Shown: one piece after another, positions 1 through 64,000 of the stretch
How positions within the stretch are numbered: position 1 is the stretch's first letter
Layout: every line of letters starts with the position of its first letter
DNA from: an uncultured Fibrobacter sp.
Lineage (GTDB): Bacteria; Fibrobacterota; Fibrobacteria; Fibrobacterales; Fibrobacteraceae
Assembly (NCBI GenBank): GCA_947165045.1
Contig: CAMUYW010000001.1
Location: 62,001-126,000, forward strand
DNA: 64,000 nucleotides
Direction: 5' to 3'
Position numbers and translations under genes: made by a program
Notes under the pieces: model-generated
Told to the model about the DNA's origin: nothing
Seen by the model: only the letters and a program-made list of their open reading frames with translations
Databases searched by the model: none

Positions 1-3000
1 CCCTGTATGGTGACCTCTCGGTGACGTTCCCGGTAGGTTCCATCGACAAGGCCGAGGACTTTACCGTCCGTACGGTAAATGTTCAGAAGGATTATGGTTT
101 CGGTGTGTTCAAGGACATGGCACTTACGGGGCCCGTGATGGAAGTGCTGCCGTCGATGACGTTCAAGGATACAAATAACCTTCCGCGAATCCAGATGAAG
201 ATTTCAAAAAAAGAAATGGATGACATGAATGTGGGCCCTCAGACGCTAAGGCTCTACAAGGTCGACTTCGATAACAAACGGTTCGTGCCGCTTGAAGATG
301 TCTTGTATGGGTTCCTGTATGCGGATGGTTCTGCAGTATCGAATGCGGGTGGAAATGGTCCGCTGAAATGCGATGGCAAAAACGATGTCGATACTCGTTG
401 TTCCGGTAATTTCGGTTGGGAATATGTCCTTGTTTCAGCTCAGACGCGCACATTCTCCGTGTTTGTCGCGATGGATTCGCTTGCGGCTTTCGTGTCTGAT
501 TCAACTCAGGAAGAATTGCCAGTGCCGTTTGCATGTAGCGTGCCTTCGGATTCGCTCTGGATGGGTACCGACAATGGCTATCTTGCGTATGGGGCAACGT
601 GCAACCATCCGGGTACGGGAACGCTCTCACTTTACAGGGACAACTCGCTGATTGCTGAAATTAGCGGTAAAATTCCTGATACGCTCAGGTACGATGGCAA
701 GAGGCGTATTGGCGGAGCCGTGGTTGGTGCGGTCGATTATGGTCGTTACGAATCTCGATATCTTGGCAAATCTATCCTTGGCGAGAACTTGCAGCTTGCT
801 GGCCCTGCCGTGCGAACCGATTCTGCGCGCCCTGTAATCAGTTCGTTCGAGGTACAGTCGGGTGAGGACGTGATTGACCGTATCTTTACGGTCCGGGCGA
901 ATGTTCGCGATATCGAATCGGGCTTAGCCAGCGTTGTTGTTTCATCGACGCTTGGGAATGCGGACCGTACTCCGTTGGTATTACAACCTGATTCATTGGG
1001 GAACGTAACGGCTGAACTCCGCATAACTCGTCGTGAACTTACGCGGTGCAGTGGTTGCAAGCTGTCGCTGGAGATACGTGCCGAAGATTATGGGCATAAC
1101 CATGCCGAGATGAATTACGATTCCGAAGTTCTATATCCGTATCCTACGGAGCTTACCCTGTGGTATCCATCTCATGAAGGCTTTGGAAATCTTGCGCATG
1201 AATATGTGGGCGAAATGCATCACCTGAATCTTGAGTCCGTAGCGTCTCCGTGGCAGGACGATGCCGGTGTTTATTTCTCGAAACTTACGGATTATGCGAC
1301 CGGTATCGGGCGGGTGAACTTCGGAACATCGACGTCCTATTCGTTCGAGGCAAGGATTAGGAACGGTAACATAACGAATCCTGGCTGGCTAAGGATACTT
1401 GGCTTTAAAGGCGTGGGCGGGCTTGAGATGGAACTGCGCGTGCATAACCGCAAGTTGCAGGTTTCCGAGGGTTCCCGTCTGTGGAGTACAAAAAATGATG
1501 TTTTGCCAGTTGCAAAGGAATGGTCGCATGTCGTTGTGACAGTTGACTCCTCCGAAGTCCGGCTTTACGTGAACGGTGAAATGATGATGACCGTAAGTGC
1601 AGAACCGCTAGAACGTGAACTGGATGGAGTGTTCTCGGTCGGTGCCGACAATGGAAATTCGTTCATTGGAAATATCGCGGATGTACGTATGTACAAGAAG
1701 GCGCTTTCCGGTGCGGAAGTTCTTGCTCTGTCTCAGCCTGTATCCGAAGATGGCGAAATTGTGGAAATTGTCACCGTGCCCATGGTTACGGTTGATGGCG
1801 GTGATGGCTTTGAACCGGAATTCTCCTGTTCAGTTGCTGGTAATCGCTACTTTGAATCTAGTTGGGATGGCGCAAGGCTGACGATGGATGCTCACGTAGA
1901 AAAGTCCGGTAGGTACAAGGTGATGATGTATGTGCGGTCTGCATCGCTTAAATCTGCAGATGTCGTTGTTGCACCGTCATCCGAAATTCGTTATGTCGGA
2001 AAATTGAATCTTTCCCCAATTTGGCAGACGGCGATGGTTTCGGATATTTCCATGAATCTCTCGTCCGGAATGCATACGATTACGCTCGAAGCTCCTGAGG
2101 GCTTGCAAGTTGCTGGCTTTGCCTTGGTTACGGCAAATGTAACGGCTTCTTCAATTGCTTGGAATGCTGGACTTGAAAATCCCGAACGTAAAATCAAGAC
2201 GTTTGTTCGCTACGAAGGGTTCGATGACAAGAAAATGTTGCAGCCGCGTGTCCGCTTGAAAAATATATCCGGTTCTGCAATTAATGGTTATTCTGTCCGC
2301 TACTATTTCCGTGGCGAGGAATCCTCCATTGCGAAGGTTCATGCGTACTATCCGCGTGATACGGTTGGTCTTTCCCTCCATTCCGAAAGCGCCCGCACGG
2401 GATTTGCTGAATGGAAGTTTGAAAATGGGATTATCCCTGCTTATGGTATGGTCTTCAATGGCGACGGACCGCATTTCGGAGTGCATTACGAAGATTGGAC
2501 TCCATGGAATCCGTATGATGACCCGTCCTTTGTCGAGAATGCCGCTACGGGTTTTGTTGAAGATGATGGTATCATAGTCCTTGATGCGGACAAACGCCTG
2601 ATTGGCGGTTCGTGCGTGGAAATGGAGGATTCTGTTTCCGTAGAAGTCAGGGCTCGTGTTTTTGCACAGGAATCACGTAATGACAATAGTGCAACTGAGC
2701 TCCAAATGAAGGTCGAGAATGTGGGTAATGTAACGTTGAAAAATTACGACGTGCGCTACTACTTCTTCCTTGAGGGTGGAGTTGCTCCGTTGTTTGATTT
2801 GTATGGATTACCTGAAGGCGTTTCGGCCTCGCTTGAAAATATCGGTGAAGGTCGCTGGCAAGTTTCGTTACATGCGTCAAAATCTCTTGTTCCGGGTGGT
2901 TCATGGGAGAACAACGCCCAGTTTGCGCTCCACTGTGAAAATTGGATTGATATATGGAACTCTTCCGATGATCCGAGCGGCATCGGCTTGGGACATAACA

Positions 3001-3383
3001 TGGTCGAAGCTGTCGGCGTGAACATTTTTGATTCACTTGGTAATCGAATTTATGGCAATGAACCTGTCTGGCCGGAAATTGTCCATGTCGCAATGTCCGA
3101 TTCGTCTGATGTTCCTGATTATGGTCTTAAGCCGAAAGATGGTGGTATTCCTATTCATCGTACAGGTGATGGACTGTTAATCGAATTGCCGCAGTATACG
3201 AGAATTTCGCTTTCGTTGGTGAATGCGGTCGGCGTTCCGGTAAAGGATCTCTATTCCGGAACCGTTGCTCCGGGTGAACAATTTATCGCTGTAGATTGGA
3301 GTGGTGTTGATTTGAATAGAACTTACTTGATGCTTCGTGTCAACGATGCGATTAAATCAACTAAACTTTTATCGCTATTGTAA
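1..3383 (+). CDS. Large secreted multidomain protein (5' truncated by window edge): LamG/ConA-like domain, two tandem CBM3-like modules, C-terminal sorting-like tail
   Basis: Frame 3 is open upstream of the track start (GTG at 21), so the gene begins outside the window. LamG-like segment 'YSFEARIRNG...WSHVVVTVDSSEVRLYVNG...IADVRMYKKAL'. Two modules with 'VRYYF...' and 'EDWTPWNPYDDPSF' / 'ENWIDIWNSSDDPSG'. Confidence 0.8.
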   Translation, partial: LYGDLSVTFPVGSIDKAEDFTVRTVNVQKDYGFGVFKDMALTGPVMEVLPSMTFKDTNNLPRIQMKISKKEMDDMNVGPQTLRLYKVDFDNKRFVPLEDVLYGFLYADGSAVSNAGGNGPLKCDGKNDVDTRCSGNFGWEYVLVSAQTRTFSVFVAMDSLAAFVSDSTQEELPVPFACSVPSDSLWMGTDNGYLAYGATCNHPGTGTLSLYRDNSLIAEISGKIPDTLRYDGKRRIGGAVVGAVDYGRYESRYLGKSILGENLQLAGPAVRTDSARPVISSFEVQSGEDVIDRIFTVRANVRDIESGLASVVVSSTLGNADRTPLVLQPDSLGNVTAELRITRRELTRCSGCKLSLEIRAEDYGHNHAEMNYDSEVLYPYPTELTLWYPSHEGFGNLAHEYVGEMHHLNLESVASPWQDDAGVYFSKLTDYATGIGRVNFGTSTSYSFEARIRNGNITNPGWLRILGFKGVGGLEMELRVHNRKLQVSEGSRLWSTKNDVLPVAKEWSHVVVTVDSSEVRLYVNGEMMMTVSAEPLERELDGVFSVGADNGNSFIGNIADVRMYKKALSGAEVLALSQPVSEDGEIVEIVTVPMVTVDGGDGFEPEFSCSVAGNRYFESSWDGARLTMDAHVEKSGRYKVMMYVRSASLKSADVVVAPSSEIRYVGKLNLSPIWQTAMVSDISMNLSSGMHTITLEAPEGLQVAGFALVTANVTASSIAWNAGLENPERKIKTFVRYEGFDDKKMLQPRVRLKNISGSAINGYSVRYYFRGEESSIAKVHAYYPRDTVGLSLHSESARTGFAEWKFENGIIPAYGMVFNGDGPHFGVHYEDWTPWNPYDDPSFVENAATGFVEDDGIIVLDADKRLIGGSCVEMEDSVSVEVRARVFAQESRNDNSATELQMKVENVGNVTLKNYDVRYYFFLEGGVAPLFDLYGLPEGVSASLENIGEGRWQVSLHASKSLVPGGSWENNAQFALHCENWIDIWNSSDDPSGIGLGHNMVEAVGVNIFDSLGNRIYGNEPVWPEIVHVAMSDSSDVPDYGLKPKDGGIPIHRTGDGLLIELPQYTRISLSLVNAVGVPVKDLYSGTVAPGEQFIAVDWSGVDLNRTYLMLRVNDAIKSTKLLSLL

Positions 3384-3400
3384 GGTGTAAAGTACCGTTA

Positions 3401-3430
3401 TTTGTCATTCCCGCGCAGGCGGGAATCTCC
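3401..3430. repeat. Short palindromic intergenic repeat (GTCATTCCCGCGCAGGCGGGAATC)
   Basis: 'gtcattcccgcgcaggcgggaatctcc' contains inverted arms ATTCCCGC/GCGGGAAT between two CDSs. Confidence 0.6.
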
Positions 3431-3457
3431 TTGAAAAATTGAAAAAAGGAATTTTTT

Positions 3458-4123
3458 ATGAATAAACTAGTAAAGACGCTTCTTGTCTCTCTGTCTTTTG
3501 CCTCGTCCGCATTTGCGATTGATGCGAACACTGTTTTTGCGAACCAGAAAAAGTCCGCATTCCCTGATACCTGCGAAATGCAGATGAAGACAACTGTGAC
3601 ATTGCCTGGAATGCCTTCGCAGACGGTAAGTACGTCCGTAATCAGTGCCGGAACGGACAAGTCCATAACGACTATCGAGTCTAGTATGATGCGCATGAAG
3701 ATGATTCAGAATAATGGCCGCATGAAGGTGATTGACCTTAAAAATGGGCAGACTCTTCCCGCACAGAATATGCCGAGGCAGAATCCAGCTGATGTTACGA
3801 GTCAGATGGGGGAACCATCTGATTACAAGACTCCGGTTAAGTCTGGAAATCTCTGGAAATTGGTTCCGAAGGACGTTTCAAAGCCGACTTTGTTCTATTC
3901 TGAAAAAGCCAAACGTATTGTGAAGATGAATGCGAATGTGAATGGCGCTTCCGCAGAGATTGCGTTGGAGTATTGTGATGCTTCTTGCACTTTGCCGGGT
4001 ACGTTAAAAAAAACGGAAATCGTTACTTCGCTACCAAGCGGCGAGAAAAGTACTGTCGTGATGGAAGTTGTATCGGCTAAAGCACGACATATTCTCCCTG
4101 CGAAAATGTTTAATATAGAGTAG
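3458..4123 (+). CDS. Periplasmic/outer-membrane lipoprotein-sorting-like hypothetical protein
   Basis: ORF with signal peptide MNKLVKTLLVSLSFASSAFA and a LolA-like beta-rich composition; fold assignment tentative. Confidence 0.6.
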   Translation: MNKLVKTLLVSLSFASSAFAIDANTVFANQKKSAFPDTCEMQMKTTVTLPGMPSQTVSTSVISAGTDKSITTIESSMMRMKMIQNNGRMKVIDLKNGQTLPAQNMPRQNPADVTSQMGEPSDYKTPVKSGNLWKLVPKDVSKPTLFYSEKAKRIVKMNANVNGASAEIALEYCDASCTLPGTLKKTEIVTSLPSGEKSTVVMEVVSAKARHILPAKMFNIE

Positions 4124-4189
4124 GTTAACTTTGAATATGCTGAATAACTTGCTGGTGTGTATAAATTAATATAAATCGTGTTCTCGTAA

Positions 4190-4654
4190 TCACAACAACG
4201 AATCTAGCGCGACGATGGCGACAAGGCTGTGGTCGCCCTTTTTGTCTTGCGGGGCGATTTCGTCTAGCTCGCTCGATTCAAAGATTGTCCATGCGTCCGG
4301 TTCCCAACCGTAGGCGTTCATCGTGAGTTCATTGCCCATTGCAATTTCTGCAGCTTCGACTTCTTCCCATTTGATGTTTCCGGTGGGCGCCTTGTAGTAG
4401 CGCAACATGCCGATGCTTTCTAGCATTTCGGGGTAATTGTCAACGAGTTCGTAAACGCAGTCCTTGTAGCTCTTGCCGTTTACGCGGACGACCTGGTACG
4501 TTCTGTTGTCCTTAAGAAATTTTGCAAGGTCGCCATGATGCATGTCGATTTTGGCATCCTTGCTGAAAAACGTCGTGAGCTCGCGAAAAACTTCTGAATC
4601 TTCTTCCAAAAGCGGCGAAAGCCTTTTAATAAGCGATTTAATTTCTTCGGACAT
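4190..4654 (-). CDS. Conserved hypothetical protein (154 aa)
   Basis: Isolated minus-strand ORF with no competing plus-strand ORF; balanced composition. Confidence 0.6.
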   Translation of the reverse strand: MSEEIKSLIKRLSPLLEEDSEVFRELTTFFSKDAKIDMHHGDLAKFLKDNRTYQVVRVNGKSYKDCVYELVDNYPEMLESIGMLRYYKAPTGNIKWEEVEAAEIAMGNELTMNAYGWEPDAWTIFESSELDEIAPQDKKGDHSLVAIVALDSLL

Positions 4655-4692
4655 AATTAAAAAATAAGAAAAGTCAAAGTCGTCAATCCGCA

Positions 4693-4719
4693 GATCCTTC
4701 GACTTCGCTCAGGATGACA
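4693..4719. repeat. GATCCTTCGACTTCGCTCAGGATGACA dispersed repeat
   Basis: Same sequence, inverted, at 44528-44555; variant at 38261-38287. Confidence 0.8.
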
Positions 4720-4883
4720 CCTCTCTAAGTTCTAGTATCTATAATCTCCGCATATTTCCCTTATTTTCCTAATCCCTAATCCCTAACCCCTAATCCCTTT
4801 TTATATCTTTATGGCGAAAAAGGGCTCCAGGGAAGTACCTTGGGGCAACCGTTTCGATTGTCAAAGAATAAAACGAAGGATTT

Positions 4884-6167
4884 ATGGCAAATCGTGTTGT
4901 TATCGGCTCCCAGTGGGGCGACGAAGGAAAAGCCAAGGTTGTTGATTTCTTAACGCTCGATGCAGACTATATCGTGCGTTTCCAGGGCGGCGCTAATGCC
5001 GGCCATACCGTGGAAGTAGGCGACAAGAAGTTCGTATTCCACCTGATTCCCTCGGGCATTATGCACCCGGACAAGATTTGCGTCATTGGTAACGGTGTCG
5101 TGCTCGACCCGATCCAGACATTGAACGAAATAGCAGACCTCCACACGAAGGGTATCAATCCGGAAGGTCGCTTGTTCATCGCTAACAACGCACACGTCGT
5201 GCTCCCGTACCACTCCACCTTAGACAAGGCCAAGGAAAAGAAGGCCGGCAAGGCTGCTATCGGTACTACGGGTCGCGGTATTGGTCCGTGCTACAGTGAC
5301 AAGGTGAACCGTATAGGTGTTCGCGTGGGTGACCTCATGGACGAACGCGAACTTCGTCCGCGCGTCGAAGCCATGGCCAAGGTTCATAACGAAGAATTCA
5401 AGGTAATGTACGATGTTCCGGAAATCGATCCGGAAGTGGTCATCAAGGACTACCTCGAACTCGGTCAGAAGATTAAGCCGTTCGTTGCCGACGTGAGCGA
5501 AATGCTCTACAAGGCTGTGAAGGAAGGCAAGCGCCTTGTGTTCGAAGGTGCTCAGGGCACTATCCTCGACGTGGACCAGGGAACCTATCCGTTCGTGACC
5601 TCCAGCAACACTGTTGCCGGTTACGCAAGCTGCGGCGCAGGCATTGGCCCCACGGCTATCGATCAGGTTGTCGGTGTCGTGAAGGCTTACACCACTCGCG
5701 TGGGTAATGGTCCGTTCCCGACTGAACTTCTCGACGAAACGGGCGACACGCTCCGCAAGATTGGTAACGAATACGGTGCAACGACTGGTCGTAACCGCCG
5801 CTGCGGTTGGTTTGACGCTCCGGTAGTCCGCAAGGCTGCCGTGGTGAACGGTCTTACTCACCTCGCTATCACCAAGCTCGACGTGCTCGATACATTCGAC
5901 ACCATCAAGATTTGCACTCACTACGAATGTGACGGCGAAAAAATTGAAAACTTCCCGAACCAGCTTTCCAAGGTCGGACGTTGCGTGCCGGTTTACGAAG
6001 AAATGCCGGGCTGGAAGTGCGATACCACCAAGTGCCGCAAGCTCGAAGAATTGCCTGCTAATGCTCGCAAGTACCTAAACCGCATGGCGGAACTTGTTGG
6101 CGTGAAGATCGGTATGATTTCTATCGGTGCAAAGCGTGACCAGAGCATCGTCGTAGATCTCGACTAA
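4884..6167 (+). CDS. purA: Adenylosuccinate synthetase
   Basis: MANRVVIGSQWGDEGKAKVVD...GGANAGHT...GTTGRGIGPCYSDK...; full length 427 aa. Confidence 0.97.
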   Translation: MANRVVIGSQWGDEGKAKVVDFLTLDADYIVRFQGGANAGHTVEVGDKKFVFHLIPSGIMHPDKICVIGNGVVLDPIQTLNEIADLHTKGINPEGRLFIANNAHVVLPYHSTLDKAKEKKAGKAAIGTTGRGIGPCYSDKVNRIGVRVGDLMDERELRPRVEAMAKVHNEEFKVMYDVPEIDPEVVIKDYLELGQKIKPFVADVSEMLYKAVKEGKRLVFEGAQGTILDVDQGTYPFVTSSNTVAGYASCGAGIGPTAIDQVVGVVKAYTTRVGNGPFPTELLDETGDTLRKIGNEYGATTGRNRRCGWFDAPVVRKAAVVNGLTHLAITKLDVLDTFDTIKICTHYECDGEKIENFPNQLSKVGRCVPVYEEMPGWKCDTTKCRKLEELPANARKYLNRMAELVGVKIGMISIGAKRDQSIVVDLD

Positions 6168-6188
6168 AACAAAAAAGGGGAAAATAAA

Positions 6189-6899
6189 ATGGATACGACC
6201 GCAGTTGATTTGTTGAAGGGAGTTGAACTCTTCTCGGAGCTCAACGAAGAACAGTTGGGAATGATTGCCAATCTGGTAATCGTTAAAAACTTCAATCGCG
6301 ATGAGACTGTGGTCTTGGAAGGTGACGATTCTGTGCAAGCTTTGTACTTGATCGCCACCGGCTCCGTGCAAGTCTACATGACGGGCATCGACGGCCGCGA
6401 AACCATTTTGTCTTTCCTTGAACGTGGAGACTTTTTCGGGGAAATGTCGCTCATTGACGGCGAACCCCGGTCTGCCTCCGTCCGTACGGTGACTGACGCC
6501 ACTTTGCTTGTCATTCACCGTGAATCTTTCCTCAGCTTGCTTCGCAAGACTCCCGAAATTGCAATGGCGCTCATGAGCGAACTTTGCAAACGTCTCCGTA
6601 AGGCGAACAAGCAGATTGGCTCTCTTTCGACAATGTCTGTGTCTGGCCGTGTGGCAGGAACGCTCCTGAACTTGATGCAGGAACGCGGCGTGCGCATCCA
6701 TACGGATAATGGAAGCATGGTGACTGTTATCCATAACCGTCCGACTCAGCAGCAACTTGCCGATATGTCGGGAACGACCCGCGAAACGGTGAGCCGCATT
6801 TGTTCCTTGCTGGTGAAGGCAAATGCAATCGCGATGACCGGCAAGGATATTGTCATCTTTGACGAAGATGCACTTCAAGAAAAAGCTACCAAGGGCTAA
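6189..6899 (+). CDS. Crp/Fnr family transcriptional regulator
   Basis: N-terminal cNMP-binding fold (GDFFGEMSLIDGEPRSASV) and C-terminal HTH (QQLADMSGTTRETVSRICSLL). Confidence 0.92.
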   Translation: MDTTAVDLLKGVELFSELNEEQLGMIANLVIVKNFNRDETVVLEGDDSVQALYLIATGSVQVYMTGIDGRETILSFLERGDFFGEMSLIDGEPRSASVRTVTDATLLVIHRESFLSLLRKTPEIAMALMSELCKRLRKANKQIGSLSTMSVSGRVAGTLLNLMQERGVRIHTDNGSMVTVIHNRPTQQQLADMSGTTRETVSRICSLLVKANAIAMTGKDIVIFDEDALQEKATKG

Positions 6900-6916
6900 G
6901 CCCAACAAGAACTGTT

Positions 6917-7678
6917 ATGAATAAAATAAAGTCGATTTGGAATAAGGTTAGACAAACCGCCTTTTTCAAGGCTTTCGTCATTTGGATTGTTGTTGTTATT
7001 GTGCTTGTCTTTGCTGTCGATAAGCTTTTGATGCCTGCCTTTGCAGGGGCTTTCGCTCGTACGGGTACCGTGCCGAATTTGGAAGGCCTGTCGGAAAAAG
7101 CTGCTGAATCTGCTTTGTCTGCTGCTGGATTTAAGTACGAATGGACTTCCGAAGGCCGCTATAGCGCTCAGGTGCCTGCTGGTATGGTGCTTGTTCAAAT
7201 GCCCAAGGCTGGCCGTACCGCAAAAATTGGTCGCACGGTAAAGCTCACAAAGAGCCTTGGCCTTCGCAAGGTTGTGATTCCTGATTTGCGTGGCAAGAGC
7301 CAGAAGCAGGCTGATATTTCGCTTGCCCGTGCTGGTCTTGTTCAAGGCGAAATCGTCAAGGGCGCTCACCAGAGCATTCCGCGTGGCGTCGTGATTCGTA
7401 CAATCCCGATTGCCGGCGACACAGTTCGCGTTGGCGATACGGTGAAGGTTGTGATTTCTGCCGGTGTTACGACAGGTAGAACGTTACTCCCTAATTTTGA
7501 AGGTGTTCTCATGGACGAAGTTTATCCGTTGATGGATAGGCTTGGTTTCAAGGTAGGTTCCATTAAGCGCCAAAAGAGTGAAGACGGGGCACGTCCTGGA
7601 TCGGTTATTGAAACATCTCCGAAATACGGGGATTATCTGAAACCGGGTACTCGCGTGGACTTTATTATCGCTGACTAA
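6917..7678 (+). CDS. Membrane-anchored protein with three PASTA domains
   Basis: N-terminal TM followed by repeats 'VPNLEGLSEKAAESALSAAGF', 'IPDLRGKSQKQADISLARAGL', 'LPNFEGVLMDEVYPLMDRLGF'. Confidence 0.9.
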   Translation: MNKIKSIWNKVRQTAFFKAFVIWIVVVIVLVFAVDKLLMPAFAGAFARTGTVPNLEGLSEKAAESALSAAGFKYEWTSEGRYSAQVPAGMVLVQMPKAGRTAKIGRTVKLTKSLGLRKVVIPDLRGKSQKQADISLARAGLVQGEIVKGAHQSIPRGVVIRTIPIAGDTVRVGDTVKVVISAGVTTGRTLLPNFEGVLMDEVYPLMDRLGFKVGSIKRQKSEDGARPGSVIETSPKYGDYLKPGTRVDFIIAD

Positions 7679-7699
7679 TAGTTGTTTAGGGAGTTTTTG

Positions 7700-9616
7700 A
7701 TGCGTCATGTCTTTTTTACATGGGTGCTTTCTTTGGGTATAGCCGCGTTGTGCGCCTGTAGTTCTGCCCCTGCTCAAAAGACCGATGCAAATCCTAAAAC
7801 ATTGACTGCTGCCGATTCCGCTTTGGTGAAAAAAGTCACCGAAGAAGTTGTCACAAAACAGCCTAAAGTCGAAGTGGACCTTGAAGCGGCCCATCAGTTT
7901 TTCTTCCTTGCAAAAAATATGGAAATGCGTGGCGATCAGCGCCAGGCAAATTTCTTCTGGAAACAGGCTTACAAGGCCGACCCGACGAGCCGTTATTTAG
8001 GTTTTGGTCTTGCAGAACGCTTGGTTGCTGAGGGTGAAGATTCTCTTGCGCTCGTTGAAGCCCAGAAAGCGTCTCAACTCAAGGGCAAAAAAACGGCGGC
8101 CCAATATGCTTTGCTTGCCCGCCTTTATGTGAAAACGGGTTTGGTTGATTCTTGCCGCAAGTATTTTGTGCTGGGGCTTGATTCCTCGCACTATCAGGAC
8201 ATGAATCTCCTTTACGATTACAGCTTGTTCTTGGAAATGGCTCGTGATGAAAAGGAACTTGTTCGTGTTTATGACTTGCTTTTGCCCAAGGTCAATTATC
8301 TTCCTACGTTGTTCCAGCGCCAGCTTTCGCTCCTTTTAGATATGGGCCGTGATTCTGCCGTTGTGGAACTTTTTGGAAAGGCTCATGATGCAACAGGTGA
8401 CAAGCAGATGCTTTTGCAAAAAGTACGCGGCCTCATGGCGATGAAGCGCTTCAAGGAAGCGATTGCCATTGCGGACACGCTTACGAGCGCAAAACCCGAA
8501 GATGAAGAAATTACAATCATGGTGCTCTCTGCAATGCCGGGAGATAGCGCCTATGCATTTGCTCGCAAGAAATATTATGATGATGGTGTGAAAACGCCTG
8601 CAGTTCTGTGCTTTATTGGCCAGTACGAATACGACATTGATATGCGTGACAGCGCAAAAGTTCACTTGCTCGCCTCTGTCGATAAATTGCAGGGCCAGCC
8701 GAAGTATGCAAACCGCGCTTACCTCGGGCTTGTAAATATTTTTGCGAGCGAACAGAATTACGCCGAGGCTATCAAGTATGCCGAAAAGTCCGATTCCGTA
8801 TCGAACGGTGACACGCGAATGCTGCTTGCTTCTGTGTACGCGCTTGCCGATAAATACGAAAAGGCTTTCCCTCTGCTTGACTCTCTCATGAAATTCTGGG
8901 AAACGTGGAAACCGCTCCCAGGTGTTGTGGACTCTGCGAAACTTGTGGCGATGAAAAATGAGGCTACCGTCAAGTACTTGCAGGTGTTGGACATTTATTC
9001 TAGAGCTTTGATTGGCGAAGCTTTGGATTTTGAAAAGGATTTTCGTGCCGATTCCGTGAAGAAGGCACGTGCTCTCGACAACCGCGCCCGTGCAGAGGTC
9101 ATGCTTGAAAAATTCTTTGCAACAGATTCTTCGTATAGCCGCGTGCGCCTTTCGATGGCGATGAATTTGGAGCGCCTCAAACGCTATGACGAGTCTTTCC
9201 GCCATTTTGAAGTTTTGCTGAGTAAGCCAGATTTTTCTCCGCATGAGATGGCATCGACATTGAACTATTATGGTTATACGCTGCTTGAACTTAACCGTTC
9301 AAAAGCTGAAGTCGAGAAAGGCTACAAACTCGTGCTGGATGCGCTTGCCCTTGAAAAGGACGGCGATGGCAAGGATGCATATTTGGATTCCAAGGCTTGG
9401 GGCTTGTATCGTTTGGGCCGCTTTGACGAAGCCTATGAAGCGATGCAATTGATCGACAGTAAAAAGATGAGCCGTGACGATGTGTTCTGGGAACACTTGG
9501 CGGCAATTCAAGAAGCCCTTGGTTTGACAAAAGAAGCTCGCAAGTCTTACAAGAAATTGCAAAAGCTGAATCCGAAGCACCCCGCTGTGTTAAAGTTCTT
9601 TGGCAAGAAGAAGTAG
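7700..9616 (+). CDS. TPR-repeat lipoprotein
   Basis: MRHVFFTWVLSLGIAALCACSS lipobox; TPR-like repeats. ATG at 7700 preferred over the TTG at 7682 in the track. Confidence 0.85.
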   Translation: MRHVFFTWVLSLGIAALCACSSAPAQKTDANPKTLTAADSALVKKVTEEVVTKQPKVEVDLEAAHQFFFLAKNMEMRGDQRQANFFWKQAYKADPTSRYLGFGLAERLVAEGEDSLALVEAQKASQLKGKKTAAQYALLARLYVKTGLVDSCRKYFVLGLDSSHYQDMNLLYDYSLFLEMARDEKELVRVYDLLLPKVNYLPTLFQRQLSLLLDMGRDSAVVELFGKAHDATGDKQMLLQKVRGLMAMKRFKEAIAIADTLTSAKPEDEEITIMVLSAMPGDSAYAFARKKYYDDGVKTPAVLCFIGQYEYDIDMRDSAKVHLLASVDKLQGQPKYANRAYLGLVNIFASEQNYAEAIKYAEKSDSVSNGDTRMLLASVYALADKYEKAFPLLDSLMKFWETWKPLPGVVDSAKLVAMKNEATVKYLQVLDIYSRALIGEALDFEKDFRADSVKKARALDNRARAEVMLEKFFATDSSYSRVRLSMAMNLERLKRYDESFRHFEVLLSKPDFSPHEMASTLNYYGYTLLELNRSKAEVEKGYKLVLDALALEKDGDGKDAYLDSKAWGLYRLGRFDEAYEAMQLIDSKKMSRDDVFWEHLAAIQEALGLTKEARKSYKKLQKLNPKHPAVLKFFGKKK

Positions 9617-9622
9617 GTTTGT

Positions 9623-10414
9623 ATGACCTTGACTGCGGCGAAATACGGCGCCCTTGTTCGGGGATTTTGGTGGGGATTGTTTTTACTACTGTTGCTGTCG
9701 TTTTTTTTGACAGGTTGCGTTGGTGGCAAGCAATCGACTGCGCCTGTTGTGCAAAATGCGGAAGCCCCTGCCGATAGCTTGAAGGCTCTGTTTTCGCTCA
9801 CGATTTATTCGCCAGATGGCAAAACGCAAGATCTGGATGCCGTGTTTTTCTCTGTGCCGAAAAAACGATACCGCATGGAATTGACCGGCTCGCTTGGCAT
9901 TGGCGTTGCCTCGCTCTTGTGGCTTGAAGATGGCTGGCAAATGGTGTTCCCTACCGAAAAAATGTATATGCAGGGCGCGGGCTACATGGTCGGTTTGCTT
10001 AATGACCCATCGCTTCCGCTAGTGCATATTCATCAAGTCGCAGGATTCTTCGACGGAAAAGTATTGCCCGAAAAGTTTGAAGTCAAGACAACGCGCGATT
10101 CTGTTGGCGCTGATTCTGTCACCGTTAAAATTACCGAAGCCCGCGAAGCGTCTGGCCGCTATTTTACCTATGCCGAAAAAAATGGCGAAGTGAAGTGGCT
10201 CGAAATGCTTGGTCGCGACGGCAGTACCGAAAAAATCAACATCGAAGAATATAAAGAATTTAAAGGCGTAAAAACACCATCCAAGATTTCTTTTGTTCGT
10301 GATTCAACGACTTTCCTCGAACTTCTCGTAAGAAAAGTCAATCGCGGAAAACCCTTTGGCACCGGCACCTGGCGCCTCAACATCCCCAGAAGTTACCAAC
10401 GCATCGGCGAGTAA
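9623..10414 (+). CDS. Lipoprotein, LolB/DUF4292-like
   Basis: Hydrophobic N-terminus ending FFLTGCVGG; beta-rich 'FFSVPKKRYRMELTGSLGIGVASLLW'; adjacent to the TPR gene. Confidence 0.65.
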   Translation: MTLTAAKYGALVRGFWWGLFLLLLLSFFLTGCVGGKQSTAPVVQNAEAPADSLKALFSLTIYSPDGKTQDLDAVFFSVPKKRYRMELTGSLGIGVASLLWLEDGWQMVFPTEKMYMQGAGYMVGLLNDPSLPLVHIHQVAGFFDGKVLPEKFEVKTTRDSVGADSVTVKITEAREASGRYFTYAEKNGEVKWLEMLGRDGSTEKINIEEYKEFKGVKTPSKISFVRDSTTFLELLVRKVNRGKPFGTGTWRLNIPRSYQRIGE

Positions 10415-10505
10415 AACGGGCTGCTTTGTCGCCTGACGTCATTTATTCACTATTTATTACAGCCAACGGCCAACATTCAAGTTCCTACTTTTGTAAATTA
10501 TAATC

Positions 10506-13500
10506 ATGAAGTTGAATGCTAAGATTTTTGCATTGTTTTTTTGCGTATTCTCTTTGGCTCATGCCGTAGATACGCTTGAAGTGTTTGTGCTGCGTGTGCA
10601 GTTTAAGAAAGAGTCTCCGGACAACTCGCTTACAACGGGTACGGGCGTGTTTGGCTCTGATACGGGTTCCTATAAGTTGGATCCGTCCGAAAGCCGTGGC
10701 AACAAATACTATTGGCAGAAACATTTGAATTTTGCGAATTCCTATTACAAGGCGGCAAGCGGTGGCGAACTTGTCATCAAGGATAGTATCCTCCCGACTA
10801 TTTACACTCTTGACAAGCAGATTATTGATTACAATCGTACGCAAAGGATGAAGGGCGAAAAGGCCGCCGATTTCGATCAGGCACGCAATGAAGATTACTT
10901 GCGCTTTATTTACGATGTCGTGATGACTGCGCACAAGTCCGAAGACGGTTCCCCGTTTAATATTCCGCTTTCTAAAAATCCAAATACCAAGCGTGCGTTC
11001 ATGATTGCCCATGCTGGTGCAAGTGTCCTTTTGGATGGTGGAAGTATGGGGACGAAGGGTGCCAATACTCCTGGTGATTTCTTTGATGCTTATATTTCGA
11101 GAGATGCGTGGATTTATTTACATGACTCACTTCCGGGAGTTGTAATCGCAGAAGATTCCTTGCATAACGGAATTGTGTTGAAAGGCTCTGCGATTGATAC
11201 GCTCAAGTCTATCATGGTGGTGAGCGAAACGGCTTCGCAGGATGGGCTTAACTGGGGTATCAACGGTATCATTGTGAACCAGATTGGCCGTGAACTTGGC
11301 ATGCCAAATACGTACGATAATGTCAAGGGCATTTCACGTTTGGGTTATTTTGACCTGATGGATGTGGCGGGGTACAATGCGGGTAATGGATTCTTCCCGG
11401 TGTTGCCTGCGGCTTGGGAGCGTGCCTACATGGGCTGGTCCAAGGTCAAGGAAGTTTACCCAACGGCGGGTCATCCGGTGACGGTCGATATTGCGGCTGC
11501 CGGTAGCGGTCTCGGTACTGAAATCGTGAAAGTTTCTCTGAATGCAAACGAATACATCTTGATTGAAAACCGTCAGCGTTCTTTGGACAAGGATGGCTTG
11601 GTTAGTGTCTATCTCGGTGAAGCCAAGCAGAATAACGATACGACCGCGACACGAAAAATTATTATCGATAGTCTTTATACCGTGTTTGAAGATAGCCTTT
11701 GCACAAAAGGCAAATGCAAGTACAATGATAAACAGGCTAAGGGCCTTGTGCTTGGTGTGAACAGCTATGATGCGGGACTTCCGGCAAGTGGCATTGCCGT
11801 TTGGAAAGTTAATGATTGGTATTTGCGTGAAATGTTGCCTTATGGAATTGCTAATCAGTGGGGCGGTGAATATTATCGCGATCACATGTACGGTATTTCG
11901 CTTGTTGAATCCGATGGTGTCTTGAGCATTGGAAAAACGTTCAAGAACGCTATTGGTGAAGATACTTACGATTATGGTAGCGGTACGGATTTGCTTCCGC
12001 ATTTTCGCTATGCTAAGGATAAAAAGTTTGATACGGTGAAAACAATTCTTCCGACAGGTTATGCAAATACGGCAACGACGCATGGCGGTTATACGGGAAT
12101 CAAGATTTCTGTGGATATCCCGAAGGATGCTCGTATCGAAAAGACGGCAAATGCCTTTATGGGCGATAGCGTAGAAAGCTATGCGGCTCCTGTGATTCGC
12201 GTGACGATAAGTGTCGATGATGGAAGTATTGCCAAATCGAAATTCCCGAAGAATGTCGGTGTCTCGTCTGCAGTTCGTGGCGCAGTATTTGTCAATTACG
12301 AAGACGATGAAACGGGTAAGGCCATTGTTTTTGCTTCCGATGATGGTACGCTTCAGGCCATGAATGTATTGGGCGATACGCTTTTTGCTTCGGATACGTC
12401 TGTAGTGCAGAAGCGAGTCTCGCAGAAAGATTCAAGTGTCAAAGTCCCGCTGTACCGCGTAGGTCCGAACTATGGACCGCTTGTCGGAATTGCAGGCGAT
12501 GGCGACCGCGTTTATTCGCTGCACAAAAAGCATTTGGTGCGTACCGCATTTAATTCAGGTGTCCCGATGCAAGATGTCATGGATTTGCAGAAATCCGTTG
12601 CTGGAGCTCCGGCGGTGAATACTGTTTTGACAGGCCCGATTGTTGCAAGTTCGCACTTGTTCTTTGCTTCGGATTCAGGATTTTGGACGGTGAACTTGAC
12701 CGATGAAATGACTCGTTCATTCACCTCGACCGAAGACCTCCATCACCCGCAGGATATGGCGCTTTGCAAGGTCGACAAGAATGATTACTATGGCGTAGTC
12801 GTGGGCGAAGAAGGCAAAATCTTTATGCGCAAGTTTACGCTTGAAAATAAGGCTGATGCAAAACCGAGCTTTAGCAAGCAAAAGGCTGGCGTGGGTCAGG
12901 TTACTTCGAAGAATGAATATTTCCGCGTGGCTTGTACTGACTTGGACCGCGATGGAACTGTTGAAGCGGTTATGCTCGGTAGCCGTGGTACGGTTGCAAG
13001 TTTCAAGCTTGCTGAAGGTGGCAAACGTTCTGCAGAGTGGACGCATGTTTATAAGCGCGGTGCTGCAGGAACAAGTGGCCTTAGCGATGAAACTTCTGGA
13101 ATGGCCTTCGGTGATTTGAATGGCGATGCTTATCCAGAAATTGTCTTCTTGGGCGATAATTTGGTTTATGCGCTCGACCGCTTTGGTGTCCCTGTAGAGG
13201 GTTTCCCGGTGACAATCAATCGCGGCTCTCCGATATTTGGTTTCTTTAGTGATCCGCTCATTGTCGATGTGACGGGCGATAAGCTTCCTGATATTCTGGT
13301 GCCGTCAAATGATGGCTTGGTTTATGCATACACCGGTAAAGGTAAGCGCGTGTCAGATAGATTCCCGATTGCTGCGGGCAGCTTTGAAAGTATTGATACT
13401 GTAACGCAGATTGTTCCGATGAGCATTTTTGTGACGGATGCGGTCAAGGATTCTAAGGGGCCTGAACTTTATGCACTCCACAGAAGTAGCGTGACGGCGT

Positions 13501-13916
13501 TCCGCTTGGACAAGGCTTCTGATGGCGCTGAAAAGGCTGCTGCCGCATGGACTTTCCCTGCTGCAGGTAATGAACGCACCGGCTTCTTCGATGCTTCTAA
13601 GCTTGGCGATGTTGATGCCGTAAAGAGCAAGGACGAAATTTCTGATTTCTTCATTTTCCCGAATCCGGTTCGTGGTGGTGAGGCAAAAGTGCGCATGGAA
13701 CTGGGCGCAAAGCCGCGGTCGGTAAAGCTTGAACTTTATGACATTACTGGTTTGTGCGTGTTCAAGACAGACATTCCAGATGGTATTGCCGGTGTGAACC
13801 AAGCAAATCTCGATTTGCACAACTTGGGCTCTGATGTCTATACGGCTCGATTGAAGGTCAAGTTCGAAAGCGGCAAGACTAAGCAGAAACTTTATCGCGT
13901 GGGCGTTGTCCGTTAG
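10506..13916 (+). CDS. M6-like secreted protein (metalloprotease fold) with beta-propeller and C-terminal sorting domain; catalytic motif degenerate
   Basis: 'FMIAHAGASVLLDGGS', 'IVNQIGRELGMPNTYD...LGYFDLMDVAGYNAGNGFFPVLPAAWERAYMGW' align with M6 landmarks; FG-GAP-like repeats; C-term 'IFPNPVRGGEAKVRMELGAKPRSVKLELYDITG'. Confidence 0.8.
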   Translation: MKLNAKIFALFFCVFSLAHAVDTLEVFVLRVQFKKESPDNSLTTGTGVFGSDTGSYKLDPSESRGNKYYWQKHLNFANSYYKAASGGELVIKDSILPTIYTLDKQIIDYNRTQRMKGEKAADFDQARNEDYLRFIYDVVMTAHKSEDGSPFNIPLSKNPNTKRAFMIAHAGASVLLDGGSMGTKGANTPGDFFDAYISRDAWIYLHDSLPGVVIAEDSLHNGIVLKGSAIDTLKSIMVVSETASQDGLNWGINGIIVNQIGRELGMPNTYDNVKGISRLGYFDLMDVAGYNAGNGFFPVLPAAWERAYMGWSKVKEVYPTAGHPVTVDIAAAGSGLGTEIVKVSLNANEYILIENRQRSLDKDGLVSVYLGEAKQNNDTTATRKIIIDSLYTVFEDSLCTKGKCKYNDKQAKGLVLGVNSYDAGLPASGIAVWKVNDWYLREMLPYGIANQWGGEYYRDHMYGISLVESDGVLSIGKTFKNAIGEDTYDYGSGTDLLPHFRYAKDKKFDTVKTILPTGYANTATTHGGYTGIKISVDIPKDARIEKTANAFMGDSVESYAAPVIRVTISVDDGSIAKSKFPKNVGVSSAVRGAVFVNYEDDETGKAIVFASDDGTLQAMNVLGDTLFASDTSVVQKRVSQKDSSVKVPLYRVGPNYGPLVGIAGDGDRVYSLHKKHLVRTAFNSGVPMQDVMDLQKSVAGAPAVNTVLTGPIVASSHLFFASDSGFWTVNLTDEMTRSFTSTEDLHHPQDMALCKVDKNDYYGVVVGEEGKIFMRKFTLENKADAKPSFSKQKAGVGQVTSKNEYFRVACTDLDRDGTVEAVMLGSRGTVASFKLAEGGKRSAEWTHVYKRGAAGTSGLSDETSGMAFGDLNGDAYPEIVFLGDNLVYALDRFGVPVEGFPVTINRGSPIFGFFSDPLIVDVTGDKLPDILVPSNDGLVYAYTGKGKRVSDRFPIAAGSFESIDTVTQIVPMSIFVTDAVKDSKGPELYALHRSSVTAFRLDKASDGAEKAAAAWTFPAAGNERTGFFDASKLGDVDAVKSKDEISDFFIFPNPVRGGEAKVRMELGAKPRSVKLELYDITGLCVFKTDIPDGIAGVNQANLDLHNLGSDVYTARLKVKFESGKTKQKLYRVGVVR

Positions 13917-13935
13917 GTAAAACAAGGAGCGAATT

Positions 13936-14829
13936 ATGCGTTCGAATCTTTTCTTGTCGCTTGGCGCATCTTTGGCTTTGTTTGCGCTTTGGACGCTTGC
14001 ATCGTGCACGGCAAGTGGAGATTCGGTTGAAGGCAATACCGTCATCTCGATTGGTGATGGTTCTCCGTCGAATTCCGGTTCTAAGTCTTCTTCGAGTAAA
14101 GATTCTTTGCATGTGGACCCTACTGTTTTTGGAATGTTTAATTGGGTGAAAATTCCCAAGGCTACAATTACTCGCGGCGTGAATTCCTTTGGCGTAAATT
14201 CGTTTACCATTGCGACTACTGAAGTTACTCAAAAAGTATATGAGTTTGTAATGAATGGATTGCCGGAACAGTCCAAGATTGGTGAAAATCGAGCTGTTTC
14301 TAATGTGAACTGGTACCATGCGGTACTCTTCTGCAATGCGTTCTCGAAGCTTGCCGGGCTTGATACGGCGTACGTTTACAAGTCCATTGCCGGTGATTCT
14401 ACTTTAGTCAATTTGACCTTTGTTGATTCCGTTGCGGCTATTCGACTCCCAACGGAAAACGAATGGGAAATTGCAGCTCGCGGCGGAACAACGACGACGT
14501 ACTATTGGGATGCCGATGTCGCCTCTAAATATGCGTATTATGGACAAACGAACGGTCCAGATGTGGTGGCACAAAAGTTACCGAATGACTTCGGTCTTTA
14601 CGATATGGCTGGTAACGTTGCTGAATGGATAAATGATTGGTATGACGCTTATCCAAAAAATAAAAGTGATAATTACACTGGTCCCAAAACGGGCGAATAT
14701 CGCGTAATCCGCGGCGGTGGCTGGTCGGACAAGGTAACCGCACTAGCCCCGAAGGAACGTGAAAAACTGGATCCTGCTCAATCCAAGGTGACAGTTGGCT
14801 TTAGACTGGTCTATTCTACCGGTTTTTAA
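13936..14829 (+). CDS. SUMF1/formylglycine-generating-enzyme-like domain lipoprotein
   Basis: Lipobox LASC; 'RLPTENEWEIAARGG', 'YDMAGNVAEWINDWYD', 'VIRGGGWSD', 'VGFRLVY'. Confidence 0.92.
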   Translation: MRSNLFLSLGASLALFALWTLASCTASGDSVEGNTVISIGDGSPSNSGSKSSSSKDSLHVDPTVFGMFNWVKIPKATITRGVNSFGVNSFTIATTEVTQKVYEFVMNGLPEQSKIGENRAVSNVNWYHAVLFCNAFSKLAGLDTAYVYKSIAGDSTLVNLTFVDSVAAIRLPTENEWEIAARGGTTTTYYWDADVASKYAYYGQTNGPDVVAQKLPNDFGLYDMAGNVAEWINDWYDAYPKNKSDNYTGPKTGEYRVIRGGGWSDKVTALAPKEREKLDPAQSKVTVGFRLVYSTGF

Positions 14830-14875
14830 AGTTATATCCTATTTGTCTTGTCTGAAAATTTTTAGATTATTATGC

Positions 14876-15304
14876 ATGAAGTATATCCATGTGTTAGCCG
14901 TAATGCTTTGCGGTCTTATTTTAGGATGTTCCGAAGAAAAATCGGAACCGCTTCCTGATTTGCCGCCTGTAGAAATACCTGCGGAGGTCTTTGGCTATTA
15001 TTCAGGGCGCATACCCTGCGATGACTGCAAAAAGCGTGCTGTGGATATGGATTTGTTCAATGACGGCAAGGTTGTCGCCGTTCAGTCGATTTTGAGAGAT
15101 TCTTTGCGAACCGATACGCTCCGTGGAACGTTCGTGTATGCTGATAGCGTTGTAAAGATGAACTTTTCGGATAATACTCTCCACTGGGACTTTAAGCGTG
15201 ATAGAGTCGGAAACCTGGTGTTCATGAGACTCGGTGATGTTTATCGCGATGCCGATGGCTCAAAGTTCGTCATGGTTCGTTTTTATAAAAAGATTAAAAA
15301 ATAA
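14876..15304 (+). CDS. NlpE-like copper-resistance-type lipoprotein
   Basis: MKYIHVLAVMLCGLILGCSEE lipobox and 'YYSGRIPCDDCKKRAVDMDLFNDG' (NlpE CxxC region). Start moved to the in-frame ATG at 14876. Confidence 0.75.
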   Translation: MKYIHVLAVMLCGLILGCSEEKSEPLPDLPPVEIPAEVFGYYSGRIPCDDCKKRAVDMDLFNDGKVVAVQSILRDSLRTDTLRGTFVYADSVVKMNFSDNTLHWDFKRDRVGNLVFMRLGDVYRDADGSKFVMVRFYKKIKK

Positions 15305-15316
15305 GAGTTTGAGAAT

Positions 15317-16081
15317 ATGTTTACAGCCCTAATTGCCGATGACGAACCTCTAGCGCGTGTGCGCATGCGTTCTCTGCTCGAAGCGTATTCGGGCGAAATT
15401 GAAATTTTAGGCGAAGCATCGTCTGGCGCGCAGACGATTGAAAAAATCCACGAGCTCGATCCGGATGTTATTTTTCTGGATATCCAGATGCCCGATATGG
15501 ATGCGTTCGAAGTTCTGCGTTCGCTGAATGAAGATGATATTCCGCTCATCGTATTTACGACTGCTTACGATAATTTTGCTCTCCGTGCCTACGAGGAGAA
15601 TGTCGTTGATTACCTTTTGAAGCCTATTGATCCCGAGCGTTTGCAGGCGACAATGGCGAAACTTCGCAAGCGCATGCCGCACGAAGGTGGGCAGGGCGTT
15701 CCGGCAGATTTTTCATGGGACAAGTTCAAGGACTTGATGAGTGCGAGCGGTCTTTACATGCAGCGTTTGCAGGTTAAGCAGCCCGACCGTATTTTGCTTG
15801 TGAACATGGACGAAGTGATTCGTTTCCAGAGCGAGGAAAAGTACACGACCGCTTACACGACTACATCGCAATACATCATCGACATCACGCTTGTGGAGTT
15901 GGAGAAACGTCTTGACCCGCGTCAGTTTGTGCGTGTGCACCGTGCACATTTGGTGGCGATTGACTACATCTCTGAAATCCGAAAGACCGAGAGCGGGCGC
16001 CTTTGCGTTGTGCTTCGCGACAAGAACAAAACACAGATTACCGTAAGCCGTAATTTTGTAAAAACCGTTAAGAGTTTGTAA
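15317..16081 (+). CDS. LytTR-family response regulator
   Basis: REC domain 'ALIADDEPLARVRMRSLL...VIFLDIQMPDMDAFEVL' plus LytTR 'RILLVNMDEVIRFQSEEKYTTAYT...FVRVHRAHLVAIDYI'. Confidence 0.93.
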   Translation: MFTALIADDEPLARVRMRSLLEAYSGEIEILGEASSGAQTIEKIHELDPDVIFLDIQMPDMDAFEVLRSLNEDDIPLIVFTTAYDNFALRAYEENVVDYLLKPIDPERLQATMAKLRKRMPHEGGQGVPADFSWDKFKDLMSASGLYMQRLQVKQPDRILLVNMDEVIRFQSEEKYTTAYTTTSQYIIDITLVELEKRLDPRQFVRVHRAHLVAIDYISEIRKTESGRLCVVLRDKNKTQITVSRNFVKTVKSL

Positions 16082-16093
16082 TTGGGAGTATTG

Positions 16094-17455
16094 ATGGAAC
16101 AGACACCTCCAAAAAAATCAGCAAAGAAATTTCTGAAGTCCTTTACACGAGAAGTTATTGTACCTGTTGTCCTTGCGTTAATCGTAATCCAGTACGTCAT
16201 TCAGGCGTTCCAGATTCCGAGCGGCTCCATGGAAGATTCGCTCAAGACGGGTGACTTTTTGCTTGGCCTCAAGTTTACTTATGGTTCTCCGATCCCATTC
16301 TCGAACCAGAATTTCCCGGGATATACAGAACCCAAACATGGCGATGTCGTTATCTTCCGCTATCCGGGTGAACCGGAATATCCTGATAACAATCCCAAGC
16401 GCTATACGCATTTGTTTAATGCGCTCATGTTGGGCAACTACTATTGGGACCATGCTCCCGAAAAAGGCCAGCCGCATTTGGTGCATTACGCCCAAGGTCC
16501 GAAGGACTACATCAAGCGTTGTGTTGCTGTGAGTGGCGATACAGTTGCTGTTCATGGAGGCCGACTTTTCTTGAATGGCAAGCGCCAGGATTCTCTCCCT
16601 GCGTTTGGAAAATGGACGGCTAGCGTTCGCACGCTTTCGCCGAGAGATGAGGTCGAGGAATTTGTGGTGCCATCTGTTGGTGATACGCTGTATGTCGATT
16701 CCTTGCCGATGATTAAGCTTTGGTGGTTGCGTTCGCTTGTTGCTCAGGAAAATCCGGATTCCTCTGTACAGTTGGAACTTTCACTTTTGCGCAATGGCCG
16801 TGAAAACAACAATTATGTGTTTAATGATTATAGATTCCCGGTGGAAAATGACCGAGGCCTGTTCTTGGAAAGGGAACGCTCTCTGAGATTCGCGCTGAAG
16901 TCGTTAAGCCAAAAGAATGTGTCTCAGGGGGATTCGTTGACTGGCGTTGTGCCTTTCGATTACATCAGACAACTGGCGAAGATTGGATTCTTGCCGTTGA
17001 TTGACCCCTATGATCCTAATATGAACAAAGGCTTTACTCGCCTTGTAGACTATGTATCTTTTGAAGGTTCTATTCTTCAGGATCTCGAAGGCAATGTCAA
17101 GCGTTTGAACATGGCGCCTGCTGTTGTGCCTGATTCTGCGGATTCCACTGAGATTGTTGAAAATAACCACTTCAAAATTCAGCGTAACCTCTATTTGGGT
17201 TCTGAAAAGATTGATCGTTATGTCGTGAAGTACCCGCAGTTCTTCATGATGGGCGACAACCGCGATAACTCGGCGGATTCCCGTTATTGGGGACTCGTTT
17301 CGTTGCGCAATATCCGTGCAAAGGCATTTATCATCTACTTCTCCTTTGATAATGATGACGGAAAGTTTGCGTTTTTAAAACCATGGACATGGTGGCGTAT
17401 TCCGTTCCGTATCCGCTATACTCGCATTGGCAAGTTTATTGACTTGATTAAGTAA
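16094..17455 (+). CDS. lepB: Signal peptidase I, with a large insertion
   Basis: 'FQIPSGSMEDSLKTGDFLL', 'KDYIKRCVAVSGDTV', 'FMMGDNRDNSADSRYWG'. Start placed at ATG 16094. Confidence 0.93.
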   Translation: MEQTPPKKSAKKFLKSFTREVIVPVVLALIVIQYVIQAFQIPSGSMEDSLKTGDFLLGLKFTYGSPIPFSNQNFPGYTEPKHGDVVIFRYPGEPEYPDNNPKRYTHLFNALMLGNYYWDHAPEKGQPHLVHYAQGPKDYIKRCVAVSGDTVAVHGGRLFLNGKRQDSLPAFGKWTASVRTLSPRDEVEEFVVPSVGDTLYVDSLPMIKLWWLRSLVAQENPDSSVQLELSLLRNGRENNNYVFNDYRFPVENDRGLFLERERSLRFALKSLSQKNVSQGDSLTGVVPFDYIRQLAKIGFLPLIDPYDPNMNKGFTRLVDYVSFEGSILQDLEGNVKRLNMAPAVVPDSADSTEIVENNHFKIQRNLYLGSEKIDRYVVKYPQFFMMGDNRDNSADSRYWGLVSLRNIRAKAFIIYFSFDNDDGKFAFLKPWTWWRIPFRIRYTRIGKFIDLIK

Positions 17456-19225
17456 ATGAAGTTTTCGAAGGTTGCATATTTCTTGGCGTCATGCCTGATG
17501 ATTGCTGCTTGCGCAACGCAAGTGGCCCCGTCGGGCGGTCCCGAAGACAAGCTCCCGCCGCGTGTCGCGGCGGTGTCTCCGGCGCCAAATACGGCAAACC
17601 ATCCGAATGAACTTTATGTGAAACTGGAATTTGATGAATGGATTAACGCTTCGATTCCGCGTGGTGCTGTTTCCATTTCGCCACCAATCGAAAAGAAGTT
17701 GCGTTATGAAGTTCACGGCAAGACGCTCGAAGTCTATTCACGTGCTGAACTCGATACAGGTACGACGTACACGGTTACATTTGCCGGTGGCATCAAGGAC
17801 TTGCGCGGGAATGCTCTTGCAAAACCGTTCCAAGTTGTCTTTTCTACAGGTGCAACTATTGATTCCTTGACGCTTACCGGACGTGTCATGGTAAATGACT
17901 CTCTTGTCCGAAAAAAAATGTATCCGAGCGTTGGTCTTTATTTGATGGGCGCCGAACGTGAATCCAAGCGCTACCTCGAAAAGTACCGCGATACGACGAC
18001 GCATGTACTCGATTCGCTGCCGATGCTTACTAAAGAAGAACCGCTTTATATTACGGCTGCAGATAGCATAGGCAACTTTACACTTACTGGGCTTAAGGCC
18101 GGGCTTTATCGTGTTGTCGCTTTTGTAGATGGCAATGGTAACCACAAACTCGAACCGTCATCGGAACTAGCCGGTGTCTGGATTTCCGATTTACAGTTGT
18201 CTGAATCGACAAATGATACGCTTTGGATCGCTCTTGCAAATCAAGATACGTCGCTTTTGGAAATGGATAATGTGAGCCAGCCTTTTGCAAATATCCTCGA
18301 AGCGAATTTTACACGTCGTGTTTATTTTGATTCCTCATTTGCGGACACTTCTAACTGTTTCTTAGCTTCATCTGCTGGCGACACGCTTTACCCGCGATAT
18401 GTTTACCTCGGAACGTCTAATGCACCCCGTTTTTACTTTGATCCGAAACCAAAAGAAGAAATTGTATATAAATTTGTCTGCCTTAATGGAAAAGACTCTT
18501 TATCTCACGCTTTAGATACCGCCAGGAATTATGCAGAAATCGAATGGAAAGAAATGGAATCCGATACGCTTCCTCCAAAAATCCAGACAGTACAGATTAC
18601 AGGAAAAGCAAAAAATGCTTTCCCGGATGATTCGTTAATCGTGATTTATAACAAGCCTATTTTGGATTCTTTAGAGGATATGTTCTTCGTTGTAGAAGGT
18701 AAGGACACTGTTCAAGTGGCGGTTCAAAGAAAGGACCCTGTTCGCTTTGTTGTGCAACGAGGTGCTCCTTGGCCGACGGATTCCAAGTTCAGTTTGTTAC
18801 GTGGCTATGCCGATACGACTTTGGCAAAAGCCGATAGTAATGGTGTTCGTGATACGGTTATTAAGACGAAATATGAAAACAAACTGACATTTGAGTCTAT
18901 ATCCAAATTGAAATTGGCATCGCTGGTTGGAAAAATTCCTGGCGCAAAGACGGGTGCTGTTGTGCGCCTCAAGTCTGTAGAAACTGGCAAATTTGAATAT
19001 GCAAAATGCTCTTCTTATGGAGTATTCTCATTTAACGACCTTGTTGAAGGTGGATATATTATTGACTATTATTATGCAGATAAAGGGACTGGTTTGCCTG
19101 ATGGCGGATCAATAAATCCCTTCAAGTTTGGTTCTGCATGGCGTTCCCCGATTGATACGTTAAAAATCAAAAGTGGAGCAAACGATTTAGAACAACTGAT
19201 GCCGAACCTGCCGGCATTGCCTTAA
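17456..19225 (+). CDS. Ig-like (Big_5/SbsA-type) domain lipoprotein
   Basis: Lipobox 'MIAACATQVAPSGGPEDKLPPRVAAVSPAPNT...LKFEFDEWIN'-type start and 'TYTVTFAGGIKDLRGNALAKPF'. Confidence 0.85.
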   Translation: MKFSKVAYFLASCLMIAACATQVAPSGGPEDKLPPRVAAVSPAPNTANHPNELYVKLEFDEWINASIPRGAVSISPPIEKKLRYEVHGKTLEVYSRAELDTGTTYTVTFAGGIKDLRGNALAKPFQVVFSTGATIDSLTLTGRVMVNDSLVRKKMYPSVGLYLMGAERESKRYLEKYRDTTTHVLDSLPMLTKEEPLYITAADSIGNFTLTGLKAGLYRVVAFVDGNGNHKLEPSSELAGVWISDLQLSESTNDTLWIALANQDTSLLEMDNVSQPFANILEANFTRRVYFDSSFADTSNCFLASSAGDTLYPRYVYLGTSNAPRFYFDPKPKEEIVYKFVCLNGKDSLSHALDTARNYAEIEWKEMESDTLPPKIQTVQITGKAKNAFPDDSLIVIYNKPILDSLEDMFFVVEGKDTVQVAVQRKDPVRFVVQRGAPWPTDSKFSLLRGYADTTLAKADSNGVRDTVIKTKYENKLTFESISKLKLASLVGKIPGAKTGAVVRLKSVETGKFEYAKCSSYGVFSFNDLVEGGYIIDYYYADKGTGLPDGGSINPFKFGSAWRSPIDTLKIKSGANDLEQLMPNLPALP

Positions 19226-19228
19226 AGG

Positions 19229-21952
19229 ATGGAAAAAATGGAAAAGATTCCTTCATTTGTAGCGCTTGACTTGGAAACAACCGGTCTTGATTTCGAAAAA
19301 GACGAAATCATCGAGGTTGCTCTCGTTCGCTTTGAAAATGGCGAACCGAAAGACAATCTTGATTTCTTGGTGAAGCCTTCTTCTACGGAACTCCGCCCCT
19401 TTATCGAAACGCTAACCGGCATTAACAAGGCTGATTTGGATAGTGCTCCTGATTTTGCATCGATTGCAGGGCAGATCTGCTCCTTTATCGGAGACCTTCC
19501 GGTTGTTGCTCACAATGCACTTTTTGATTCCAAATTCTTAAAGCAAACGTTTGCGAAGGTCGGGGTCAATTACGATTCCCATGTGTTCTGGGATTCGCTC
19601 ACGCTTTCCCGTATTGCTTATCAGGATGTTCCGAATCATCGTTTGGATACGCTTGTTCAGGAACTTGATATTGAACGCAGTCGCGCACACCGCGCCTTGC
19701 CTGATGCCGATGCTTGCGGCCGCTTGTTTGTGAAGGCTCTTGAAAAAATTTCTTCGATGGACCCGTGGCTTTTTGAAGCTCTCACGAAAGTTGCAGAAGG
19801 TTCCGGTTACGAGACGCTTTTCGCTAAGAAGAACGATGAGTTTTCGGCTCCGAAGTACAAATTGCCGGAAGCCCCTGCACAAGTTGCATTGCCCAAGTCT
19901 AAAGCTCCACGTGTCAGCGAATTCTTTAAGGAAGGCGGCTTTATTTCCTTTGTCGTGGAAGATTACAAACCGCGCCATAATCAGCAGGATTTTGCCTCTG
20001 TTATGGAACGCAACATGTACAAGGGAGGCCTTTGTGTGCTCGAAGCACCGACCGGTTCCGGCAAGACATTATCTTACTTGATTACTGCTGCAAACAAGGC
20101 TATTACCGGTGAACGCGTGCTTATCAGTACCGCAACGCGTACTTTGCAGGAACAGCTCTGGACGGAGTCCATTCCGCAAATTGCAAAGATTTACAATGGC
20201 GAACTTCGCCCCGCGATTTTGAAAGGCCGCGACAATTATCTTTGCCTTCGCAAGTTCGAGGAACTCTTGATGCATTCGCAGAGACTTCTCTCTGCAGAAG
20301 AACGCGATTCTTTCATGGCTCTTATTCCATGGGTGATGTCTACCGAAACGGGTGATATTAGCGATTGCAATTCGTTTAGCCAGGGCCGTAATCGTGTGCT
20401 TTGGTCAAAGCTTTCTAGCAACGCTTCTTCATGCCTTGGCGAAAAGTGCCCGCATCACAATAACTGCCCGGCGTTTGTCGCAAAGCGTAAAGCCATGAAC
20501 GCTAACATGGTGCTTGTGAACCATTCGCTTTTCCTTGCCGATTTGCAACTCGATTTTGCTTTGCTTCCGGCTTACGAACACATCGTCTTTGACGAAGCAC
20601 ACCGCTTGCCCGAAATCAGCAATCAGGCTTTTGGGCGTACCATTTCGTTCTTTGGATTCAGAAACATTGCAAAGACTCTCGAACCTTCCAAGGCTGGTGG
20701 CGATGGACTCATTGCTGAAATTGCAAGCCGACTCCCGGCCGAACAGCCTGAAATTCATGAAATTTGCGACAAGCTCTCCGAGGCTCTTGCTGAATCCGAA
20801 AAGGCCTTGCACCGTTTCTTCATGAAGATTGGCAAGAAAGTGGCTAAGCAGAAAAACGGTCGTAGCGGCTTTACCTACGTGAATAGCATCCTCGCTGAAT
20901 ACGAAGCCGATCCTGCTACGTTCCTTGAACAGTATGCCAATGCTCGCGACCTTGCAAGCAAACTTGTCGCCGCAACAGCAAATGTTGAATCTCTCAAGGG
21001 TGTTGTGGGCGATCTCGATGGCCGTATGACCGAAATAAATCATTTTGTCACGGACTTTGAATTTGTAACGAAGGCTGGCCGCGCTGATTGGGTCTTCTAC
21101 ATGGAAGAACCGTTCAACCCGCATACGATCAAGCTGCATGCGCTCCCGCTCCATTCTGGAAGCGTTTGGAAAGAAAAGTTCTATCCGTGGATCAAGTCCG
21201 CAACGTTTACATCGGCAACGCTTTCTGTGCAGGCCGACCTCACGTATTTCTTGCAGAAAATGGGCATGGATACGCTCCGCGTTAAGCAACCGTTTGTGCG
21301 CGTTTATACGGAACCGTCCGATGTGAACGAACGCCGTTCTGTGATGGTCGCGAAGTTCCTCCCGAAGCCTTCGACTCCGGAATTTGGCGATGCCTTGAAC
21401 GATACGCTTTTGAAGGTGCTCCCGTCGATTGAAGAAAATACGATGGTGCTCTTCACCAGTGTAGCTACGATGATGAAGGCTCAGGCCGTTCTTGCTCCGG
21501 CATTTGCCGAACGCAATAAGCTTTTGCTCTGCCAGCATGTTGATGGCTCGCTCGATGGACTCGTTGCAATGTTCCGCAAGGAACGTGGCGCTTGCCTCCT
21601 TGGCTGCCAGAGCCTCTGGGAAGGCGTGGACTTCCCGGGTGATGCGCTCAAACTGCTCGTCATCACGAAGCTTCCGTTCCCGAACCCGAGTGATCCGCTT
21701 GTCGCTGGCCTCACGAACGAAATGAAGGCCGCCAACAAGAACTTCTTCAAGGATTACTTTATTCCTGAAGCGTACATCGAACTCCGTCAGGGAATGGGTC
21801 GCCTCTTGCGCTCTGATTCCGATTCTGGAAAGGTCCTCATCTTGGATAACCGCGTTATCCTCGAACGCTACGGCAAGACCTTCTCCCGCATTTGGAACTT
21901 CAAACAGCGCATCGCAGGCTCCGTCTCCGACATCGAACGCTTCGTGAAATAG
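19229..21952 (+). CDS. dinG: DnaQ-type 3'-5' exonuclease fused to DinG-family Fe-S helicase
   Basis: 'ALDLETTGLDFEKDEIIEVALVRFENG', Walker A 'EAPTGSGKTLSYL', Cys cluster 'CLGEKCPHHNNC', DEAH 'VFDEAHRL', 'GCQSLWEGVDFPGDAL', 'QGMGRLLRSDSDSG'. Confidence 0.93.
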   Translation: MEKMEKIPSFVALDLETTGLDFEKDEIIEVALVRFENGEPKDNLDFLVKPSSTELRPFIETLTGINKADLDSAPDFASIAGQICSFIGDLPVVAHNALFDSKFLKQTFAKVGVNYDSHVFWDSLTLSRIAYQDVPNHRLDTLVQELDIERSRAHRALPDADACGRLFVKALEKISSMDPWLFEALTKVAEGSGYETLFAKKNDEFSAPKYKLPEAPAQVALPKSKAPRVSEFFKEGGFISFVVEDYKPRHNQQDFASVMERNMYKGGLCVLEAPTGSGKTLSYLITAANKAITGERVLISTATRTLQEQLWTESIPQIAKIYNGELRPAILKGRDNYLCLRKFEELLMHSQRLLSAEERDSFMALIPWVMSTETGDISDCNSFSQGRNRVLWSKLSSNASSCLGEKCPHHNNCPAFVAKRKAMNANMVLVNHSLFLADLQLDFALLPAYEHIVFDEAHRLPEISNQAFGRTISFFGFRNIAKTLEPSKAGGDGLIAEIASRLPAEQPEIHEICDKLSEALAESEKALHRFFMKIGKKVAKQKNGRSGFTYVNSILAEYEADPATFLEQYANARDLASKLVAATANVESLKGVVGDLDGRMTEINHFVTDFEFVTKAGRADWVFYMEEPFNPHTIKLHALPLHSGSVWKEKFYPWIKSATFTSATLSVQADLTYFLQKMGMDTLRVKQPFVRVYTEPSDVNERRSVMVAKFLPKPSTPEFGDALNDTLLKVLPSIEENTMVLFTSVATMMKAQAVLAPAFAERNKLLLCQHVDGSLDGLVAMFRKERGACLLGCQSLWEGVDFPGDALKLLVITKLPFPNPSDPLVAGLTNEMKAANKNFFKDYFIPEAYIELRQGMGRLLRSDSDSGKVLILDNRVILERYGKTFSRIWNFKQRIAGSVSDIERFVK

Positions 21953-21993
21953 GCGTTTTTTCGCCAAAAACGGCAATCTCATAATTGTCCGCT

Positions 21994-22022
21994 CGGGCAG
22001 GTTGTAAGCCTGCCCATTTTTT
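21994..22022 (+). terminator. Rho-independent terminator after dinG
   Basis: GGGCAGG-TTGTAAG-CCTGCCC hairpin followed by ATTTTTTATT. Confidence 0.75.
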
Positions 22023-22054
22023 ATTATATTTGGCACCCTGCTTTAAGGTGCATA

Positions 22055-23950
22055 ATGTTTGATTTAAGCTCTTTTTTTGATGGTATGTCCAAGCCCTTGC
22101 TTCGTAACGCCCATGCGAAGGCGTTCGGCAAAAAGGGACTTTTAAATAATGCTCTTATCCAGTCCGAAACATTGTCTTTTTATTCCGACAAGGAACGTGT
22201 TGCGGGCTTATTTTCCAAGATGGAAATGTGGCAGCGCCGCTGCCTGAACTTGATTTACAATAGCGGGTCTAGAGGACTTGCGTTTAACGAACTTCGCCTC
22301 ACGGTTCCTGTGAGCAAGAACCGCGAGCTTCAGACGTTCTTGCTTACGATGTGCCGCGAATACGTCCTTTACCGTTCTTTCGTGGGCGGGACCCCGATTT
22401 ATTTGGGCTTTAGCGATTTTGTCGGTTGCTTCGATGTCAAGCCGGAAGGTGAAATCGATACGGTCTCTCCGCTGATTTTGTACCAGAACCTTTTGGATTG
22501 GCATATTTGTGTGGTGCTTGCGAACGCCAAGAAAAAGCAGCTCCGTATCAATGCGAACGGAACGCTTCATCGCCGTGGTCGCCAGATATGCGCCGAGGTG
22601 TTTACGTCGTCTCGCCAAGTTTCTGAAAAGGCCTGCGAACAGGAAATTTCGCTCATTTTCAGTTTCCTCGTGCAGAACGGTTGGCTTGAACGTGACAATA
22701 CATTCTTGCTTCCGTCGACGACAGCTATTGACTTTATTCACAAAAATGGTTTCCGCCTGCATCAAGATGTGATTTCTTGGTGGATCAAGGAACGATTCCA
22801 CGGTGACCGCGATTTGTGCGCCCATCTGTTGAATGGCTTGGGCGAAGGTCTTTCTGCCGTTGATGCGGCTCTCCTTTTCTGGGTGATGGATCCGTCTTAT
22901 CGCCTGCAAGAAAAGAACAAGGTGTTGCCTTGGGAATTCATGCCGCGTCCGCTTTGCGAACTTTGGATTTTGGGTCTTGTCGATTTCCGCATGGCGCAAG
23001 GCAAGATTACTTCTGTAGTCTTGAGCAAGTCGGGCAGAGATTGGCTCGATACTTCTATCGCTTCGATTCCTGAAGCAAATCTCACGGCGCTCCCGAATTT
23101 TGATTTGGTCGTTTCTACCGGCATGGCTCCGCGTGTGCTTTATTCGCTTGCATGCCTTGCGAAAGTCAAGAACGACGAAACGTTCCTTTGCTTTACGCTC
23201 GAAAAGGAAACGTATGTGGCTGGTCTCAAGAGCGGCTTCCCCGAATCCGAAGTGGAAAATCTCCGCAACTGGCTTAAGCCGCCTGAGAATGTGTCTTCGA
23301 CACTTGCCGAATGGAATGCTTCGTTCTACGGCGCCAAGGTGCGCACGGCTCGACTCCTGAAGGTCGAAAGTGCCGAAGTGCTGAGTGAACTTTCCCGATT
23401 CCCGCAGTTCATGGAATGCACCGAAGAATATATCCCGGGCTATGGCTTTGTTCTAAATCCTGAACTTGAAGCGCGCGCGTTTGAAATCCTCGAAAACTAC
23501 GGTTTCTTCCCGTACGTTGGCGAATCGACGGAAAATCGCACGCCGGCAGCGCAAGAAGAATGGAAGGCTGAGTTCGCCATTGCATGGCCTGATGCAAAGA
23601 AGATTGACTACGATCTGCGTGACGAAGCGGACGAAGCGTCTGCTCAGGCAACGATGGATTCTACCAAGTACGGTAGCGTTTATCAGAAATTGAGCACGTT
23701 CGATCTCGTGAAGGTCTTGCGCTACGCCAAGACGGTGGGCACACCGCTTGCGGCAAAGATCATGGACAAGTCCAAGCGAAACGCGAAGCTCGAAGAAAAG
23801 ATGTTCTACGTGCATGCGCTCCATTTGGCAAAGTCCCCTTCGATGGTTGAAATTCAGGAAAGCGGCAAGGAAGAAAAATTCTCGCTCGACCTTTCCTTTA
23901 TTCAAGAAATCAAGGTCCTTAGCAAAAAAGCCGCCGCCCCGCAAGTGTAA
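22055..23950 (+). CDS. Standalone Helicase_C_3 (XPB/Ssl2-like helicase N-terminal domain) protein
   Basis: 'LTALPNFDLVVSTGMAPRVLYSLACLAKVKNDETFLCFTLEKETYVAGLKSGFPESEVENLRNWLKPPENVSSTLAEW' resembles PF13625; no Walker motifs seen. Confidence 0.6.
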   Translation: MFDLSSFFDGMSKPLLRNAHAKAFGKKGLLNNALIQSETLSFYSDKERVAGLFSKMEMWQRRCLNLIYNSGSRGLAFNELRLTVPVSKNRELQTFLLTMCREYVLYRSFVGGTPIYLGFSDFVGCFDVKPEGEIDTVSPLILYQNLLDWHICVVLANAKKKQLRINANGTLHRRGRQICAEVFTSSRQVSEKACEQEISLIFSFLVQNGWLERDNTFLLPSTTAIDFIHKNGFRLHQDVISWWIKERFHGDRDLCAHLLNGLGEGLSAVDAALLFWVMDPSYRLQEKNKVLPWEFMPRPLCELWILGLVDFRMAQGKITSVVLSKSGRDWLDTSIASIPEANLTALPNFDLVVSTGMAPRVLYSLACLAKVKNDETFLCFTLEKETYVAGLKSGFPESEVENLRNWLKPPENVSSTLAEWNASFYGAKVRTARLLKVESAEVLSELSRFPQFMECTEEYIPGYGFVLNPELEARAFEILENYGFFPYVGESTENRTPAAQEEWKAEFAIAWPDAKKIDYDLRDEADEASAQATMDSTKYGSVYQKLSTFDLVKVLRYAKTVGTPLAAKIMDKSKRNAKLEEKMFYVHALHLAKSPSMVEIQESGKEEKFSLDLSFIQEIKVLSKKAAAPQV

Positions 23951-23974
23951 GTAACCTAATTTAAATGCAAAAAT

Positions 23975-24006
23975 GGTCATCCTAATCTAATAGGGTGACC
24001 TTTTTA
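23975..24006 (+). terminator. Rho-independent terminator
   Basis: GGTCATCCT-AATCTAAT-AGGGTGACC followed by TTTTTATTTT. Confidence 0.8.
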
Positions 24007-24032
24007 TTTTGAAAAAAGTGTGAAGTAAGGAA

Positions 24033-24152
24033 GATCCTTCGCAGTAGCGTGCAAAACGAGAGTCGCGAACGACTGCTTGTAGGCGTTCATGACCGAGTGA
24101 AGCCGCTGACGCCGTAGGCGTCAACTCCGAGCTGGGGCCCCGCCCGCATGAC
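24033..24152. repeat. 120-bp GC-rich multi-hairpin intergenic element, putative expanded member of the GTCAT...GAAGGATC repeat family
   Basis: Ends 'gatccttcg' and 'catgac'; internal hairpins AGTCG-CGAA-CGACT and GACGCC-GTA-GGCGTC. Confidence 0.55.
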
Positions 24153-24219
24153 GTGCTTTTAATAATGAATTTTAAAACAGGTTTTGGGCGGTAGCCCAAT
24201 TTTTACTATCATTCCCCCA

Positions 24220-25269
24220 ATGAACCTTCTCCGCATTTTATTTCTGCTGAGTGTGCTTGTCGCATACTCGTTCGGAGCTTCCTCGACTATGGAAAATCTG
24301 TTGTTCAATGGCCGTTGGTCCCATGCAGGCGGTGTAAGCCGTGCTAGTGCGCCTGCCGCATCCATCACGTTTAATGCCAAAGCCTCCAAAATTACATTTA
24401 CGGTCGAAGGCCATTCTCGCTGGCGCCTTGATCGCGATGGCAAGCAAATCGACCAATTCGAAATCGATGCGAAGGAATCTCACACTGTCAAGGTGAACGA
24501 CGACGGTGCCTTCCACAAGTACCGCCTCATCAAGATTAGCGAAAGCGGAGTTCCCGAAATCAAGTTTTACGGCGTCACGGTCGAAGGAGAATTTGGCGAT
24601 GCTCCCAAGCCGTCCTCACGTCGGATCGAGTTCATCGGCGACTCTTTTACTGTGGGCTATGGCTGCGAAGGCTCCTCGGCCGAAGACGCTCCCGAGTTCG
24701 AGAAGACGAACGCTTCCAAAAGTTACGCTTACCTCCTTGCAAGCGGTTTTAATGCCGACTACCAAGTGAATGCCTTCAGTGGGCGCGGCCTTGTGCGCAA
24801 CTACGATAACATGATTCCCGAATGGACCATGGAACGCCTCTATGATTACACGGTCATGGGTTCGGTAACCTCGTATTCGAAGCCGGAACGCTGGGATTTT
24901 GGAAAATTCCATCCGCAAGTTATCGTGATTTTTGAAGGAATTAACGATTTTCAGGGGAATTCGCCGTATGCGGATAAACGAAAATTCAAGAAATCGTACT
25001 CGAATCTGCTTGAAAAACTCCGTAAGGCTCATCCCGGTGTGAAATTCTTGCTTGTTTCGACGAAAGTTTGGCCGAACGATGACCTTGCTCCGACCATAAA
25101 GTCAATTTACGATGCCGAAATTGCTGCTGGACACAAGGATTTGGAGTATAAACATGTGCTTACCACCAATGTTGGTCTGCATGGACACCCCGATACGCAT
25201 TCCCAAGAAGAACTGGCGAACACTTTAAGGCCTATAATAGCCCGGCTTGGACGGTGGCTTTCGAGATAA
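24220..25269 (+). CDS. SGNH/GDSL carbohydrate esterase, CE2-like
   Basis: Signal peptide; N-terminal jelly-roll-like region; 'IEFIGDSFTVGYGCEG', 'VIVIFEGINDFQGN', 'GHPDTHSQEELA'. ATG at 24220 preferred over TTG 24184. Confidence 0.85.
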   Translation: MNLLRILFLLSVLVAYSFGASSTMENLLFNGRWSHAGGVSRASAPAASITFNAKASKITFTVEGHSRWRLDRDGKQIDQFEIDAKESHTVKVNDDGAFHKYRLIKISESGVPEIKFYGVTVEGEFGDAPKPSSRRIEFIGDSFTVGYGCEGSSAEDAPEFEKTNASKSYAYLLASGFNADYQVNAFSGRGLVRNYDNMIPEWTMERLYDYTVMGSVTSYSKPERWDFGKFHPQVIVIFEGINDFQGNSPYADKRKFKKSYSNLLEKLRKAHPGVKFLLVSTKVWPNDDLAPTIKSIYDAEIAAGHKDLEYKHVLTTNVGLHGHPDTHSQEELANTLRPIIARLGRWLSR

Positions 25270-25328
25270 TTTATAGTCAGGTAAATCCTTTTTTGTATAT
25301 TTAGAAAGTCATGTTCTAAAATGGATAT

Positions 25329-26666
25329 GTGTTTATGTCTTCATCGGTTATGAGAAAAGTTTATGCCCTTTTCAGGATGAATTTCCTGATTGTTGTGCTG
25401 TTGGTGGTTACTGCCGTAGCCATGTTTGCATATAGGCATTTCTTGGACGATATCTGGGACATCAATCTTGGTGAATATTCTTATGTGGTTGCTAGTGCTG
25501 ACTCCGTGGATGGAGGTACTTCGGCAATTTCGATGATGCGTACCGATTCTTCCGTTATTGTCGAGTACGAACTTCGTGAAGGCTATGCCTACCCATATGT
25601 GGGTATCAAGATTTATCTTGGTGACGGAAAAACCGAGGGTTTGAACCTTTCCAACTACGATAGCATTTTTGTGTGGCTCAAACCGCGTAACGAGGGCTCG
25701 GTCCGTCTTTACATGCGCGGTTACGATCAGGCGCTTTACCGCAAGAACGACGAAACTTCTCTCAAGTTCAACGAAATCGAATTTACTCCGACCAAGGAAC
25801 CGTACCCGGCCGTGTTTGTCCCGCAGGAATTTCGCGTAGCAGGCTGGTGGGTTTCTCAGAACGAGATTAATGTCCACAAGGCCCGTGTTGACCTCTCGAA
25901 CATTCCGCTCATTGAAATCCAGACCGGAACGAACGCTCCGCTTGGTTATGGAGGCATGGAAATCAAGGGCATTCGCTTCAAGGGCAAGAAGATTTCTCAG
26001 GTGGACCTTGTGACGACGCTTGTGGCGCTTTGGTTTGTCACCTTCCTTATCATCTTGATTATCAGATTCTTTGACTACAGCCGTGAACGCGCTATCAATA
26101 GAAAGAAGCAAGAAGAACTCAAGAGGAACCTCCGCGCTTTGGAAATTGAAAAGAGCGAATACGAAAAGTCCAGTAAGGAAGACCCGCTCACCGGTTGCCT
26201 CAACCGTGCTGGCTTTAGCGGTGTGCTTCTCCGCGAACAGGAAAAGCTCAATAGAACGGGCGGCCCTGTGTCGTTCATGATTTTTGACATCGACCATTTC
26301 AAGGAAGTGAACGATACTTATGGTCATCTTGTAGGTGACGAAGTTCTCGTGAACCTCGCAAAACTTGTGCAGGGTATGATCCGCAATACGGACTCCCTCG
26401 TGCGTTGGGGCGGCGAAGAATTTGTGATTTTGAGCGACGATACGAGCATCCAGAATGCCGCGTTCCTTGCTGAAAAGTTGCGCAAGGCAATTGAAGCGGC
26501 AACGCTCATTACGCAGCAGCAGGTGACTTGCTCCTTCGGCGTGACCGAGATGGTTCCGGGCGAAGACCCGCAGTCGTTCATTGCGCGTGCCGACAAGGCA
26601 CTCTACACTTCGAAGGAAGGCGGACGCAACCGCGTTACCGTGGCTACGTTCAGACGTAATCATTAA
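25329..26666 (+). CDS. Membrane diguanylate cyclase (GGDEF)
   Basis: Two TM segments around a periplasmic domain; 'MIFDIDHFKEVNDTYGHLVGDEVL', 'RWGGEEFVIL', upstream RNTD I-site. Confidence 0.93.
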   Translation: MFMSSSVMRKVYALFRMNFLIVVLLVVTAVAMFAYRHFLDDIWDINLGEYSYVVASADSVDGGTSAISMMRTDSSVIVEYELREGYAYPYVGIKIYLGDGKTEGLNLSNYDSIFVWLKPRNEGSVRLYMRGYDQALYRKNDETSLKFNEIEFTPTKEPYPAVFVPQEFRVAGWWVSQNEINVHKARVDLSNIPLIEIQTGTNAPLGYGGMEIKGIRFKGKKISQVDLVTTLVALWFVTFLIILIIRFFDYSRERAINRKKQEELKRNLRALEIEKSEYEKSSKEDPLTGCLNRAGFSGVLLREQEKLNRTGGPVSFMIFDIDHFKEVNDTYGHLVGDEVLVNLAKLVQGMIRNTDSLVRWGGEEFVILSDDTSIQNAAFLAEKLRKAIEAATLITQQQVTCSFGVTEMVPGEDPQSFIARADKALYTSKEGGRNRVTVATFRRNH

Positions 26667-26676
26667 GGATTCGAAA

Positions 26677-27045
26677 ATGCGTGGCTTGCTTCTTCTTGCG
26701 GTTTGTGCAGTGCTGCTTGCGTCTTGTACTAAGCATCCGGAAGTTGATGATTTTAAGCAAATCCAGATCCAATGGATTGCGATTGACGATGCTGCAGAAA
26801 CGTCGGAATTAAAAGACAACTGTGTGATTGAAATCACGTCGGCAGTGATGCGTGATCCGGTGGTCGTAAAATCCAAACTTGTTGAAATATCTTACGAAGT
26901 AGTTTACCGCATTGATGAAAAAGGCGCTTTAGCGTTCAGTGGCCGCTGTAGCGACTCCCGTTTTGCGGATTTGCAGGAATGTTCTTGGCAGTCAACCTGC
27001 TCTGCCGGTTCGGTTCCTGTTGTAAAATTCCACAACGAACGATAG
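26677..27045 (+). CDS. Small lipoprotein, hypothetical
   Basis: MRGLLLLAVCAVLLASCTKHPEVDDF lipobox; ATG at 26677 is in frame with the track ORF. Confidence 0.7.
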   Translation: MRGLLLLAVCAVLLASCTKHPEVDDFKQIQIQWIAIDDAAETSELKDNCVIEITSAVMRDPVVVKSKLVEISYEVVYRIDEKGALAFSGRCSDSRFADLQECSWQSTCSAGSVPVVKFHNER

Positions 27046-27070
27046 CGGTTTACCCTAACCTGTTGAACGG

Positions 27071-27088
27071 TATAAAGATATCTTTATA
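27071..27088. promoter_or_regulatory. 18-bp perfect palindrome TATAAAGATATCTTTATA upstream of the TIGR02147 gene
   Basis: Read directly; it lies 98 bp before the GTG at 27186. Confidence 0.5.
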
Positions 27089-27185
27089 GTGGTTCAAACC
27101 GCCCGTACTGTCTCCGTTGGATGAGGATAGGGAAGATGTGTCACTTGGATGGTGCGCGAGGCGTTGTTTGATATAAGGATTTTCT

Positions 27186-28022
27186 GTGAAACCGATTTTT
27201 GAATACACTGATTATCGCGAATGGATTAGGGACGCTTTTGAAGATTTTAAAAAGCGTAAGACCGTCATATCCTGGCGATACATGGCGATGAAACTCGGTG
27301 CAGATCCGGGAAACCTTCTTCGCATTTCTCAGGGCAAGATTCACCTTGCAGTGAATTTCATCAAGCCGATGGCTGAATTTTTCGAGCTTGATGAAAAAGA
27401 AGCCGCCTACTGGTCGGAGCTCGTGTACTTTGGTCGCGCGAAGAGCGATCAGGAAGCTTTGAACCACTATGAGAAGATGCAAGCCCTAAAAGGCATCCCT
27501 TTAAAGCGTCTTGCCAAAAAAGAACTTGAATTTTACCGCCATTGGTACTATAACGCTATCCGTTCTGTAATCGGTATTTGTAATTTTAAAGATGATTATG
27601 AAGGGCTCGCAGAATCTTGCACGCCGGCAATCACGGTGGAGCAGGCCAAGGATGCTATCAAGCTCCTGCACGACCTGAACATGATTTCTGAGGGTAAAGA
27701 CGGGTACTGGAAAGTGAATGATACGTTTGTGAGTACAGGTGGTAACTGGAGATCCGAAGCAGTTCGGATATTCCAAAAGGAGACGATTCGCCTTGCGGGT
27801 GAATCGCTTGAGCGTCATGCGCCCCCTCTCCGCGATATCAGTACTGTCACGATGACGTTCAACATGAACGATATCCAGTTGATTCGTGAAAAGATTAAAG
27901 AATTTCGTTCTGACTTGCTCCGCTTGTCGCAGGAAGGAACGGGCGATGATACGGTGTTCCAGCTGAATGTTCAGCTCTTCCCGCTTGCGTTTACCAAGAA
28001 GTTGCAGGAGAAGTCGAAATGA
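27186..28022 (+). CDS. TIGR02147-family protein (Fibrobacter-type putative regulator)
   Basis: 'FEYTDYREWIRDAFEDFKKRKTVISWRYMAMKLGADPGNLLRISQGKIHL' and 278-aa length; GTG start. Confidence 0.85.
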   Translation: MKPIFEYTDYREWIRDAFEDFKKRKTVISWRYMAMKLGADPGNLLRISQGKIHLAVNFIKPMAEFFELDEKEAAYWSELVYFGRAKSDQEALNHYEKMQALKGIPLKRLAKKELEFYRHWYYNAIRSVIGICNFKDDYEGLAESCTPAITVEQAKDAIKLLHDLNMISEGKDGYWKVNDTFVSTGGNWRSEAVRIFQKETIRLAGESLERHAPPLRDISTVTMTFNMNDIQLIREKIKEFRSDLLRLSQEGTGDDTVFQLNVQLFPLAFTKKLQEKSK

Positions 28023-29638
28023 AAAGACTAGCCTGTTTAATTTCTGCTCTCCTGTTATGGAGCTGCTCGGATAAGGTTGCTGGTGGTCCCGGCAGCGAAA
28101 CGACGAACGGCATTGCCTATATGGACAATGGCGCTGTAGCTTCGTATGCAAGAATTGCTATTAGAAGTGTTGACCACACGACGTCTGTTGATAGTGCGAC
28201 GAATGCACTCGTGAATGCGGACTTCTATGCCGATGCTAATGGACGCTTCTCGTTTGAGGCGCCTGAAGGCGAATATCGCTTGACTATTGTGCATGAAGGT
28301 TCTGCCTTTACAGGTCTTTATTCTTCGAATGATAACACGAACCTCGATTCTGTGAAACTTGAACCGACCGCATCCCTCGGTGGTTATGCCGATGTTCCTG
28401 ATAGCTGTGGCTATGTGTGGGTTGGCGTGCGCGGTATGGATGTGCTTGTGCGTTCGGATTCTACGGGGTACTTCCAGTTGACGCAGTTGCCGTCGAACGA
28501 TTCGTTGAAGGTCTACTTCTTGCGCGGCGACAATAGTAAAGTCTATGACGATCTGTCTGTGAAGCTCAATCCGAATGAAGCTGAAGTCATTGATTTGCAG
28601 CCTGATCCGTACGAAGGCAAGATTAAGTTTGTTGCTGTTGCTGATGGCAAGCCTGTTCCGTATGCATCTCTTGCAATTCGTAAGTTTGATGCTCGTGTAG
28701 ATTCTTTGCGCGTGAACAATGTTGTTGCTGAAGCCGATGTCTATGCTGACAAGAACGGCGTGTTTGCCATTGATTCCTTGAAGGAAGGCAATTACCGCTT
28801 GACGGTAATTCAATCGGGCTCCGCATATTCCAAGGTGCTCTCGGCTAAGCAAATTGCCGCTCTCGATACGGTCAAGTTGCAAGAAACCTCGAACTACATG
28901 AGCCGTGTAACGCTTTTTGCTGGCGACAAGTTTGCTTGGGTCGGCGTCTATGGTCTTGACGTAATGACGAAGACCAACGAAGAAGGCGTGTTCTCGCTCC
29001 CGATGCTTCCGTCGAACGATTCTCTCAAATTCTACGTTGTTTCTGTAAAAGATAGTTTGTATGTATCGAAGGTTGTCGCGCCTTCGGAGGGCTCTGCGGA
29101 CTTTGATTACCCATCTGTTGTTTTGCAGGACTTCGAAAAGGATACCTCAAACTGGTACTTTAACGTGGATGCGATTGGTTCCAAGGTTTTGTCCAAGACT
29201 ATTGAAACGGATAATGACCGCAAATCGAAAGTGTTCCATGGCAAGTATAGCTTGATTGCGACGAACAATTACGATGCTTGGGTTGTGACGGGTTCTATGC
29301 TCTGTGCCGATGGCTTCAATCTTTCTTCGCTCGATTCCATTTCGTTCTACGCGAAGGGTTCGGGACAAATCCGTGTCACGCTCGAAAAATGGGATACCGT
29401 TGCCGAAGCAACAGGAACCTCGCTCAAGGCTGCTTCGGAATGGATGGATTTGAGTTCTTCTAAGTGGGCGCGTTTTGTCGTAAAGACTGAGGACTTGTGT
29501 TACAATTCCAATGATGACAAGAGCTGCTATACGACTTGGAACTCGCTTAAGGATGCTGTTCGCCAGTTGAACTTCTTCGTCCGCAACGGATCTGAATTCT
29601 ATCTGGACGATATCGTGCTCCACGGCGCTCTGTTCTAG
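28019..29638 (+). CDS. Lipoprotein with two carboxypeptidase-regulatory-like repeats and a C-terminal CBM11-like domain
   Basis: Lipobox 'LLLWSCSDKVAGGPGSETTNG'; duplicated 'VYADKNGVFAIDSLKEGNYRLTVIQ'-type modules; C-term 'VLQDFEKDTSNWYF...DSISFYAKGSGQIRVTLEKWD...FYLDDIVLHG'. Confidence 0.75.
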   Translation: MKRLACLISALLLWSCSDKVAGGPGSETTNGIAYMDNGAVASYARIAIRSVDHTTSVDSATNALVNADFYADANGRFSFEAPEGEYRLTIVHEGSAFTGLYSSNDNTNLDSVKLEPTASLGGYADVPDSCGYVWVGVRGMDVLVRSDSTGYFQLTQLPSNDSLKVYFLRGDNSKVYDDLSVKLNPNEAEVIDLQPDPYEGKIKFVAVADGKPVPYASLAIRKFDARVDSLRVNNVVAEADVYADKNGVFAIDSLKEGNYRLTVIQSGSAYSKVLSAKQIAALDTVKLQETSNYMSRVTLFAGDKFAWVGVYGLDVMTKTNEEGVFSLPMLPSNDSLKFYVVSVKDSLYVSKVVAPSEGSADFDYPSVVLQDFEKDTSNWYFNVDAIGSKVLSKTIETDNDRKSKVFHGKYSLIATNNYDAWVVTGSMLCADGFNLSSLDSISFYAKGSGQIRVTLEKWDTVAEATGTSLKAASEWMDLSSSKWARFVVKTEDLCYNSNDDKSCYTTWNSLKDAVRQLNFFVRNGSEFYLDDIVLHGALF

Positions 29639-29706
29639 GATTTAAAACCCTTACTTTTGGGGATAAACCCTTTTAAGTGGGCGTTGAATTAAGTATCTTT
29701 GTATAC

Positions 29707-30594
29707 ATGCAGTCTATTGAATCAGAAGCAAAAATTGCTCAGGAATATCTCGCCCGCATTGCAAAAGATGCCGAGGCGAAGTTTGATGAACATCTCCCCC
29801 CAGTAAAGGACCGTCCGTGCCGTTTGCACGAGGCTATGCGTTATTCCATGTTCGCAGGCGGCAAGCGCTTGCGTCCGGGACTTGCTAAGGCCACGTTCGA
29901 CATGTTTGGCGGCAAGGGTGATAAGATTTGGCTTGCGACGAGCGCTCTCGAAATGCTCCACACGTTCAGCCTTATTCACGATGACCTTCCGTGTGTCGAT
30001 AACGATGACTACCGCCGTGGTAAGCTCACGAGCCACAAGAAGTTTGGCGAAGCTACCGCAGTGATGGCTGGCGATGCTCTCTGCATCCATGCTTTCGAAA
30101 TGATGGGCAAGACCGGTAACGCAAAGGCTATTGAACTCCTTGCTCACTTGCTTGGCACTTACGGCATGATCGGTGGCGAAATGACCGACATCGAATGCGA
30201 AGGCAAGACTGTAGACTTAGAAATTGTCGATTACATTCACTACCACAAGACCGCTGCTCTCATTGAAGCTTCGCTCTTGGTGGGTGCGATGCTTGCAGAC
30301 GCAAGCGAGAGTGATATGGAAATCATCCGCAACTATGGCCGCTCTATCGGGCTTGCCTTCCAGATTGTGGATGACATCTTGGACATTGTCTCTACGACCG
30401 AAGAACTCGGCAAGGACGCCGGGTCTGACATCGAAAAGGGCAAGGCTACTTACCCGTCCATCGTTGGGCTGGAAAAGTCTAGGGAACGTGCTAGGGAACT
30501 CTACGAGGAATCCATCAAGGCATTGGACGGCCTGAAGTGCGATACCTCCATCCTCCGTTCCATCGCGGCATACATCATTACCCGAGTGAAATAA
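29707..30594 (+). CDS. ispA: Polyprenyl (farnesyl/geranyl) diphosphate synthase
   Basis: 'AGGKRLRPGL', 'LIHDDLPCVDNDDYRRGKLTSHKKFGEATAVMAGDAL', 'AFQIVDDILDI'. ATG at 29707 preferred. Confidence 0.92.
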   Translation: MQSIESEAKIAQEYLARIAKDAEAKFDEHLPPVKDRPCRLHEAMRYSMFAGGKRLRPGLAKATFDMFGGKGDKIWLATSALEMLHTFSLIHDDLPCVDNDDYRRGKLTSHKKFGEATAVMAGDALCIHAFEMMGKTGNAKAIELLAHLLGTYGMIGGEMTDIECEGKTVDLEIVDYIHYHKTAALIEASLLVGAMLADASESDMEIIRNYGRSIGLAFQIVDDILDIVSTTEELGKDAGSDIEKGKATYPSIVGLEKSRERARELYEESIKALDGLKCDTSILRSIAAYIITRVK

Positions 30595-32463
30595 ATGGAA
30601 TTGAAAGACGTAAAGTCGCCTCAGGACTTGAAGCACTGCTCTGTCGAAGAGCTTTACCATTTGGCTTCGCAGATTCGCGAGACCATTATTGGGCAGGTGG
30701 CCAAACATGGCGGTCACTTGGCATCGAGCCTTGGCGTTGTTGAACTGACTCTTGCGCTTCACTACGTGTTCAACGCACCGGACGATAAAATCGTTTGGGA
30801 CGTGGGGCACCAGGCGTACGTGCACAAGTTATTGACCGGCCGCTACGACCGCTTTGATACCTTGCGCCAGCAGGGCGGTATTTCCGGATTCCTGAAGAGG
30901 AACGAAAGCGTTTACGATTGCTTTGGGGCTGGGCACGCGACGACTTCGATTTCGGCGGCTCTTGGCTTTGCCGTTGCTCGTAACCATTTTGGCCGCAACA
31001 ACAATGTGGTCGCAGTCATTGGAGACGGTTCCATGACGGGCGGTATGGCGTACGAAGCGATTAATAACGTGGGCGCCTCCAAGCAGAACATGACCATCAT
31101 CTTGAACGATAACAAGATGAGCATTGCTCCGAACGTGGGCGGGTTCAGCAAGTACTTGAACCGCGTGATTTCGGACCCGGTTTACAACAAGATGCGTACG
31201 GACTTGGATCGCCTGATGAATCGTTTGCCGGGCATTCTGGGTTCTCGCTTCCGTGACCTCTTCTTGCAGGTCGAGAATGCGGCGAAGAACGCCGTGAAGC
31301 CGGGCCGCTTCTTTGAAGATTTGGGCATCCGCTATTTTGGTCCGATTGACGGTCATGATATCGATGAACTCGTGATGATTCTTGAACGCGTCAAAAGCCA
31401 ACAAGGCCCGTGCCTCGTGCATGTGCTTACGGAAAAGGGCCGTGGCTTTGATGCTGCTGAAAAGAATCCGACAAAGTATCACGGTTGCAGTGCGTTTGAC
31501 CCCGAAAGTGGGCTCCCGCTTGCACCGGGCAATCCGAATCCGTCTCTCACGAGCGTGTTCGGCAATACGCTTTTACAGCTTGCCAAAAAGGACAAGCGCA
31601 TCATGGGTATCACGGCCGCCATGCCTACGGGCTGCGGCATGGATATCGTGATGAAGGAACTCCCGGACCGCGTGATTGACGTGGGCATTGCCGAAGAACA
31701 TGCGGTGACGTTTGCTGCCGGTATGGCTTGCGAAGGCATTGTGCCTGTGGTCGCGATTTACTCGTCGTTCATGCAGCGCGCTTACGACCAGATTATTCAC
31801 GACATTGCACTCCAGAATTTGCACGTGGTGCTCGTGCTTGACCGTGCTGGCCTTGTGGGGGCTGATGGCCCGACGCATCATGGCGCGTTCGACTTGTCGT
31901 TCTTGCGTACGGTTCCTGGAATGACCATCCTTGCTCCCTCCAACGAAAATGAATTGCGCGATATGATTACAGCCGCAATTGATATGGAAGGTGTGGTGGC
32001 AATCCGCTATCCGAGAGGTACTGCGCTCGAAGCAGAACTCAAGCCTTCGGAAGGACCATTTGATTATAAAAGCCCCAAGATTCTTGAGAAGGGCTCCGGC
32101 ATACTCTTATTGGGTGCCGGCTTCATGACAAATGAACTCAAGAAAACAGCCTCCGTGCTTCGTGAAAACGGATACAACCCGACGCTTGTGGATGCCCGTT
32201 TTATTAAGCCGCTCGACCAGGAATGCTACCGTTCGTTGTTCGACAATCACAATGTCATTGTGACCTTGGAAGACAACACGCTCGTGGGTGGCTATGGTTC
32301 AGCCATTGCGGAACTATTGTCCGACCTCGGCTATACGGACAAGAAGCTGTACCGGTTTGGTCTTCCGGACAGATTCGTTGAACAGGGAGAAATCAAAGCT
32401 CTCTACAAGATCTTGAAAATTGACGGGGAATCCGTCGCCAAACAGTTGATGGAAAAACTATGA
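30595..32463 (+). CDS. dxs: 1-deoxy-D-xylulose-5-phosphate synthase
   Basis: 'HLASSLGVVELTLALHYVFNAPDDKIVWDVGHQAYVHKLLTGR', 'VIGDGSMTGGMAYEAINN', 'GIAEEHAVTFAAGMA'. Confidence 0.97.
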   Translation: MELKDVKSPQDLKHCSVEELYHLASQIRETIIGQVAKHGGHLASSLGVVELTLALHYVFNAPDDKIVWDVGHQAYVHKLLTGRYDRFDTLRQQGGISGFLKRNESVYDCFGAGHATTSISAALGFAVARNHFGRNNNVVAVIGDGSMTGGMAYEAINNVGASKQNMTIILNDNKMSIAPNVGGFSKYLNRVISDPVYNKMRTDLDRLMNRLPGILGSRFRDLFLQVENAAKNAVKPGRFFEDLGIRYFGPIDGHDIDELVMILERVKSQQGPCLVHVLTEKGRGFDAAEKNPTKYHGCSAFDPESGLPLAPGNPNPSLTSVFGNTLLQLAKKDKRIMGITAAMPTGCGMDIVMKELPDRVIDVGIAEEHAVTFAAGMACEGIVPVVAIYSSFMQRAYDQIIHDIALQNLHVVLVLDRAGLVGADGPTHHGAFDLSFLRTVPGMTILAPSNENELRDMITAAIDMEGVVAIRYPRGTALEAELKPSEGPFDYKSPKILEKGSGILLLGAGFMTNELKKTASVLRENGYNPTLVDARFIKPLDQECYRSLFDNHNVIVTLEDNTLVGGYGSAIAELLSDLGYTDKKLYRFGLPDRFVEQGEIKALYKILKIDGESVAKQLMEKL

Positions 32464-33701
32464 GTGAAGAAGAAAACAAACCGAAGCGTACTGTAAGAAT
32501 GACGCTTGACCGCAAATTTGGAGTCAGCGAAGCTCCTGAACGCCGCCCTCGTCGTAATGACGACGACCGTGGTTCCTTTGGCGACAAGCCCTTTGGCCGT
32601 GGCGATCGTGGCGACCGTCGTTTTGACCGCGACCGCGGCGAACGCCGCTTTGATCGTGGTGAACGCCGTTTCGATCGTGACGACAATCGCGAAGACCGTC
32701 CGTTCAACCGTGAAGAACGCCGTGGTGGCCGCTTTGACCGCGACCGCCGCCCGCGCCGCTTTGGTGACAAGCCGTTTAACCGTGGCCCGCGCCGTGATGG
32801 AGCCGTGAACGCTCCGGTTTACCGCCAGCGCCCGGAACAGAAAGAAACTGTTGACGAGAATTTGGACGAAGCCGCACTCGAAGCACGCGCAGCCCAGATT
32901 GAAGCTGTTGAAGATGCCGGTGCAACACCTCCTTGGTTCAAGCGCCTCATTGCTTGCACCACTGAAAAGGGTCGCGAACGCGAAGGCAAGTTCCTTGGCG
33001 AAGGCGTTCACGTTGTTGAAGAACTCGTGAAGCACCACCGCGAACTCGTGATTTCTGTTTACGTTGTCGAAGGCTTTGAAAACGAAGAACTCATCGAAGC
33101 TATTAACGAAGCCGAAATTACGCTCCACACTCTCACTGAAGAACAGATGAAGCGCCTTTCTTCGACGATGACAACGCAGGGCATCATTGCTTACTGCAAC
33201 ATCGCAAGCAAGAAGCCTGTTTACGAAACAAGCCGCAGCGTGCTTACGCTTGTGGACGCCGTGCAAGATCCGGGTAACCTCGGTACGCTCTTCCGCACGA
33301 GCCTCGGCTTTGGTTCTAACGGCATGATTCTCGGTCGTGGTACCGTGAGCCCGTTCAACCCGAAGGTTGTGCGCGGTTCCTCGGGCACGTTCCTCCGTGT
33401 TCCGTTTGAATTCGACGTGGACCTCGTTGACCAAATTAACTTCCTCCGCAGCAAGGGCTATACCATCATCGCTACGGATTTGCATGCTAAGCAGTCCCTC
33501 CGCCAGATTCCGCAGCACAAGCTCCGCAAGATGGCTTTCCTCGTGGGTAACGAAGGTGCTGGCACGAATCCGTACTTCATTGAACTTGCCGACGAAACGG
33601 TGAAGATCCCGATGAGCAGCGAACTTGAATCTCTGAACGTGGCTGTCGCACACGGCATTCTCTCGTACGAAGCCGCCCAGATTCAGGAGGAATTGAAGTA
33701 A
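32460..33701 (+). CDS. TrmH/SpoU-family RNA methyltransferase with Arg/Asp-rich disordered N-terminus
   Basis: 'LTLVDAVQDPGNLGTLFRTSLGFG', 'FLVGNEGAGTNPYFIELADETVKIPMSSELESLNVAVAHGILSYE'; N-terminal 'GDRGDRRFDRDRGERRFDRGERRFDRDD'. 4-nt overlap with dxs. Confidence 0.92.
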   Translation: MSEEENKPKRTVRMTLDRKFGVSEAPERRPRRNDDDRGSFGDKPFGRGDRGDRRFDRDRGERRFDRGERRFDRDDNREDRPFNREERRGGRFDRDRRPRRFGDKPFNRGPRRDGAVNAPVYRQRPEQKETVDENLDEAALEARAAQIEAVEDAGATPPWFKRLIACTTEKGREREGKFLGEGVHVVEELVKHHRELVISVYVVEGFENEELIEAINEAEITLHTLTEEQMKRLSSTMTTQGIIAYCNIASKKPVYETSRSVLTLVDAVQDPGNLGTLFRTSLGFGSNGMILGRGTVSPFNPKVVRGSSGTFLRVPFEFDVDLVDQINFLRSKGYTIIATDLHAKQSLRQIPQHKLRKMAFLVGNEGAGTNPYFIELADETVKIPMSSELESLNVAVAHGILSYEAAQIQEELK

Positions 33702-34588
33702 TGACGTGCTTTTACGATCGCCTTGAACAGCGTATTGCAAAGTGCGGCAACCCGGTCTGCATGGGCATGGATCCTGTGCTCAAGCTTATCCCGCTCGAAG
33801 GAACTCCCGAAGACCGCATCAAGCGCTTCTATTCCGACATCTTGGAATGCTGCCTCAAGCGTAACGTGCAACCGGCCGTCGTGAAGCCGAACAGCGCTTA
33901 TTACGAATGCGTGAGCGTGCAGTCGATGCTCGTTCTGCAGCAGCTCATTGCCGATTACAGAAGCGCTGGCATTCCGGTTATTTTGGATGCAAAGCGCGGT
34001 GACATTGGCAAGTCCAGTGCCGCCTATGCTAACGCCGCCTACGACGTTTACCGTGCCGATGCCGTGACCGTTTCTCCGTGGATGGGTGCCGATTCTGTCG
34101 GTCCGTTCATCCGCGAAAATAGCGAAAACGGTGCTTACGTGCTCCTCCGCACGAGTAACAAGGGCGCTCACGACTTCCAGGATTTGCCGGTTACACGCAG
34201 CGACGATCCGCGTGACGTTGCAGAAGCATTCTACTCCGTAGCAGACAAGATTATGGAATGGGATGCTGACAAGGGCTACCTCGGTGCTGTTGTCGGTGCA
34301 ACCCACCCTGAAGAACTTGAAAAGATTACCGCTTACACGGTTGCTCACAAGCACGAAATGCCGTTCCTCATTCCGGGCGTGTCCATTCCGGGCGTGCCGG
34401 GCGGTCAGGGCGGCGATGCAAAGACTGTGCTTACGGCAATCGCAAACGGTGGTGGCAAACGCAAGTTCCATGTGCTCAATTCGAGCAGTGGCCTCAACTT
34501 TGCATGGCAGCGTAACGATACGCCGGCGAATTACGCGAACGATTGCGTCGATGCACTCGAAAAACTCGCGGAGGCTTGCCAACTGTAA
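33701..34588 (+). CDS. pyrF: Orotidine 5'-phosphate decarboxylase (type 2)
   Basis: 'VCMGMDPVLKLIP', 'VKPNSAYYE', 'VILDAKRGDIGKSSAAYA', 'LIPGVSIPGVPGGQGGD'. Confidence 0.93.
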   Translation: MTCFYDRLEQRIAKCGNPVCMGMDPVLKLIPLEGTPEDRIKRFYSDILECCLKRNVQPAVVKPNSAYYECVSVQSMLVLQQLIADYRSAGIPVILDAKRGDIGKSSAAYANAAYDVYRADAVTVSPWMGADSVGPFIRENSENGAYVLLRTSNKGAHDFQDLPVTRSDDPRDVAEAFYSVADKIMEWDADKGYLGAVVGATHPEELEKITAYTVAHKHEMPFLIPGVSIPGVPGGQGGDAKTVLTAIANGGGKRKFHVLNSSSGLNFAWQRNDTPANYANDCVDALEKLAEACQL

Positions 34589-34591
34589 CCT

Positions 34592-35443
34592 ATGCGTTTC
34601 CTTGCGGCTATCATAGTTTCAATTGCGGTGATTGCGCTCGCGTTCCATTACGCGAAGCCGTTGCCGGGCACGAACTTTGACGAATCCTTCTTGCCGAAGG
34701 CTTCGTCTGTTCGCTATGTTGCTGCAGGGCACGATGCATCGGTTGCTGGGCTCTTTTGGATTAAGGGCCTTACAGAACTTGGCGAAAGCTATCTCACAGG
34801 CAAGGAATATGCGTATCTCGGTCACGTCGCGGAACTCTCGACAAGCCTTGATTCGCTGTTCTACACGCCGTACTATTTTGTCGGTGGCGTGACTCCGGTT
34901 GATGCTCCCGACACTTCTGATTTTTCTGTACTGCGTAGGGCTAGCCGCGTTTATCCTGAAAACTGGCGCCTCTCGCTTTACTTTGCGCTTCGTTTAGCTC
35001 GCGGTCCGTTCCCTAACAGGACGGAAGCTGCTAACGTGATGCGTAAATATTTCGACAGTCCGGATACTACAATCCCGGATCACATCCGTACGATTTATCG
35101 CAGCTTTGAACTCGATTCCATGCAGACGGAAACTGCACTTGAAACGGTCTTGAATGACGTTCTCCAACCGCGTTTCAAAAAATTCCGTACGAGTTTTTAT
35201 ACGAAAATCCTTAAGCTCCTTGGTTACAAGGGCTTGATTGCAGATTACGATAAGGATGAAAATTATCAGAAGGTTAAGTTCCTTGTCGATAACATGCTTG
35301 ATGGAAAAATCGCACCTGTTGTCGTTTACAATCAGCTCCTCGCGATGAAAAAAGTTGAGGAACCTACCGCAACTGCGGATAGCACGGCTGCTGATACAAC
35401 TGCTGCTGTAGAACATGCTCCGAAAACTGCAACGGCTGAATAG
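34592..35443 (+). CDS. Membrane-anchored hypothetical protein
   Basis: N-terminal TM 'FLAAIIVSIAVIALAFHYA'; 3 nt after pyrF. Confidence 0.7.
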   Translation: MRFLAAIIVSIAVIALAFHYAKPLPGTNFDESFLPKASSVRYVAAGHDASVAGLFWIKGLTELGESYLTGKEYAYLGHVAELSTSLDSLFYTPYYFVGGVTPVDAPDTSDFSVLRRASRVYPENWRLSLYFALRLARGPFPNRTEAANVMRKYFDSPDTTIPDHIRTIYRSFELDSMQTETALETVLNDVLQPRFKKFRTSFYTKILKLLGYKGLIADYDKDENYQKVKFLVDNMLDGKIAPVVVYNQLLAMKKVEEPTATADSTAADTTAAVEHAPKTATAE

Positions 35444-35449
35444 AATGCT

Positions 35450-35530
35450 GATTCCGTGACAAGCGCGGAATGACAATTTGAAAAAGAATTCCTTGTATTG
35501 CGGTCATGCCGGACTCCGATCCGGCATCGC
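35450..35530. repeat. Two short intergenic palindromic repeats
   Basis: 'attccgtgacaagcgcggaatgaca' and 'ggtcatgccggactccgatccggcatcgc' (GATGCCGG...CCGGCAT-type arms). Confidence 0.5.
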
Positions 35531-35572
35531 ATTTGGCCTAAAATCTATTACCTAAAACCTAACCCCTAACCT

Positions 35573-36355
35573 CTACATCCCGCATTTTTCGGCATTCTTC
35601 GGGAGTCCCATCAGTTCGAATGCGGTTTTGCAGCGGTTGAACACTTTGCGTGCCTCGGCGGGGTTGGACTTTTCCAAAACTTTTCCGCGGTGGTATAGGA
35701 TGTTTGCTGTTGTAAAGGGTCTGTTTGCTTCAACAGATTTAGCTTCTGCTTTGCGATAGAGCGAATCTGCATTTCCTGATTTTTGCAAATCTGCTAAACG
35801 TGCTTCCGTCCAAAAGTAGATTCCCGTATCGTCATCTGTGCTCTTGCCGACCATCTTGAGCGCCTTGGCTGCTTTTTCGCTGTTGTGGTTACCGGCATAA
35901 GCAATTGCACATTCCGAATAAAATGCACCTTGTAGCTGGTCATCGAGTTTGTCTAGCACGTCTTCGTCAAAACCTTCGCAGAGCTTGATTGCGTCTGGGT
36001 ATTTTCCGGTGGCGTTCTTCAAAGCCATTTTCGCCTTGATAAGCATAGCTCTTGTAGAACGGTCTAGACCTTCGTTTTCGACGTAATTTAAGAGCGAGTC
36101 TGCCATGGCATAATCGAGACTGTGCGTGCGAACTTGCCCCATTGCAATAAAAATGCGGGCTTCGGAGCGACGATCCGCTTCTTTACGGCTTGCAACAAGT
36201 GCGCGTTCTAGCTGCGAATACCCCTTAGCAAATTTTCCGGCCTTCAAAGATTTTTGTGCACGGGCTGCAATCTTTCCGGATTCCGATGCAAACGATGTTA
36301 CGGCTCCGCTGAGGGCGATGCAAAGAGCGAACGTTATGGCTTTTTTAATTACCAT
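35573..36355 (-). CDS. TPR-like secreted hypothetical protein
   Basis: Signal peptide MVIKKAITFALCIALSGAVTSFAS; helical-repeat composition; overlaps the stop of the upstream MCE gene. Confidence 0.7.
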   Translation of the reverse strand: MVIKKAITFALCIALSGAVTSFASESGKIAARAQKSLKAGKFAKGYSQLERALVASRKEADRRSEARIFIAMGQVRTHSLDYAMADSLLNYVENEGLDRSTRAMLIKAKMALKNATGKYPDAIKLCEGFDEDVLDKLDDQLQGAFYSECAIAYAGNHNSEKAAKALKMVGKSTDDDTGIYFWTEARLADLQKSGNADSLYRKAEAKSVEANRPFTTANILYHRGKVLEKSNPAEARKVFNRCKTAFELMGLPKNAEKCGM

Positions 36356-37350
36356 AGAGTCTCCTCAACAAAGGGCACGGAATCATGTTTAGGAATGTTG
36401 TTCTTGAAGAGCCACATTTGAGACATGCCGTTCATCAAATCGTCTGCGCTTTGCAAAGTTGATTCGGTTGTGTTGATAAAGTCTTGCAATCCGCTTGTTA
36501 CTGTGCTAAAGTCTGTAACAAGATTGTCCACACGGCCGACTGTAGAGTCCATGGAGTTAAGTAACGAGGTCACTTGACTCGGCAGTGGCTTGAAATCTTC
36601 GACCATGTTGCCTACGCTGTTTGTCACTTCGTTGGCTTGGCTTACAAGTCGCGGAATGTCCGTTTTCATTGTATCGAGTAAGAACGAGGTCTTGTTCAAG
36701 ACGTTCTTGCCGAGGTATGTAATTTCATCAAGTCGGTATAATTGACGGTTGAGGTTGTCGTAAAGTGCGCGGGAGCCGAACAATGCACCCATGGTTGTTC
36801 CCGTATCGAGGGCCATCGTAATGAGTTCGTCGGCAGCATCGACGAGGCGGTTTACACGTCCCAAAAGTTCGTTTGCCGTTTCGATGACTGTTTCGATATC
36901 TTGGGCGGGCCCTGCGGTGATATATTCGCCATCTTCCAGAACTTGACCTTTTACGCCGCCACGGTCTTTCTTGATTTCAATATTGATGACACGAGCCGAA
37001 ATCAGGTTCTGGTCGCGGATTGCGTAAACGGTGGCACTGTCGGTAATCCACTTCTGGTATTCTTGGTAGATCGAAAATTCCATGCGTACACCTTCGCCAT
37101 CGGGGTTGAGGTGCATGTCTTTGATTTGTCCCACATCCACGCCGCTAATCTGAACGCGCGTGCCCGATCTGAGGCCGAGAGCTTTGTCGAATTTACTGTA
37201 GAGCTTGTATTCTTGCCTGATGACGTTGGATTTGTTAAGATACTGATAGAACGCCAGCGAAAAAATCATGATGGCAACAGTGGTCAAGACGCCGACCAGA
37301 AGGCCGGACATTTCCATCCAGTTGACTTGTTTAATCTTTTGAAATGCCAT
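36349..37350 (-). CDS. mlaD: MCE/MlaD-family lipid-transport protein
   Basis: Single N-terminal TM, 'YSKFDKALGLRSGTRVQISGVDVGQIKDMHLNPDGEGVRMEFSI', 'LISARVINIEI', amphipathic C-terminal helices. Confidence 0.88.
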   Translation of the reverse strand: MAFQKIKQVNWMEMSGLLVGVLTTVAIMIFSLAFYQYLNKSNVIRQEYKLYSKFDKALGLRSGTRVQISGVDVGQIKDMHLNPDGEGVRMEFSIYQEYQKWITDSATVYAIRDQNLISARVINIEIKKDRGGVKGQVLEDGEYITAGPAQDIETVIETANELLGRVNRLVDAADELITMALDTGTTMGALFGSRALYDNLNRQLYRLDEITYLGKNVLNKTSFLLDTMKTDIPRLVSQANEVTNSVGNMVEDFKPLPSQVTSLLNSMDSTVGRVDNLVTDFSTVTSGLQDFINTTESTLQSADDLMNGMSQMWLFKNNIPKHDSVPFVEETLW

Positions 37351-37416
37351 TGCTCTCGTGAAATATAAATAGATTATATTGTCAAATTGAATTTAATTGA
37401 TTTTTTTCGAGGAAAT

Positions 37417-38745
37417 ATGGATTTTTTTGAATTTTTGAATACTGCAGTGACTCCGTACCATACTGTGGATGCTTTAAAGGCATTTTTTAGGGCAAATTCT
37501 TTTGCGAATTTTGATGATGTCCTTGAACCAGAAAAATCGTATTTCGTGAGCCGCGGGGCTTCGATTATTGCGTTCCGTACGCCAAAGCAGTGGAATGAAT
37601 CGTCGAAGTTCAGGATTGCGATGGCGCATACGGATTTTCCGTCGTTAAAGATTTCCCCGAATCCAGATTGTTTCTCGGCGGGTGTGTGTACGCTCCATAC
37701 GGAGGTTTACGGTTCTCCACTCTATACGAGCTGGCTCGATCGCGATTTGGGCTATGCGGGCATGCTTGCGTATGTGGATGCTGCTGACGGGAAAACTCTT
37801 AAGACGAAGTTGTTCCGTGGCGAAAAGCTTTTCAGGATTCCGCAATTGGCAGTTCACTTGAATCGTGGCGTGAATCAGGATGGCCTCAAGGTGAATCCGC
37901 AAATAGACTTTAACGCGTTGTGGAGCGGGGCTTCGGGTCGCGCTTCCGAAGGCGAAAAAAACTTGTTTGTGAAAGCGCTTGAAAAGGAACTCCCGGCAGG
38001 TGCAAGGTTGATTGATTTTGATGTGCAATTATTCGATGCGCAGCCTGCAAATCAAGGTGGTTTCAATGATGAGTGGATTTATTCGGGAAGGCTTGATAAC
38101 TTGAGCAGTTGCCATGCCATTGCCGAGGCTATTGTTGGCGCCGAGTCTAACGAGAACGATTGCCTTGTGGCGTGTTTCTTCAACAATGAAGAAGTCGGTT
38201 CTACCACTCGCGAAGGCGCTGTCGGGAACTTCTTGCAAAGCGTTTTGGATTCTATCTTTGGATCCTTCGACCTCGCTCAGGATGACAATTCTAGGAGTGT
38301 CATCCTGGAGGGGCAAAGCCCCAATAGGATCCATACATCTCTTTCCTCTCGTCTTTCGTCTAGTATCGCGCTTTCCATTGACATGGCGCATGCGGAACAT
38401 CCGAACCACACGGAAAAGCATGAGCCGAATCACGCACCGCTATTGGGCAAGGGCATTGTGCTCAAGACGAATTCTCAAAAGCGTTACGCGAGCGATTTGA
38501 TGAGTTCTGCGAAACTCCGTTTGCTCTGCGAACAGGCTAGCATCCCGCTCCAGGTTTTCATTACGCGAAACGACATGCCATGCGGCAGTACGGTTGGCCC
38601 GACTGTTTCTGCAAATCTCGGAATCCCGACGGTCGATATCGGCGAGCCCATGCTCAGCATGCACAGCATCCGCGAGATGATGGCCGCAAGCGACCATGCA
38701 GACATGATTAAGCTTGTTCGCGTTTTTTTCTGTGATAAAAACTAG
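37417..38745 (+). CDS. apeB: M18-family aminopeptidase containing an in-frame repeat insertion
   Basis: 'FRIAMAHTDFPSLKISPNP', 'QLAVHLNRGVN', 'GRLDNLSSCHA', 'CFFNNEEVGS', 'SIDMAHAEHPNHTEKHEPNHAPLLGKG', 'DMPCGSTVGP'. ATG 37417 preferred. Confidence 0.93.
   Translation: MDFFEFLNTAVTPYHTVDALKAFFRANSFANFDDVLEPEKSYFVSRGASIIAFRTPKQWNESSKFRIAMAHTDFPSLKISPNPDCFSAGVCTLHTEVYGSPLYTSWLDRDLGYAGMLAYVDAADGKTLKTKLFRGEKLFRIPQLAVHLNRGVNQDGLKVNPQIDFNALWSGASGRASEGEKNLFVKALEKELPAGARLIDFDVQLFDAQPANQGGFNDEWIYSGRLDNLSSCHAIAEAIVGAESNENDCLVACFFNNEEVGSTTREGAVGNFLQSVLDSIFGSFDLAQDDNSRSVILEGQSPNRIHTSLSSRLSSSIALSIDMAHAEHPNHTEKHEPNHAPLLGKGIVLKTNSQKRYASDLMSSAKLRLLCEQASIPLQVFITRNDMPCGSTVGPTVSANLGIPTVDIGEPMLSMHSIREMMAASDHADMIKLVRVFFCDKN
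38261..38332. repeat. Back-to-back GATCCTTCG...ATGACA / TGTCATCC...GGATCC repeat pair inside the M18 CDS
   Basis: Read directly; encodes 'GSFDLAQDDNSRSVILEGQSPNRIH' in-frame. Confidence 0.85.
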
Positions 38746-39781
38746 CCAAAGGCTGGTTGACAATGATGCTGAACGGAGAATACTTGATTGCAAAGTGAAT
38801 GATTGCAATCAGTGCGATCGAGAATAACGTCTGGGTGCTTACGTAAAGTATATATTGCGGATTGCTTGCGGGTAACTGGTAAACATCTTTCCACCAGTCT
38901 TTGAAGAATACGAAACCGAACAGAGGGAACGCAAGAACTTGATGGAACGGTAGCAAGGCGAGGTTCATTTCGACCGGCTTTGCTAGAATCGGGTTCGTGA
39001 TTCCGCGGCATATCAAAATGAATCCAAGTGAACCGATAATCGCATTTGGAAGTACAATGTAGTAAGGATTGTAATTGCCGAAGAACATTTCCAAATGTCG
39101 GTGAGTGTCTTCGTAAACGTATTGGCTTATAAAGTAAGTTGCCGTCATCAAGGCGGCTCCAATGAGGAACGCCGCTATGCGGTTCTTTGTGACAAGGTTG
39201 TAGAACCCAGAAACTTTTTTGTGGTGGAATGCGAATCCGGTATAGGTAAATATTGTTCCGAACAAGGCTGCATCAAAATTCCAGACCATGGGAGCTTTGG
39301 CGTACTTGTTGAATATAATGCCGATACCAAGAACTAGGAGCGATAAGATTCCCATAATGGAAAGGCGCCCCTTGGAAAGCTTGTGAAAACCGAAAAGAAT
39401 AAGATCTGTGAAAAAAAGAGCGGGCAAGAACCAGATGGCGAATTTTCTGAATTGGTTGATAACCGCGATAATGCTATTCAATACAAAGTTATCCGGAATG
39501 GGTTGATTGAGCAACCACTTGATAAACAGTTCGAAAAAAATACAGATAAATCCAAGCCCGAACATGGGAATGATATAGCGTTTGAGCTTTTTTACAAGGA
39601 ATTCACCGAAGGACTGGTTTTCGACTTTTAACGTCATCCCGTTTAGAATAAAGAATACGGGCAAATGAAACGAAAAAACTAGGGCGACGAAATTACATTC
39701 CTTAATTCCGTGCGTGAATACAACCAAAATCATGGCGATAAATTTGGCAACGTCTATATATTCAATTCTTTTAGGCTTCAT
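38708..39781 (-). CDS. Acyltransferase 3 family membrane protein
   Basis: 'RIEYIDVAKFIAMILVVFTHGI' start, multiple TM segments; 38-nt convergent overlap with the M18 gene. Confidence 0.88.
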   Translation of the reverse strand: MKPKRIEYIDVAKFIAMILVVFTHGIKECNFVALVFSFHLPVFFILNGMTLKVENQSFGEFLVKKLKRYIIPMFGLGFICIFFELFIKWLLNQPIPDNFVLNSIIAVINQFRKFAIWFLPALFFTDLILFGFHKLSKGRLSIMGILSLLVLGIGIIFNKYAKAPMVWNFDAALFGTIFTYTGFAFHHKKVSGFYNLVTKNRIAAFLIGAALMTATYFISQYVYEDTHRHLEMFFGNYNPYYIVLPNAIIGSLGFILICRGITNPILAKPVEMNLALLPFHQVLAFPLFGFVFFKDWWKDVYQLPASNPQYILYVSTQTLFSIALIAIIHFAIKYSPFSIIVNQPLASFYHRKKREQA

Positions 39782-39860
39782 TTGGATTTATTTTGCAAGT
39801 GTTAAAAAAAACAGTTTCAAAAAAAATACTAACTTTTCGTTGTAAACAAAGTGAAGTTTT

Positions 39861-40301
39861 ATGATAAAAAAGATTAAATCGCGTCTTCCGGCGCGTAAAT
39901 CCTTGCTTGGCCAGTTTATTCGGTACTTGGTAACGGGTGGACTTGCCTTTGTTGCAGATTTCGGGCTTTTTGCTCTTTGTCTTTATAAGTTTGAGTGGCA
40001 TTACCTGCTTGCGAATTTGGTTGGGCTGGTTGCCGGACTTGTGCTTAATTATGTCTTGAGCATTGTTTGGGTGTTCTCGGAATGCAAGCGTGTTCTTGAA
40101 AACAAAAAGACTGCCGAGTTTAGCATATTTGCCATTGTAGGCTTTGCTGGTGTCGGCTTCAATCAGTTGCTTATGTATTTGATGGTGGGACGTCTTGAAT
40201 GGAATGAAATGCTGTCGAAAATGGTAGCGGCTATTTTGGTTTTGATGTGGAATTTTGGTGCCCGAAAGCTGATGCTGTTTAGGGAACAAAAAGTTGCATA
40301 A
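39861..40301 (+). CDS. GtrA-family membrane protein
   Basis: 'LGQFIRYLVTGGLAFVADFGLFALCLYKF...NLVGLVAGLVLNYVLSIVWVF'; 4 TMs. Confidence 0.9.
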   Translation: MIKKIKSRLPARKSLLGQFIRYLVTGGLAFVADFGLFALCLYKFEWHYLLANLVGLVAGLVLNYVLSIVWVFSECKRVLENKKTAEFSIFAIVGFAGVGFNQLLMYLMVGRLEWNEMLSKMVAAILVLMWNFGARKLMLFREQKVA

Positions 40302-40327
40302 AATTTTAAGACTATAGGAAGGATTAA

Positions 40328-41974
40328 ATGACTACTGAAAAAGATTTTAAGAAAACAGCTGTTATCGCTGGTGCTGGCCCTGCCGGCCTCACGGCTGCGC
40401 TTGAACTTTTGCGCACGACAGATGTTAAGCCCGTTATTTTTGAAGCTGAAGATGTAATTGGTGGTATTTCCCGCACGGCCCGCTACAATGGTAACCGCAT
40501 GGATATCGGCGGTCACCGTTTCTTTAGCAAGAGTGACACTGTGATGGATTGGTGGCAGGGCATTTTGCCGCTCCAGGGTGCTGCATCGAAGGACGATATT
40601 GCTATCGGGCGTTTGGTTCCGCTGACGGAAGGTGGCCCCGATCCGGAGAAAACGGATTACGTGATGCTTTGCCGTAGCCGTCTTTCCCGAATTCTATTTT
40701 TGCGTAAACTGTTTAATTATCCGGTGAGCTTGAACGGTGACACTATCCGTAACCTTGGTTTGTGGCGCATGTTCAAGATTGGCATGAGCTATCTCAAGGT
40801 GCAGTTGCTCCCTGCCCGTAAAGAAAAAAGTCTTGAAGACTTTATGATCAACCGTTTCGGTGTCGAACTTTACCGCACGTTCTTCCGCGACTACACCGAG
40901 AAGGTGTGGGGCGTTCCGTGCAGCAAGATTAGCCCCGATTGGGGCGGACAGCGCATCAAGGGCCTTTCGATTACGAAGACTGTGGTTCATGCGCTCAAGC
41001 AAATTTTTGCAGGCAAGAAAAAGGATACCGGTGCTGCAAACGGTTCCGATATCCGCCAGAAGGACACTGAAACAAGCCTTATCGGTCAGTTCCTTTACCC
41101 AAAATTCGGTCCCGGCCAGCTTTGGGAAACTGTTGCCGAAAAGGTGCAGGAAATGGGCGGTGAAATCCGCATGAACGCTAAGGTCGTGGGCGTGAACCGC
41201 GATGAAAGTGGCAAGCGCGTGGAAAGTGTCGTTGTGGAATTTCGTGCTGCAGATGGATCTGTCGTGACGGAAACGGTCGCCTGCGATTACTTCCTTTCGA
41301 CCATGCCGGTAAAGGAACTCGTGGTTGCCATGGATAACGAAAAGACTCCGGTTCCGGCCGAAGTCAAGCGCGTGTCCGAAGGCCTTGTGTACCGTGACTT
41401 TATTACCGTGGGCCTGTTGCTCGACAAGCTCCTTATCAAGAACCCGGCAAAACCTGGTACTCCCGAAAGCAAGCTCAAGTTCGTGGCGGACAACTGGATT
41501 TATGTGCAGGAATCCGATGTAAAGCTTGGCCGCATCCAGATCTTCAATAACTGGAGCCCCTATCTTGTCGCTAATCCGGAAAAGGTCTGGATCGGTCTTG
41601 AATACTTTGCGACCGAAGGCGACGAAATGTGGCGCATGCCCGATGACGAATTTATCAAGTTCGCCATTGCGGAACTCGACAAGATTGATGTGGCAAGACC
41701 TGAAGCGGTCCGTGATTCCGTGGTGTTCCATATCAAGAAGGCTTACCCGGCTTACTTCGGTACTTACGGCGAATTCAATAAGATTCGTGAATATGTGGAT
41801 CCGGTTGAAAATATGTTCCTTATGGGGCGTAACGGCATGCACAAGTACAACAACATGGACCATAGCATGCTTGCTGCCATGGAAGTCGTTAAGTGCATCC
41901 GTGAAAATTCGACGGACAAGACCGCTCTTTGGAATGTGAACTCCGAAGAAGAATACCACGAAGGAAAGAAGTAA
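40328..41974 (+). CDS. FAD/NAD(P)-dependent oxidoreductase, UDP-galactopyranose-mutase/amine-oxidase-like
   Basis: '[59 protein letters not shown]'. Confidence 0.88.
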
Positions 41975-41979
41975 GAAAG

Positions 41980-43719
41980 ATGAAGTTCTTTAAGATCCCC
42001 GAACTATATTGCGCCATTCTTTTGGTCGCAAGTGTCATTCTCGTTGTGATTTCTCAACCCAAGATTGAAAATGTTCGACTGTTTCGGGGTTCGACTTCCC
42101 GTGTCGTGTCGCTGCCGTTGGCGGAATCGATGGGGCAGGGTGAAATATTCCATGTGGAATTTGACCTCAAAAGCATGTGGGATAGTTATGACTTGCGCAT
42201 CATTCCGGATGACTGTGCAGAACGCGTGCTTGTCAATGATTCCGTTGTAGATATTAGCAAAGTCCAAGGCCGTTGTGATTTCGGAAAAGGTTTTTTGCTC
42301 CAGGACAGTCTAATTGCGACTTATAGAAATGGGAGCAACACGCACTTTTCTTTTTTCATAAAGAATAACGGGGGCAATGCGGGGATCAATGCGTCGGTTA
42401 TAATGAAAAAACCGTTGTCGCGGATGATTGAATTTTCTGCCATTGGTTTCTTGGCGTTGCTTTGCGCTCTGATTGCAAGGAGGCTCCGATTGGGTGGAAG
42501 TGCGATTCTGATTTTGTTTATCGGAATTGCGTTAAGGGCATTCATCTTTGCCCATTTGCCTTACAATTCATTTTCTAATGATGTCGATGGCCATGTCGCC
42601 TACGTAAAGTACATCATTGACAATCGCTCGATTCCTGGTGTTGATGATTGCTGGACATGTTACCATCCGCCGGTTTATTATGTATCGGCGATACCGTCCT
42701 ATTTGGCGGCTACAGTAGTTGGCGTCTCGGCTAATTCCGGCTTGCAGATGTACAGCCTGCTGTTGTCTATATTGACCTTGTTCTTTGGAGTATTTTTCTT
42801 CAAGAACTTCCTTTCGGGGAGTGCCCTTAAAATATCCGTAATTTTATGGACTTTCTGGCCGTTGATGCTTCTTGTCGCTCCGCGTATAGGCAATGACCAG
42901 ATGTTCTACATGTTCCATTTGCTTTGCCTATGGAGCGGCGTAAATTATTTGAACAAGGGGGATGGAAAATATTTAATCGTTACCATTCTTTCCTCTGCGC
43001 TTGCGCTTTGGACAAAGTCTACTGGGGCTGTATCTATAGGAATGACATTCTTGTTTGCCGTTTGTGGTTATTTCCGAAATGCCCGTTTCTTGCGACCGAC
43101 CAAATCTGAATTTGTGGCATGGTTCCTGTTCTTGGTAGTCGTGCTTCTGGTTGTGTTCCAGAAACTGATGGGCGGTAGCGATTTGGTTGGGAACTCGAGC
43201 GGACTCAATTCTGCTTTGAAAGTCGGGAACGAGGCTTTCAACTATATCTATTTTGACTTGGAATCCTTTGTGACCCATCCGTTTACAAACGCTTGGGTTG
43301 ATGAAATGGGACGTCAGTATTTCTGGAATTACATGTTCAAGACATCCCTGTTCGGAGAATTTGATATCAGTAAGCTTGCCTTGTTGCGTAATCTTGCTGT
43401 GTTTATAAGCGTGTTCTTTATTGGCCTTCTGGTTTGTGCAATCCGAGGATTCTGGAACAAGAAATTGGATACTATCCATTGGCTCTTGATTATACAGGGG
43501 GCTGCGTTTGTTGCTGCGCTGATGTTCCTTCGCATTAAACATCCGTATTCCTGCAGCAATGATTTTAGATATATCGCTCCGGCTATAGTAAGCGCTATTC
43601 CTTTTATGGCATCTGGTGTAGTGCAGAAAGGTGCTTCCGCTAAGTGGAAAACTTTGGGTGTCACTTGCGTTTTGGGATTTGTCTTGTGCTCGACGATTTT
43701 GTATATTCTCGCAGTGTAG
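41980..43719 (+). CDS. Polytopic membrane glycosyltransferase-like protein (GT39/PMT-like)
   Basis: Many TM segments; 'HLPYNSFSNDVDGHVAYVKYIIDNRSIPGVDDCWTCYHPPVYYV'. ATG 41980 preferred. Confidence 0.75.
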   Translation: MKFFKIPELYCAILLVASVILVVISQPKIENVRLFRGSTSRVVSLPLAESMGQGEIFHVEFDLKSMWDSYDLRIIPDDCAERVLVNDSVVDISKVQGRCDFGKGFLLQDSLIATYRNGSNTHFSFFIKNNGGNAGINASVIMKKPLSRMIEFSAIGFLALLCALIARRLRLGGSAILILFIGIALRAFIFAHLPYNSFSNDVDGHVAYVKYIIDNRSIPGVDDCWTCYHPPVYYVSAIPSYLAATVVGVSANSGLQMYSLLLSILTLFFGVFFFKNFLSGSALKISVILWTFWPLMLLVAPRIGNDQMFYMFHLLCLWSGVNYLNKGDGKYLIVTILSSALALWTKSTGAVSIGMTFLFAVCGYFRNARFLRPTKSEFVAWFLFLVVVLLVVFQKLMGGSDLVGNSSGLNSALKVGNEAFNYIYFDLESFVTHPFTNAWVDEMGRQYFWNYMFKTSLFGEFDISKLALLRNLAVFISVFFIGLLVCAIRGFWNKKLDTIHWLLIIQGAAFVAALMFLRIKHPYSCSNDFRYIAPAIVSAIPFMASGVVQKGASAKWKTLGVTCVLGFVLCSTILYILAV

Positions 43720-43770
43720 AAGATCTATAATGCTTGGAAGCATGTCCTCAATTTTAGCCGAAGGATCTGA

Positions 43771-44508
43771 ATGCGATTTTTTGTTTTTTTGATGTGCTTT
43801 TTAACGGCGGCGGCCATAGCGCGCCCCATCAACGATGGCAATAAGCTGTATGCGGCTGGTGATTATGCCGGTGCGCTCGAAAAATATATGAAGGCCCGCG
43901 AGGCGGAACCTGCAAATCCGATGCTGTTTTACAATATCGGAACGTGCCAGTACAAGCTCGGGAACTTTGAAGAGGCCAAAAAGGAACTCGAAAGTGCCGT
44001 GCGCATGCCGGACAAAAAGATGGCTGCAAAAGCTGCGTACAACTTGGCAAACACGTATTTTCGTGTAGGCGAAAAAGCTCCCGAAGGAAAGGAAAGCGAA
44101 CGCATTGCCGCTTGGCGCGAATCCATTGCGTACTTGAAAAAAGCAATTGACTTGGACAATGATTTTGAAAACGCCAAGAAGAATGTGGAAATTGTCCAGC
44201 GCAAGCTCAAAGAAGAACTCGACAAACAGAAAGAAAACAAAAAACAAGATCAGAACAACGAGCAAAAACAACCGCCTCTTAGCGATAAGGCAAAGCAGGT
44301 GCTTGCTCGTGCGCTCCAACTTTGCAAGGACGGTAAGTATGCCGAAGGCAAACAAATGCTTGAAAATTTGATTGCCGAAGATGAAACCGCTGGACAGTTG
44401 AGTGGCCATGTGCAGCGCATTGATGATATCATCGAAATCAAGGCCGGTCGTAAACCGAAGGCTAAGATTGACGCTAGCAACACCGACAACGACCTGGAGG
44501 TGATCTAA
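43771..44508 (+). CDS. TPR protein, BatC-like
   Basis: Signal peptide; 'GNKLYAAGDYAGALEKYMKAREAEPANPMLFYNIGTCQYKLGNFEEAKKELESAV'; Lys/Gln-rich tail. Confidence 0.8.
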   Translation: MRFFVFLMCFLTAAAIARPINDGNKLYAAGDYAGALEKYMKAREAEPANPMLFYNIGTCQYKLGNFEEAKKELESAVRMPDKKMAAKAAYNLANTYFRVGEKAPEGKESERIAAWRESIAYLKKAIDLDNDFENAKKNVEIVQRKLKEELDKQKENKKQDQNNEQKQPPLSDKAKQVLARALQLCKDGKYAEGKQMLENLIAEDETAGQLSGHVQRIDDIIEIKAGRKPKAKIDASNTDNDLEVI

Positions 44509-45260
44509 TGGTTAGACGAGAGAATGTTGTCATCCTGAGCGAAGTCGAAGGATCCAGGACATTTACAACAGCATTAATAGCAATCTTTTTTCTTGCTGTA
44601 GCAGCATTTGCAGCTCCGAAGTCGGCTTCCGCGTACTACGGTGATGCGGCATTCCAGTACATCGAAAATCGTTTGCCTTCTGCCGAAATTACATGCAACG
44701 AAGGTTTGCAATATTATCCGAACGATCAAAAATTGCAGATGCTCCTTGACCGCATTCACGAAGCGAAGAACGAACAGAAAAACGAAAATAAGAAGAACGA
44801 CAAGAATCAGGATAATAACCAAGATCAAAACCAAAACGATCAAAATCAGAATCAAGACAAGAATAATCAGGATCAAAATAAAGATCAGCAGAACCAGGAT
44901 AAGCAAAATCAGGACCAGAACCAGAATCAAAATGGCGACCAGAGTTCCAGTTCTCAGAATGACCAGAATCAGGATAAGCAAGATCAAGGACAAAACGGTG
45001 GCCAGTCCAGCAGCAGTCAGGGCGGGCAAAGCTCCGACAGCAATGGCGGTGCTGGCGAACAGCCGCAACAACCGGAACAGTCCGAAGGCAATTCTAGCGA
45101 TAGTAACGGCTCCGATCAAGAACAACCTCAGCCGCTTGCTCCTGGCGAGTTGAGTCCTGAAGAAGCCGCTCAACTGCTCAAAGATTTTGACGAACAAAAC
45201 GGCGAACGAAAACCGTGGAAACCTGTCCGCGGCCAGGTCCGCCCTGCTAAAGACTGGTAA
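44508..45260 (+). CDS. BatC/TPR-like secreted protein with long Q/N/D/K low-complexity tract
   Basis: Start overlaps the previous stop (TAATG) behind a strong SD (GGAGGTGAT). 'NQDNNQDQNQNDQNQNQDKNNQDQNKDQQNQDKQ...' tract. Confidence 0.8.
   Translation: MVRRENVVILSEVEGSRTFTTALIAIFFLAVAAFAAPKSASAYYGDAAFQYIENRLPSAEITCNEGLQYYPNDQKLQMLLDRIHEAKNEQKNENKKNDKNQDNNQDQNQNDQNQNQDKNNQDQNKDQQNQDKQNQDQNQNQNGDQSSSSQNDQNQDKQDQGQNGGQSSSSQGGQSSDSNGGAGEQPQQPEQSEGNSSDSNGSDQEQPQPLAPGELSPEEAAQLLKDFDEQNGERKPWKPVRGQVRPAKDW
44528..44555. repeat. TGTCATCCTGAGCGAAGTCGAAGGATCC repeat inside the 5' end of the 44508 CDS
   Basis: Exact inverted copy of the intergenic repeat at 4693-4719; encodes VILSEVEGS. Confidence 0.9.
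44800..44945 (+). repeat. Low-complexity CAR/AAY/GAY codon tract in coding sequence
   Basis: Imperfect tandem 'aaccaagatcaaaaccaaaacgatcaaaatcagaatcaagac...'. Confidence 0.9.
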
Positions 45261-45369
45261 GGGTATCAAGCGGGAGCCCGCTTGCGGGGTCACATTTGAT
45301 GCCCGTAAAGTATTGCGCTTGAAAAGCGCAACGACTGGTAAGCCGTATTGCAACTAAATTTTTTCGTTT

Positions 45370-45401
45370 AAGTCCGCCTTTGTGCGGGCTTTACTTTTTT
45401 T
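45370..45401 (+). terminator. Rho-independent terminator
   Basis: AAGTCCGC-CTTTGT-GCGGGCTT hairpin followed by a T-rich tract. Confidence 0.75.
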
Positions 45402-45520
45402 GTGCGAAAACTGGTTTATTTAGAACAAAGATTGTAGATTGTGGATAAATACAATAAAACTGATACGGGAATCATAAAAATAATATACATTGATAAAGTC
45501 AATTTAATAAAGAGGACTAT

Positions 45521-46408
45521 ATGAAAAAGCTTTTGGCTCTCCTTCCCGCAGCCACCTTTGCATTGACCGGTTGCTTATCGTCTTCCGATAACAGCGCTAC
45601 GGCTCCTGCAACAGACACTCTCCCAACAGACTACATCGTTTTGGAAATGGGTGAATTCGTTTATGAAGACGGAAATTTTGCGGTTACTAGGGGCTCGTGT
45701 ACGGCATATGCCAATGATTATCAGTGGAAAAAGGAGCAAGGTCCTGGATTCTTGAGAGCTATTGATGACCATACAGCAGGAATTGATTTGACCGCTTCTG
45801 GAAACAAGGTTTCTTATGAGTATAAAGCTCTTGCCGGCGAACCGTTCCCGAATGGATCTTTCTATAAATCTTCTTCGTTGAAAAATTCGCTTATTGAAGG
45901 CATCATCCTCGAAGATCCGTATTACAGTGACGTTGCTTTTATCAATACGGAATGTCTCTTCCAGAATTTTGGCGAAATGCAACAAACCATGGCTTTGATT
46001 GCTAAGGTTCCCCAAAATACCGTTACGATGGAATGCAATAAAATTTCCATTCAAGGCCTTTCGATGGAATATATGTCCCATGAAAAGGATGCAATCAAGT
46101 ATAAGCTTTCTTTTGCGGGAAAAACTTGCACAATGGATCATAGGTTCCTCTATGCTTATAGCAAAGATGATTGCGCCAAGGCTTTTGCAAATTACCAGCA
46201 AGAATATGAAAATGGCGAAACGGATGACTTCTTTGATTTCGAGCTTTACGATCAAGATCTTCACGCTTCGGCAGAATGTTCTGATGTGCTGAGCGATTTC
46301 CACAATGCAACGGGTCTTGCCAAGAGTGGTGAAACTTCTACGATTAGCGAAAAGCAGGTCAAGGATATTCTCCGCGCTGTGGGCGCTCGCCTCCGCGGCC
46401 GCAAATAG
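45521..46408 (+). CDS. Lipoprotein, hypothetical
   Basis: 'MKKLLALLPAATFALTGCLSSSDNS' lipobox; SD 'agaggac'. Confidence 0.75.
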   Translation: MKKLLALLPAATFALTGCLSSSDNSATAPATDTLPTDYIVLEMGEFVYEDGNFAVTRGSCTAYANDYQWKKEQGPGFLRAIDDHTAGIDLTASGNKVSYEYKALAGEPFPNGSFYKSSSLKNSLIEGIILEDPYYSDVAFINTECLFQNFGEMQQTMALIAKVPQNTVTMECNKISIQGLSMEYMSHEKDAIKYKLSFAGKTCTMDHRFLYAYSKDDCAKAFANYQQEYENGETDDFFDFELYDQDLHASAECSDVLSDFHNATGLAKSGETSTISEKQVKDILRAVGARLRGRK

Positions 46409-46430
46409 CCTCCAACAACCAGTAATGTTA

Positions 46431-46461
46431 AAAACGCTCTGCAATCGCAGAGTGTTTTTTT
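46431..46461 (+). terminator. Rho-independent terminator
   Basis: AAAACGCTCTGC-AATC-GCAGAGTGTTTTTTT. Confidence 0.85.
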
Positions 46462-46630
46462 AGGGTGTTTGCTTGGATTTCTTTGTGTTTTGGGCGGAAT
46501 ATTCCCGATAATGCGCAAAAAAATGGCGTTTAAAGGTTTTTTGTGGCAGTTTGTTGTGTGTGTCGTTGAGATTTTCTGTTGAAAAGGATGTATATTAATA
46601 GATACCTATCGATAAATGTAGGGGACACCT

Positions 46631-48007
46631 ATGGATTTTGATAAATTGCTGTTAAATCACAGGGGAAAAGCCTGTGTTATTGCCGTCGAGTTATTTCCTG
46701 ACGGTTCTTATGGGAATATTCGAGTCGTTGCGGGTAACAAAGCCCACTGTGACGATATCGAAGCTCTGACGCATCATCCGTTTGTTCCGGGGTGCCCTTA
46801 CGAAGCGTGCTTCCCGAAAAATCCGAATTTTGAAGAGCATTGCTACCGCTGTATATGTGACGGTAAACCGCTCCATGCCTACGTTAATCTTTACATGATG
46901 AATCTATGGCTCAACATGTTCCTTTTGCCTCTGGATTCTGATAAAGAAAATATTGGCTATTGCTTTTATTGTTATGATGTCGCGCCCAAGGCGGATTCAT
47001 CTGCTATGGCGGACCTTTCTGCGGAAACGGCTTCTGATGTGTTGAAAGCTTGTATCAAGTTGCGCGGTTCAGACGATATCAGGCAAGCTTTCCATGATGT
47101 TGTCTGTGATATTCGTGAAATTTGCAAAGCCGATCATTGCTGTATTTTGCTAACGGATGATGAAAATCGGACTTGTACGAATTTTGCAGAATCTCTTCGC
47201 GAAGGGGCTGGCTTGTTCCCGATGTCGCACTATATGGATGGGTTCTATAATGTTGCCAAAACGTGGCCGGATACGCTTGCTGGTAGCACCTGCATTATCA
47301 TAAAAGATGAAAACGATATGGCTAAGCTGTGTGAGCAAAATCCGATTTGGCATGCTTCTCTTGAACAGGCTGGCGTCAATAGCGTTGTACTTTTCCCGCT
47401 TCGTCATGGCTTGCAATCGCTCGGATACATGTGGGTGATTAATTTTGATACCGCCAATGTCTTAAAGATTAAAGAAACCCTGGAAGTTACAACGTTCTTC
47501 CTTGCTTCTGAAATTGCAAGTTATCAGCTTTTGAACAAACTCGAAATCATGAGCACGATTGATTCGCTGACGGGCGTTCGAAACAGAAATATGATGAACA
47601 ACCGTGTTGACGAAATTGTCGCTGGACGTGAACCAGTGCCTGTGGCTGTGCTCTTTGCGGATTTGAATGGCCTCAAGCGAGTGAACGATGACTGTGGCCA
47701 TAGCGCTGGTGACAAGATGTTGCAAACGGCGGCCTCCATTTTGCAGGGCGTGTTCCATGATGGCGAAGTGTATCGTGCTGGCGGTGACGAATTTATGATT
47801 CTCGTTCCTGGAATTGAGGAAGAAGAATTGCAGAACCGTGTTGCTCGTGTCCATTTCTTGTCGGGAAAAACGGAAGACGTTCGTTTCTCAATTGGTGTGT
47901 GCTATGGCAAAAAAGACATCCGCAAGGCTATGCGACTTGCTGATGAACGCATGTATGCCTTTAAGAATGCGTACTACGAAGCGCATCCCGACTTGAAGTA
48001 TAGATAG
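46631..48007 (+). CDS. GAF-like/GGDEF diguanylate cyclase with Cys-rich N-terminal domain
   Basis: 'VLFADLNGLKRVNDDCGHSAGDKML', 'YRAGGDEFMIL'; N-term 'CPYEACFPKNPNFEEHCYRCIC'. Confidence 0.92.
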   Translation: MDFDKLLLNHRGKACVIAVELFPDGSYGNIRVVAGNKAHCDDIEALTHHPFVPGCPYEACFPKNPNFEEHCYRCICDGKPLHAYVNLYMMNLWLNMFLLPLDSDKENIGYCFYCYDVAPKADSSAMADLSAETASDVLKACIKLRGSDDIRQAFHDVVCDIREICKADHCCILLTDDENRTCTNFAESLREGAGLFPMSHYMDGFYNVAKTWPDTLAGSTCIIIKDENDMAKLCEQNPIWHASLEQAGVNSVVLFPLRHGLQSLGYMWVINFDTANVLKIKETLEVTTFFLASEIASYQLLNKLEIMSTIDSLTGVRNRNMMNNRVDEIVAGREPVPVAVLFADLNGLKRVNDDCGHSAGDKMLQTAASILQGVFHDGEVYRAGGDEFMILVPGIEEEELQNRVARVHFLSGKTEDVRFSIGVCYGKKDIRKAMRLADERMYAFKNAYYEAHPDLKYR

Positions 48008-48030
48008 CGTTTTCGCGTTTACTTATTCCC

Positions 48031-48052
48031 GCCCCGGAACTAAGTCCGGGGC
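48031..48052. repeat. Intergenic inverted repeat GCCCCGGA-ACTAAG-TCCGGGGC
   Basis: Read directly; 8-bp arms. Confidence 0.7.
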
Positions 48053-48110
48053 AAACTCTGGCGGAAATCTGTTGAGTGACTTTTTGTGCAGTAAATTCTA
48101 TATTTAGAAT

Positions 48111-49511
48111 ATGAGGCTACCGCGCGAAACTCGTACTTATGTTGCAATCGACTTGAAGTCGTTTTTTGCGTCTGTGGAGTGCGTGCTGCGCGGACTTGAC
48201 CCGCTGACAACGAATCTGGTTGTGGCTGATGCAAGTCGAACAGAAAAGACGATTTGCTTGGCCGTGACGCCGAACCTCAAGGCGTACGGAATTCCCGGAC
48301 GCGCGCGTTTGTTTGAGGTTAATCAGAAAGTACGTGAAGTCAAACGTCGGACGGGCGAAGATATTCAGTTTATTATTGCGCCGCCGCAAATGGCGAAGTA
48401 TGTGGAATATTCTACCCGCATTTATGAAGTTTATTTGAAATATGTGAGCGAAGAGGATATTCACGTTTATTCGATTGACGAATGTTTTATCGACTTGACG
48501 CATTACCTTTCGATGTACAAAAAGTCGGCACGTGAACTGGCGAAAGAAATGATTCGTGATGTGTATGCGACGACAGGGATTACAGCAACGGCTGGCATCG
48601 GAACGAATCTTTATCTTTGCAAAATTGCGATGGATGTGATGGCGAAGCATGTGGCGCCGGATGCAGATGGCGTGCGCATTGCGGAACTTGACGAGATGAC
48701 GTACCGCAAGGAACTTTGGGGGCATCGACCGCTGACGAGTTTTTGGCAGTTGGGCCGTGGCATTGCGGAGCGCTTGGAACATTGCTATTTGAATAATGGC
48801 CGCGGCATTTTTACGATGGGCGATTTGGCGCGTGCGAGTGTCAAGAATCCTGATGCGCTGTATAAGATGTTTGGCGTGAATGCAGAAATCTTGATTGACC
48901 ATGCGTGGGGCTATGAACCGTGCGGCATTGTGGAAATCAAACGGTATAAATCGAAATCGCATAGCATTGGTGGTGGACAAGTTTTAAGTTGTGCATACGA
49001 TTGTGCCAAGGCGAAAATTGTCATTCGCGAAATGGTCGAAACGCTTTCGCTTGACCTTGTGGAAAAAGGTCTTGTGACAAATGGGCTCACGCTCCATGTG
49101 GGCTACGACCGCGAAAATGTGGATAGCGGCCGATATCGCGGCGAGACTGTTATAGATGGCTATGGTCGTACGATTCCGAAGCCTGCGCACGGAACGGCTC
49201 CGCTATTGAATTACACATCGTCTGTGTCAACGATTGCAGAGGCGGTGATGAAACTTGCCGATCGCATTATGAATCCGTCGCTAACGGTGAAACGTTTGAA
49301 CTTGACGGCGAATAATGTTTTAAGTGCAACGCAAGAAAGTTATGACTTGTTCACGGATGTGAAAAAAGTCGAACGCGAAAAGAAGATGATGCTTGCGCAA
49401 ATTGCAATCAAGAAGCGCTTTGGCAAGAATGCGATTTTCAAGGGCATGGACATGCAAGAAGGTGCCACCACGCGCGAACGCAACGAACAAATCGGAGGGC
49501 ACAAGGCGTGA
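48111..49511 (+). CDS. Y-family DNA polymerase (UmuC/UvrX/DinP-like)
   Basis: 'TYVAIDLKSFFASVECVLRGLDPLTTNLVVAD', 'VYSIDECFIDLTHYL', 'TATAGIGTNLYLCKIAMDVMAKH'. Confidence 0.92.
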   Translation: MRLPRETRTYVAIDLKSFFASVECVLRGLDPLTTNLVVADASRTEKTICLAVTPNLKAYGIPGRARLFEVNQKVREVKRRTGEDIQFIIAPPQMAKYVEYSTRIYEVYLKYVSEEDIHVYSIDECFIDLTHYLSMYKKSARELAKEMIRDVYATTGITATAGIGTNLYLCKIAMDVMAKHVAPDADGVRIAELDEMTYRKELWGHRPLTSFWQLGRGIAERLEHCYLNNGRGIFTMGDLARASVKNPDALYKMFGVNAEILIDHAWGYEPCGIVEIKRYKSKSHSIGGGQVLSCAYDCAKAKIVIREMVETLSLDLVEKGLVTNGLTLHVGYDRENVDSGRYRGETVIDGYGRTIPKPAHGTAPLLNYTSSVSTIAEAVMKLADRIMNPSLTVKRLNLTANNVLSATQESYDLFTDVKKVEREKKMMLAQIAIKKRFGKNAIFKGMDMQEGATTRERNEQIGGHKA

Positions 49512-49720
49512 ACGATTACAACGATATCATAGACTTGCCCTATCCGAGGGATGATTGGAATTTCTTGATGAAACATCCTCGTATGTCTGTCGCCAATCGT
49601 GCAAAAATTTTTAGCCCGTTTGCTGCATTGCGTGGTCATAATGAAAAAATTGCGGAAACTGCAGAACGTCATTTAGACGAAAACCGCGACGATAATATGC
49701 TAGAGAAAATGGACTTTTAA
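49508..49720 (+). CDS. YolD-like small protein
   Basis: 'MNDYNDIIDLPYPRDDWNFLMKHPRMSVANRAKIFSPFAALRGHNEKIAETAERHLDE'; ATGA overlap with the Y-polymerase. Confidence 0.8.
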   Translation: MNDYNDIIDLPYPRDDWNFLMKHPRMSVANRAKIFSPFAALRGHNEKIAETAERHLDENRDDNMLEKMDF

Positions 49721-49727
49721 AGCAAAA

Positions 49728-49786
49728 AAGCCCAACATTGCCAAAACTGTGATGCTTTTCGCACGTTTTGTTGGGATTTCTTTACG
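49728..49786 (+). terminator. Possible terminator after the YolD-like gene
   Basis: CCCAACA...AAAAC / GTTTTGTTGGG imperfect stem followed by ATTTCTTT. Confidence 0.45.
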
Positions 49787-49826
49787 TCTTTCGTTTTTTT
49801 CATATATTTTGTAGAATGGAGAAAAG

Positions 49827-52800
49827 ATGATAAAGAAGGATACGAACCAACAATCATGGATTGAAAAAAGCAACGCCATCATCGAATCTATGGCGGACGA
49901 ATTTGATTGCGTCTGCTATGTGGATTTGAATAAAGATCCCGAAGATGATGATGTTGAAATTTTTCATGCAAGCCAGTTCCTTGTGGCTCGTGTCCCTGCG
50001 CTTCGCAATGAGCGTAATCTTCGCAAACGCTTAAGTCTCATATGCAATAATTTTGTTTGTGAAGATGACCGTGAATTTTTTTGTAAAAATACGCGTCGCG
50101 AAGTTATCGTTGAAAATCTCGAAAAGAATTCTCAGTATTTAGTTCCGTTTAAGTGCAATCTTGATGACGCTGAAGTTTATTTCCAGATGGGCTTCTTCGC
50201 TGATCGAAATGCGGATAAGACACTTAAAGGATTTGTCTTGAGATTGCGCAATGTCGACCGAGACATTCGTTCGAAGCAGCGTTACGAACTTGAACGCCAC
50301 CTTAATGAAAGCATCATCATGAAATTTGGCGAACAGGTGGAATCGGTGTTCGTTTTTAATCCTGTGAGGAAAACGTTCAGAACGCTTTATTGCAAGGAAG
50401 AACTCAAGGGACTTTTTCCGGCCAGTGGTAAACTTGATGGCGCAAGAAGCGTAGTTGCTTTAGATATTGTTCATCCGGCAGATCGCCAGGCCTTGTTGAA
50501 AGGTCTTGAAATGGACAATATCCTTAATCGCCTTTCTAAAGAACATAGCTTCCGCTACTTGTTTCGCGATATAGCTTTGGGATATGCTCGCTGGTACGAA
50601 GTTCGTGTCATGCGTTTTGACATTGGCGAAGAAAATGAATTCTTGGTTGGCTTTGTCAACAAAAATGAAGCGATTATCAATAAGAAAATCAATGAAAAAG
50701 TTCGTGACGAATTTGCCGGTATTTATCTCATTAACCTAGAAGAAAAAATAATACAGGTTATTCGTAAATCCAAGTTCTATAGCAGCTATCCGTCTAAAAG
50801 TGTTTTTAATTTCAATGATGGCTTAAAAGCTGCTTTGTCTGTAGTTCATGAAGATTCTCGTGAAGAATGGAAAAAATTAGGTGATGTTGAATACCTGAAA
50901 CAGGTGTTTGCGCGCGAGGATAGCCGCGAATTAATATACAAGCACTTGGATGAGAACGGCTCTTATTTTTGGTGCCGTAGCGTTTTTAGAGTCCTTGATC
51001 GAGATGATGGCGTTCCTGTAACGCTTGTGATGACCAATACGGTCGTGGATAGGGACCAGTCCGAACGACTTGGGTTGAACGAAAAATTGGCCCGCCAAAA
51101 GAGGAAACTGGAACAGAACCTTTCGATTATTGACGTGATGGCTTCGGAATATTCATCGGTCTTTTACATTGACCTTTTGACGGGGGATGTGACTCCGTAT
51201 TCCATGAATGAAATGTCGGAGCGTTATTATGGCGCTATGATTAGAAGTGGCGCTAAGTATGATGATGCATTTTCGAAATTTGTAAATGACTTTGTTTATG
51301 ATGCCGATAAGCAGAGAATGCTTGAGGCTGGTAATGTTGAAAATATCAAGGCTTTCCTTAGCAAGAATAAAACTTGTGTAACGCTTTTCCGCTCAACAAT
51401 TTCTGGGCAAATGCGTTATAGCGAAATGAAATATGTCAAAGTGGGCGCTGAAGACGAGAACCCTACAGCGATGGTGGTTGCTTTTGCCAATCGCGATGAA
51501 GAGGTGGGTGCGCGCTTTGTTTACGAAAAAATCATGGCAGAATACGAGGCGATTCTTCTTTGCGATTTGTCTAACGATTCTGTTCGTGAAATTTTGCCGG
51601 CGAGAACCATTGACTTTGGCGATGAAGTTCAAAGGCGTTCCTGTTCTTATCGCGCTTATCGGATGTTCCATGTTGTTGATGATGAATACAAGGACGAATG
51701 GCTTCGTTTAGCAAGTCCGCAATATATTCAGAAATTGCTGGCTCATGATGATCGCCGTGAATTGCTCTTTAAAGCATCTTGCTTAAAAAATCCGTGGCTG
51801 AGTTTTATGATGCAAGTCGTTGAACGCAGAGATGGTGTTGCAACGCTGATTATTTTGACGGTTGCTGCGGTTGATAAGGCTCGTGCAGAAAAGATCCAAT
51901 TGAATAAAATGATTGCGGAACAGAAAGAAGAGCTGGAACGTAATATTTCCATTATTGAAGCGCTCTCTGCTGAATATACGTCGGTCTACTACATCAATCT
52001 CGATACGGAAGAAATTACGCCGTATTCCATGAACAAGACGACCGCGAACTCGTTCGGTGAAACCTTCAAGCGAAACGTCAAGTATTCATCGGCATATTCT
52101 GTTTATGTCGATAAGTTTGTGAGTGGAATTTACAAGAATCGCATGCTCCAAGCGGGTTCCATCAAGAATATCCGTGAACAACTTGCCAATCGCAAAAGCT
52201 TTAATACCATGTATGTGAACTTTCTCAATCGCTATTGTGAGATGAAGTTCGTGAAAGTCGGTGATTCGGAACATCCTGAATTTGTGGCCCTTGGTTTTGC
52301 GGATAAGGATGATGTTTTGCGTAAGGAAATCCAGCAACAGGCCGTGATTCAGGGACTTGCCGAAGACTTTGACTTGGTGTGCTATATTGATGCGGTGTCC
52401 ATGCGAGAAAATGTTTACCGTTGTACGGATCTTTTCCCGCGTTTATTGCCAGAGTGGCTTAGAATCAAGGGCTTCAATGAACGTCTTGGCTGTATTGCTG
52501 AAAGATTCGTATGTAAAGATGATCGCGAAGGGTTCTTGAAGTCTACGCGTAAAGATGTTATTCTTGAAAATCTTAGAAATAAAAACGCGTACTATGTGAA
52601 TTTTAAGGCCGATGTCTTTGGGCATGTGGAATATTGGCAAGTTAAATTTGTGTTGACAGCGACAAATCCTGTGCAGATTGTCGCAGGTTTCCATAGTGTT
52701 GACGAAGAAACGCGCAAGCAAAAGAAAGACCAGGAAGCATTGGAATTGGCCTTGCAAATGGCTAATTCTGCAAGCCGTGCAAAGACGACGTTCCTCAACA

Positions 52801-54320
52801 ACATGAGCCATGATATCCGTACGCCGATGAATGCTATTATCGGGTTTACGGGGCTTGCTGCAGAGCATATAGACAACAAAGAACAGGTCGCCGATTATCT
52901 CTCCAAAATTGGGCAATCTTCGGAGCACTTGCTTGCTTTGATCAATGACGTTCTCGATATGAGCCGCATTGAATCGGGCAAGATGAATATTTGCAACCGC
53001 CCAGAAAGTCTTTCGGATGTTATTCACACGTTAAAGGGTATTGTCCTTTCGGATGTGCGTTCTCGACAGCAGCAGTTTGTTATTGAACTAGAAGACGTTT
53101 GCAACGAAAAGATTTTATGCGACAAGTTGCGCTTGAATCAGGTGCTGTTGAATGTCGTGTCCAATGCGATTAAGTACACGCCGGAAAAAGGTGCTGTATC
53201 GATGAACATCAAGGAAATGCCGGCAGAACCGGGTTATGGCATTTATGAATTCCTGGTGAAAGATAATGGCATTGGTATGAGCGAGGATTTCTTGGGACAA
53301 ATTTTTGCTCCGTTTACTCGAGTCAATTCGTCGACGGTGAGCGGTATTCAGGGGACAGGCCTTGGCATGTCCATTACGAAGAATATCGTGGATATGATGG
53401 GTGGCACGATCAAGATTTCTAGCCAAGAACATGTGGGGACAGAAGTCCTCATGACTTTCAAGTTTAAACTTAGTGAATCGGCCGCTCATAGTGAACGTGG
53501 TAAGTTTAGTGGAACCCATTGCTTGCTTGTGAACGATTGCCGGAATGCTTGCAAGACCGTTGTGGATTCTTTGACGAGGGAAAACTTGCGCTTTGACATG
53601 TGCGTGTCGGGCGAAGAAGCGCTTGCTTGCATTGAAAAGTCTCGTTTGGAAAATGATGATTATAGCTTGATTTTAATTGACTGGAATATGCCCGAGATGA
53701 AGGGTATCCAGATAACGCGCCAAATCCGTAAGATTGTGGGTACGGCAAAGCCAATTGTTGTACTCACGTCTTACGATTGGATTGATATTGAAAAAGAGGC
53801 GCTTGATGCTGGTGTGACATCGTTCTTTGCGAAGCCTTTATTCCCATCGGATTTGCAACATCTTTTGTTGAAATTCTGTGGTGGTTCTCCTGATTTGAAA
53901 CTTGTTGAGACACGTTCACTTAAACCGAAAAAGTTTGATTTTACGGGCCGAAAAGTGATGCTTGTCGAAGACAATGTCCTTAATCGAGAAATTTCTACGG
54001 AAATTCTAGAAGATCGTGGTATTGAAGTTACTGCGATGGAAAGCGGCAACCTTGCTGTGGAAAAACTCAAGTATTCATCTGTCCTGTATGATGCCATTTT
54101 GATGGATATTCAGATGCCGGGAATAGATGGCTATGAGGCGACGCGTCAGATTCGTAAGTTGAAAAATAAGGATATCGCAAATATCCCAATTATTGCCATG
54201 ACGGCAAATGCGTTTGAAGAAGATAAACGAGCTGCAATGGAAGCTGGCATGAACGATCATGTCGCAAAGCCCGTGAATGTTGACGTGCTCTGTGCAACTC
54301 TTGCGAAATACTTTCACTAA
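49827..54320 (+). CDS. Hybrid sensor histidine kinase with about seven tandem PAS-like sensory modules and two REC domains
   Basis: HisKA 'FLNNMSHDIRTPMNAIIGFTGL', HATPase 'DNGIGMSEDFLGQIFAPFTR...GTGLGMSITKNIVDMMGGTI', REC 'LILIDWNMPEMKG' and 'AILMDIQMPGIDGYEATRQIR'. Confidence 0.95.
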   Translation: MIKKDTNQQSWIEKSNAIIESMADEFDCVCYVDLNKDPEDDDVEIFHASQFLVARVPALRNERNLRKRLSLICNNFVCEDDREFFCKNTRREVIVENLEKNSQYLVPFKCNLDDAEVYFQMGFFADRNADKTLKGFVLRLRNVDRDIRSKQRYELERHLNESIIMKFGEQVESVFVFNPVRKTFRTLYCKEELKGLFPASGKLDGARSVVALDIVHPADRQALLKGLEMDNILNRLSKEHSFRYLFRDIALGYARWYEVRVMRFDIGEENEFLVGFVNKNEAIINKKINEKVRDEFAGIYLINLEEKIIQVIRKSKFYSSYPSKSVFNFNDGLKAALSVVHEDSREEWKKLGDVEYLKQVFAREDSRELIYKHLDENGSYFWCRSVFRVLDRDDGVPVTLVMTNTVVDRDQSERLGLNEKLARQKRKLEQNLSIIDVMASEYSSVFYIDLLTGDVTPYSMNEMSERYYGAMIRSGAKYDDAFSKFVNDFVYDADKQRMLEAGNVENIKAFLSKNKTCVTLFRSTISGQMRYSEMKYVKVGAEDENPTAMVVAFANRDEEVGARFVYEKIMAEYEAILLCDLSNDSVREILPARTIDFGDEVQRRSCSYRAYRMFHVVDDEYKDEWLRLASPQYIQKLLAHDDRRELLFKASCLKNPWLSFMMQVVERRDGVATLIILTVAAVDKARAEKIQLNKMIAEQKEELERNISIIEALSAEYTSVYYINLDTEEITPYSMNKTTANSFGETFKRNVKYSSAYSVYVDKFVSGIYKNRMLQAGSIKNIREQLANRKSFNTMYVNFLNRYCEMKFVKVGDSEHPEFVALGFADKDDVLRKEIQQQAVIQGLAEDFDLVCYIDAVSMRENVYRCTDLFPRLLPEWLRIKGFNERLGCIAERFVCKDDREGFLKSTRKDVILENLRNKNAYYVNFKADVFGHVEYWQVKFVLTATNPVQIVAGFHSVDEETRKQKKDQEALELALQMANSASRAKTTFLNNMSHDIRTPMNAIIGFTGLAAEHIDNKEQVADYLSKIGQSSEHLLALINDVLDMSRIESGKMNICNRPESLSDVIHTLKGIVLSDVRSRQQQFVIELEDVCNEKILCDKLRLNQVLLNVVSNAIKYTPEKGAVSMNIKEMPAEPGYGIYEFLVKDNGIGMSEDFLGQIFAPFTRVNSSTVSGIQGTGLGMSITKNIVDMMGGTIKISSQEHVGTEVLMTFKFKLSESAAHSERGKFSGTHCLLVNDCRNACKTVVDSLTRENLRFDMCVSGEEALACIEKSRLENDDYSLILIDWNMPEMKGIQITRQIRKIVGTAKPIVVLTSYDWIDIEKEALDAGVTSFFAKPLFPSDLQHLLLKFCGGSPDLKLVETRSLKPKKFDFTGRKVMLVEDNVLNREISTEILEDRGIEVTAMESGNLAVEKLKYSSVLYDAILMDIQMPGIDGYEATRQIRKLKNKDIANIPIIAMTANAFEEDKRAAMEAGMNDHVAKPVNVDVLCATLAKYFH

Positions 54321-54664
54321 AGTTTTTGAACGCCGTTGTCGAATTCAACGGTGAACCATTTTTCTTCGATGACTTCGTAATCGGAGCCGCCGTTGAAAAC
54401 ATTGGCGTTGCCGTAAACTTCGTAACCTTTACGCATGGATACTTTGCAAGCGAATTTTTCGGAAAGGAGTTTGCAAACGGCGGAAACGTCGGCTTCGGGG
54501 ATGTTTTGACTCTCGGCGATGCCGCGAAGATTTACGCCGATGCAGTCGCTGAATTTACGGAGTGAAAACTTGTAGCCTTTGTACGTAAAATCGGAATCTA
54601 CGTTCACGGCAAGCGTATCTGCGTTGCAAAAAATAGAACCTATGACACTGTATTCGTAATCCAT
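54317..54664 (-). CDS. Hypothetical protein (115 aa)
   Basis: Minus-strand ORF ending 4 nt inside the kinase gene; no plausible plus-strand gene across it. Confidence 0.55.
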   Translation of the reverse strand: MDYEYSVIGSIFCNADTLAVNVDSDFTYKGYKFSLRKFSDCIGVNLRGIAESQNIPEADVSAVCKLLSEKFACKVSMRKGYEVYGNANVFNGGSDYEVIEEKWFTVEFDNGVQKL

Positions 54665-54772
54665 TGCGATAAAGATAGATAATTGTTGGACCTGTCAGCC
54701 GATAAAATTTTGCAAACTGTGCAAAATGACATAATTAGACATTAACTATTTATATATTTGGATTGAGGTATA

Positions 54773-55909
54773 ATGATGGATATGACTTCTTTGATTGTTG
54801 CTACGGTTGCTGTTGTTGCTTTTGCGATTGGTTCTTTGGTGGGGGCGCTTGTGGCGCACAAAATGGCTCGCTCAGTCCATGCGGATCGCGAGGCGCTTTT
54901 TAATGCGGAACTTTCTGCGATGAAGTCGCAATTCGAGGCCGTTTCTGCACGCTTGCTCAAAGAACGCAGTGAAGAATTTAAAGGTGAAAATCGTGAGCAC
55001 ATGGAAACGTTTACAAAGCCTTTGCTCAAAGAGCTGGATAGCATGCGCGAAATGCTTGGGCGTGCAAAGGAAGGCAATGACAAGAATATTGCGGAACTGA
55101 ATGGTGCCATCAAGACGATGGTAGAACAATCTCGAAAGTTGGGGATTGATGCTGAAAATCTTGCGGATGCGCTCAAGAATCGTGGTAAAGTGCAGGGCGA
55201 TTGGGGCGAAGTGGTTCTCTCGAATATTTTAAGCGATAGTGGCTTGCGCGAAAATCTGGAATACTTTACGCAAAAAAGTTATACGGACGAAAATGGACGT
55301 GAATTGCGCCCCGATGTGGTCGTGAAATGTTCCGATGGATCGAATGTGATTGTGGATTCGAAAGTTTCGCTTACGGCTTATACGGATTACGTTTCTGCAG
55401 AAAATGATGAAGCGCGTGAGGCTGCTTGCAAGGAAAATTTGGCAAGTATCGTAAAGCATGTGGATGAACTTGCCGATAAGAATTATCCGAAGGTTGTGCC
55501 GCATGCGGTGCCGTATGTGCTCATGTTTGTGCCGAATGAAGGTAGCTACATTTTAGCGGTAAATAAGGACCCTGCAATTGCGCAAAAGGCGTATCGCAAG
55601 GGAGTACTGATTATCAATCCGACGAATTTGATGTTGGCGTTGAATTTGATTTTGCTGACGTGGCAAAATACGCGGCAGGAAGAAAATTGCGTGAACATCA
55701 TGAAAACGGCAGAAGGTCTTTATGAAAAATTCTGCGGATTTACGGATAACTTTGTGAAAGTGGGCCGCCAATTGAATGTAGCGCAAACGACTTATGCAGA
55801 TGCGCTTGCTCAGTTGAAGGATGGCAAGGGCAATATTCTTAGCCGCTTTGAAACCATGAAACAACTTGGAATTACAACCACCAAGACCATGAACGAAAAG
55901 TTGAAATAA
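54773..55909 (+). CDS. rmuC: DNA recombination protein RmuC
   Basis: N-terminal TM, coiled coil, 'GKVQGDWGEVVLSNILSDSGLRENLEYFTQ...LRPDVVVKCSDGSNVIVDSKVSLTAYTDYV'. Confidence 0.93.
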   Translation: MMDMTSLIVATVAVVAFAIGSLVGALVAHKMARSVHADREALFNAELSAMKSQFEAVSARLLKERSEEFKGENREHMETFTKPLLKELDSMREMLGRAKEGNDKNIAELNGAIKTMVEQSRKLGIDAENLADALKNRGKVQGDWGEVVLSNILSDSGLRENLEYFTQKSYTDENGRELRPDVVVKCSDGSNVIVDSKVSLTAYTDYVSAENDEAREAACKENLASIVKHVDELADKNYPKVVPHAVPYVLMFVPNEGSYILAVNKDPAIAQKAYRKGVLIINPTNLMLALNLILLTWQNTRQEENCVNIMKTAEGLYEKFCGFTDNFVKVGRQLNVAQTTYADALAQLKDGKGNILSRFETMKQLGITTTKTMNEKLK

Positions 55910-55942
55910 TTTTATTTTTACTACGAATAGAGGCGCTCCATA

Positions 55943-57295
55943 ATGAAGTTTATCCATACCGCAGACTGGCATCTTGGCAATACAATGCACGATATTGATC
56001 GCACGCGAGAAACGGGTGCGTTTTTAGAATGGCTGAAATCGGAAATTGAAAAGGTTGGTGCTCAGGCGCTTGTCATTGCGGGAGATGTCTTCGATGTGGT
56101 GAATCCTTCGAATATTGCAAAGACTCAGTATTACAAGTTTTTGGCTTCGCTTTTAAAGACGAATTGCTCTAATGTTATTGTTGTCGGCGGCAATCATGAT
56201 TCTGGAACGCTTTTGGATGCGCCTGCGGGCATTCTTGATGCTTTAAACATTAAAGTGGTTGGTTCCATCAACAATCGCAAAGTTGATGATTTGATCATTG
56301 AATTGAAAGATGCTCAAGGTGACGCAATTGGCATTTGCTGTGCTTTGCCGTTCATGCGCGATTTGGAATTGGAACAGTTCTACAAAAATTCAGAAAAGTC
56401 TGTTGATGGTGGAAATGCGAATGCCTCTGACAGTGATTTGCTAAAGCGCCTTTATGCGGATGTGTACCGCCGTGCCGTTGAATTACGTGGAAACCGCACC
56501 ATTCCCATCATTGCGACGGGGCATTTGTATGCATCGAACCTTTCGGGCCGCGATGCAGAAATTTCTGACGTGCGCGCGGGACTCGATAACGTTACTGAAA
56601 ATGCAAATACGCTTGCCGGCGAAAATGCCGCGGTATCCGAAACTTCCGTTGACGATGGTGTTCGCGAAGTTGTAGGAACGCTTGGCAATGTTGATGTTTC
56701 TACGTTCCCAAGTGAACTTGATTACGTTGCGCTTGGGCATATTCACTATACGTCCATGGTCGCCAAGAATCCGAAAGTGCGCTATTCCGGTTCTCCGTTC
56801 GTGATGGGCTTTGACGAAGCGAATTGCAAACGCTATGTGCTTGCGGTTGATGTGGAGCAAGGTGATGCTCCGTCTGTCGAAAAAATTGAAGTTCCGAAAG
56901 CCGTTCGCTTTGAACAGTTCAAAGGTGATGTCGAAACGCTCAAGCAAAAATTGCGCAACTTAGAAAAAGAGTTGATTGCAAAACCGATGGAAACGTATGT
57001 CGATTTACTTTTGACGTCGGGCGAATTTGTGAGCTTGAATGATGCGTTGGAAGCAGAAGAATCGGGCAAGCATTTTGTGGTCAAGCGCCACCGCATTTCG
57101 CGAGATGTTTTGCGTGGGGTTGCGAGCTTTGATGATTGCGTGGAATCGACAAAGCAATACACTAAAGAAGATTACTTTAGAATGTTGATTGCTTCGAATC
57201 TTCAGGAAAATGATGAATCCGATGCTGTGAAAAATCATTACGATAAGTTTATTAGTTTGTTTAATGAAGCGGTAAGCAAAGCGCACGAAGGGTAG
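55943..57295 (+). CDS. sbcD: Exonuclease SbcD
   Basis: 'MKFIHTADWHLGNTMHDIDRT', 'LVIAGDVFDVVNPS', 'VVGGNHDSGTLLDAP', 'YVALGHIHYTSMV'. Confidence 0.95.
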   Translation: MKFIHTADWHLGNTMHDIDRTRETGAFLEWLKSEIEKVGAQALVIAGDVFDVVNPSNIAKTQYYKFLASLLKTNCSNVIVVGGNHDSGTLLDAPAGILDALNIKVVGSINNRKVDDLIIELKDAQGDAIGICCALPFMRDLELEQFYKNSEKSVDGGNANASDSDLLKRLYADVYRRAVELRGNRTIPIIATGHLYASNLSGRDAEISDVRAGLDNVTENANTLAGENAAVSETSVDDGVREVVGTLGNVDVSTFPSELDYVALGHIHYTSMVAKNPKVRYSGSPFVMGFDEANCKRYVLAVDVEQGDAPSVEKIEVPKAVRFEQFKGDVETLKQKLRNLEKELIAKPMETYVDLLLTSGEFVSLNDALEAEESGKHFVVKRHRISRDVLRGVASFDDCVESTKQYTKEDYFRMLIASNLQENDESDAVKNHYDKFISLFNEAVSKAHEG

Positions 57296-57299
57296 TAAG

Positions 57300-60200
57300 A
57301 TGAAAATTAAGAAGATTGAATTTTGCAATATCAACTCCCTTGTCGGCGAATGGACTATTGATTTTGAATCTCCGGACTTTGCGAAAAGCGGCATGTTTTG
57401 TATTTCGGGCCCGACTGGTTCTGGAAAAACTTCGATTCTTGATGCGATTTGCCTTGGCTTGTACGGCAAGACGCCGCGTTTGGGCGCTATTGTGGGCGAT
57501 ACGAATGAAGTGATGACCTATGGCGCAAAAAATTGCTATGCAAAAGTGACTTTTGAGTGTGGCGCTACAGTATATTCTGCGCGTTGGGAACAGCATCGAT
57601 CTGCGAGGACGAATAAACTCCAAAAGTATTCTTGGGTGCTAACGAACGAAACTTCGCAAACGGTAGAATCTTCGTTCTCGAAGCAGTCTGAAATTGAAGC
57701 AACGATGACTCGCGTAATTGGCCTTGACTTTGGTCAGTTTACCAAGTCGATGATGCTTGCTCAGGGCGAATTCAACAAGTTCCTAAAGTGTAATGAAAAT
57801 GAACGCGCCGCGATTCTTGAAAAACTCACAGGCGATGGAATCTATAGAAAGATTGCCGTTGCAGTCCATGATTTATACGCTAGTGCCAATAAAGCTGTAG
57901 AAGATATTGAAAGTAAAATTGGCGATGTAAGTTTATTGAGTGATGAAGAGCTTGCTGAATTGAGTGCGAAAATCGCGGACGCAGAGTTGCAAAAGAAAAC
58001 GCTTGCTGAAGAAACGGAACGGCTGCTTTATATTTGCACGTGGTTTGAAAATCTGCATGGCTTTGAAAAGCTTTTGTCAGAATCGAAAAGTCAGTTAGAA
58101 AAAGCGGAAAACGCGCGATCGGAATTTGAACCGAATCGTAAAAAATTGGAGCATGCATTGCATGCGCAAGAAGTCGAATCGTCGTTTGTGGAATTCAAAT
58201 CGATTCTCGATAATCTTGCTCGCATGAAATTACAACTTGATGAGAATAAGAAAAATCTCCCTGCGGCTGCGGAGAATTTTAAGCAGGCATCGGAGAAAAA
58301 TCGCGAGGCTCAAGCTGCTTTTGAAAAGTGCAAGGCGGATTATTTTGCAAGTGAATCTGTGTGGGAACAAGTCTCATCGCTTGATGTCGATATTCGAAAT
58401 GCGCGAGTACAACTGAAAAACGCAAAGGATGCTGTTGCAAAATTTGCAGGCGAATCAGAAGAAGCGCAAAAGAAAATTGATGGTGTGGACAAGCGGATTT
58501 TTGATAATGAGCAGGCGCTAGAAAAAGTTGAAAAGTACATTGCCGAAAATCAGAAAGACGAAGCTATTGATGGCCAAATTTCACTTTTGAAATCGCAGAT
58601 TGCAGAATGGAAAACGGAAAACGAGAATGTATCTGCTGAAGCGCAAAAACTTGAAACGTTAAAAAAGTCTTTGCAAGATCTTGATGCTGATTTCGAAAGG
58701 CAAAAGCTCGATTTGCAAACATTGCAGGAATACTTGGCGCAACATCAAACAGATGCCGAACTTGTAAATGTCCTCCCTGAAATGAGCGGTTTAGCAAACG
58801 ATGCTGAACGCCATCACAAAGAATTTGAACGCTTACAAGGCGAATTTGATTCAAAGCAAAAGCAACTTGAAAATGTTTGTGCGGAAAGTGCGCAAACTCT
58901 TGAAAAGTTGACTGCTTTGCAAAAAGACAAAGAAACGATTATTCAAGAGGATATTCCTGTTGTTGTCGCTGAATTGCGCCGTAACTTGAAACCTGGCGAA
59001 GCTTGCCCTGTCTGCGGATCTCGTGAACACGTTTCTTGTGAGGATGCTACAAAAATTGAAAATGGCGCAGACCGCCTCAATGATTTTGCGGATAAATTGC
59101 GTAAAATCAATGGCGAAATGGAACAAATCCAGCGTACGCTAGATAGCTTTGCTACGCAACAAAAACATTTTGAAGAAGTGTTAGCCGAAAGTGCGCGAAA
59201 GCAAAAAGACGAATCTACAGCAGAAACGTATGCACTCGAACAACTCAACGCAAAACTCGAACCGTGGAAAAAAACTGCAATACTTGAAACAACGCGTGCC
59301 ATCTTGCAAGAACTTTCTGAATTGAAAAATGCATACTTGCAGAAAAAAGAAAAAGCCGATGCTTTGCAGAACGAAGTCAATCATGCTGCGGTGAATCGTG
59401 CAAGCCTTGTTGGTAACGCCAATCTTGCAGAAGAATCCCTTAAGAAATCGCAATCGAAAGTGCAAAAACTCTCGCAAGAAATCGAAACAATTTTTGCAGA
59501 ATGGTTCTCGAACATCCGTATGGAAGATGTTGATGCGTTGCTCGCTGAATTGGAAAAGAAAAATGTTTGGTGGAAAAAAGCACAGGAGAAAAAAACTAAA
59601 GTCGAGAATGACTTGAACATGGACCGCTCCGCGAAAACTCAGCATCAAGAAAATCTTGTGCAAGCCCAAATGCGCCGAGATGATGCGACTGCCAAACAAA
59701 ATGAAATTCAACAAAATCTAGATACGCTCGATGCAAAACGCAAAGAACTCTTTGGCGAAAAATCTGTAGAAGTGGAGCGCAATAAGGCGCGAACTTTACG
59801 CGAAGCTGCGGAAACATTGGCGAATGAAACGCTTCGCAAAGAGCAACAAATGCGCGAAGAAAAAATGTCGCTTGACAATTCCATCGCGGAGCTTGGCTGC
59901 CGCATTGCAGAAACGGAACCGAAACTTGCGCAGTTGCAGGCGAACTTCCTTGAAAACCTTTCCGCTAAAGGCTTTGCGGATGAACAAGAATTTATCGCTG
60001 CAAAACTTCCTGAAGCCGAACGTAAATCGCTCCAGCAATTGCAAAAGAATGTGGATGATAATTTGACAACTGCGCAAACTTCGGTCAAGAATTTTAATGA
60101 CCAGTTGGCGCGACATCTAGAGAAACGCGACTTCGAAGAATCCGAAGAAATTGCAAAGCAAAATCGCGACACGGCGAAAGCGAAACTGAACGAGTGCACT

Positions 60201-60827
60201 GTAAATCTTGCAACATGGACGGAACAGAAAAAGAACGATAATTTGCACCGCCAAAAATTTAACGATATGCAAGCGGAACTTGTAAAACTTAAGTCGAAGC
60301 GTGCCGATTGGGAGCAAATGCAGCGTTGGTTTAACGGCAATAGACTTGATACAGGCAATGGCGATGTGTTCGTTCGGTTTATCCAAACAATCACGTTGCG
60401 TAATTTGTTAAAAATTGCGAATGGCTATTTGCGCGATATGTTTCCTCGTTATGAAATGATAACCGCTCCGAATACGCTCAACATTCAGCTTGTAGATCAT
60501 GACAACAGCGATGCTGTACGCCCGATCGATAACATTTCAGGTGGCGAAGGTTTCCTCGTAAGCTTGTCGCTTGCACTTGGCATCTCGACACTTGCAAGTC
60601 GCAACGTGCGCATTGATTCCATGTTCCTCGACGAAGGCTTTGGAACGCTCGATTCCAAGATGCTCCAGGAAACCGTTGTCGTGCTCCAGAAAATGCAACA
60701 GGAAAAAGGAAAACTTCTTGGTGTCATCACGCATGTGGATTTGGTCAAAAGCGAACTTCCCACGCATATTGAAGTTACGCCTTGCGGTGGCCGCAGCGTC
60801 CTCAGCGGCGCCGGCGTGCAGCAGTAA
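57300..60827 (+). CDS. sbcC: Exonuclease SbcC (SMC-like ATPase with CxxC zinc hook)
   Basis: Walker A 'FCISGPTGSGKTSILDAICLGLYG', hook 'PGEACPVCGSREH', 'ISGGEGFLVSLSLALGISTL', 'MFLDEGFGTLD'. Confidence 0.95.
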   Translation: MKIKKIEFCNINSLVGEWTIDFESPDFAKSGMFCISGPTGSGKTSILDAICLGLYGKTPRLGAIVGDTNEVMTYGAKNCYAKVTFECGATVYSARWEQHRSARTNKLQKYSWVLTNETSQTVESSFSKQSEIEATMTRVIGLDFGQFTKSMMLAQGEFNKFLKCNENERAAILEKLTGDGIYRKIAVAVHDLYASANKAVEDIESKIGDVSLLSDEELAELSAKIADAELQKKTLAEETERLLYICTWFENLHGFEKLLSESKSQLEKAENARSEFEPNRKKLEHALHAQEVESSFVEFKSILDNLARMKLQLDENKKNLPAAAENFKQASEKNREAQAAFEKCKADYFASESVWEQVSSLDVDIRNARVQLKNAKDAVAKFAGESEEAQKKIDGVDKRIFDNEQALEKVEKYIAENQKDEAIDGQISLLKSQIAEWKTENENVSAEAQKLETLKKSLQDLDADFERQKLDLQTLQEYLAQHQTDAELVNVLPEMSGLANDAERHHKEFERLQGEFDSKQKQLENVCAESAQTLEKLTALQKDKETIIQEDIPVVVAELRRNLKPGEACPVCGSREHVSCEDATKIENGADRLNDFADKLRKINGEMEQIQRTLDSFATQQKHFEEVLAESARKQKDESTAETYALEQLNAKLEPWKKTAILETTRAILQELSELKNAYLQKKEKADALQNEVNHAAVNRASLVGNANLAEESLKKSQSKVQKLSQEIETIFAEWFSNIRMEDVDALLAELEKKNVWWKKAQEKKTKVENDLNMDRSAKTQHQENLVQAQMRRDDATAKQNEIQQNLDTLDAKRKELFGEKSVEVERNKARTLREAAETLANETLRKEQQMREEKMSLDNSIAELGCRIAETEPKLAQLQANFLENLSAKGFADEQEFIAAKLPEAERKSLQQLQKNVDDNLTTAQTSVKNFNDQLARHLEKRDFEESEEIAKQNRDTAKAKLNECTVNLATWTEQKKNDNLHRQKFNDMQAELVKLKSKRADWEQMQRWFNGNRLDTGNGDVFVRFIQTITLRNLLKIANGYLRDMFPRYEMITAPNTLNIQLVDHDNSDAVRPIDNISGGEGFLVSLSLALGISTLASRNVRIDSMFLDEGFGTLDSKMLQETVVVLQKMQQEKGKLLGVITHVDLVKSELPTHIEVTPCGGRSVLSGAGVQQ

Positions 60828-60838
60828 CCTTTAGCTGT

Positions 60839-60862
60839 CACACCGGCCTCCGTGCCGGTGTC
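60839..60862 (+). terminator. Inverted repeat/terminator after sbcC
   Basis: ACACCGGC-CTCCGT-GCCGGTGT followed by a weak T-rich tract. Confidence 0.55.
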
Positions 60863-60934
60863 GGCTTTAATTCTTTTGTCATTTTGCGTAAAAAAAAACT
60901 ATAATAACATTATAGGATTTATCAGGGGCGTATC

Positions 60935-62581
60935 ATGAATGTTAAAGGTCTAATTAAAGGCGCGTGGTCGAACGGAATCGCCAAGAAACTTTTGATTTTG
61001 CTTGTTTTGTCGCTTATCATTTTCGTCATCGGCGTGATGATTGGCTCGTGGGTGCTTGGTGAAAAATCACTCGGCTGGAAAGGCTTTTTGTCGGGCTACG
61101 TTGTTTTTGCGGTGCTGTTCATCAGCGTCATGATTAACGTTTTCAAGAATACATCGGAATCCATGCGCGAAGGAAAAAAGCATGTCGATGTTCGCGGTCA
61201 TGTGCTTGTGCTTGGTGCGGGCCACCAACTTAAAAGTATCTTGCGTGCGCTTAAAGGTGATAAACGCCCGATTGTTGTGATGAGTCGCCGCGATATCGAT
61301 GGCCACTTTATCCATTATAAAAAAGATTACGAAAACGAAGATGACTTGCTTTATGCGGGGGCTTTGTTGGCGGATATGATTCTCGTAATCGGTGAGGATG
61401 GTCCGGAACGCGATTCCCGTAACTTGCATTGCGTTGAAGTGTTGCGTAGCATTAGCGAAAAAGCGATGCGCGATATTCATTGCCATTTGCTGTTGAGCAA
61501 TCCTTCGACTTCTGAAATTTTGTGGTACTTGAAGGCTCCAGAACAGAATAAAGGTCATTTGCTGGTCGATGTTTTTAACGAATATGAATTCATGTCGGAG
61601 CAATTGCTCGTTGGAACGGATTTCTTACCGACCATTCGCGAGGCGGAAAATGAACGCTTGCATGTTGTGTTGCTTGGTACGGGGCCGATTGCGCAGGCTG
61701 TGGCGTTTGCTGTGGCGAATGTGTGCCATTATCCGAACTTTAAACGGACGAATTTAAAAACATGTATCACTTTTGTTGATGAAGATTGTGAAAAGTGGGT
61801 GGACCGTTTGGTAGTCTCTCGCATGGGACTTTTTAGACTTTCAAAGTACACGTATGTTGATGCGAACGGAAATAAGGTTTCTCATGATCCGGAGACAAAT
61901 CGCGGCGATTATCTCGATGTGGAATGGAATTTTGTAGACGCTTACTGCGAAGCTGATTTGGCACGTAACTTTATTGCCGCCGTGGCGGCCAGTCCCAAAG
62001 AACGGCTTGTGGTGTGCATTTGTAAGGAAGATGCGTCTAAGGCGATTTCGACACTTGTGCATTTGCCGCGTGCTGTTTACGATAACGCTGACATTGCGGT
62101 GTATTGGCGCGAGGCGAATGACGATATCATCAAGCGTATTAACGAAAGCGGAATGTATGGCTATGTACGCATCATGGGCGACATCGATGAAATGAAGGAA
62201 TTTGTCCGGTCGAAACGCGTGGAACGCGGCCAGCGTGCAAACTATGTTCGTGAACGTCATTTGAATCCTGAAACTCGCGATACTGAAGAAAAAATGTGGT
62301 ATCGCTTGAGTGAAGCAGACAAGACCGCTGCAATTTATTGCGCGAATGCGCTTCCGCTTCGTAAACGTTGCTTTGAAATTACAGATGACGATTCCCTATT
62401 GCGCGATGCGGAACATCGTCGATGGATGATGTCAATGCTCCTGATGGGATATCGCTCTGGTCCGACCGACGAAAGAACGTTTACGCGCCATGACATCATT
62501 CCGTTTGATCGCTTGCCCGAAGAACTGAAAACGAAGGATTCGTACATCCTTGAAAATGCTGAATACATTATGAACGGGTAA
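60935..62581 (+). CDS. Membrane protein with TrkA-N/Rossmann-like cytoplasmic region and C-terminal RyR domain
   Basis: Two N-terminal TMs; 'VRGHVLVLGAGHQLKSILRALKGDKRPIVVMSRR' and 'LHVVLLGTGPIAQAVAFAVA'; C-term 'AEHRRWMMSMLLMGYRSGPTDERTFTRHDIIPFDRLPEELKTKDSYI'. Confidence 0.75.
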   Translation: MNVKGLIKGAWSNGIAKKLLILLVLSLIIFVIGVMIGSWVLGEKSLGWKGFLSGYVVFAVLFISVMINVFKNTSESMREGKKHVDVRGHVLVLGAGHQLKSILRALKGDKRPIVVMSRRDIDGHFIHYKKDYENEDDLLYAGALLADMILVIGEDGPERDSRNLHCVEVLRSISEKAMRDIHCHLLLSNPSTSEILWYLKAPEQNKGHLLVDVFNEYEFMSEQLLVGTDFLPTIREAENERLHVVLLGTGPIAQAVAFAVANVCHYPNFKRTNLKTCITFVDEDCEKWVDRLVVSRMGLFRLSKYTYVDANGNKVSHDPETNRGDYLDVEWNFVDAYCEADLARNFIAAVAASPKERLVVCICKEDASKAISTLVHLPRAVYDNADIAVYWREANDDIIKRINESGMYGYVRIMGDIDEMKEFVRSKRVERGQRANYVRERHLNPETRDTEEKMWYRLSEADKTAAIYCANALPLRKRCFEITDDDSLLRDAEHRRWMMSMLLMGYRSGPTDERTFTRHDIIPFDRLPEELKTKDSYILENAEYIMNG

Positions 62582-62585
62582 AAAA

Positions 62586-64000
62586 ATGAAAAAAGGATGC
62601 TTGTTATTTCTAGCTGTCGTTATTGCGACTCCTGTCACGTACCTTTTGATATCCAATCATTCGAAAAAGGCTGAAATTCAAAAAGAAATTGATTCGGTCG
62701 AGACTGTTTTTGAAAATGCCGAAAAAGATGAGCAAGCTTCTCCTAAGGCGCGCGAATCTAAACCGCTTGATCTTGAAAAGACGGTTCGTTTGTTCCATAT
62801 TTTGAATGACGGTTTTTCGACTTCAAAGAACATGTTCGAATATTTGCAGTTCTTGGCTACTCAAGATTATAGCAGTATTCCAGATGAAGTTCTTGATGCT
62901 CAAAAGAAATTATTGCCCTTGTACAAGGGAATCCGCTCGGCTGAATACGACTTAAATGAAACTCAAAAGAAACGCTATTGGAATGCCATTACCAAATCCG
63001 TTGATCTGAAAAGTATTACATCTCCCATTGCACAGATGGTGGCTACGGGAGGATTTGATCCGACTGCGGTTTTATCGCTCGCCAAGTCTGGTATTTCTTC
63101 TGGTGGGCATTTTTATGATGAAATCCAAAAGAATGATGAAATAGAAAAAAATGCCAAAAAGGCGCTTGAAGAAAATAGGGAAGCTTATTTGAATTACTTG
63201 AGCGAATATACGCTTCTTTATTTAAAGTATTTGTTTCAATGGAATGAAATGTGCTTGTTGCGCGATAGGGCGTATCTTGCCATCAACAATGGCAATGTTG
63301 GGGAGGCCATTAAATCGCTTGATGCTGTGCTGCAAAAGTATCCGACCGATTCGGAATCGCTCCTGCTGAAATCTTTCTGCCTACTTTATGGATCTGAACG
63401 CGGTGTAGATTTTTATAGTGATAAACGCAATGCGGACATCGCAAGAGATATCCTCAATCAATACATTGCGGAACATCCCGATAGAGCCGCTCCTGCGCTC
63501 GTTTTACTGGGAGCCTACTACACATTGCAAGGAGACGAAACGAAGGCCGCAATGTTGTTTGACCAATCTTCTGTCGAATATCCTCGTGAAGCAGAAACGC
63601 TGTTGGATATGTACAATTCGTACAATTATCGTAATTACTTTTTGAAGTCTAAAGAAGGCCACGTGATTCTGGAACATTACAAGTCCATGATGGAAGGCTT
63701 TGGTTTTTATTCGCCGAATTTCCAAAAGGCAATGATTGCGTACAATAAGGGAGATTTCCCTAAGGCTAAAGAAGAAATTTTAAGGCACTTCTTCCGCCGC
63801 GGAAATCAAGATGTGTATGATTATCTGATTTCAGATATGAAATTTGTAGAACAGTTTATGCCCAAAATCTTGGATATGATTTTCGAAGAACATTCTTTCT
63901 TGGATTTGCAAACATACAATCCGACACTTTCTTTCTCGGATAAGCTTGCTGTTGAAATTGAAAATCGTTCCGACAAGCGCCTTTCGAATGTCCGCCTATT
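62586..64000 (+). CDS. TPR-like membrane-anchored protein, 3' truncated by window edge (absent from supplied ORF track)
   Basis: ATG at 62586: MKKGCLLFLAVVIATPVTYLLISNHSKKAEIQKEIDSVET...; I followed the frame to 63998 (...DKRLSNVRL) and found no stop. Confidence 0.8.
   Translation, partial: MKKGCLLFLAVVIATPVTYLLISNHSKKAEIQKEIDSVETVFENAEKDEQASPKARESKPLDLEKTVRLFHILNDGFSTSKNMFEYLQFLATQDYSSIPDEVLDAQKKLLPLYKGIRSAEYDLNETQKKRYWNAITKSVDLKSITSPIAQMVATGGFDPTAVLSLAKSGISSGGHFYDEIQKNDEIEKNAKKALEENREAYLNYLSEYTLLYLKYLFQWNEMCLLRDRAYLAINNGNVGEAIKSLDAVLQKYPTDSESLLLKSFCLLYGSERGVDFYSDKRNADIARDILNQYIAEHPDRAAPALVLLGAYYTLQGDETKAAMLFDQSSVEYPREAETLLDMYNSYNYRNYFLKSKEGHVILEHYKSMMEGFGFYSPNFQKAMIAYNKGDFPKAKEEILRHFFRRGNQDVYDYLISDMKFVEQFMPKILDMIFEEHSFLDLQTYNPTLSFSDKLAVEIENRSDKRLSNVRL

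Follow-up and report, generated by a model that had tools for sequence, protein, structure and literature searches.

Palindromic repeats that lie in frame within genes have been described chiefly from Rickettsia and a handful of other genomes. The window analyzed here, a 64,000-nucleotide stretch from a Fibrobacter genome (3.3 Mb in 146 contigs, 87% complete), contains an M18 aminopeptidase gene with two such repeats in its coding region, and it raises the question of what these repeats are, how they came to lie in this gene and whether the encoded peptide matters to the enzyme.

Two head-to-head palindromic elements lie in frame in an M18 aminopeptidase gene

The locus comprises the following features.

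37417 to 38745, plus strand: M18 aspartyl-type aminopeptidase gene, 442 amino acids (Pfam PF02127, metal-site residues, AlphaFold model)
38248 to 38367, plus strand: hypervariable loop, residues 278 to 317 (length variation, low pLDDT)
38260 to 38287, minus strand: palindromic element A in inverted orientation; the minus strand reads TGTCATCCTGAGCGAGGTCGAAGGATCC
38288 to 38297, no strand: 10-nt spacer ATTCTAGGAG between the two heads; L002, L004, and L005 have a similar spacer
38298 to 38334, plus strand: palindromic element B, TGTC-ATCCT-GGA-GGGGC-AAA-GCCCC-AAT-AGGAT-CCAT

The frame from 37417 to 38742 runs through 442 codons without interruption. The Pfam Peptidase_M18 profile was matched over its full length (protein residues 6 to 438 to profile positions 1 to 432 of 432; E = 3e-108), and the residues H71, D227, E258/E259, D322, and H416 were invariant in 27 homologues. 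In addition, the AlphaFold model of the protein resembles solved M18 structures, for example 4dyo and 4njr. The sequence-only reading had proposed that both the reading frame and the catalytic motifs survive the insertion, and these results bear it out.

The insert at 38261 to 38332 consists, in order, of GATCCTTCGACCTCGCTCAGGATGACA, the 10-nt spacer and TGTCATCCTGGAGGGGCAAAGCCCCAATAGGATCC, all in frame and exactly as that reading had described its two back-to-back repeats. When read from the TGTC end, A and B are one kind of element in opposite orientation, placed head to head. Folded as RNA, the pair reaches −36.1 kcal/mol (z = −4.7). An Rfam search at the locus gave no match, which speaks against a known structured RNA as the identity of the insert. 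The open frame suggests that the insert is translated. The loop that contains it sits between a helix (residues 272 to 290) and a strand running to SIDMAHAEHPN, and in the AlphaFold model pLDDT falls below 50 at residues 293 to 305, a low confidence of the kind expected for disorder. Comparison with an M18 homologue lacking the insert, as had been suggested, confirmed the extra length, in that the Pseudomonas aeruginosa enzyme (3wt4) has 6 residues where the Fibrobacter protein has 28.

The elements belong to dispersed CGTC-REP-like families

A search of the source genome with a 73-nt insert query returned 48 places at E ≤ 10, with the strongest matches lying far under this threshold, and both halves of the insert proved to be dispersed repeats. 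The motif TGTCATCCTG occurred 72 times in the genome and 0 times in the reversed control; reversed controls were near zero throughout the repeat searches. The copies have fixed ends and a variable interior (99 of 111 interiors were distinct), and the arms within one copy pair better than arms swapped among copies (mean run, 3.59 versus 2.77; standard deviation, 0.07). The general layout is a TGTC tag, a stem beginning with AT, a variable self-complementary interior and a CCA tail, and both insert elements read ATCCT...AGGAT-CCA. In 776 kb of the source genome, made up of stretches picked around repeat copies and not a random sample, the pattern GTCAT-xyz..x'y'z'-AT was matched 185 times, compared with 44 to 108 times for control tags, and C or T precedes GTCAT in most of the elements listed. 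Three further elements lie in the window itself.

3403 to 3426, plus strand: sister element of the TGTC-ATTCCCGCG..CGGGAAT type
4693 to 4719, minus strand: further copy of element A, intergenic
44528 to 44553, plus strand: further copy of element A, lying at the 5' end of an open reading frame or before it

The CGTC-REP superfamily, with RPE-4 and RPE-6 among its members, comprises high-copy repeats that lie mostly between genes, with some in-frame units inside genes, and that lack a dedicated transposase; they have a stem of 8 to 9 bp and a loop of 4 to 5 nt, and head-to-head dimers predominate while head-to-tail dimers are negligible (Di Nocera et al. 2013, PMC3733652). Fibrobacter is absent from the main text of that study. 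The Fibrobacter elements share with this superfamily the unpaired CGTC or TGTC tag (family variants, TGTC and CCTC), the complementary AT at the start of the stem and the CCA tail in both insert elements, and a high copy number with mostly intergenic and some in-frame copies, the Y1-type transposase (PF01797) having no link to them. However, the outer stem of A and B is short, a mismatch occurs internally and the inner part varies, and neighboring copies within 60 bp were mostly arranged head to tail (9 of 12) rather than head to head; 2 were tail to tail and the only head-to-head pair was the insert in the window. Because stem and loop size and the prevalence of head-to-head pairs differ from the published description, we call the elements CGTC-REP-like. 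Other elements of the source genome, such as the sister element at window position 3403, TGTCATTCCCGCGCAGGCGGGAATC, do fit a stem of 8 to 9 bp and a loop of 4 to 5 nt, and this sister element is nearer the published CGTC-1 family (8-bp stem, 4-nt loop) than the insert is. Literature searches returned unrelated matches only, among the matches listed, for the repeat sequence itself, and a general review only for palindromic or repetitive sequences of Fibrobacter succinogenes.

The M18 loop is a recurrent hotspot for repeats across Fibrobacter

Our comparison covered 74 distinct M18 sequences, taken from Fibrobacter and its relatives and mostly from metagenome assemblies. Within the protein, length varies most in the stretch after residue 280, which has 23 distinct lengths between 1 and 42 residues, the shortest value coming from L062, which is truncated at a contig end. 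The loop contains A and B, B alone, A alone, C, C with D, D, E, F, or no recognized repeat, where C is GTCATTGCGAG..CGAAGCAATC, D is GGTTGGTGAGCCTGTCGAACCA, E is CAAAGCGAGCTTGCGAGCG and F is of the AATTCCGAACTCCGAA type. At least five repeat families thus occur in this loop, all in frame. Repeat-motif matches numbered 61 in the 5.3 kb of loop sequence versus 14 in the remaining 85.9 kb, and most of these 14 were matches to one 10-nt motif with one mismatch. The same loop picture was obtained from near-complete assemblies of 9 to 10 contigs (G061, G064, and G065).

On a gene tree built without the loop, the repeat-type label changed at least 21 times among 73 sequences. Between the close sisters L015 and L035, element D is present in only one, with the frame kept, and one element type occurs at the same loop site in different reading frames (VILEGQSPDRIH and CHPGVREHDRAQ); this speaks against selection for the peptide. 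The M18 loop is a recurrent hotspot and not the site of one event. Since it keeps gaining different repeats, and near-identical loops occur in species that are not close, it seems to serve repetitive DNA as an exchangeable landing site.

These comparisons revise the sequence-only reading. The case is not one of a single insertion into an otherwise constant protein, for the loop varies strongly throughout the genus and other repeats often occupy it. Repeat-free orthologues, too, have loops of widely differing length, which goes part of the way toward the equally long unrelated loop that it had named as evidence against itself. The parallel it drew with Rickettsia palindromic elements suits the kind of event: the repeat is kept as coding sequence, in other genes as well, but at a recurrent hotspot rather than through a single event.

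Elements B, C, and D are multicopy in the genomes whose loops contain them, and a few copies of E were found; beyond the pair in the window, these genome-wide counts cover loop families C, D, and E. For family C, an exact pattern found few copies, and leaving the interior free recovered more. The family C consensus also has matches on plasmids from Methylosinus, Methylocystis, Novosphingobium, Legionella, cyanobacteria, and Halomonas, and this type of repeat therefore occurs in more than one phylum.

Other conserved genes carry in-frame elements

Within the 776 kb, 118 strict elements were found, comprising 92 intergenic copies, 14 inside reading frames and 12 uncertain ones, the last being matches near 5' ends that were so classed because the simple open reading frame caller extends some genes upstream. 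With approximately 102 expected in genes by chance and only 14 found there, 4 to 5 of which look like chance matches in ordinary coding sequence, insertions in genes seem to be mostly purged while some copies persist. In the source genome, the HrpA helicase gene carries two separate REP-like elements in frame (L084:7765-7799 and L084:10017-10041), and Escherichia coli HrpA lacks the inserted stretch. Further in-frame copies were seen in MnmE (L089:10139-10164), a UvrA-like protein (L088:15022-15033), a glycosyltransferase (L076:1404-1415), and a TonB-type receptor (L090:2814-2825).

A second variable loop was found in an EF-G paralogue, in which the stretch after residue 370 has 18 distinct lengths among 30 Fibrobacter sequences (L146 to L175; the copy of the source genome is at L098:10150-12174, minus strand). 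The repeats in this loop are A, B-like, C, or of the GAGAGACGA type, and they are read in several frames; the loop of L166 contains three elements and that of L169 a long GAGAGACGA-type array. Judging from their intact domains, the M18, HrpA, MnmE, and EF-G paralogue proteins are probably functional.

Repeat-bearing loops can be nearly identical between species

In several pairs of species with the same repeat-bearing loop, the loop DNA was far closer than the adjoining codons, being nearly identical where the flanking codons differed by 10 to 20%. Thus, L002 and L005 differed at 0 of 135 loop positions versus 39 of 360 flanking positions (p = 3e-6), and L017 and L026 at 3 of 120 versus 71 of 360 (p = 7e-7). 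Overall, synonymous divergence was 0.085 in shared loops and 0.397 in the rest of the gene, about a fifth. No such low divergence was seen in repeat-free loops (for example, L019 and L020 differed at 20 of 78 loop positions versus 36 of 360 in the flanks), nor in L049, L109, L110, and L124, whose short loops contain a diverged E-type motif. Four pairs of EF-G paralogues likewise had a loop closer than its flanks.

Approximately unbiased (AU) tests on the loop-free gene tree rejected a single clade for L006/L007/L013 (p = 6e-5), L032/L059 (p = 0.0014), and L003/L008/L011 (p = 0.0014); these p-values are optimistic because the loop types were grouped after the data had been seen. The pairs are not independent, and several branches among close species in the gene tree are weak. 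In the five genomes searched, the complete 135-nt loop of L005 was not found outside the M18 gene, which speaks against a multicopy loop cassette. From these comparisons, the loop appears to have been exchanged between the M18 genes of different species by recombination.

The Y1 search links no transposase to the elements

A search for the Y1 transposase (PF01797) found a match in 28 of 80 genomes of the genus and none in the source genome (87% complete) or in the near-complete, element-bearing genomes G026, G061, and G065. Three Y1 loci examined elsewhere in the genus had no elements flanking them. By this search, no transposase is linked to the elements, and the absence of Y1 from these element-bearing genomes, together with the three element-free Y1 loci, speaks against a RAYT as the mobilizer. 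The elements resemble the RAYT-mobilized GTAG-REPs in being short palindromes with many copies; they differ in that the GTAG tag was not seen and the Y1 transposase is missing from the source genome. A RAYT in the genome or flanked by repeats, as is expected of RAYT-mobilized REPs and REPINs, was thus not found in this 87% complete assembly.

A probable tolerated passenger and its alternatives

Taken together, we consider it probable that a REP-like pair is tolerated as a passenger in a flexible loop of the M18 enzyme and that whole loops were then exchanged between species. An element would land in the M18 gene, by some route, within a flexible surface loop, and only in-frame insertions that the loop tolerates would survive; the insert would persist because it leaves the frame open and the loop can vary in length. 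The resulting loop would then spread among species by recombination at the M18 gene, presumably homologous. Across Fibrobacter, this loop has repeatedly gained, lost or exchanged unrelated repeat families. The encoded 24 to 25 residues are most likely a passenger without a function of their own, given that one element type appears at a single site in more than one frame and that the model confidence is low. A more tentative idea is that the palindromic repeats turn the loop into a recombination hotspot, with hairpins causing breaks there and imported M18 copies serving for their repair, and that repeat-bearing loops thereby spread between Fibrobacter species as short cassettes, also in the EF-G paralogue; we think this possible but doubtful.

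The low divergence of shared loops could instead reflect constraint on DNA or RNA rather than recent exchange. Loop DNA held under nucleotide-level constraint, as an RNA hairpin or a protein-binding DNA site, would stay similar without exchange, and the reduced synonymous divergence and the stable hairpin of the A and B pair agree with this. Yet in close relatives this loop holds entirely different elements, or none at all, a pattern that does not fit a required site, and the shared loops conflict with the gene tree. Exchange accounts for the low divergence, the tree conflict and the restriction of the complete loop to M18, whereas constraint accounts for the first alone, and we regard it as unlikely. 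Adaptive inserts, with repeat-derived loops altering assembly, specificity or recognition of the aminopeptidase and their diversity being selected, would explain the high turnover at one loop and the loops common to several species. The occurrence of one element type in different frames at one site speaks against this, as do similar inserts in unrelated proteins including HrpA, MnmE, and the EF-G paralogue and a loop whose low-confidence prediction fits disorder, and we judge selection for the insert to be quite improbable.

Removal of the segment at the RNA or protein level, in the manner of an intron or intein, is highly improbable: low DNA divergence would be its sole fit, the insert is shorter than known self-splicing introns or inteins, the Rfam search gave no match, and related loops keep an open frame that removal would not need. 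Finally, the source genome is fragmented and incomplete, which could produce an assembly artifact, but related inserts occur at the same site in the independent near-complete assemblies G026, G061, G064, and G065, and part of the loop in the window is 90% like the loop of L002, L004, and L005, leaving this explanation with scarcely any credibility.

Relation to known systems and meaning for Fibrobacter

The Fibrobacter insert resembles Rickettsia palindromic elements (RPEs) in that palindromic repeats lie in frame within functional protein genes (M18, HrpA, MnmE, the EF-G paralogue, and others). A kinship with RPE-4 and RPE-6 would follow from the superfamily layout as described in PMC3733652. 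The Fibrobacter case differs in belonging to another phylum and in combining several families at one loop with whole-loop sharing among non-sister species, for which we found no description among RPEs. In two Xanthomonas species, different REPs occur at about one site in recB (PMC3733652). This resembles the M18 loop in placing different repeats at roughly one gene site, but involves two species, compared with at least 21 label changes among 73 sequences and a second gene in Fibrobacter.

In-frame insertion of REP-like elements is thus of a known kind, and what is added here is the use of one loop by several families and the sharing of loops across species. In Fibrobacter, which are gut bacteria, in-frame repeat insertion has occurred many times at one mapped loop, including a sister pair that differs by an insert. 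This provides a natural series for testing whether such repeats are neutral passengers, how they are mobilized in the absence of a RAYT, and whether palindromes favor the exchange of short gene segments between species.

Follow-up and report, generated by a model that had tools for sequence, protein, structure and literature searches.

A divergent RCK-RyR membrane protein without a pore loop as a candidate nucleotide sensor in rumen Fibrobacter

Results

The RCK-RyR gene and its product

The window, by which we mean the whole 64,000-nucleotide stretch that was analysed, comes from a Fibrobacter draft genome, and the relatives in the named collection are Fibrobacter MAGs, mostly F. succinogenes. 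The gene considered here (60935 to 62581, on the forward strand, as are all window features below) is an intact open reading frame with an ATG start that encodes 548 amino acids. By hydropathy, the product begins with two hydrophobic stretches, TM helix 1 (aa 13-43; 60971 to 61063) and TM helix 2 (aa 48-72; 61076 to 61150), joined by a turn of about 4 residues (61064 to 61075) where homologues and CASTOR-like proteins have a loop of 23-35 amino acids. Two lobes follow: an RCK/TrkA_N-like lobe (aa 85-235; 61187 to 61639), assigned from profile alignments, a PDB profile match and fold matches, and a second RCK-like lobe (aa 240-430; 61652 to 62224), assigned from a profile alignment and fold matches. 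Each starts in a Rossmann-like manner, with HVLVLGAG at aa 89 and HVVLLGTG at aa 243. The C-terminus is occupied by an R12-like RyR domain (aa 440-548; 62252 to 62578), assigned from profile matches and sub-threshold matches of family members to PF02026. A first-pass annotation, made from the sequence alone, had described a reading frame with two TM helices and twin Rossmann-like segments; the former was borne out, and the latter proved to be lobes of the RCK/TrkA type, with gating-ring folds as their structural matches.

The neighbourhood, promoter and sbcCD linkage

Pfam also bore out the rmuC-sbcD-sbcC series reported upstream on the same strand, of which sbcC (57300 to 60827) is the immediate neighbour and, in our judgement, a separate unit. 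The possibility that sbcC is itself a defence gene, raised by a PADLOC similarity to LmuB, was rejected, as the similarity is a general SMC/Rad50 likeness and Pfam gives the SbcC Walker B. On the other side, a TPR-containing gene (62586 to 64000) runs past the window edge and is found in only 4 carrier genomes (L009, L017/L051, L018, L048).

The hairpin that the first-pass annotation took to separate the two units does exist after sbcC (60833 to 60866; -20 kcal/mol, z -2.9) and is a possible terminator, but it is not conserved among relatives, being present only in the window genome and, in degraded form, in one relative. Between this hairpin and the ATG lies a predicted promoter belonging to the gene itself (60876 to 60905; TTGTCA and TATAAT at a spacing of 18, 11/12 consensus). 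The -10 element TATAAT is kept in 16 of the 17 loci, along with the leader to the ATG, whose sequence TTTATC(A/G)GGGGCGTATC is conserved in orthologues, and this regardless of what lies upstream.

Could the protein be a nucleotide-gated effector that acts with RmuC-SbcD-SbcC in DNA-end stress or defence, as the first-pass annotation proposed? In most carriers the gene does come next after sbcC, in the same orientation. However, the conserved promoter sits at a fixed distance whatever the upstream content, and in three genomes a gene for a 900-aa beta-helix protein intervenes between the two. In one further genome (G133; 9 contigs, 100% complete) sbcCD is missing from the site, the gap falling between the RCK-RyR gene and a small ORF and a kinase gene, both of which border the block elsewhere; the RCK-RyR gene and its promoter remain there, and another contig carries an sbcD of 48% identity. 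Conversely, the RCK-RyR gene is absent from two genomes that have a related sbcC. Moreover, the carriers group together as one clade in the RpoB tree, with a support of 100 and the gene in 9/9 sampled clade members, so that the shared position next to sbcCD reflects common descent and co-occurrence counts as one clade event. Because of the gene's own promoter, the G133 locus, the inserted genes, inheritance with the clade and the unconserved hairpin, a functional unit with SbcCD is rejected, and we regard such a partnership as very improbable. Neighbourhood conservation with sbcC, looked for as a check on this idea, is common among carriers but comes by way of one clade and is broken in G133. 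Co-occurrence of sbcC and the RCK-RyR gene across genomes was likewise rejected as a functional signal, given that the carriers are one clade, that sbcC was scored at a strict cut-off (found in 19 of 80 genomes) and that G133 has a divergent sbcD.

Some further features of this region are recorded here. The intervening gene, of the beta-helix/List_Bact_rpt kind, lies at L014:1592-4378, L021:7211-9952 and L047:10973-13756. At the G133 locus (L049:3384-20000), the RCK-RyR gene has MmeI-like restriction-modification and AbiEii-like genes to one side and, past the kinase gene on the other, recC-like and recB-like genes. Across the same carriers, SbcC is 65-88% identical and the RCK-RyR protein 86-97%, SbcC thus diverging much faster.

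Distribution and selection

Selection on the RCK-RyR gene is strongly purifying, with a dN/dS of about 0.03 overall and 0.031 in the RyR domain, a rough ratio as dS is near saturation. On the sequence evidence, it is a core gene of one rumen Fibrobacter clade, vertically inherited. Absences, of this gene as of others, are weak evidence, since the genome searches were lossy and recovered RpoB itself in only 44 of 80 genus members; in non-carriers, synteny 3' of pyrC showed the entire block to be absent, with no simple empty site for comparison. Searches of viral, phage and plasmid sequences with the window family returned no relatives except one RyR-like C-terminus (L143). The sequence covers the C-terminal part of a homologue and lies at a viral contig's edge (L143:3-530), adjoining a phage-type integrase; the RyR part is 44% identical and keeps 4/4 pocket residues.

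The RCK fold and the missing pore loop

The full-length AlphaFold model has a pLDDT of 61, with most of the RCK core at 70-85, and its top PDB fold matches are the gating rings of GsuK, CASTOR, Slo1 and TrkA (best E 1.5e-6). The homologues are of three kinds: the clade linked to sbcC, to which the window protein belongs, a 48% homologue (in G029 and G005; L015 and L016) and a 41% homologue (in G125; L044). The CASTOR filter has the sequence AD(S/A)GNHA (PMC6697748); the L044 homologue carries a CASTOR-like loop, FLDAGNF, and in the L015 homologue a loop occupies the corresponding position. The window family aligns with L046, a CASTOR-like Fibrobacterota protein, over TM1, the loop, TM2 and the first lobe (E 7.7e-10), the pore segment of L046 falling opposite a gap. 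In the sbcC-linked clade, about 4 residues stand in place of the loop of the homologues, and the pore loop is absent. A mis-called start was ruled out as the cause, because both the start codon and the leader are conserved. In a Pfam search, Castor_Poll_mid (PF06241) had no match in the window protein, whereas the comparison protein L046 matched at 2.5e-24.

With the pore loop gone, the output of the protein is probably not an ion-selective pore. In the earlier description as a nucleotide-gated effector or channel, the word channel has become doubtful for this clade. Another reading is a housekeeping protein of ion homeostasis, either a regulatory subunit of the RCK kind or a small channel, which would respond to ordinary nucleotides and be independent of immune signals. 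Its RCK/CASTOR/GsuK-like fold would suit such a role, as would its standing as a clade core gene that has its own promoter and is strongly constrained by purifying selection; the missing pore loop would not, nor would the lack of an adjoining transporter gene in the window, and to our knowledge a RyR tail is not part of the known K+ uptake subunits. We consider this role unlikely.

Identity of the RyR domain

The RyR domain is not found when the window protein is searched as a single sequence against Pfam, NCBIfam, PADLOC or the PDB, and a PF02026 search of the window genome gave zero matches. Five of the 12 family members gave a PF02026 match below threshold (best E 0.008), and none of the close orthologues reached the Pfam cut-off for RyR or TrkA_N. 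We therefore turn to profile evidence. A profile built from 12 homologues was run against 177,635 PDB sequences, and the best match was the phage protein RyDEP (35TM), a RyR protein, covering aa 491-540 (E 0.11); next came CASTOR, matched at aa 77-177 (E 0.45). Individually these matches are weak; jointly they name the two expected families at the expected places. In addition, a RyR/TrkA_N protein from G081 aligns with the window family, profile to profile, over 425 columns that include both lobes and the RyR domain (E 2.4e-11). This comparison protein (L074/L082) is recognised by Pfam as TrkA_N (6.9e-17) and RyR (PF02026; 7.2e-11, 42.6 bits), and it matches animal RyR structures.

The 35TM alignment places H494, W497 and D535 of the window protein opposite H75, W78 and D117 of RyDEP (numbered as in the paper, to which the residue numbers of the 35TM chain add 1). 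In the RyDEP crystal, H75, W78, H100 and D117 touch the ligand, and they are conserved in PF02026 (PMC13232231). Among 17 orthologues, the predicted ligand-pocket positions are kept to differing degrees: H494 and W497 (62414 to 62425) are invariant, D535 (62537 to 62539) is D in 15/17 and N in 2/17, and the equivalent of H100, R518 in the window protein (62486 to 62488), is R in 15/17 and H in 2/17. A model of the RyR segment alone (pLDDT 57) was too poor for a fold search. Taken together, these comparisons go beyond chance and indicate that the earlier call of a C-terminal RyR domain is right, with a divergence that appears too great for Pfam to detect it from one sequence; profile alignment to a confirmed RyR protein supports the homology, but the PF02026 cut-off is not reached.

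RyDEP is itself a glycosidase (PMC13232231), and the equivalents of its catalytic dyad, H494 and D535, are mostly present here, so we considered whether the RyR domain may be a RyDEP-like enzyme that hydrolyses cADPR isomers to end a signal. Against this, D535 is replaced by Asn in two orthologues, other RyDEP homologues that were assayed bound signals without cleaving them (PMC13232231), and fusion to a membrane RCK ring would suit sensing better than catalysis. An enzymatic role seems highly improbable.

TIR-linked relatives

TIR genes are neighbours of relatives of the window protein. The 48% homologue, in both G029 and G005, belongs to an operon (L015:7633-13166; L016:7621-13346) with the order BnzB-like gene (PADLOC E 3e-30), 126-aa protein gene, DUF1353 gene, RCK-RyR gene and TIR_2 gene, the last starting 3 nt after the RCK-RyR stop. 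From its gene content this operon looks like an undescribed TIR-RyR defence system. A transposase-like gene pair is found near an operon of this type (L015:2044-3389). In G163 (L081:6011-16000), a TM-Rossmann-RyR-RyR gene is followed by SIR2-TIR, nSTAND1 and TIR-WD40 genes, and a homologue of its product follows a TIR gene on a Butyrivibrio plasmid. In G081 (L082:6128-17295), two TIR genes are flanked by the TrkA-RyR gene and by a second, differently built RyR gene. The 41% homologue with the CASTOR-like pore motif, in G125 (L044:1-10689), stands beside vWA and Tubulin_2 genes. This TIR adjacency concerns a handful of loci found via RyR searches, the background having been counted in G029 and G005 only, where the operon TIR_2 gene is the sole one found in either genome.

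The cADPR isomers that TIR enzymes produce are bound or cleaved by phage RyR proteins (PMC13232231). The recurrent pairing supports an ADP-ribose-type ligand for RyR domains of this kind and, by analogy, we infer that the window protein may have one too. The earlier remark that bacterial RyR domains are tied to nucleotide-signalling conflict systems holds for these relatives (G029, G005, G163, G081 and the Butyrivibrio plasmid).

The window gene has no TIR gene among its neighbours in the window; in its genome, TIR genes lie on another contig only, where a ThsB-like TIR gene, a second TIR gene and a caspase gene stand in a row (L085:8046-9993), a putative locus resembling a caspase-type Thoeris. 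A TIR_2 or ThsB_TIR gene was detected in 10 of 18 carriers; in the other 8, near-complete genomes included, neither was detectable, and because of this a TIR gene was rejected as a required partner.

What, then, of a stand-alone anti-phage membrane effector, one that would damage the membrane on sensing a cADPR isomer from a TIR enzyme encoded in trans? Effectors commonly combine a TM hairpin with a nucleotide pocket, the TIR-TIR-caspase locus could supply the signal, and the relatives adjoin TIR genes. On the other hand, no TIR gene was detectable in 8/18 carriers, the gene is fixed in its clade at a dN/dS of 0.03 with no sign of mobility or fast turnover, and defence genes are not adjacent in most genomes. 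A defence role for the window gene itself would be inferred by analogy with its relatives, and we find it unlikely that the protein is such an effector.

Discussion

Here, we propose that the window protein is a membrane sensor of the RCK-RyR type, domesticated and pore-less, whose ligand would be a nucleotide of the adenine or ADP-ribose class, a reading that we hold with even confidence for and against. The two-helix hairpin would anchor the protein in the membrane, the two RCK-type Rossmann lobes would come together as a gating ring, and the C-terminal RyR pocket would bind the nucleotide, its class being suggested by the published pockets of RyDEP and RyR3 and by the TIR neighbours of relatives. 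Binding would then change the ring, and the change would be passed to the membrane helices. As for the output, the protein seems more likely to act as a regulatory subunit, or as a simple membrane effector of the helix-bundle kind, than as an ion-selective pore. Such a protein would most likely descend from TIR-linked RCK-RyR channel-like proteins and have been retained afterwards as a core gene of its clade. More tentative is a wider scheme, in which a TIR-made ADP-ribose isomer gates a bacterial RCK channel through its RyR domain, and the window gene would be a pore-less side branch of that pathway, domesticated, with the sensor retained and no operon partner; we consider this possible, if rather doubtful.

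In light of this proposal, what might be learned from these proteins? The 2026 RyDEP preprint reports binding and cleavage for phage proteins only and poses the question for RyR channels (PMC13232231), and the literature searched held no experiments on bacterial RCK-RyR membrane proteins. RCK-RyR proteins encoded beside TIR genes offer a compact bacterial system in which to test whether a membrane RyR protein binds cADPR-type signals, while in the clade of the window the pore loop has been deleted naturally and the sensor retained, which makes sensing separable from conduction. If true, a TIR-to-RyR membrane pathway would be a prokaryotic parallel to the action of cADPR on ryanodine receptors.

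Among known systems, the closest in layout are the TrkA_N-RyR membrane proteins (PF02254 and PF02026), represented here by the G081 protein in L082, which have the same TM region, two Rossmann lobes and C-terminal RyR domain; the window protein is only about 22% identical to it and scores too low for Pfam, its TM hairpin is short, and it is without a TIR neighbour. The CASTOR/POLLUX/DMI1 RCK Ca2+ channels are alike in the TM region, the first RCK lobe and, in a model of moderate confidence, the gating-ring fold, whereas the window protein is without Castor_Poll_mid and the filter-bearing loop and has the RyR tail in addition. With RyDEP (35TM), it has in common the motif H..W ... D(I/M)(I/V)PF ... 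KD and the pocket H, W and D, but its RyR domain is joined to a membrane RCK protein and the H100 equivalent is mostly Arg. Bunzi comes into the comparison through the BnzB-like gene that opens the operon of the 48% homologue, though BnzA itself did not turn up; a BnzB-like gene was not found in the window genome. Finally, as in Thoeris, where a TIR-made signal meets an ADPR-sensing effector, relatives of the window protein adjoin TIR genes; the window gene, however, has no TIR partner, and the effector would be an RCK-RyR protein rather than a SIR2-SLOG, macro-TM or caspase protein.
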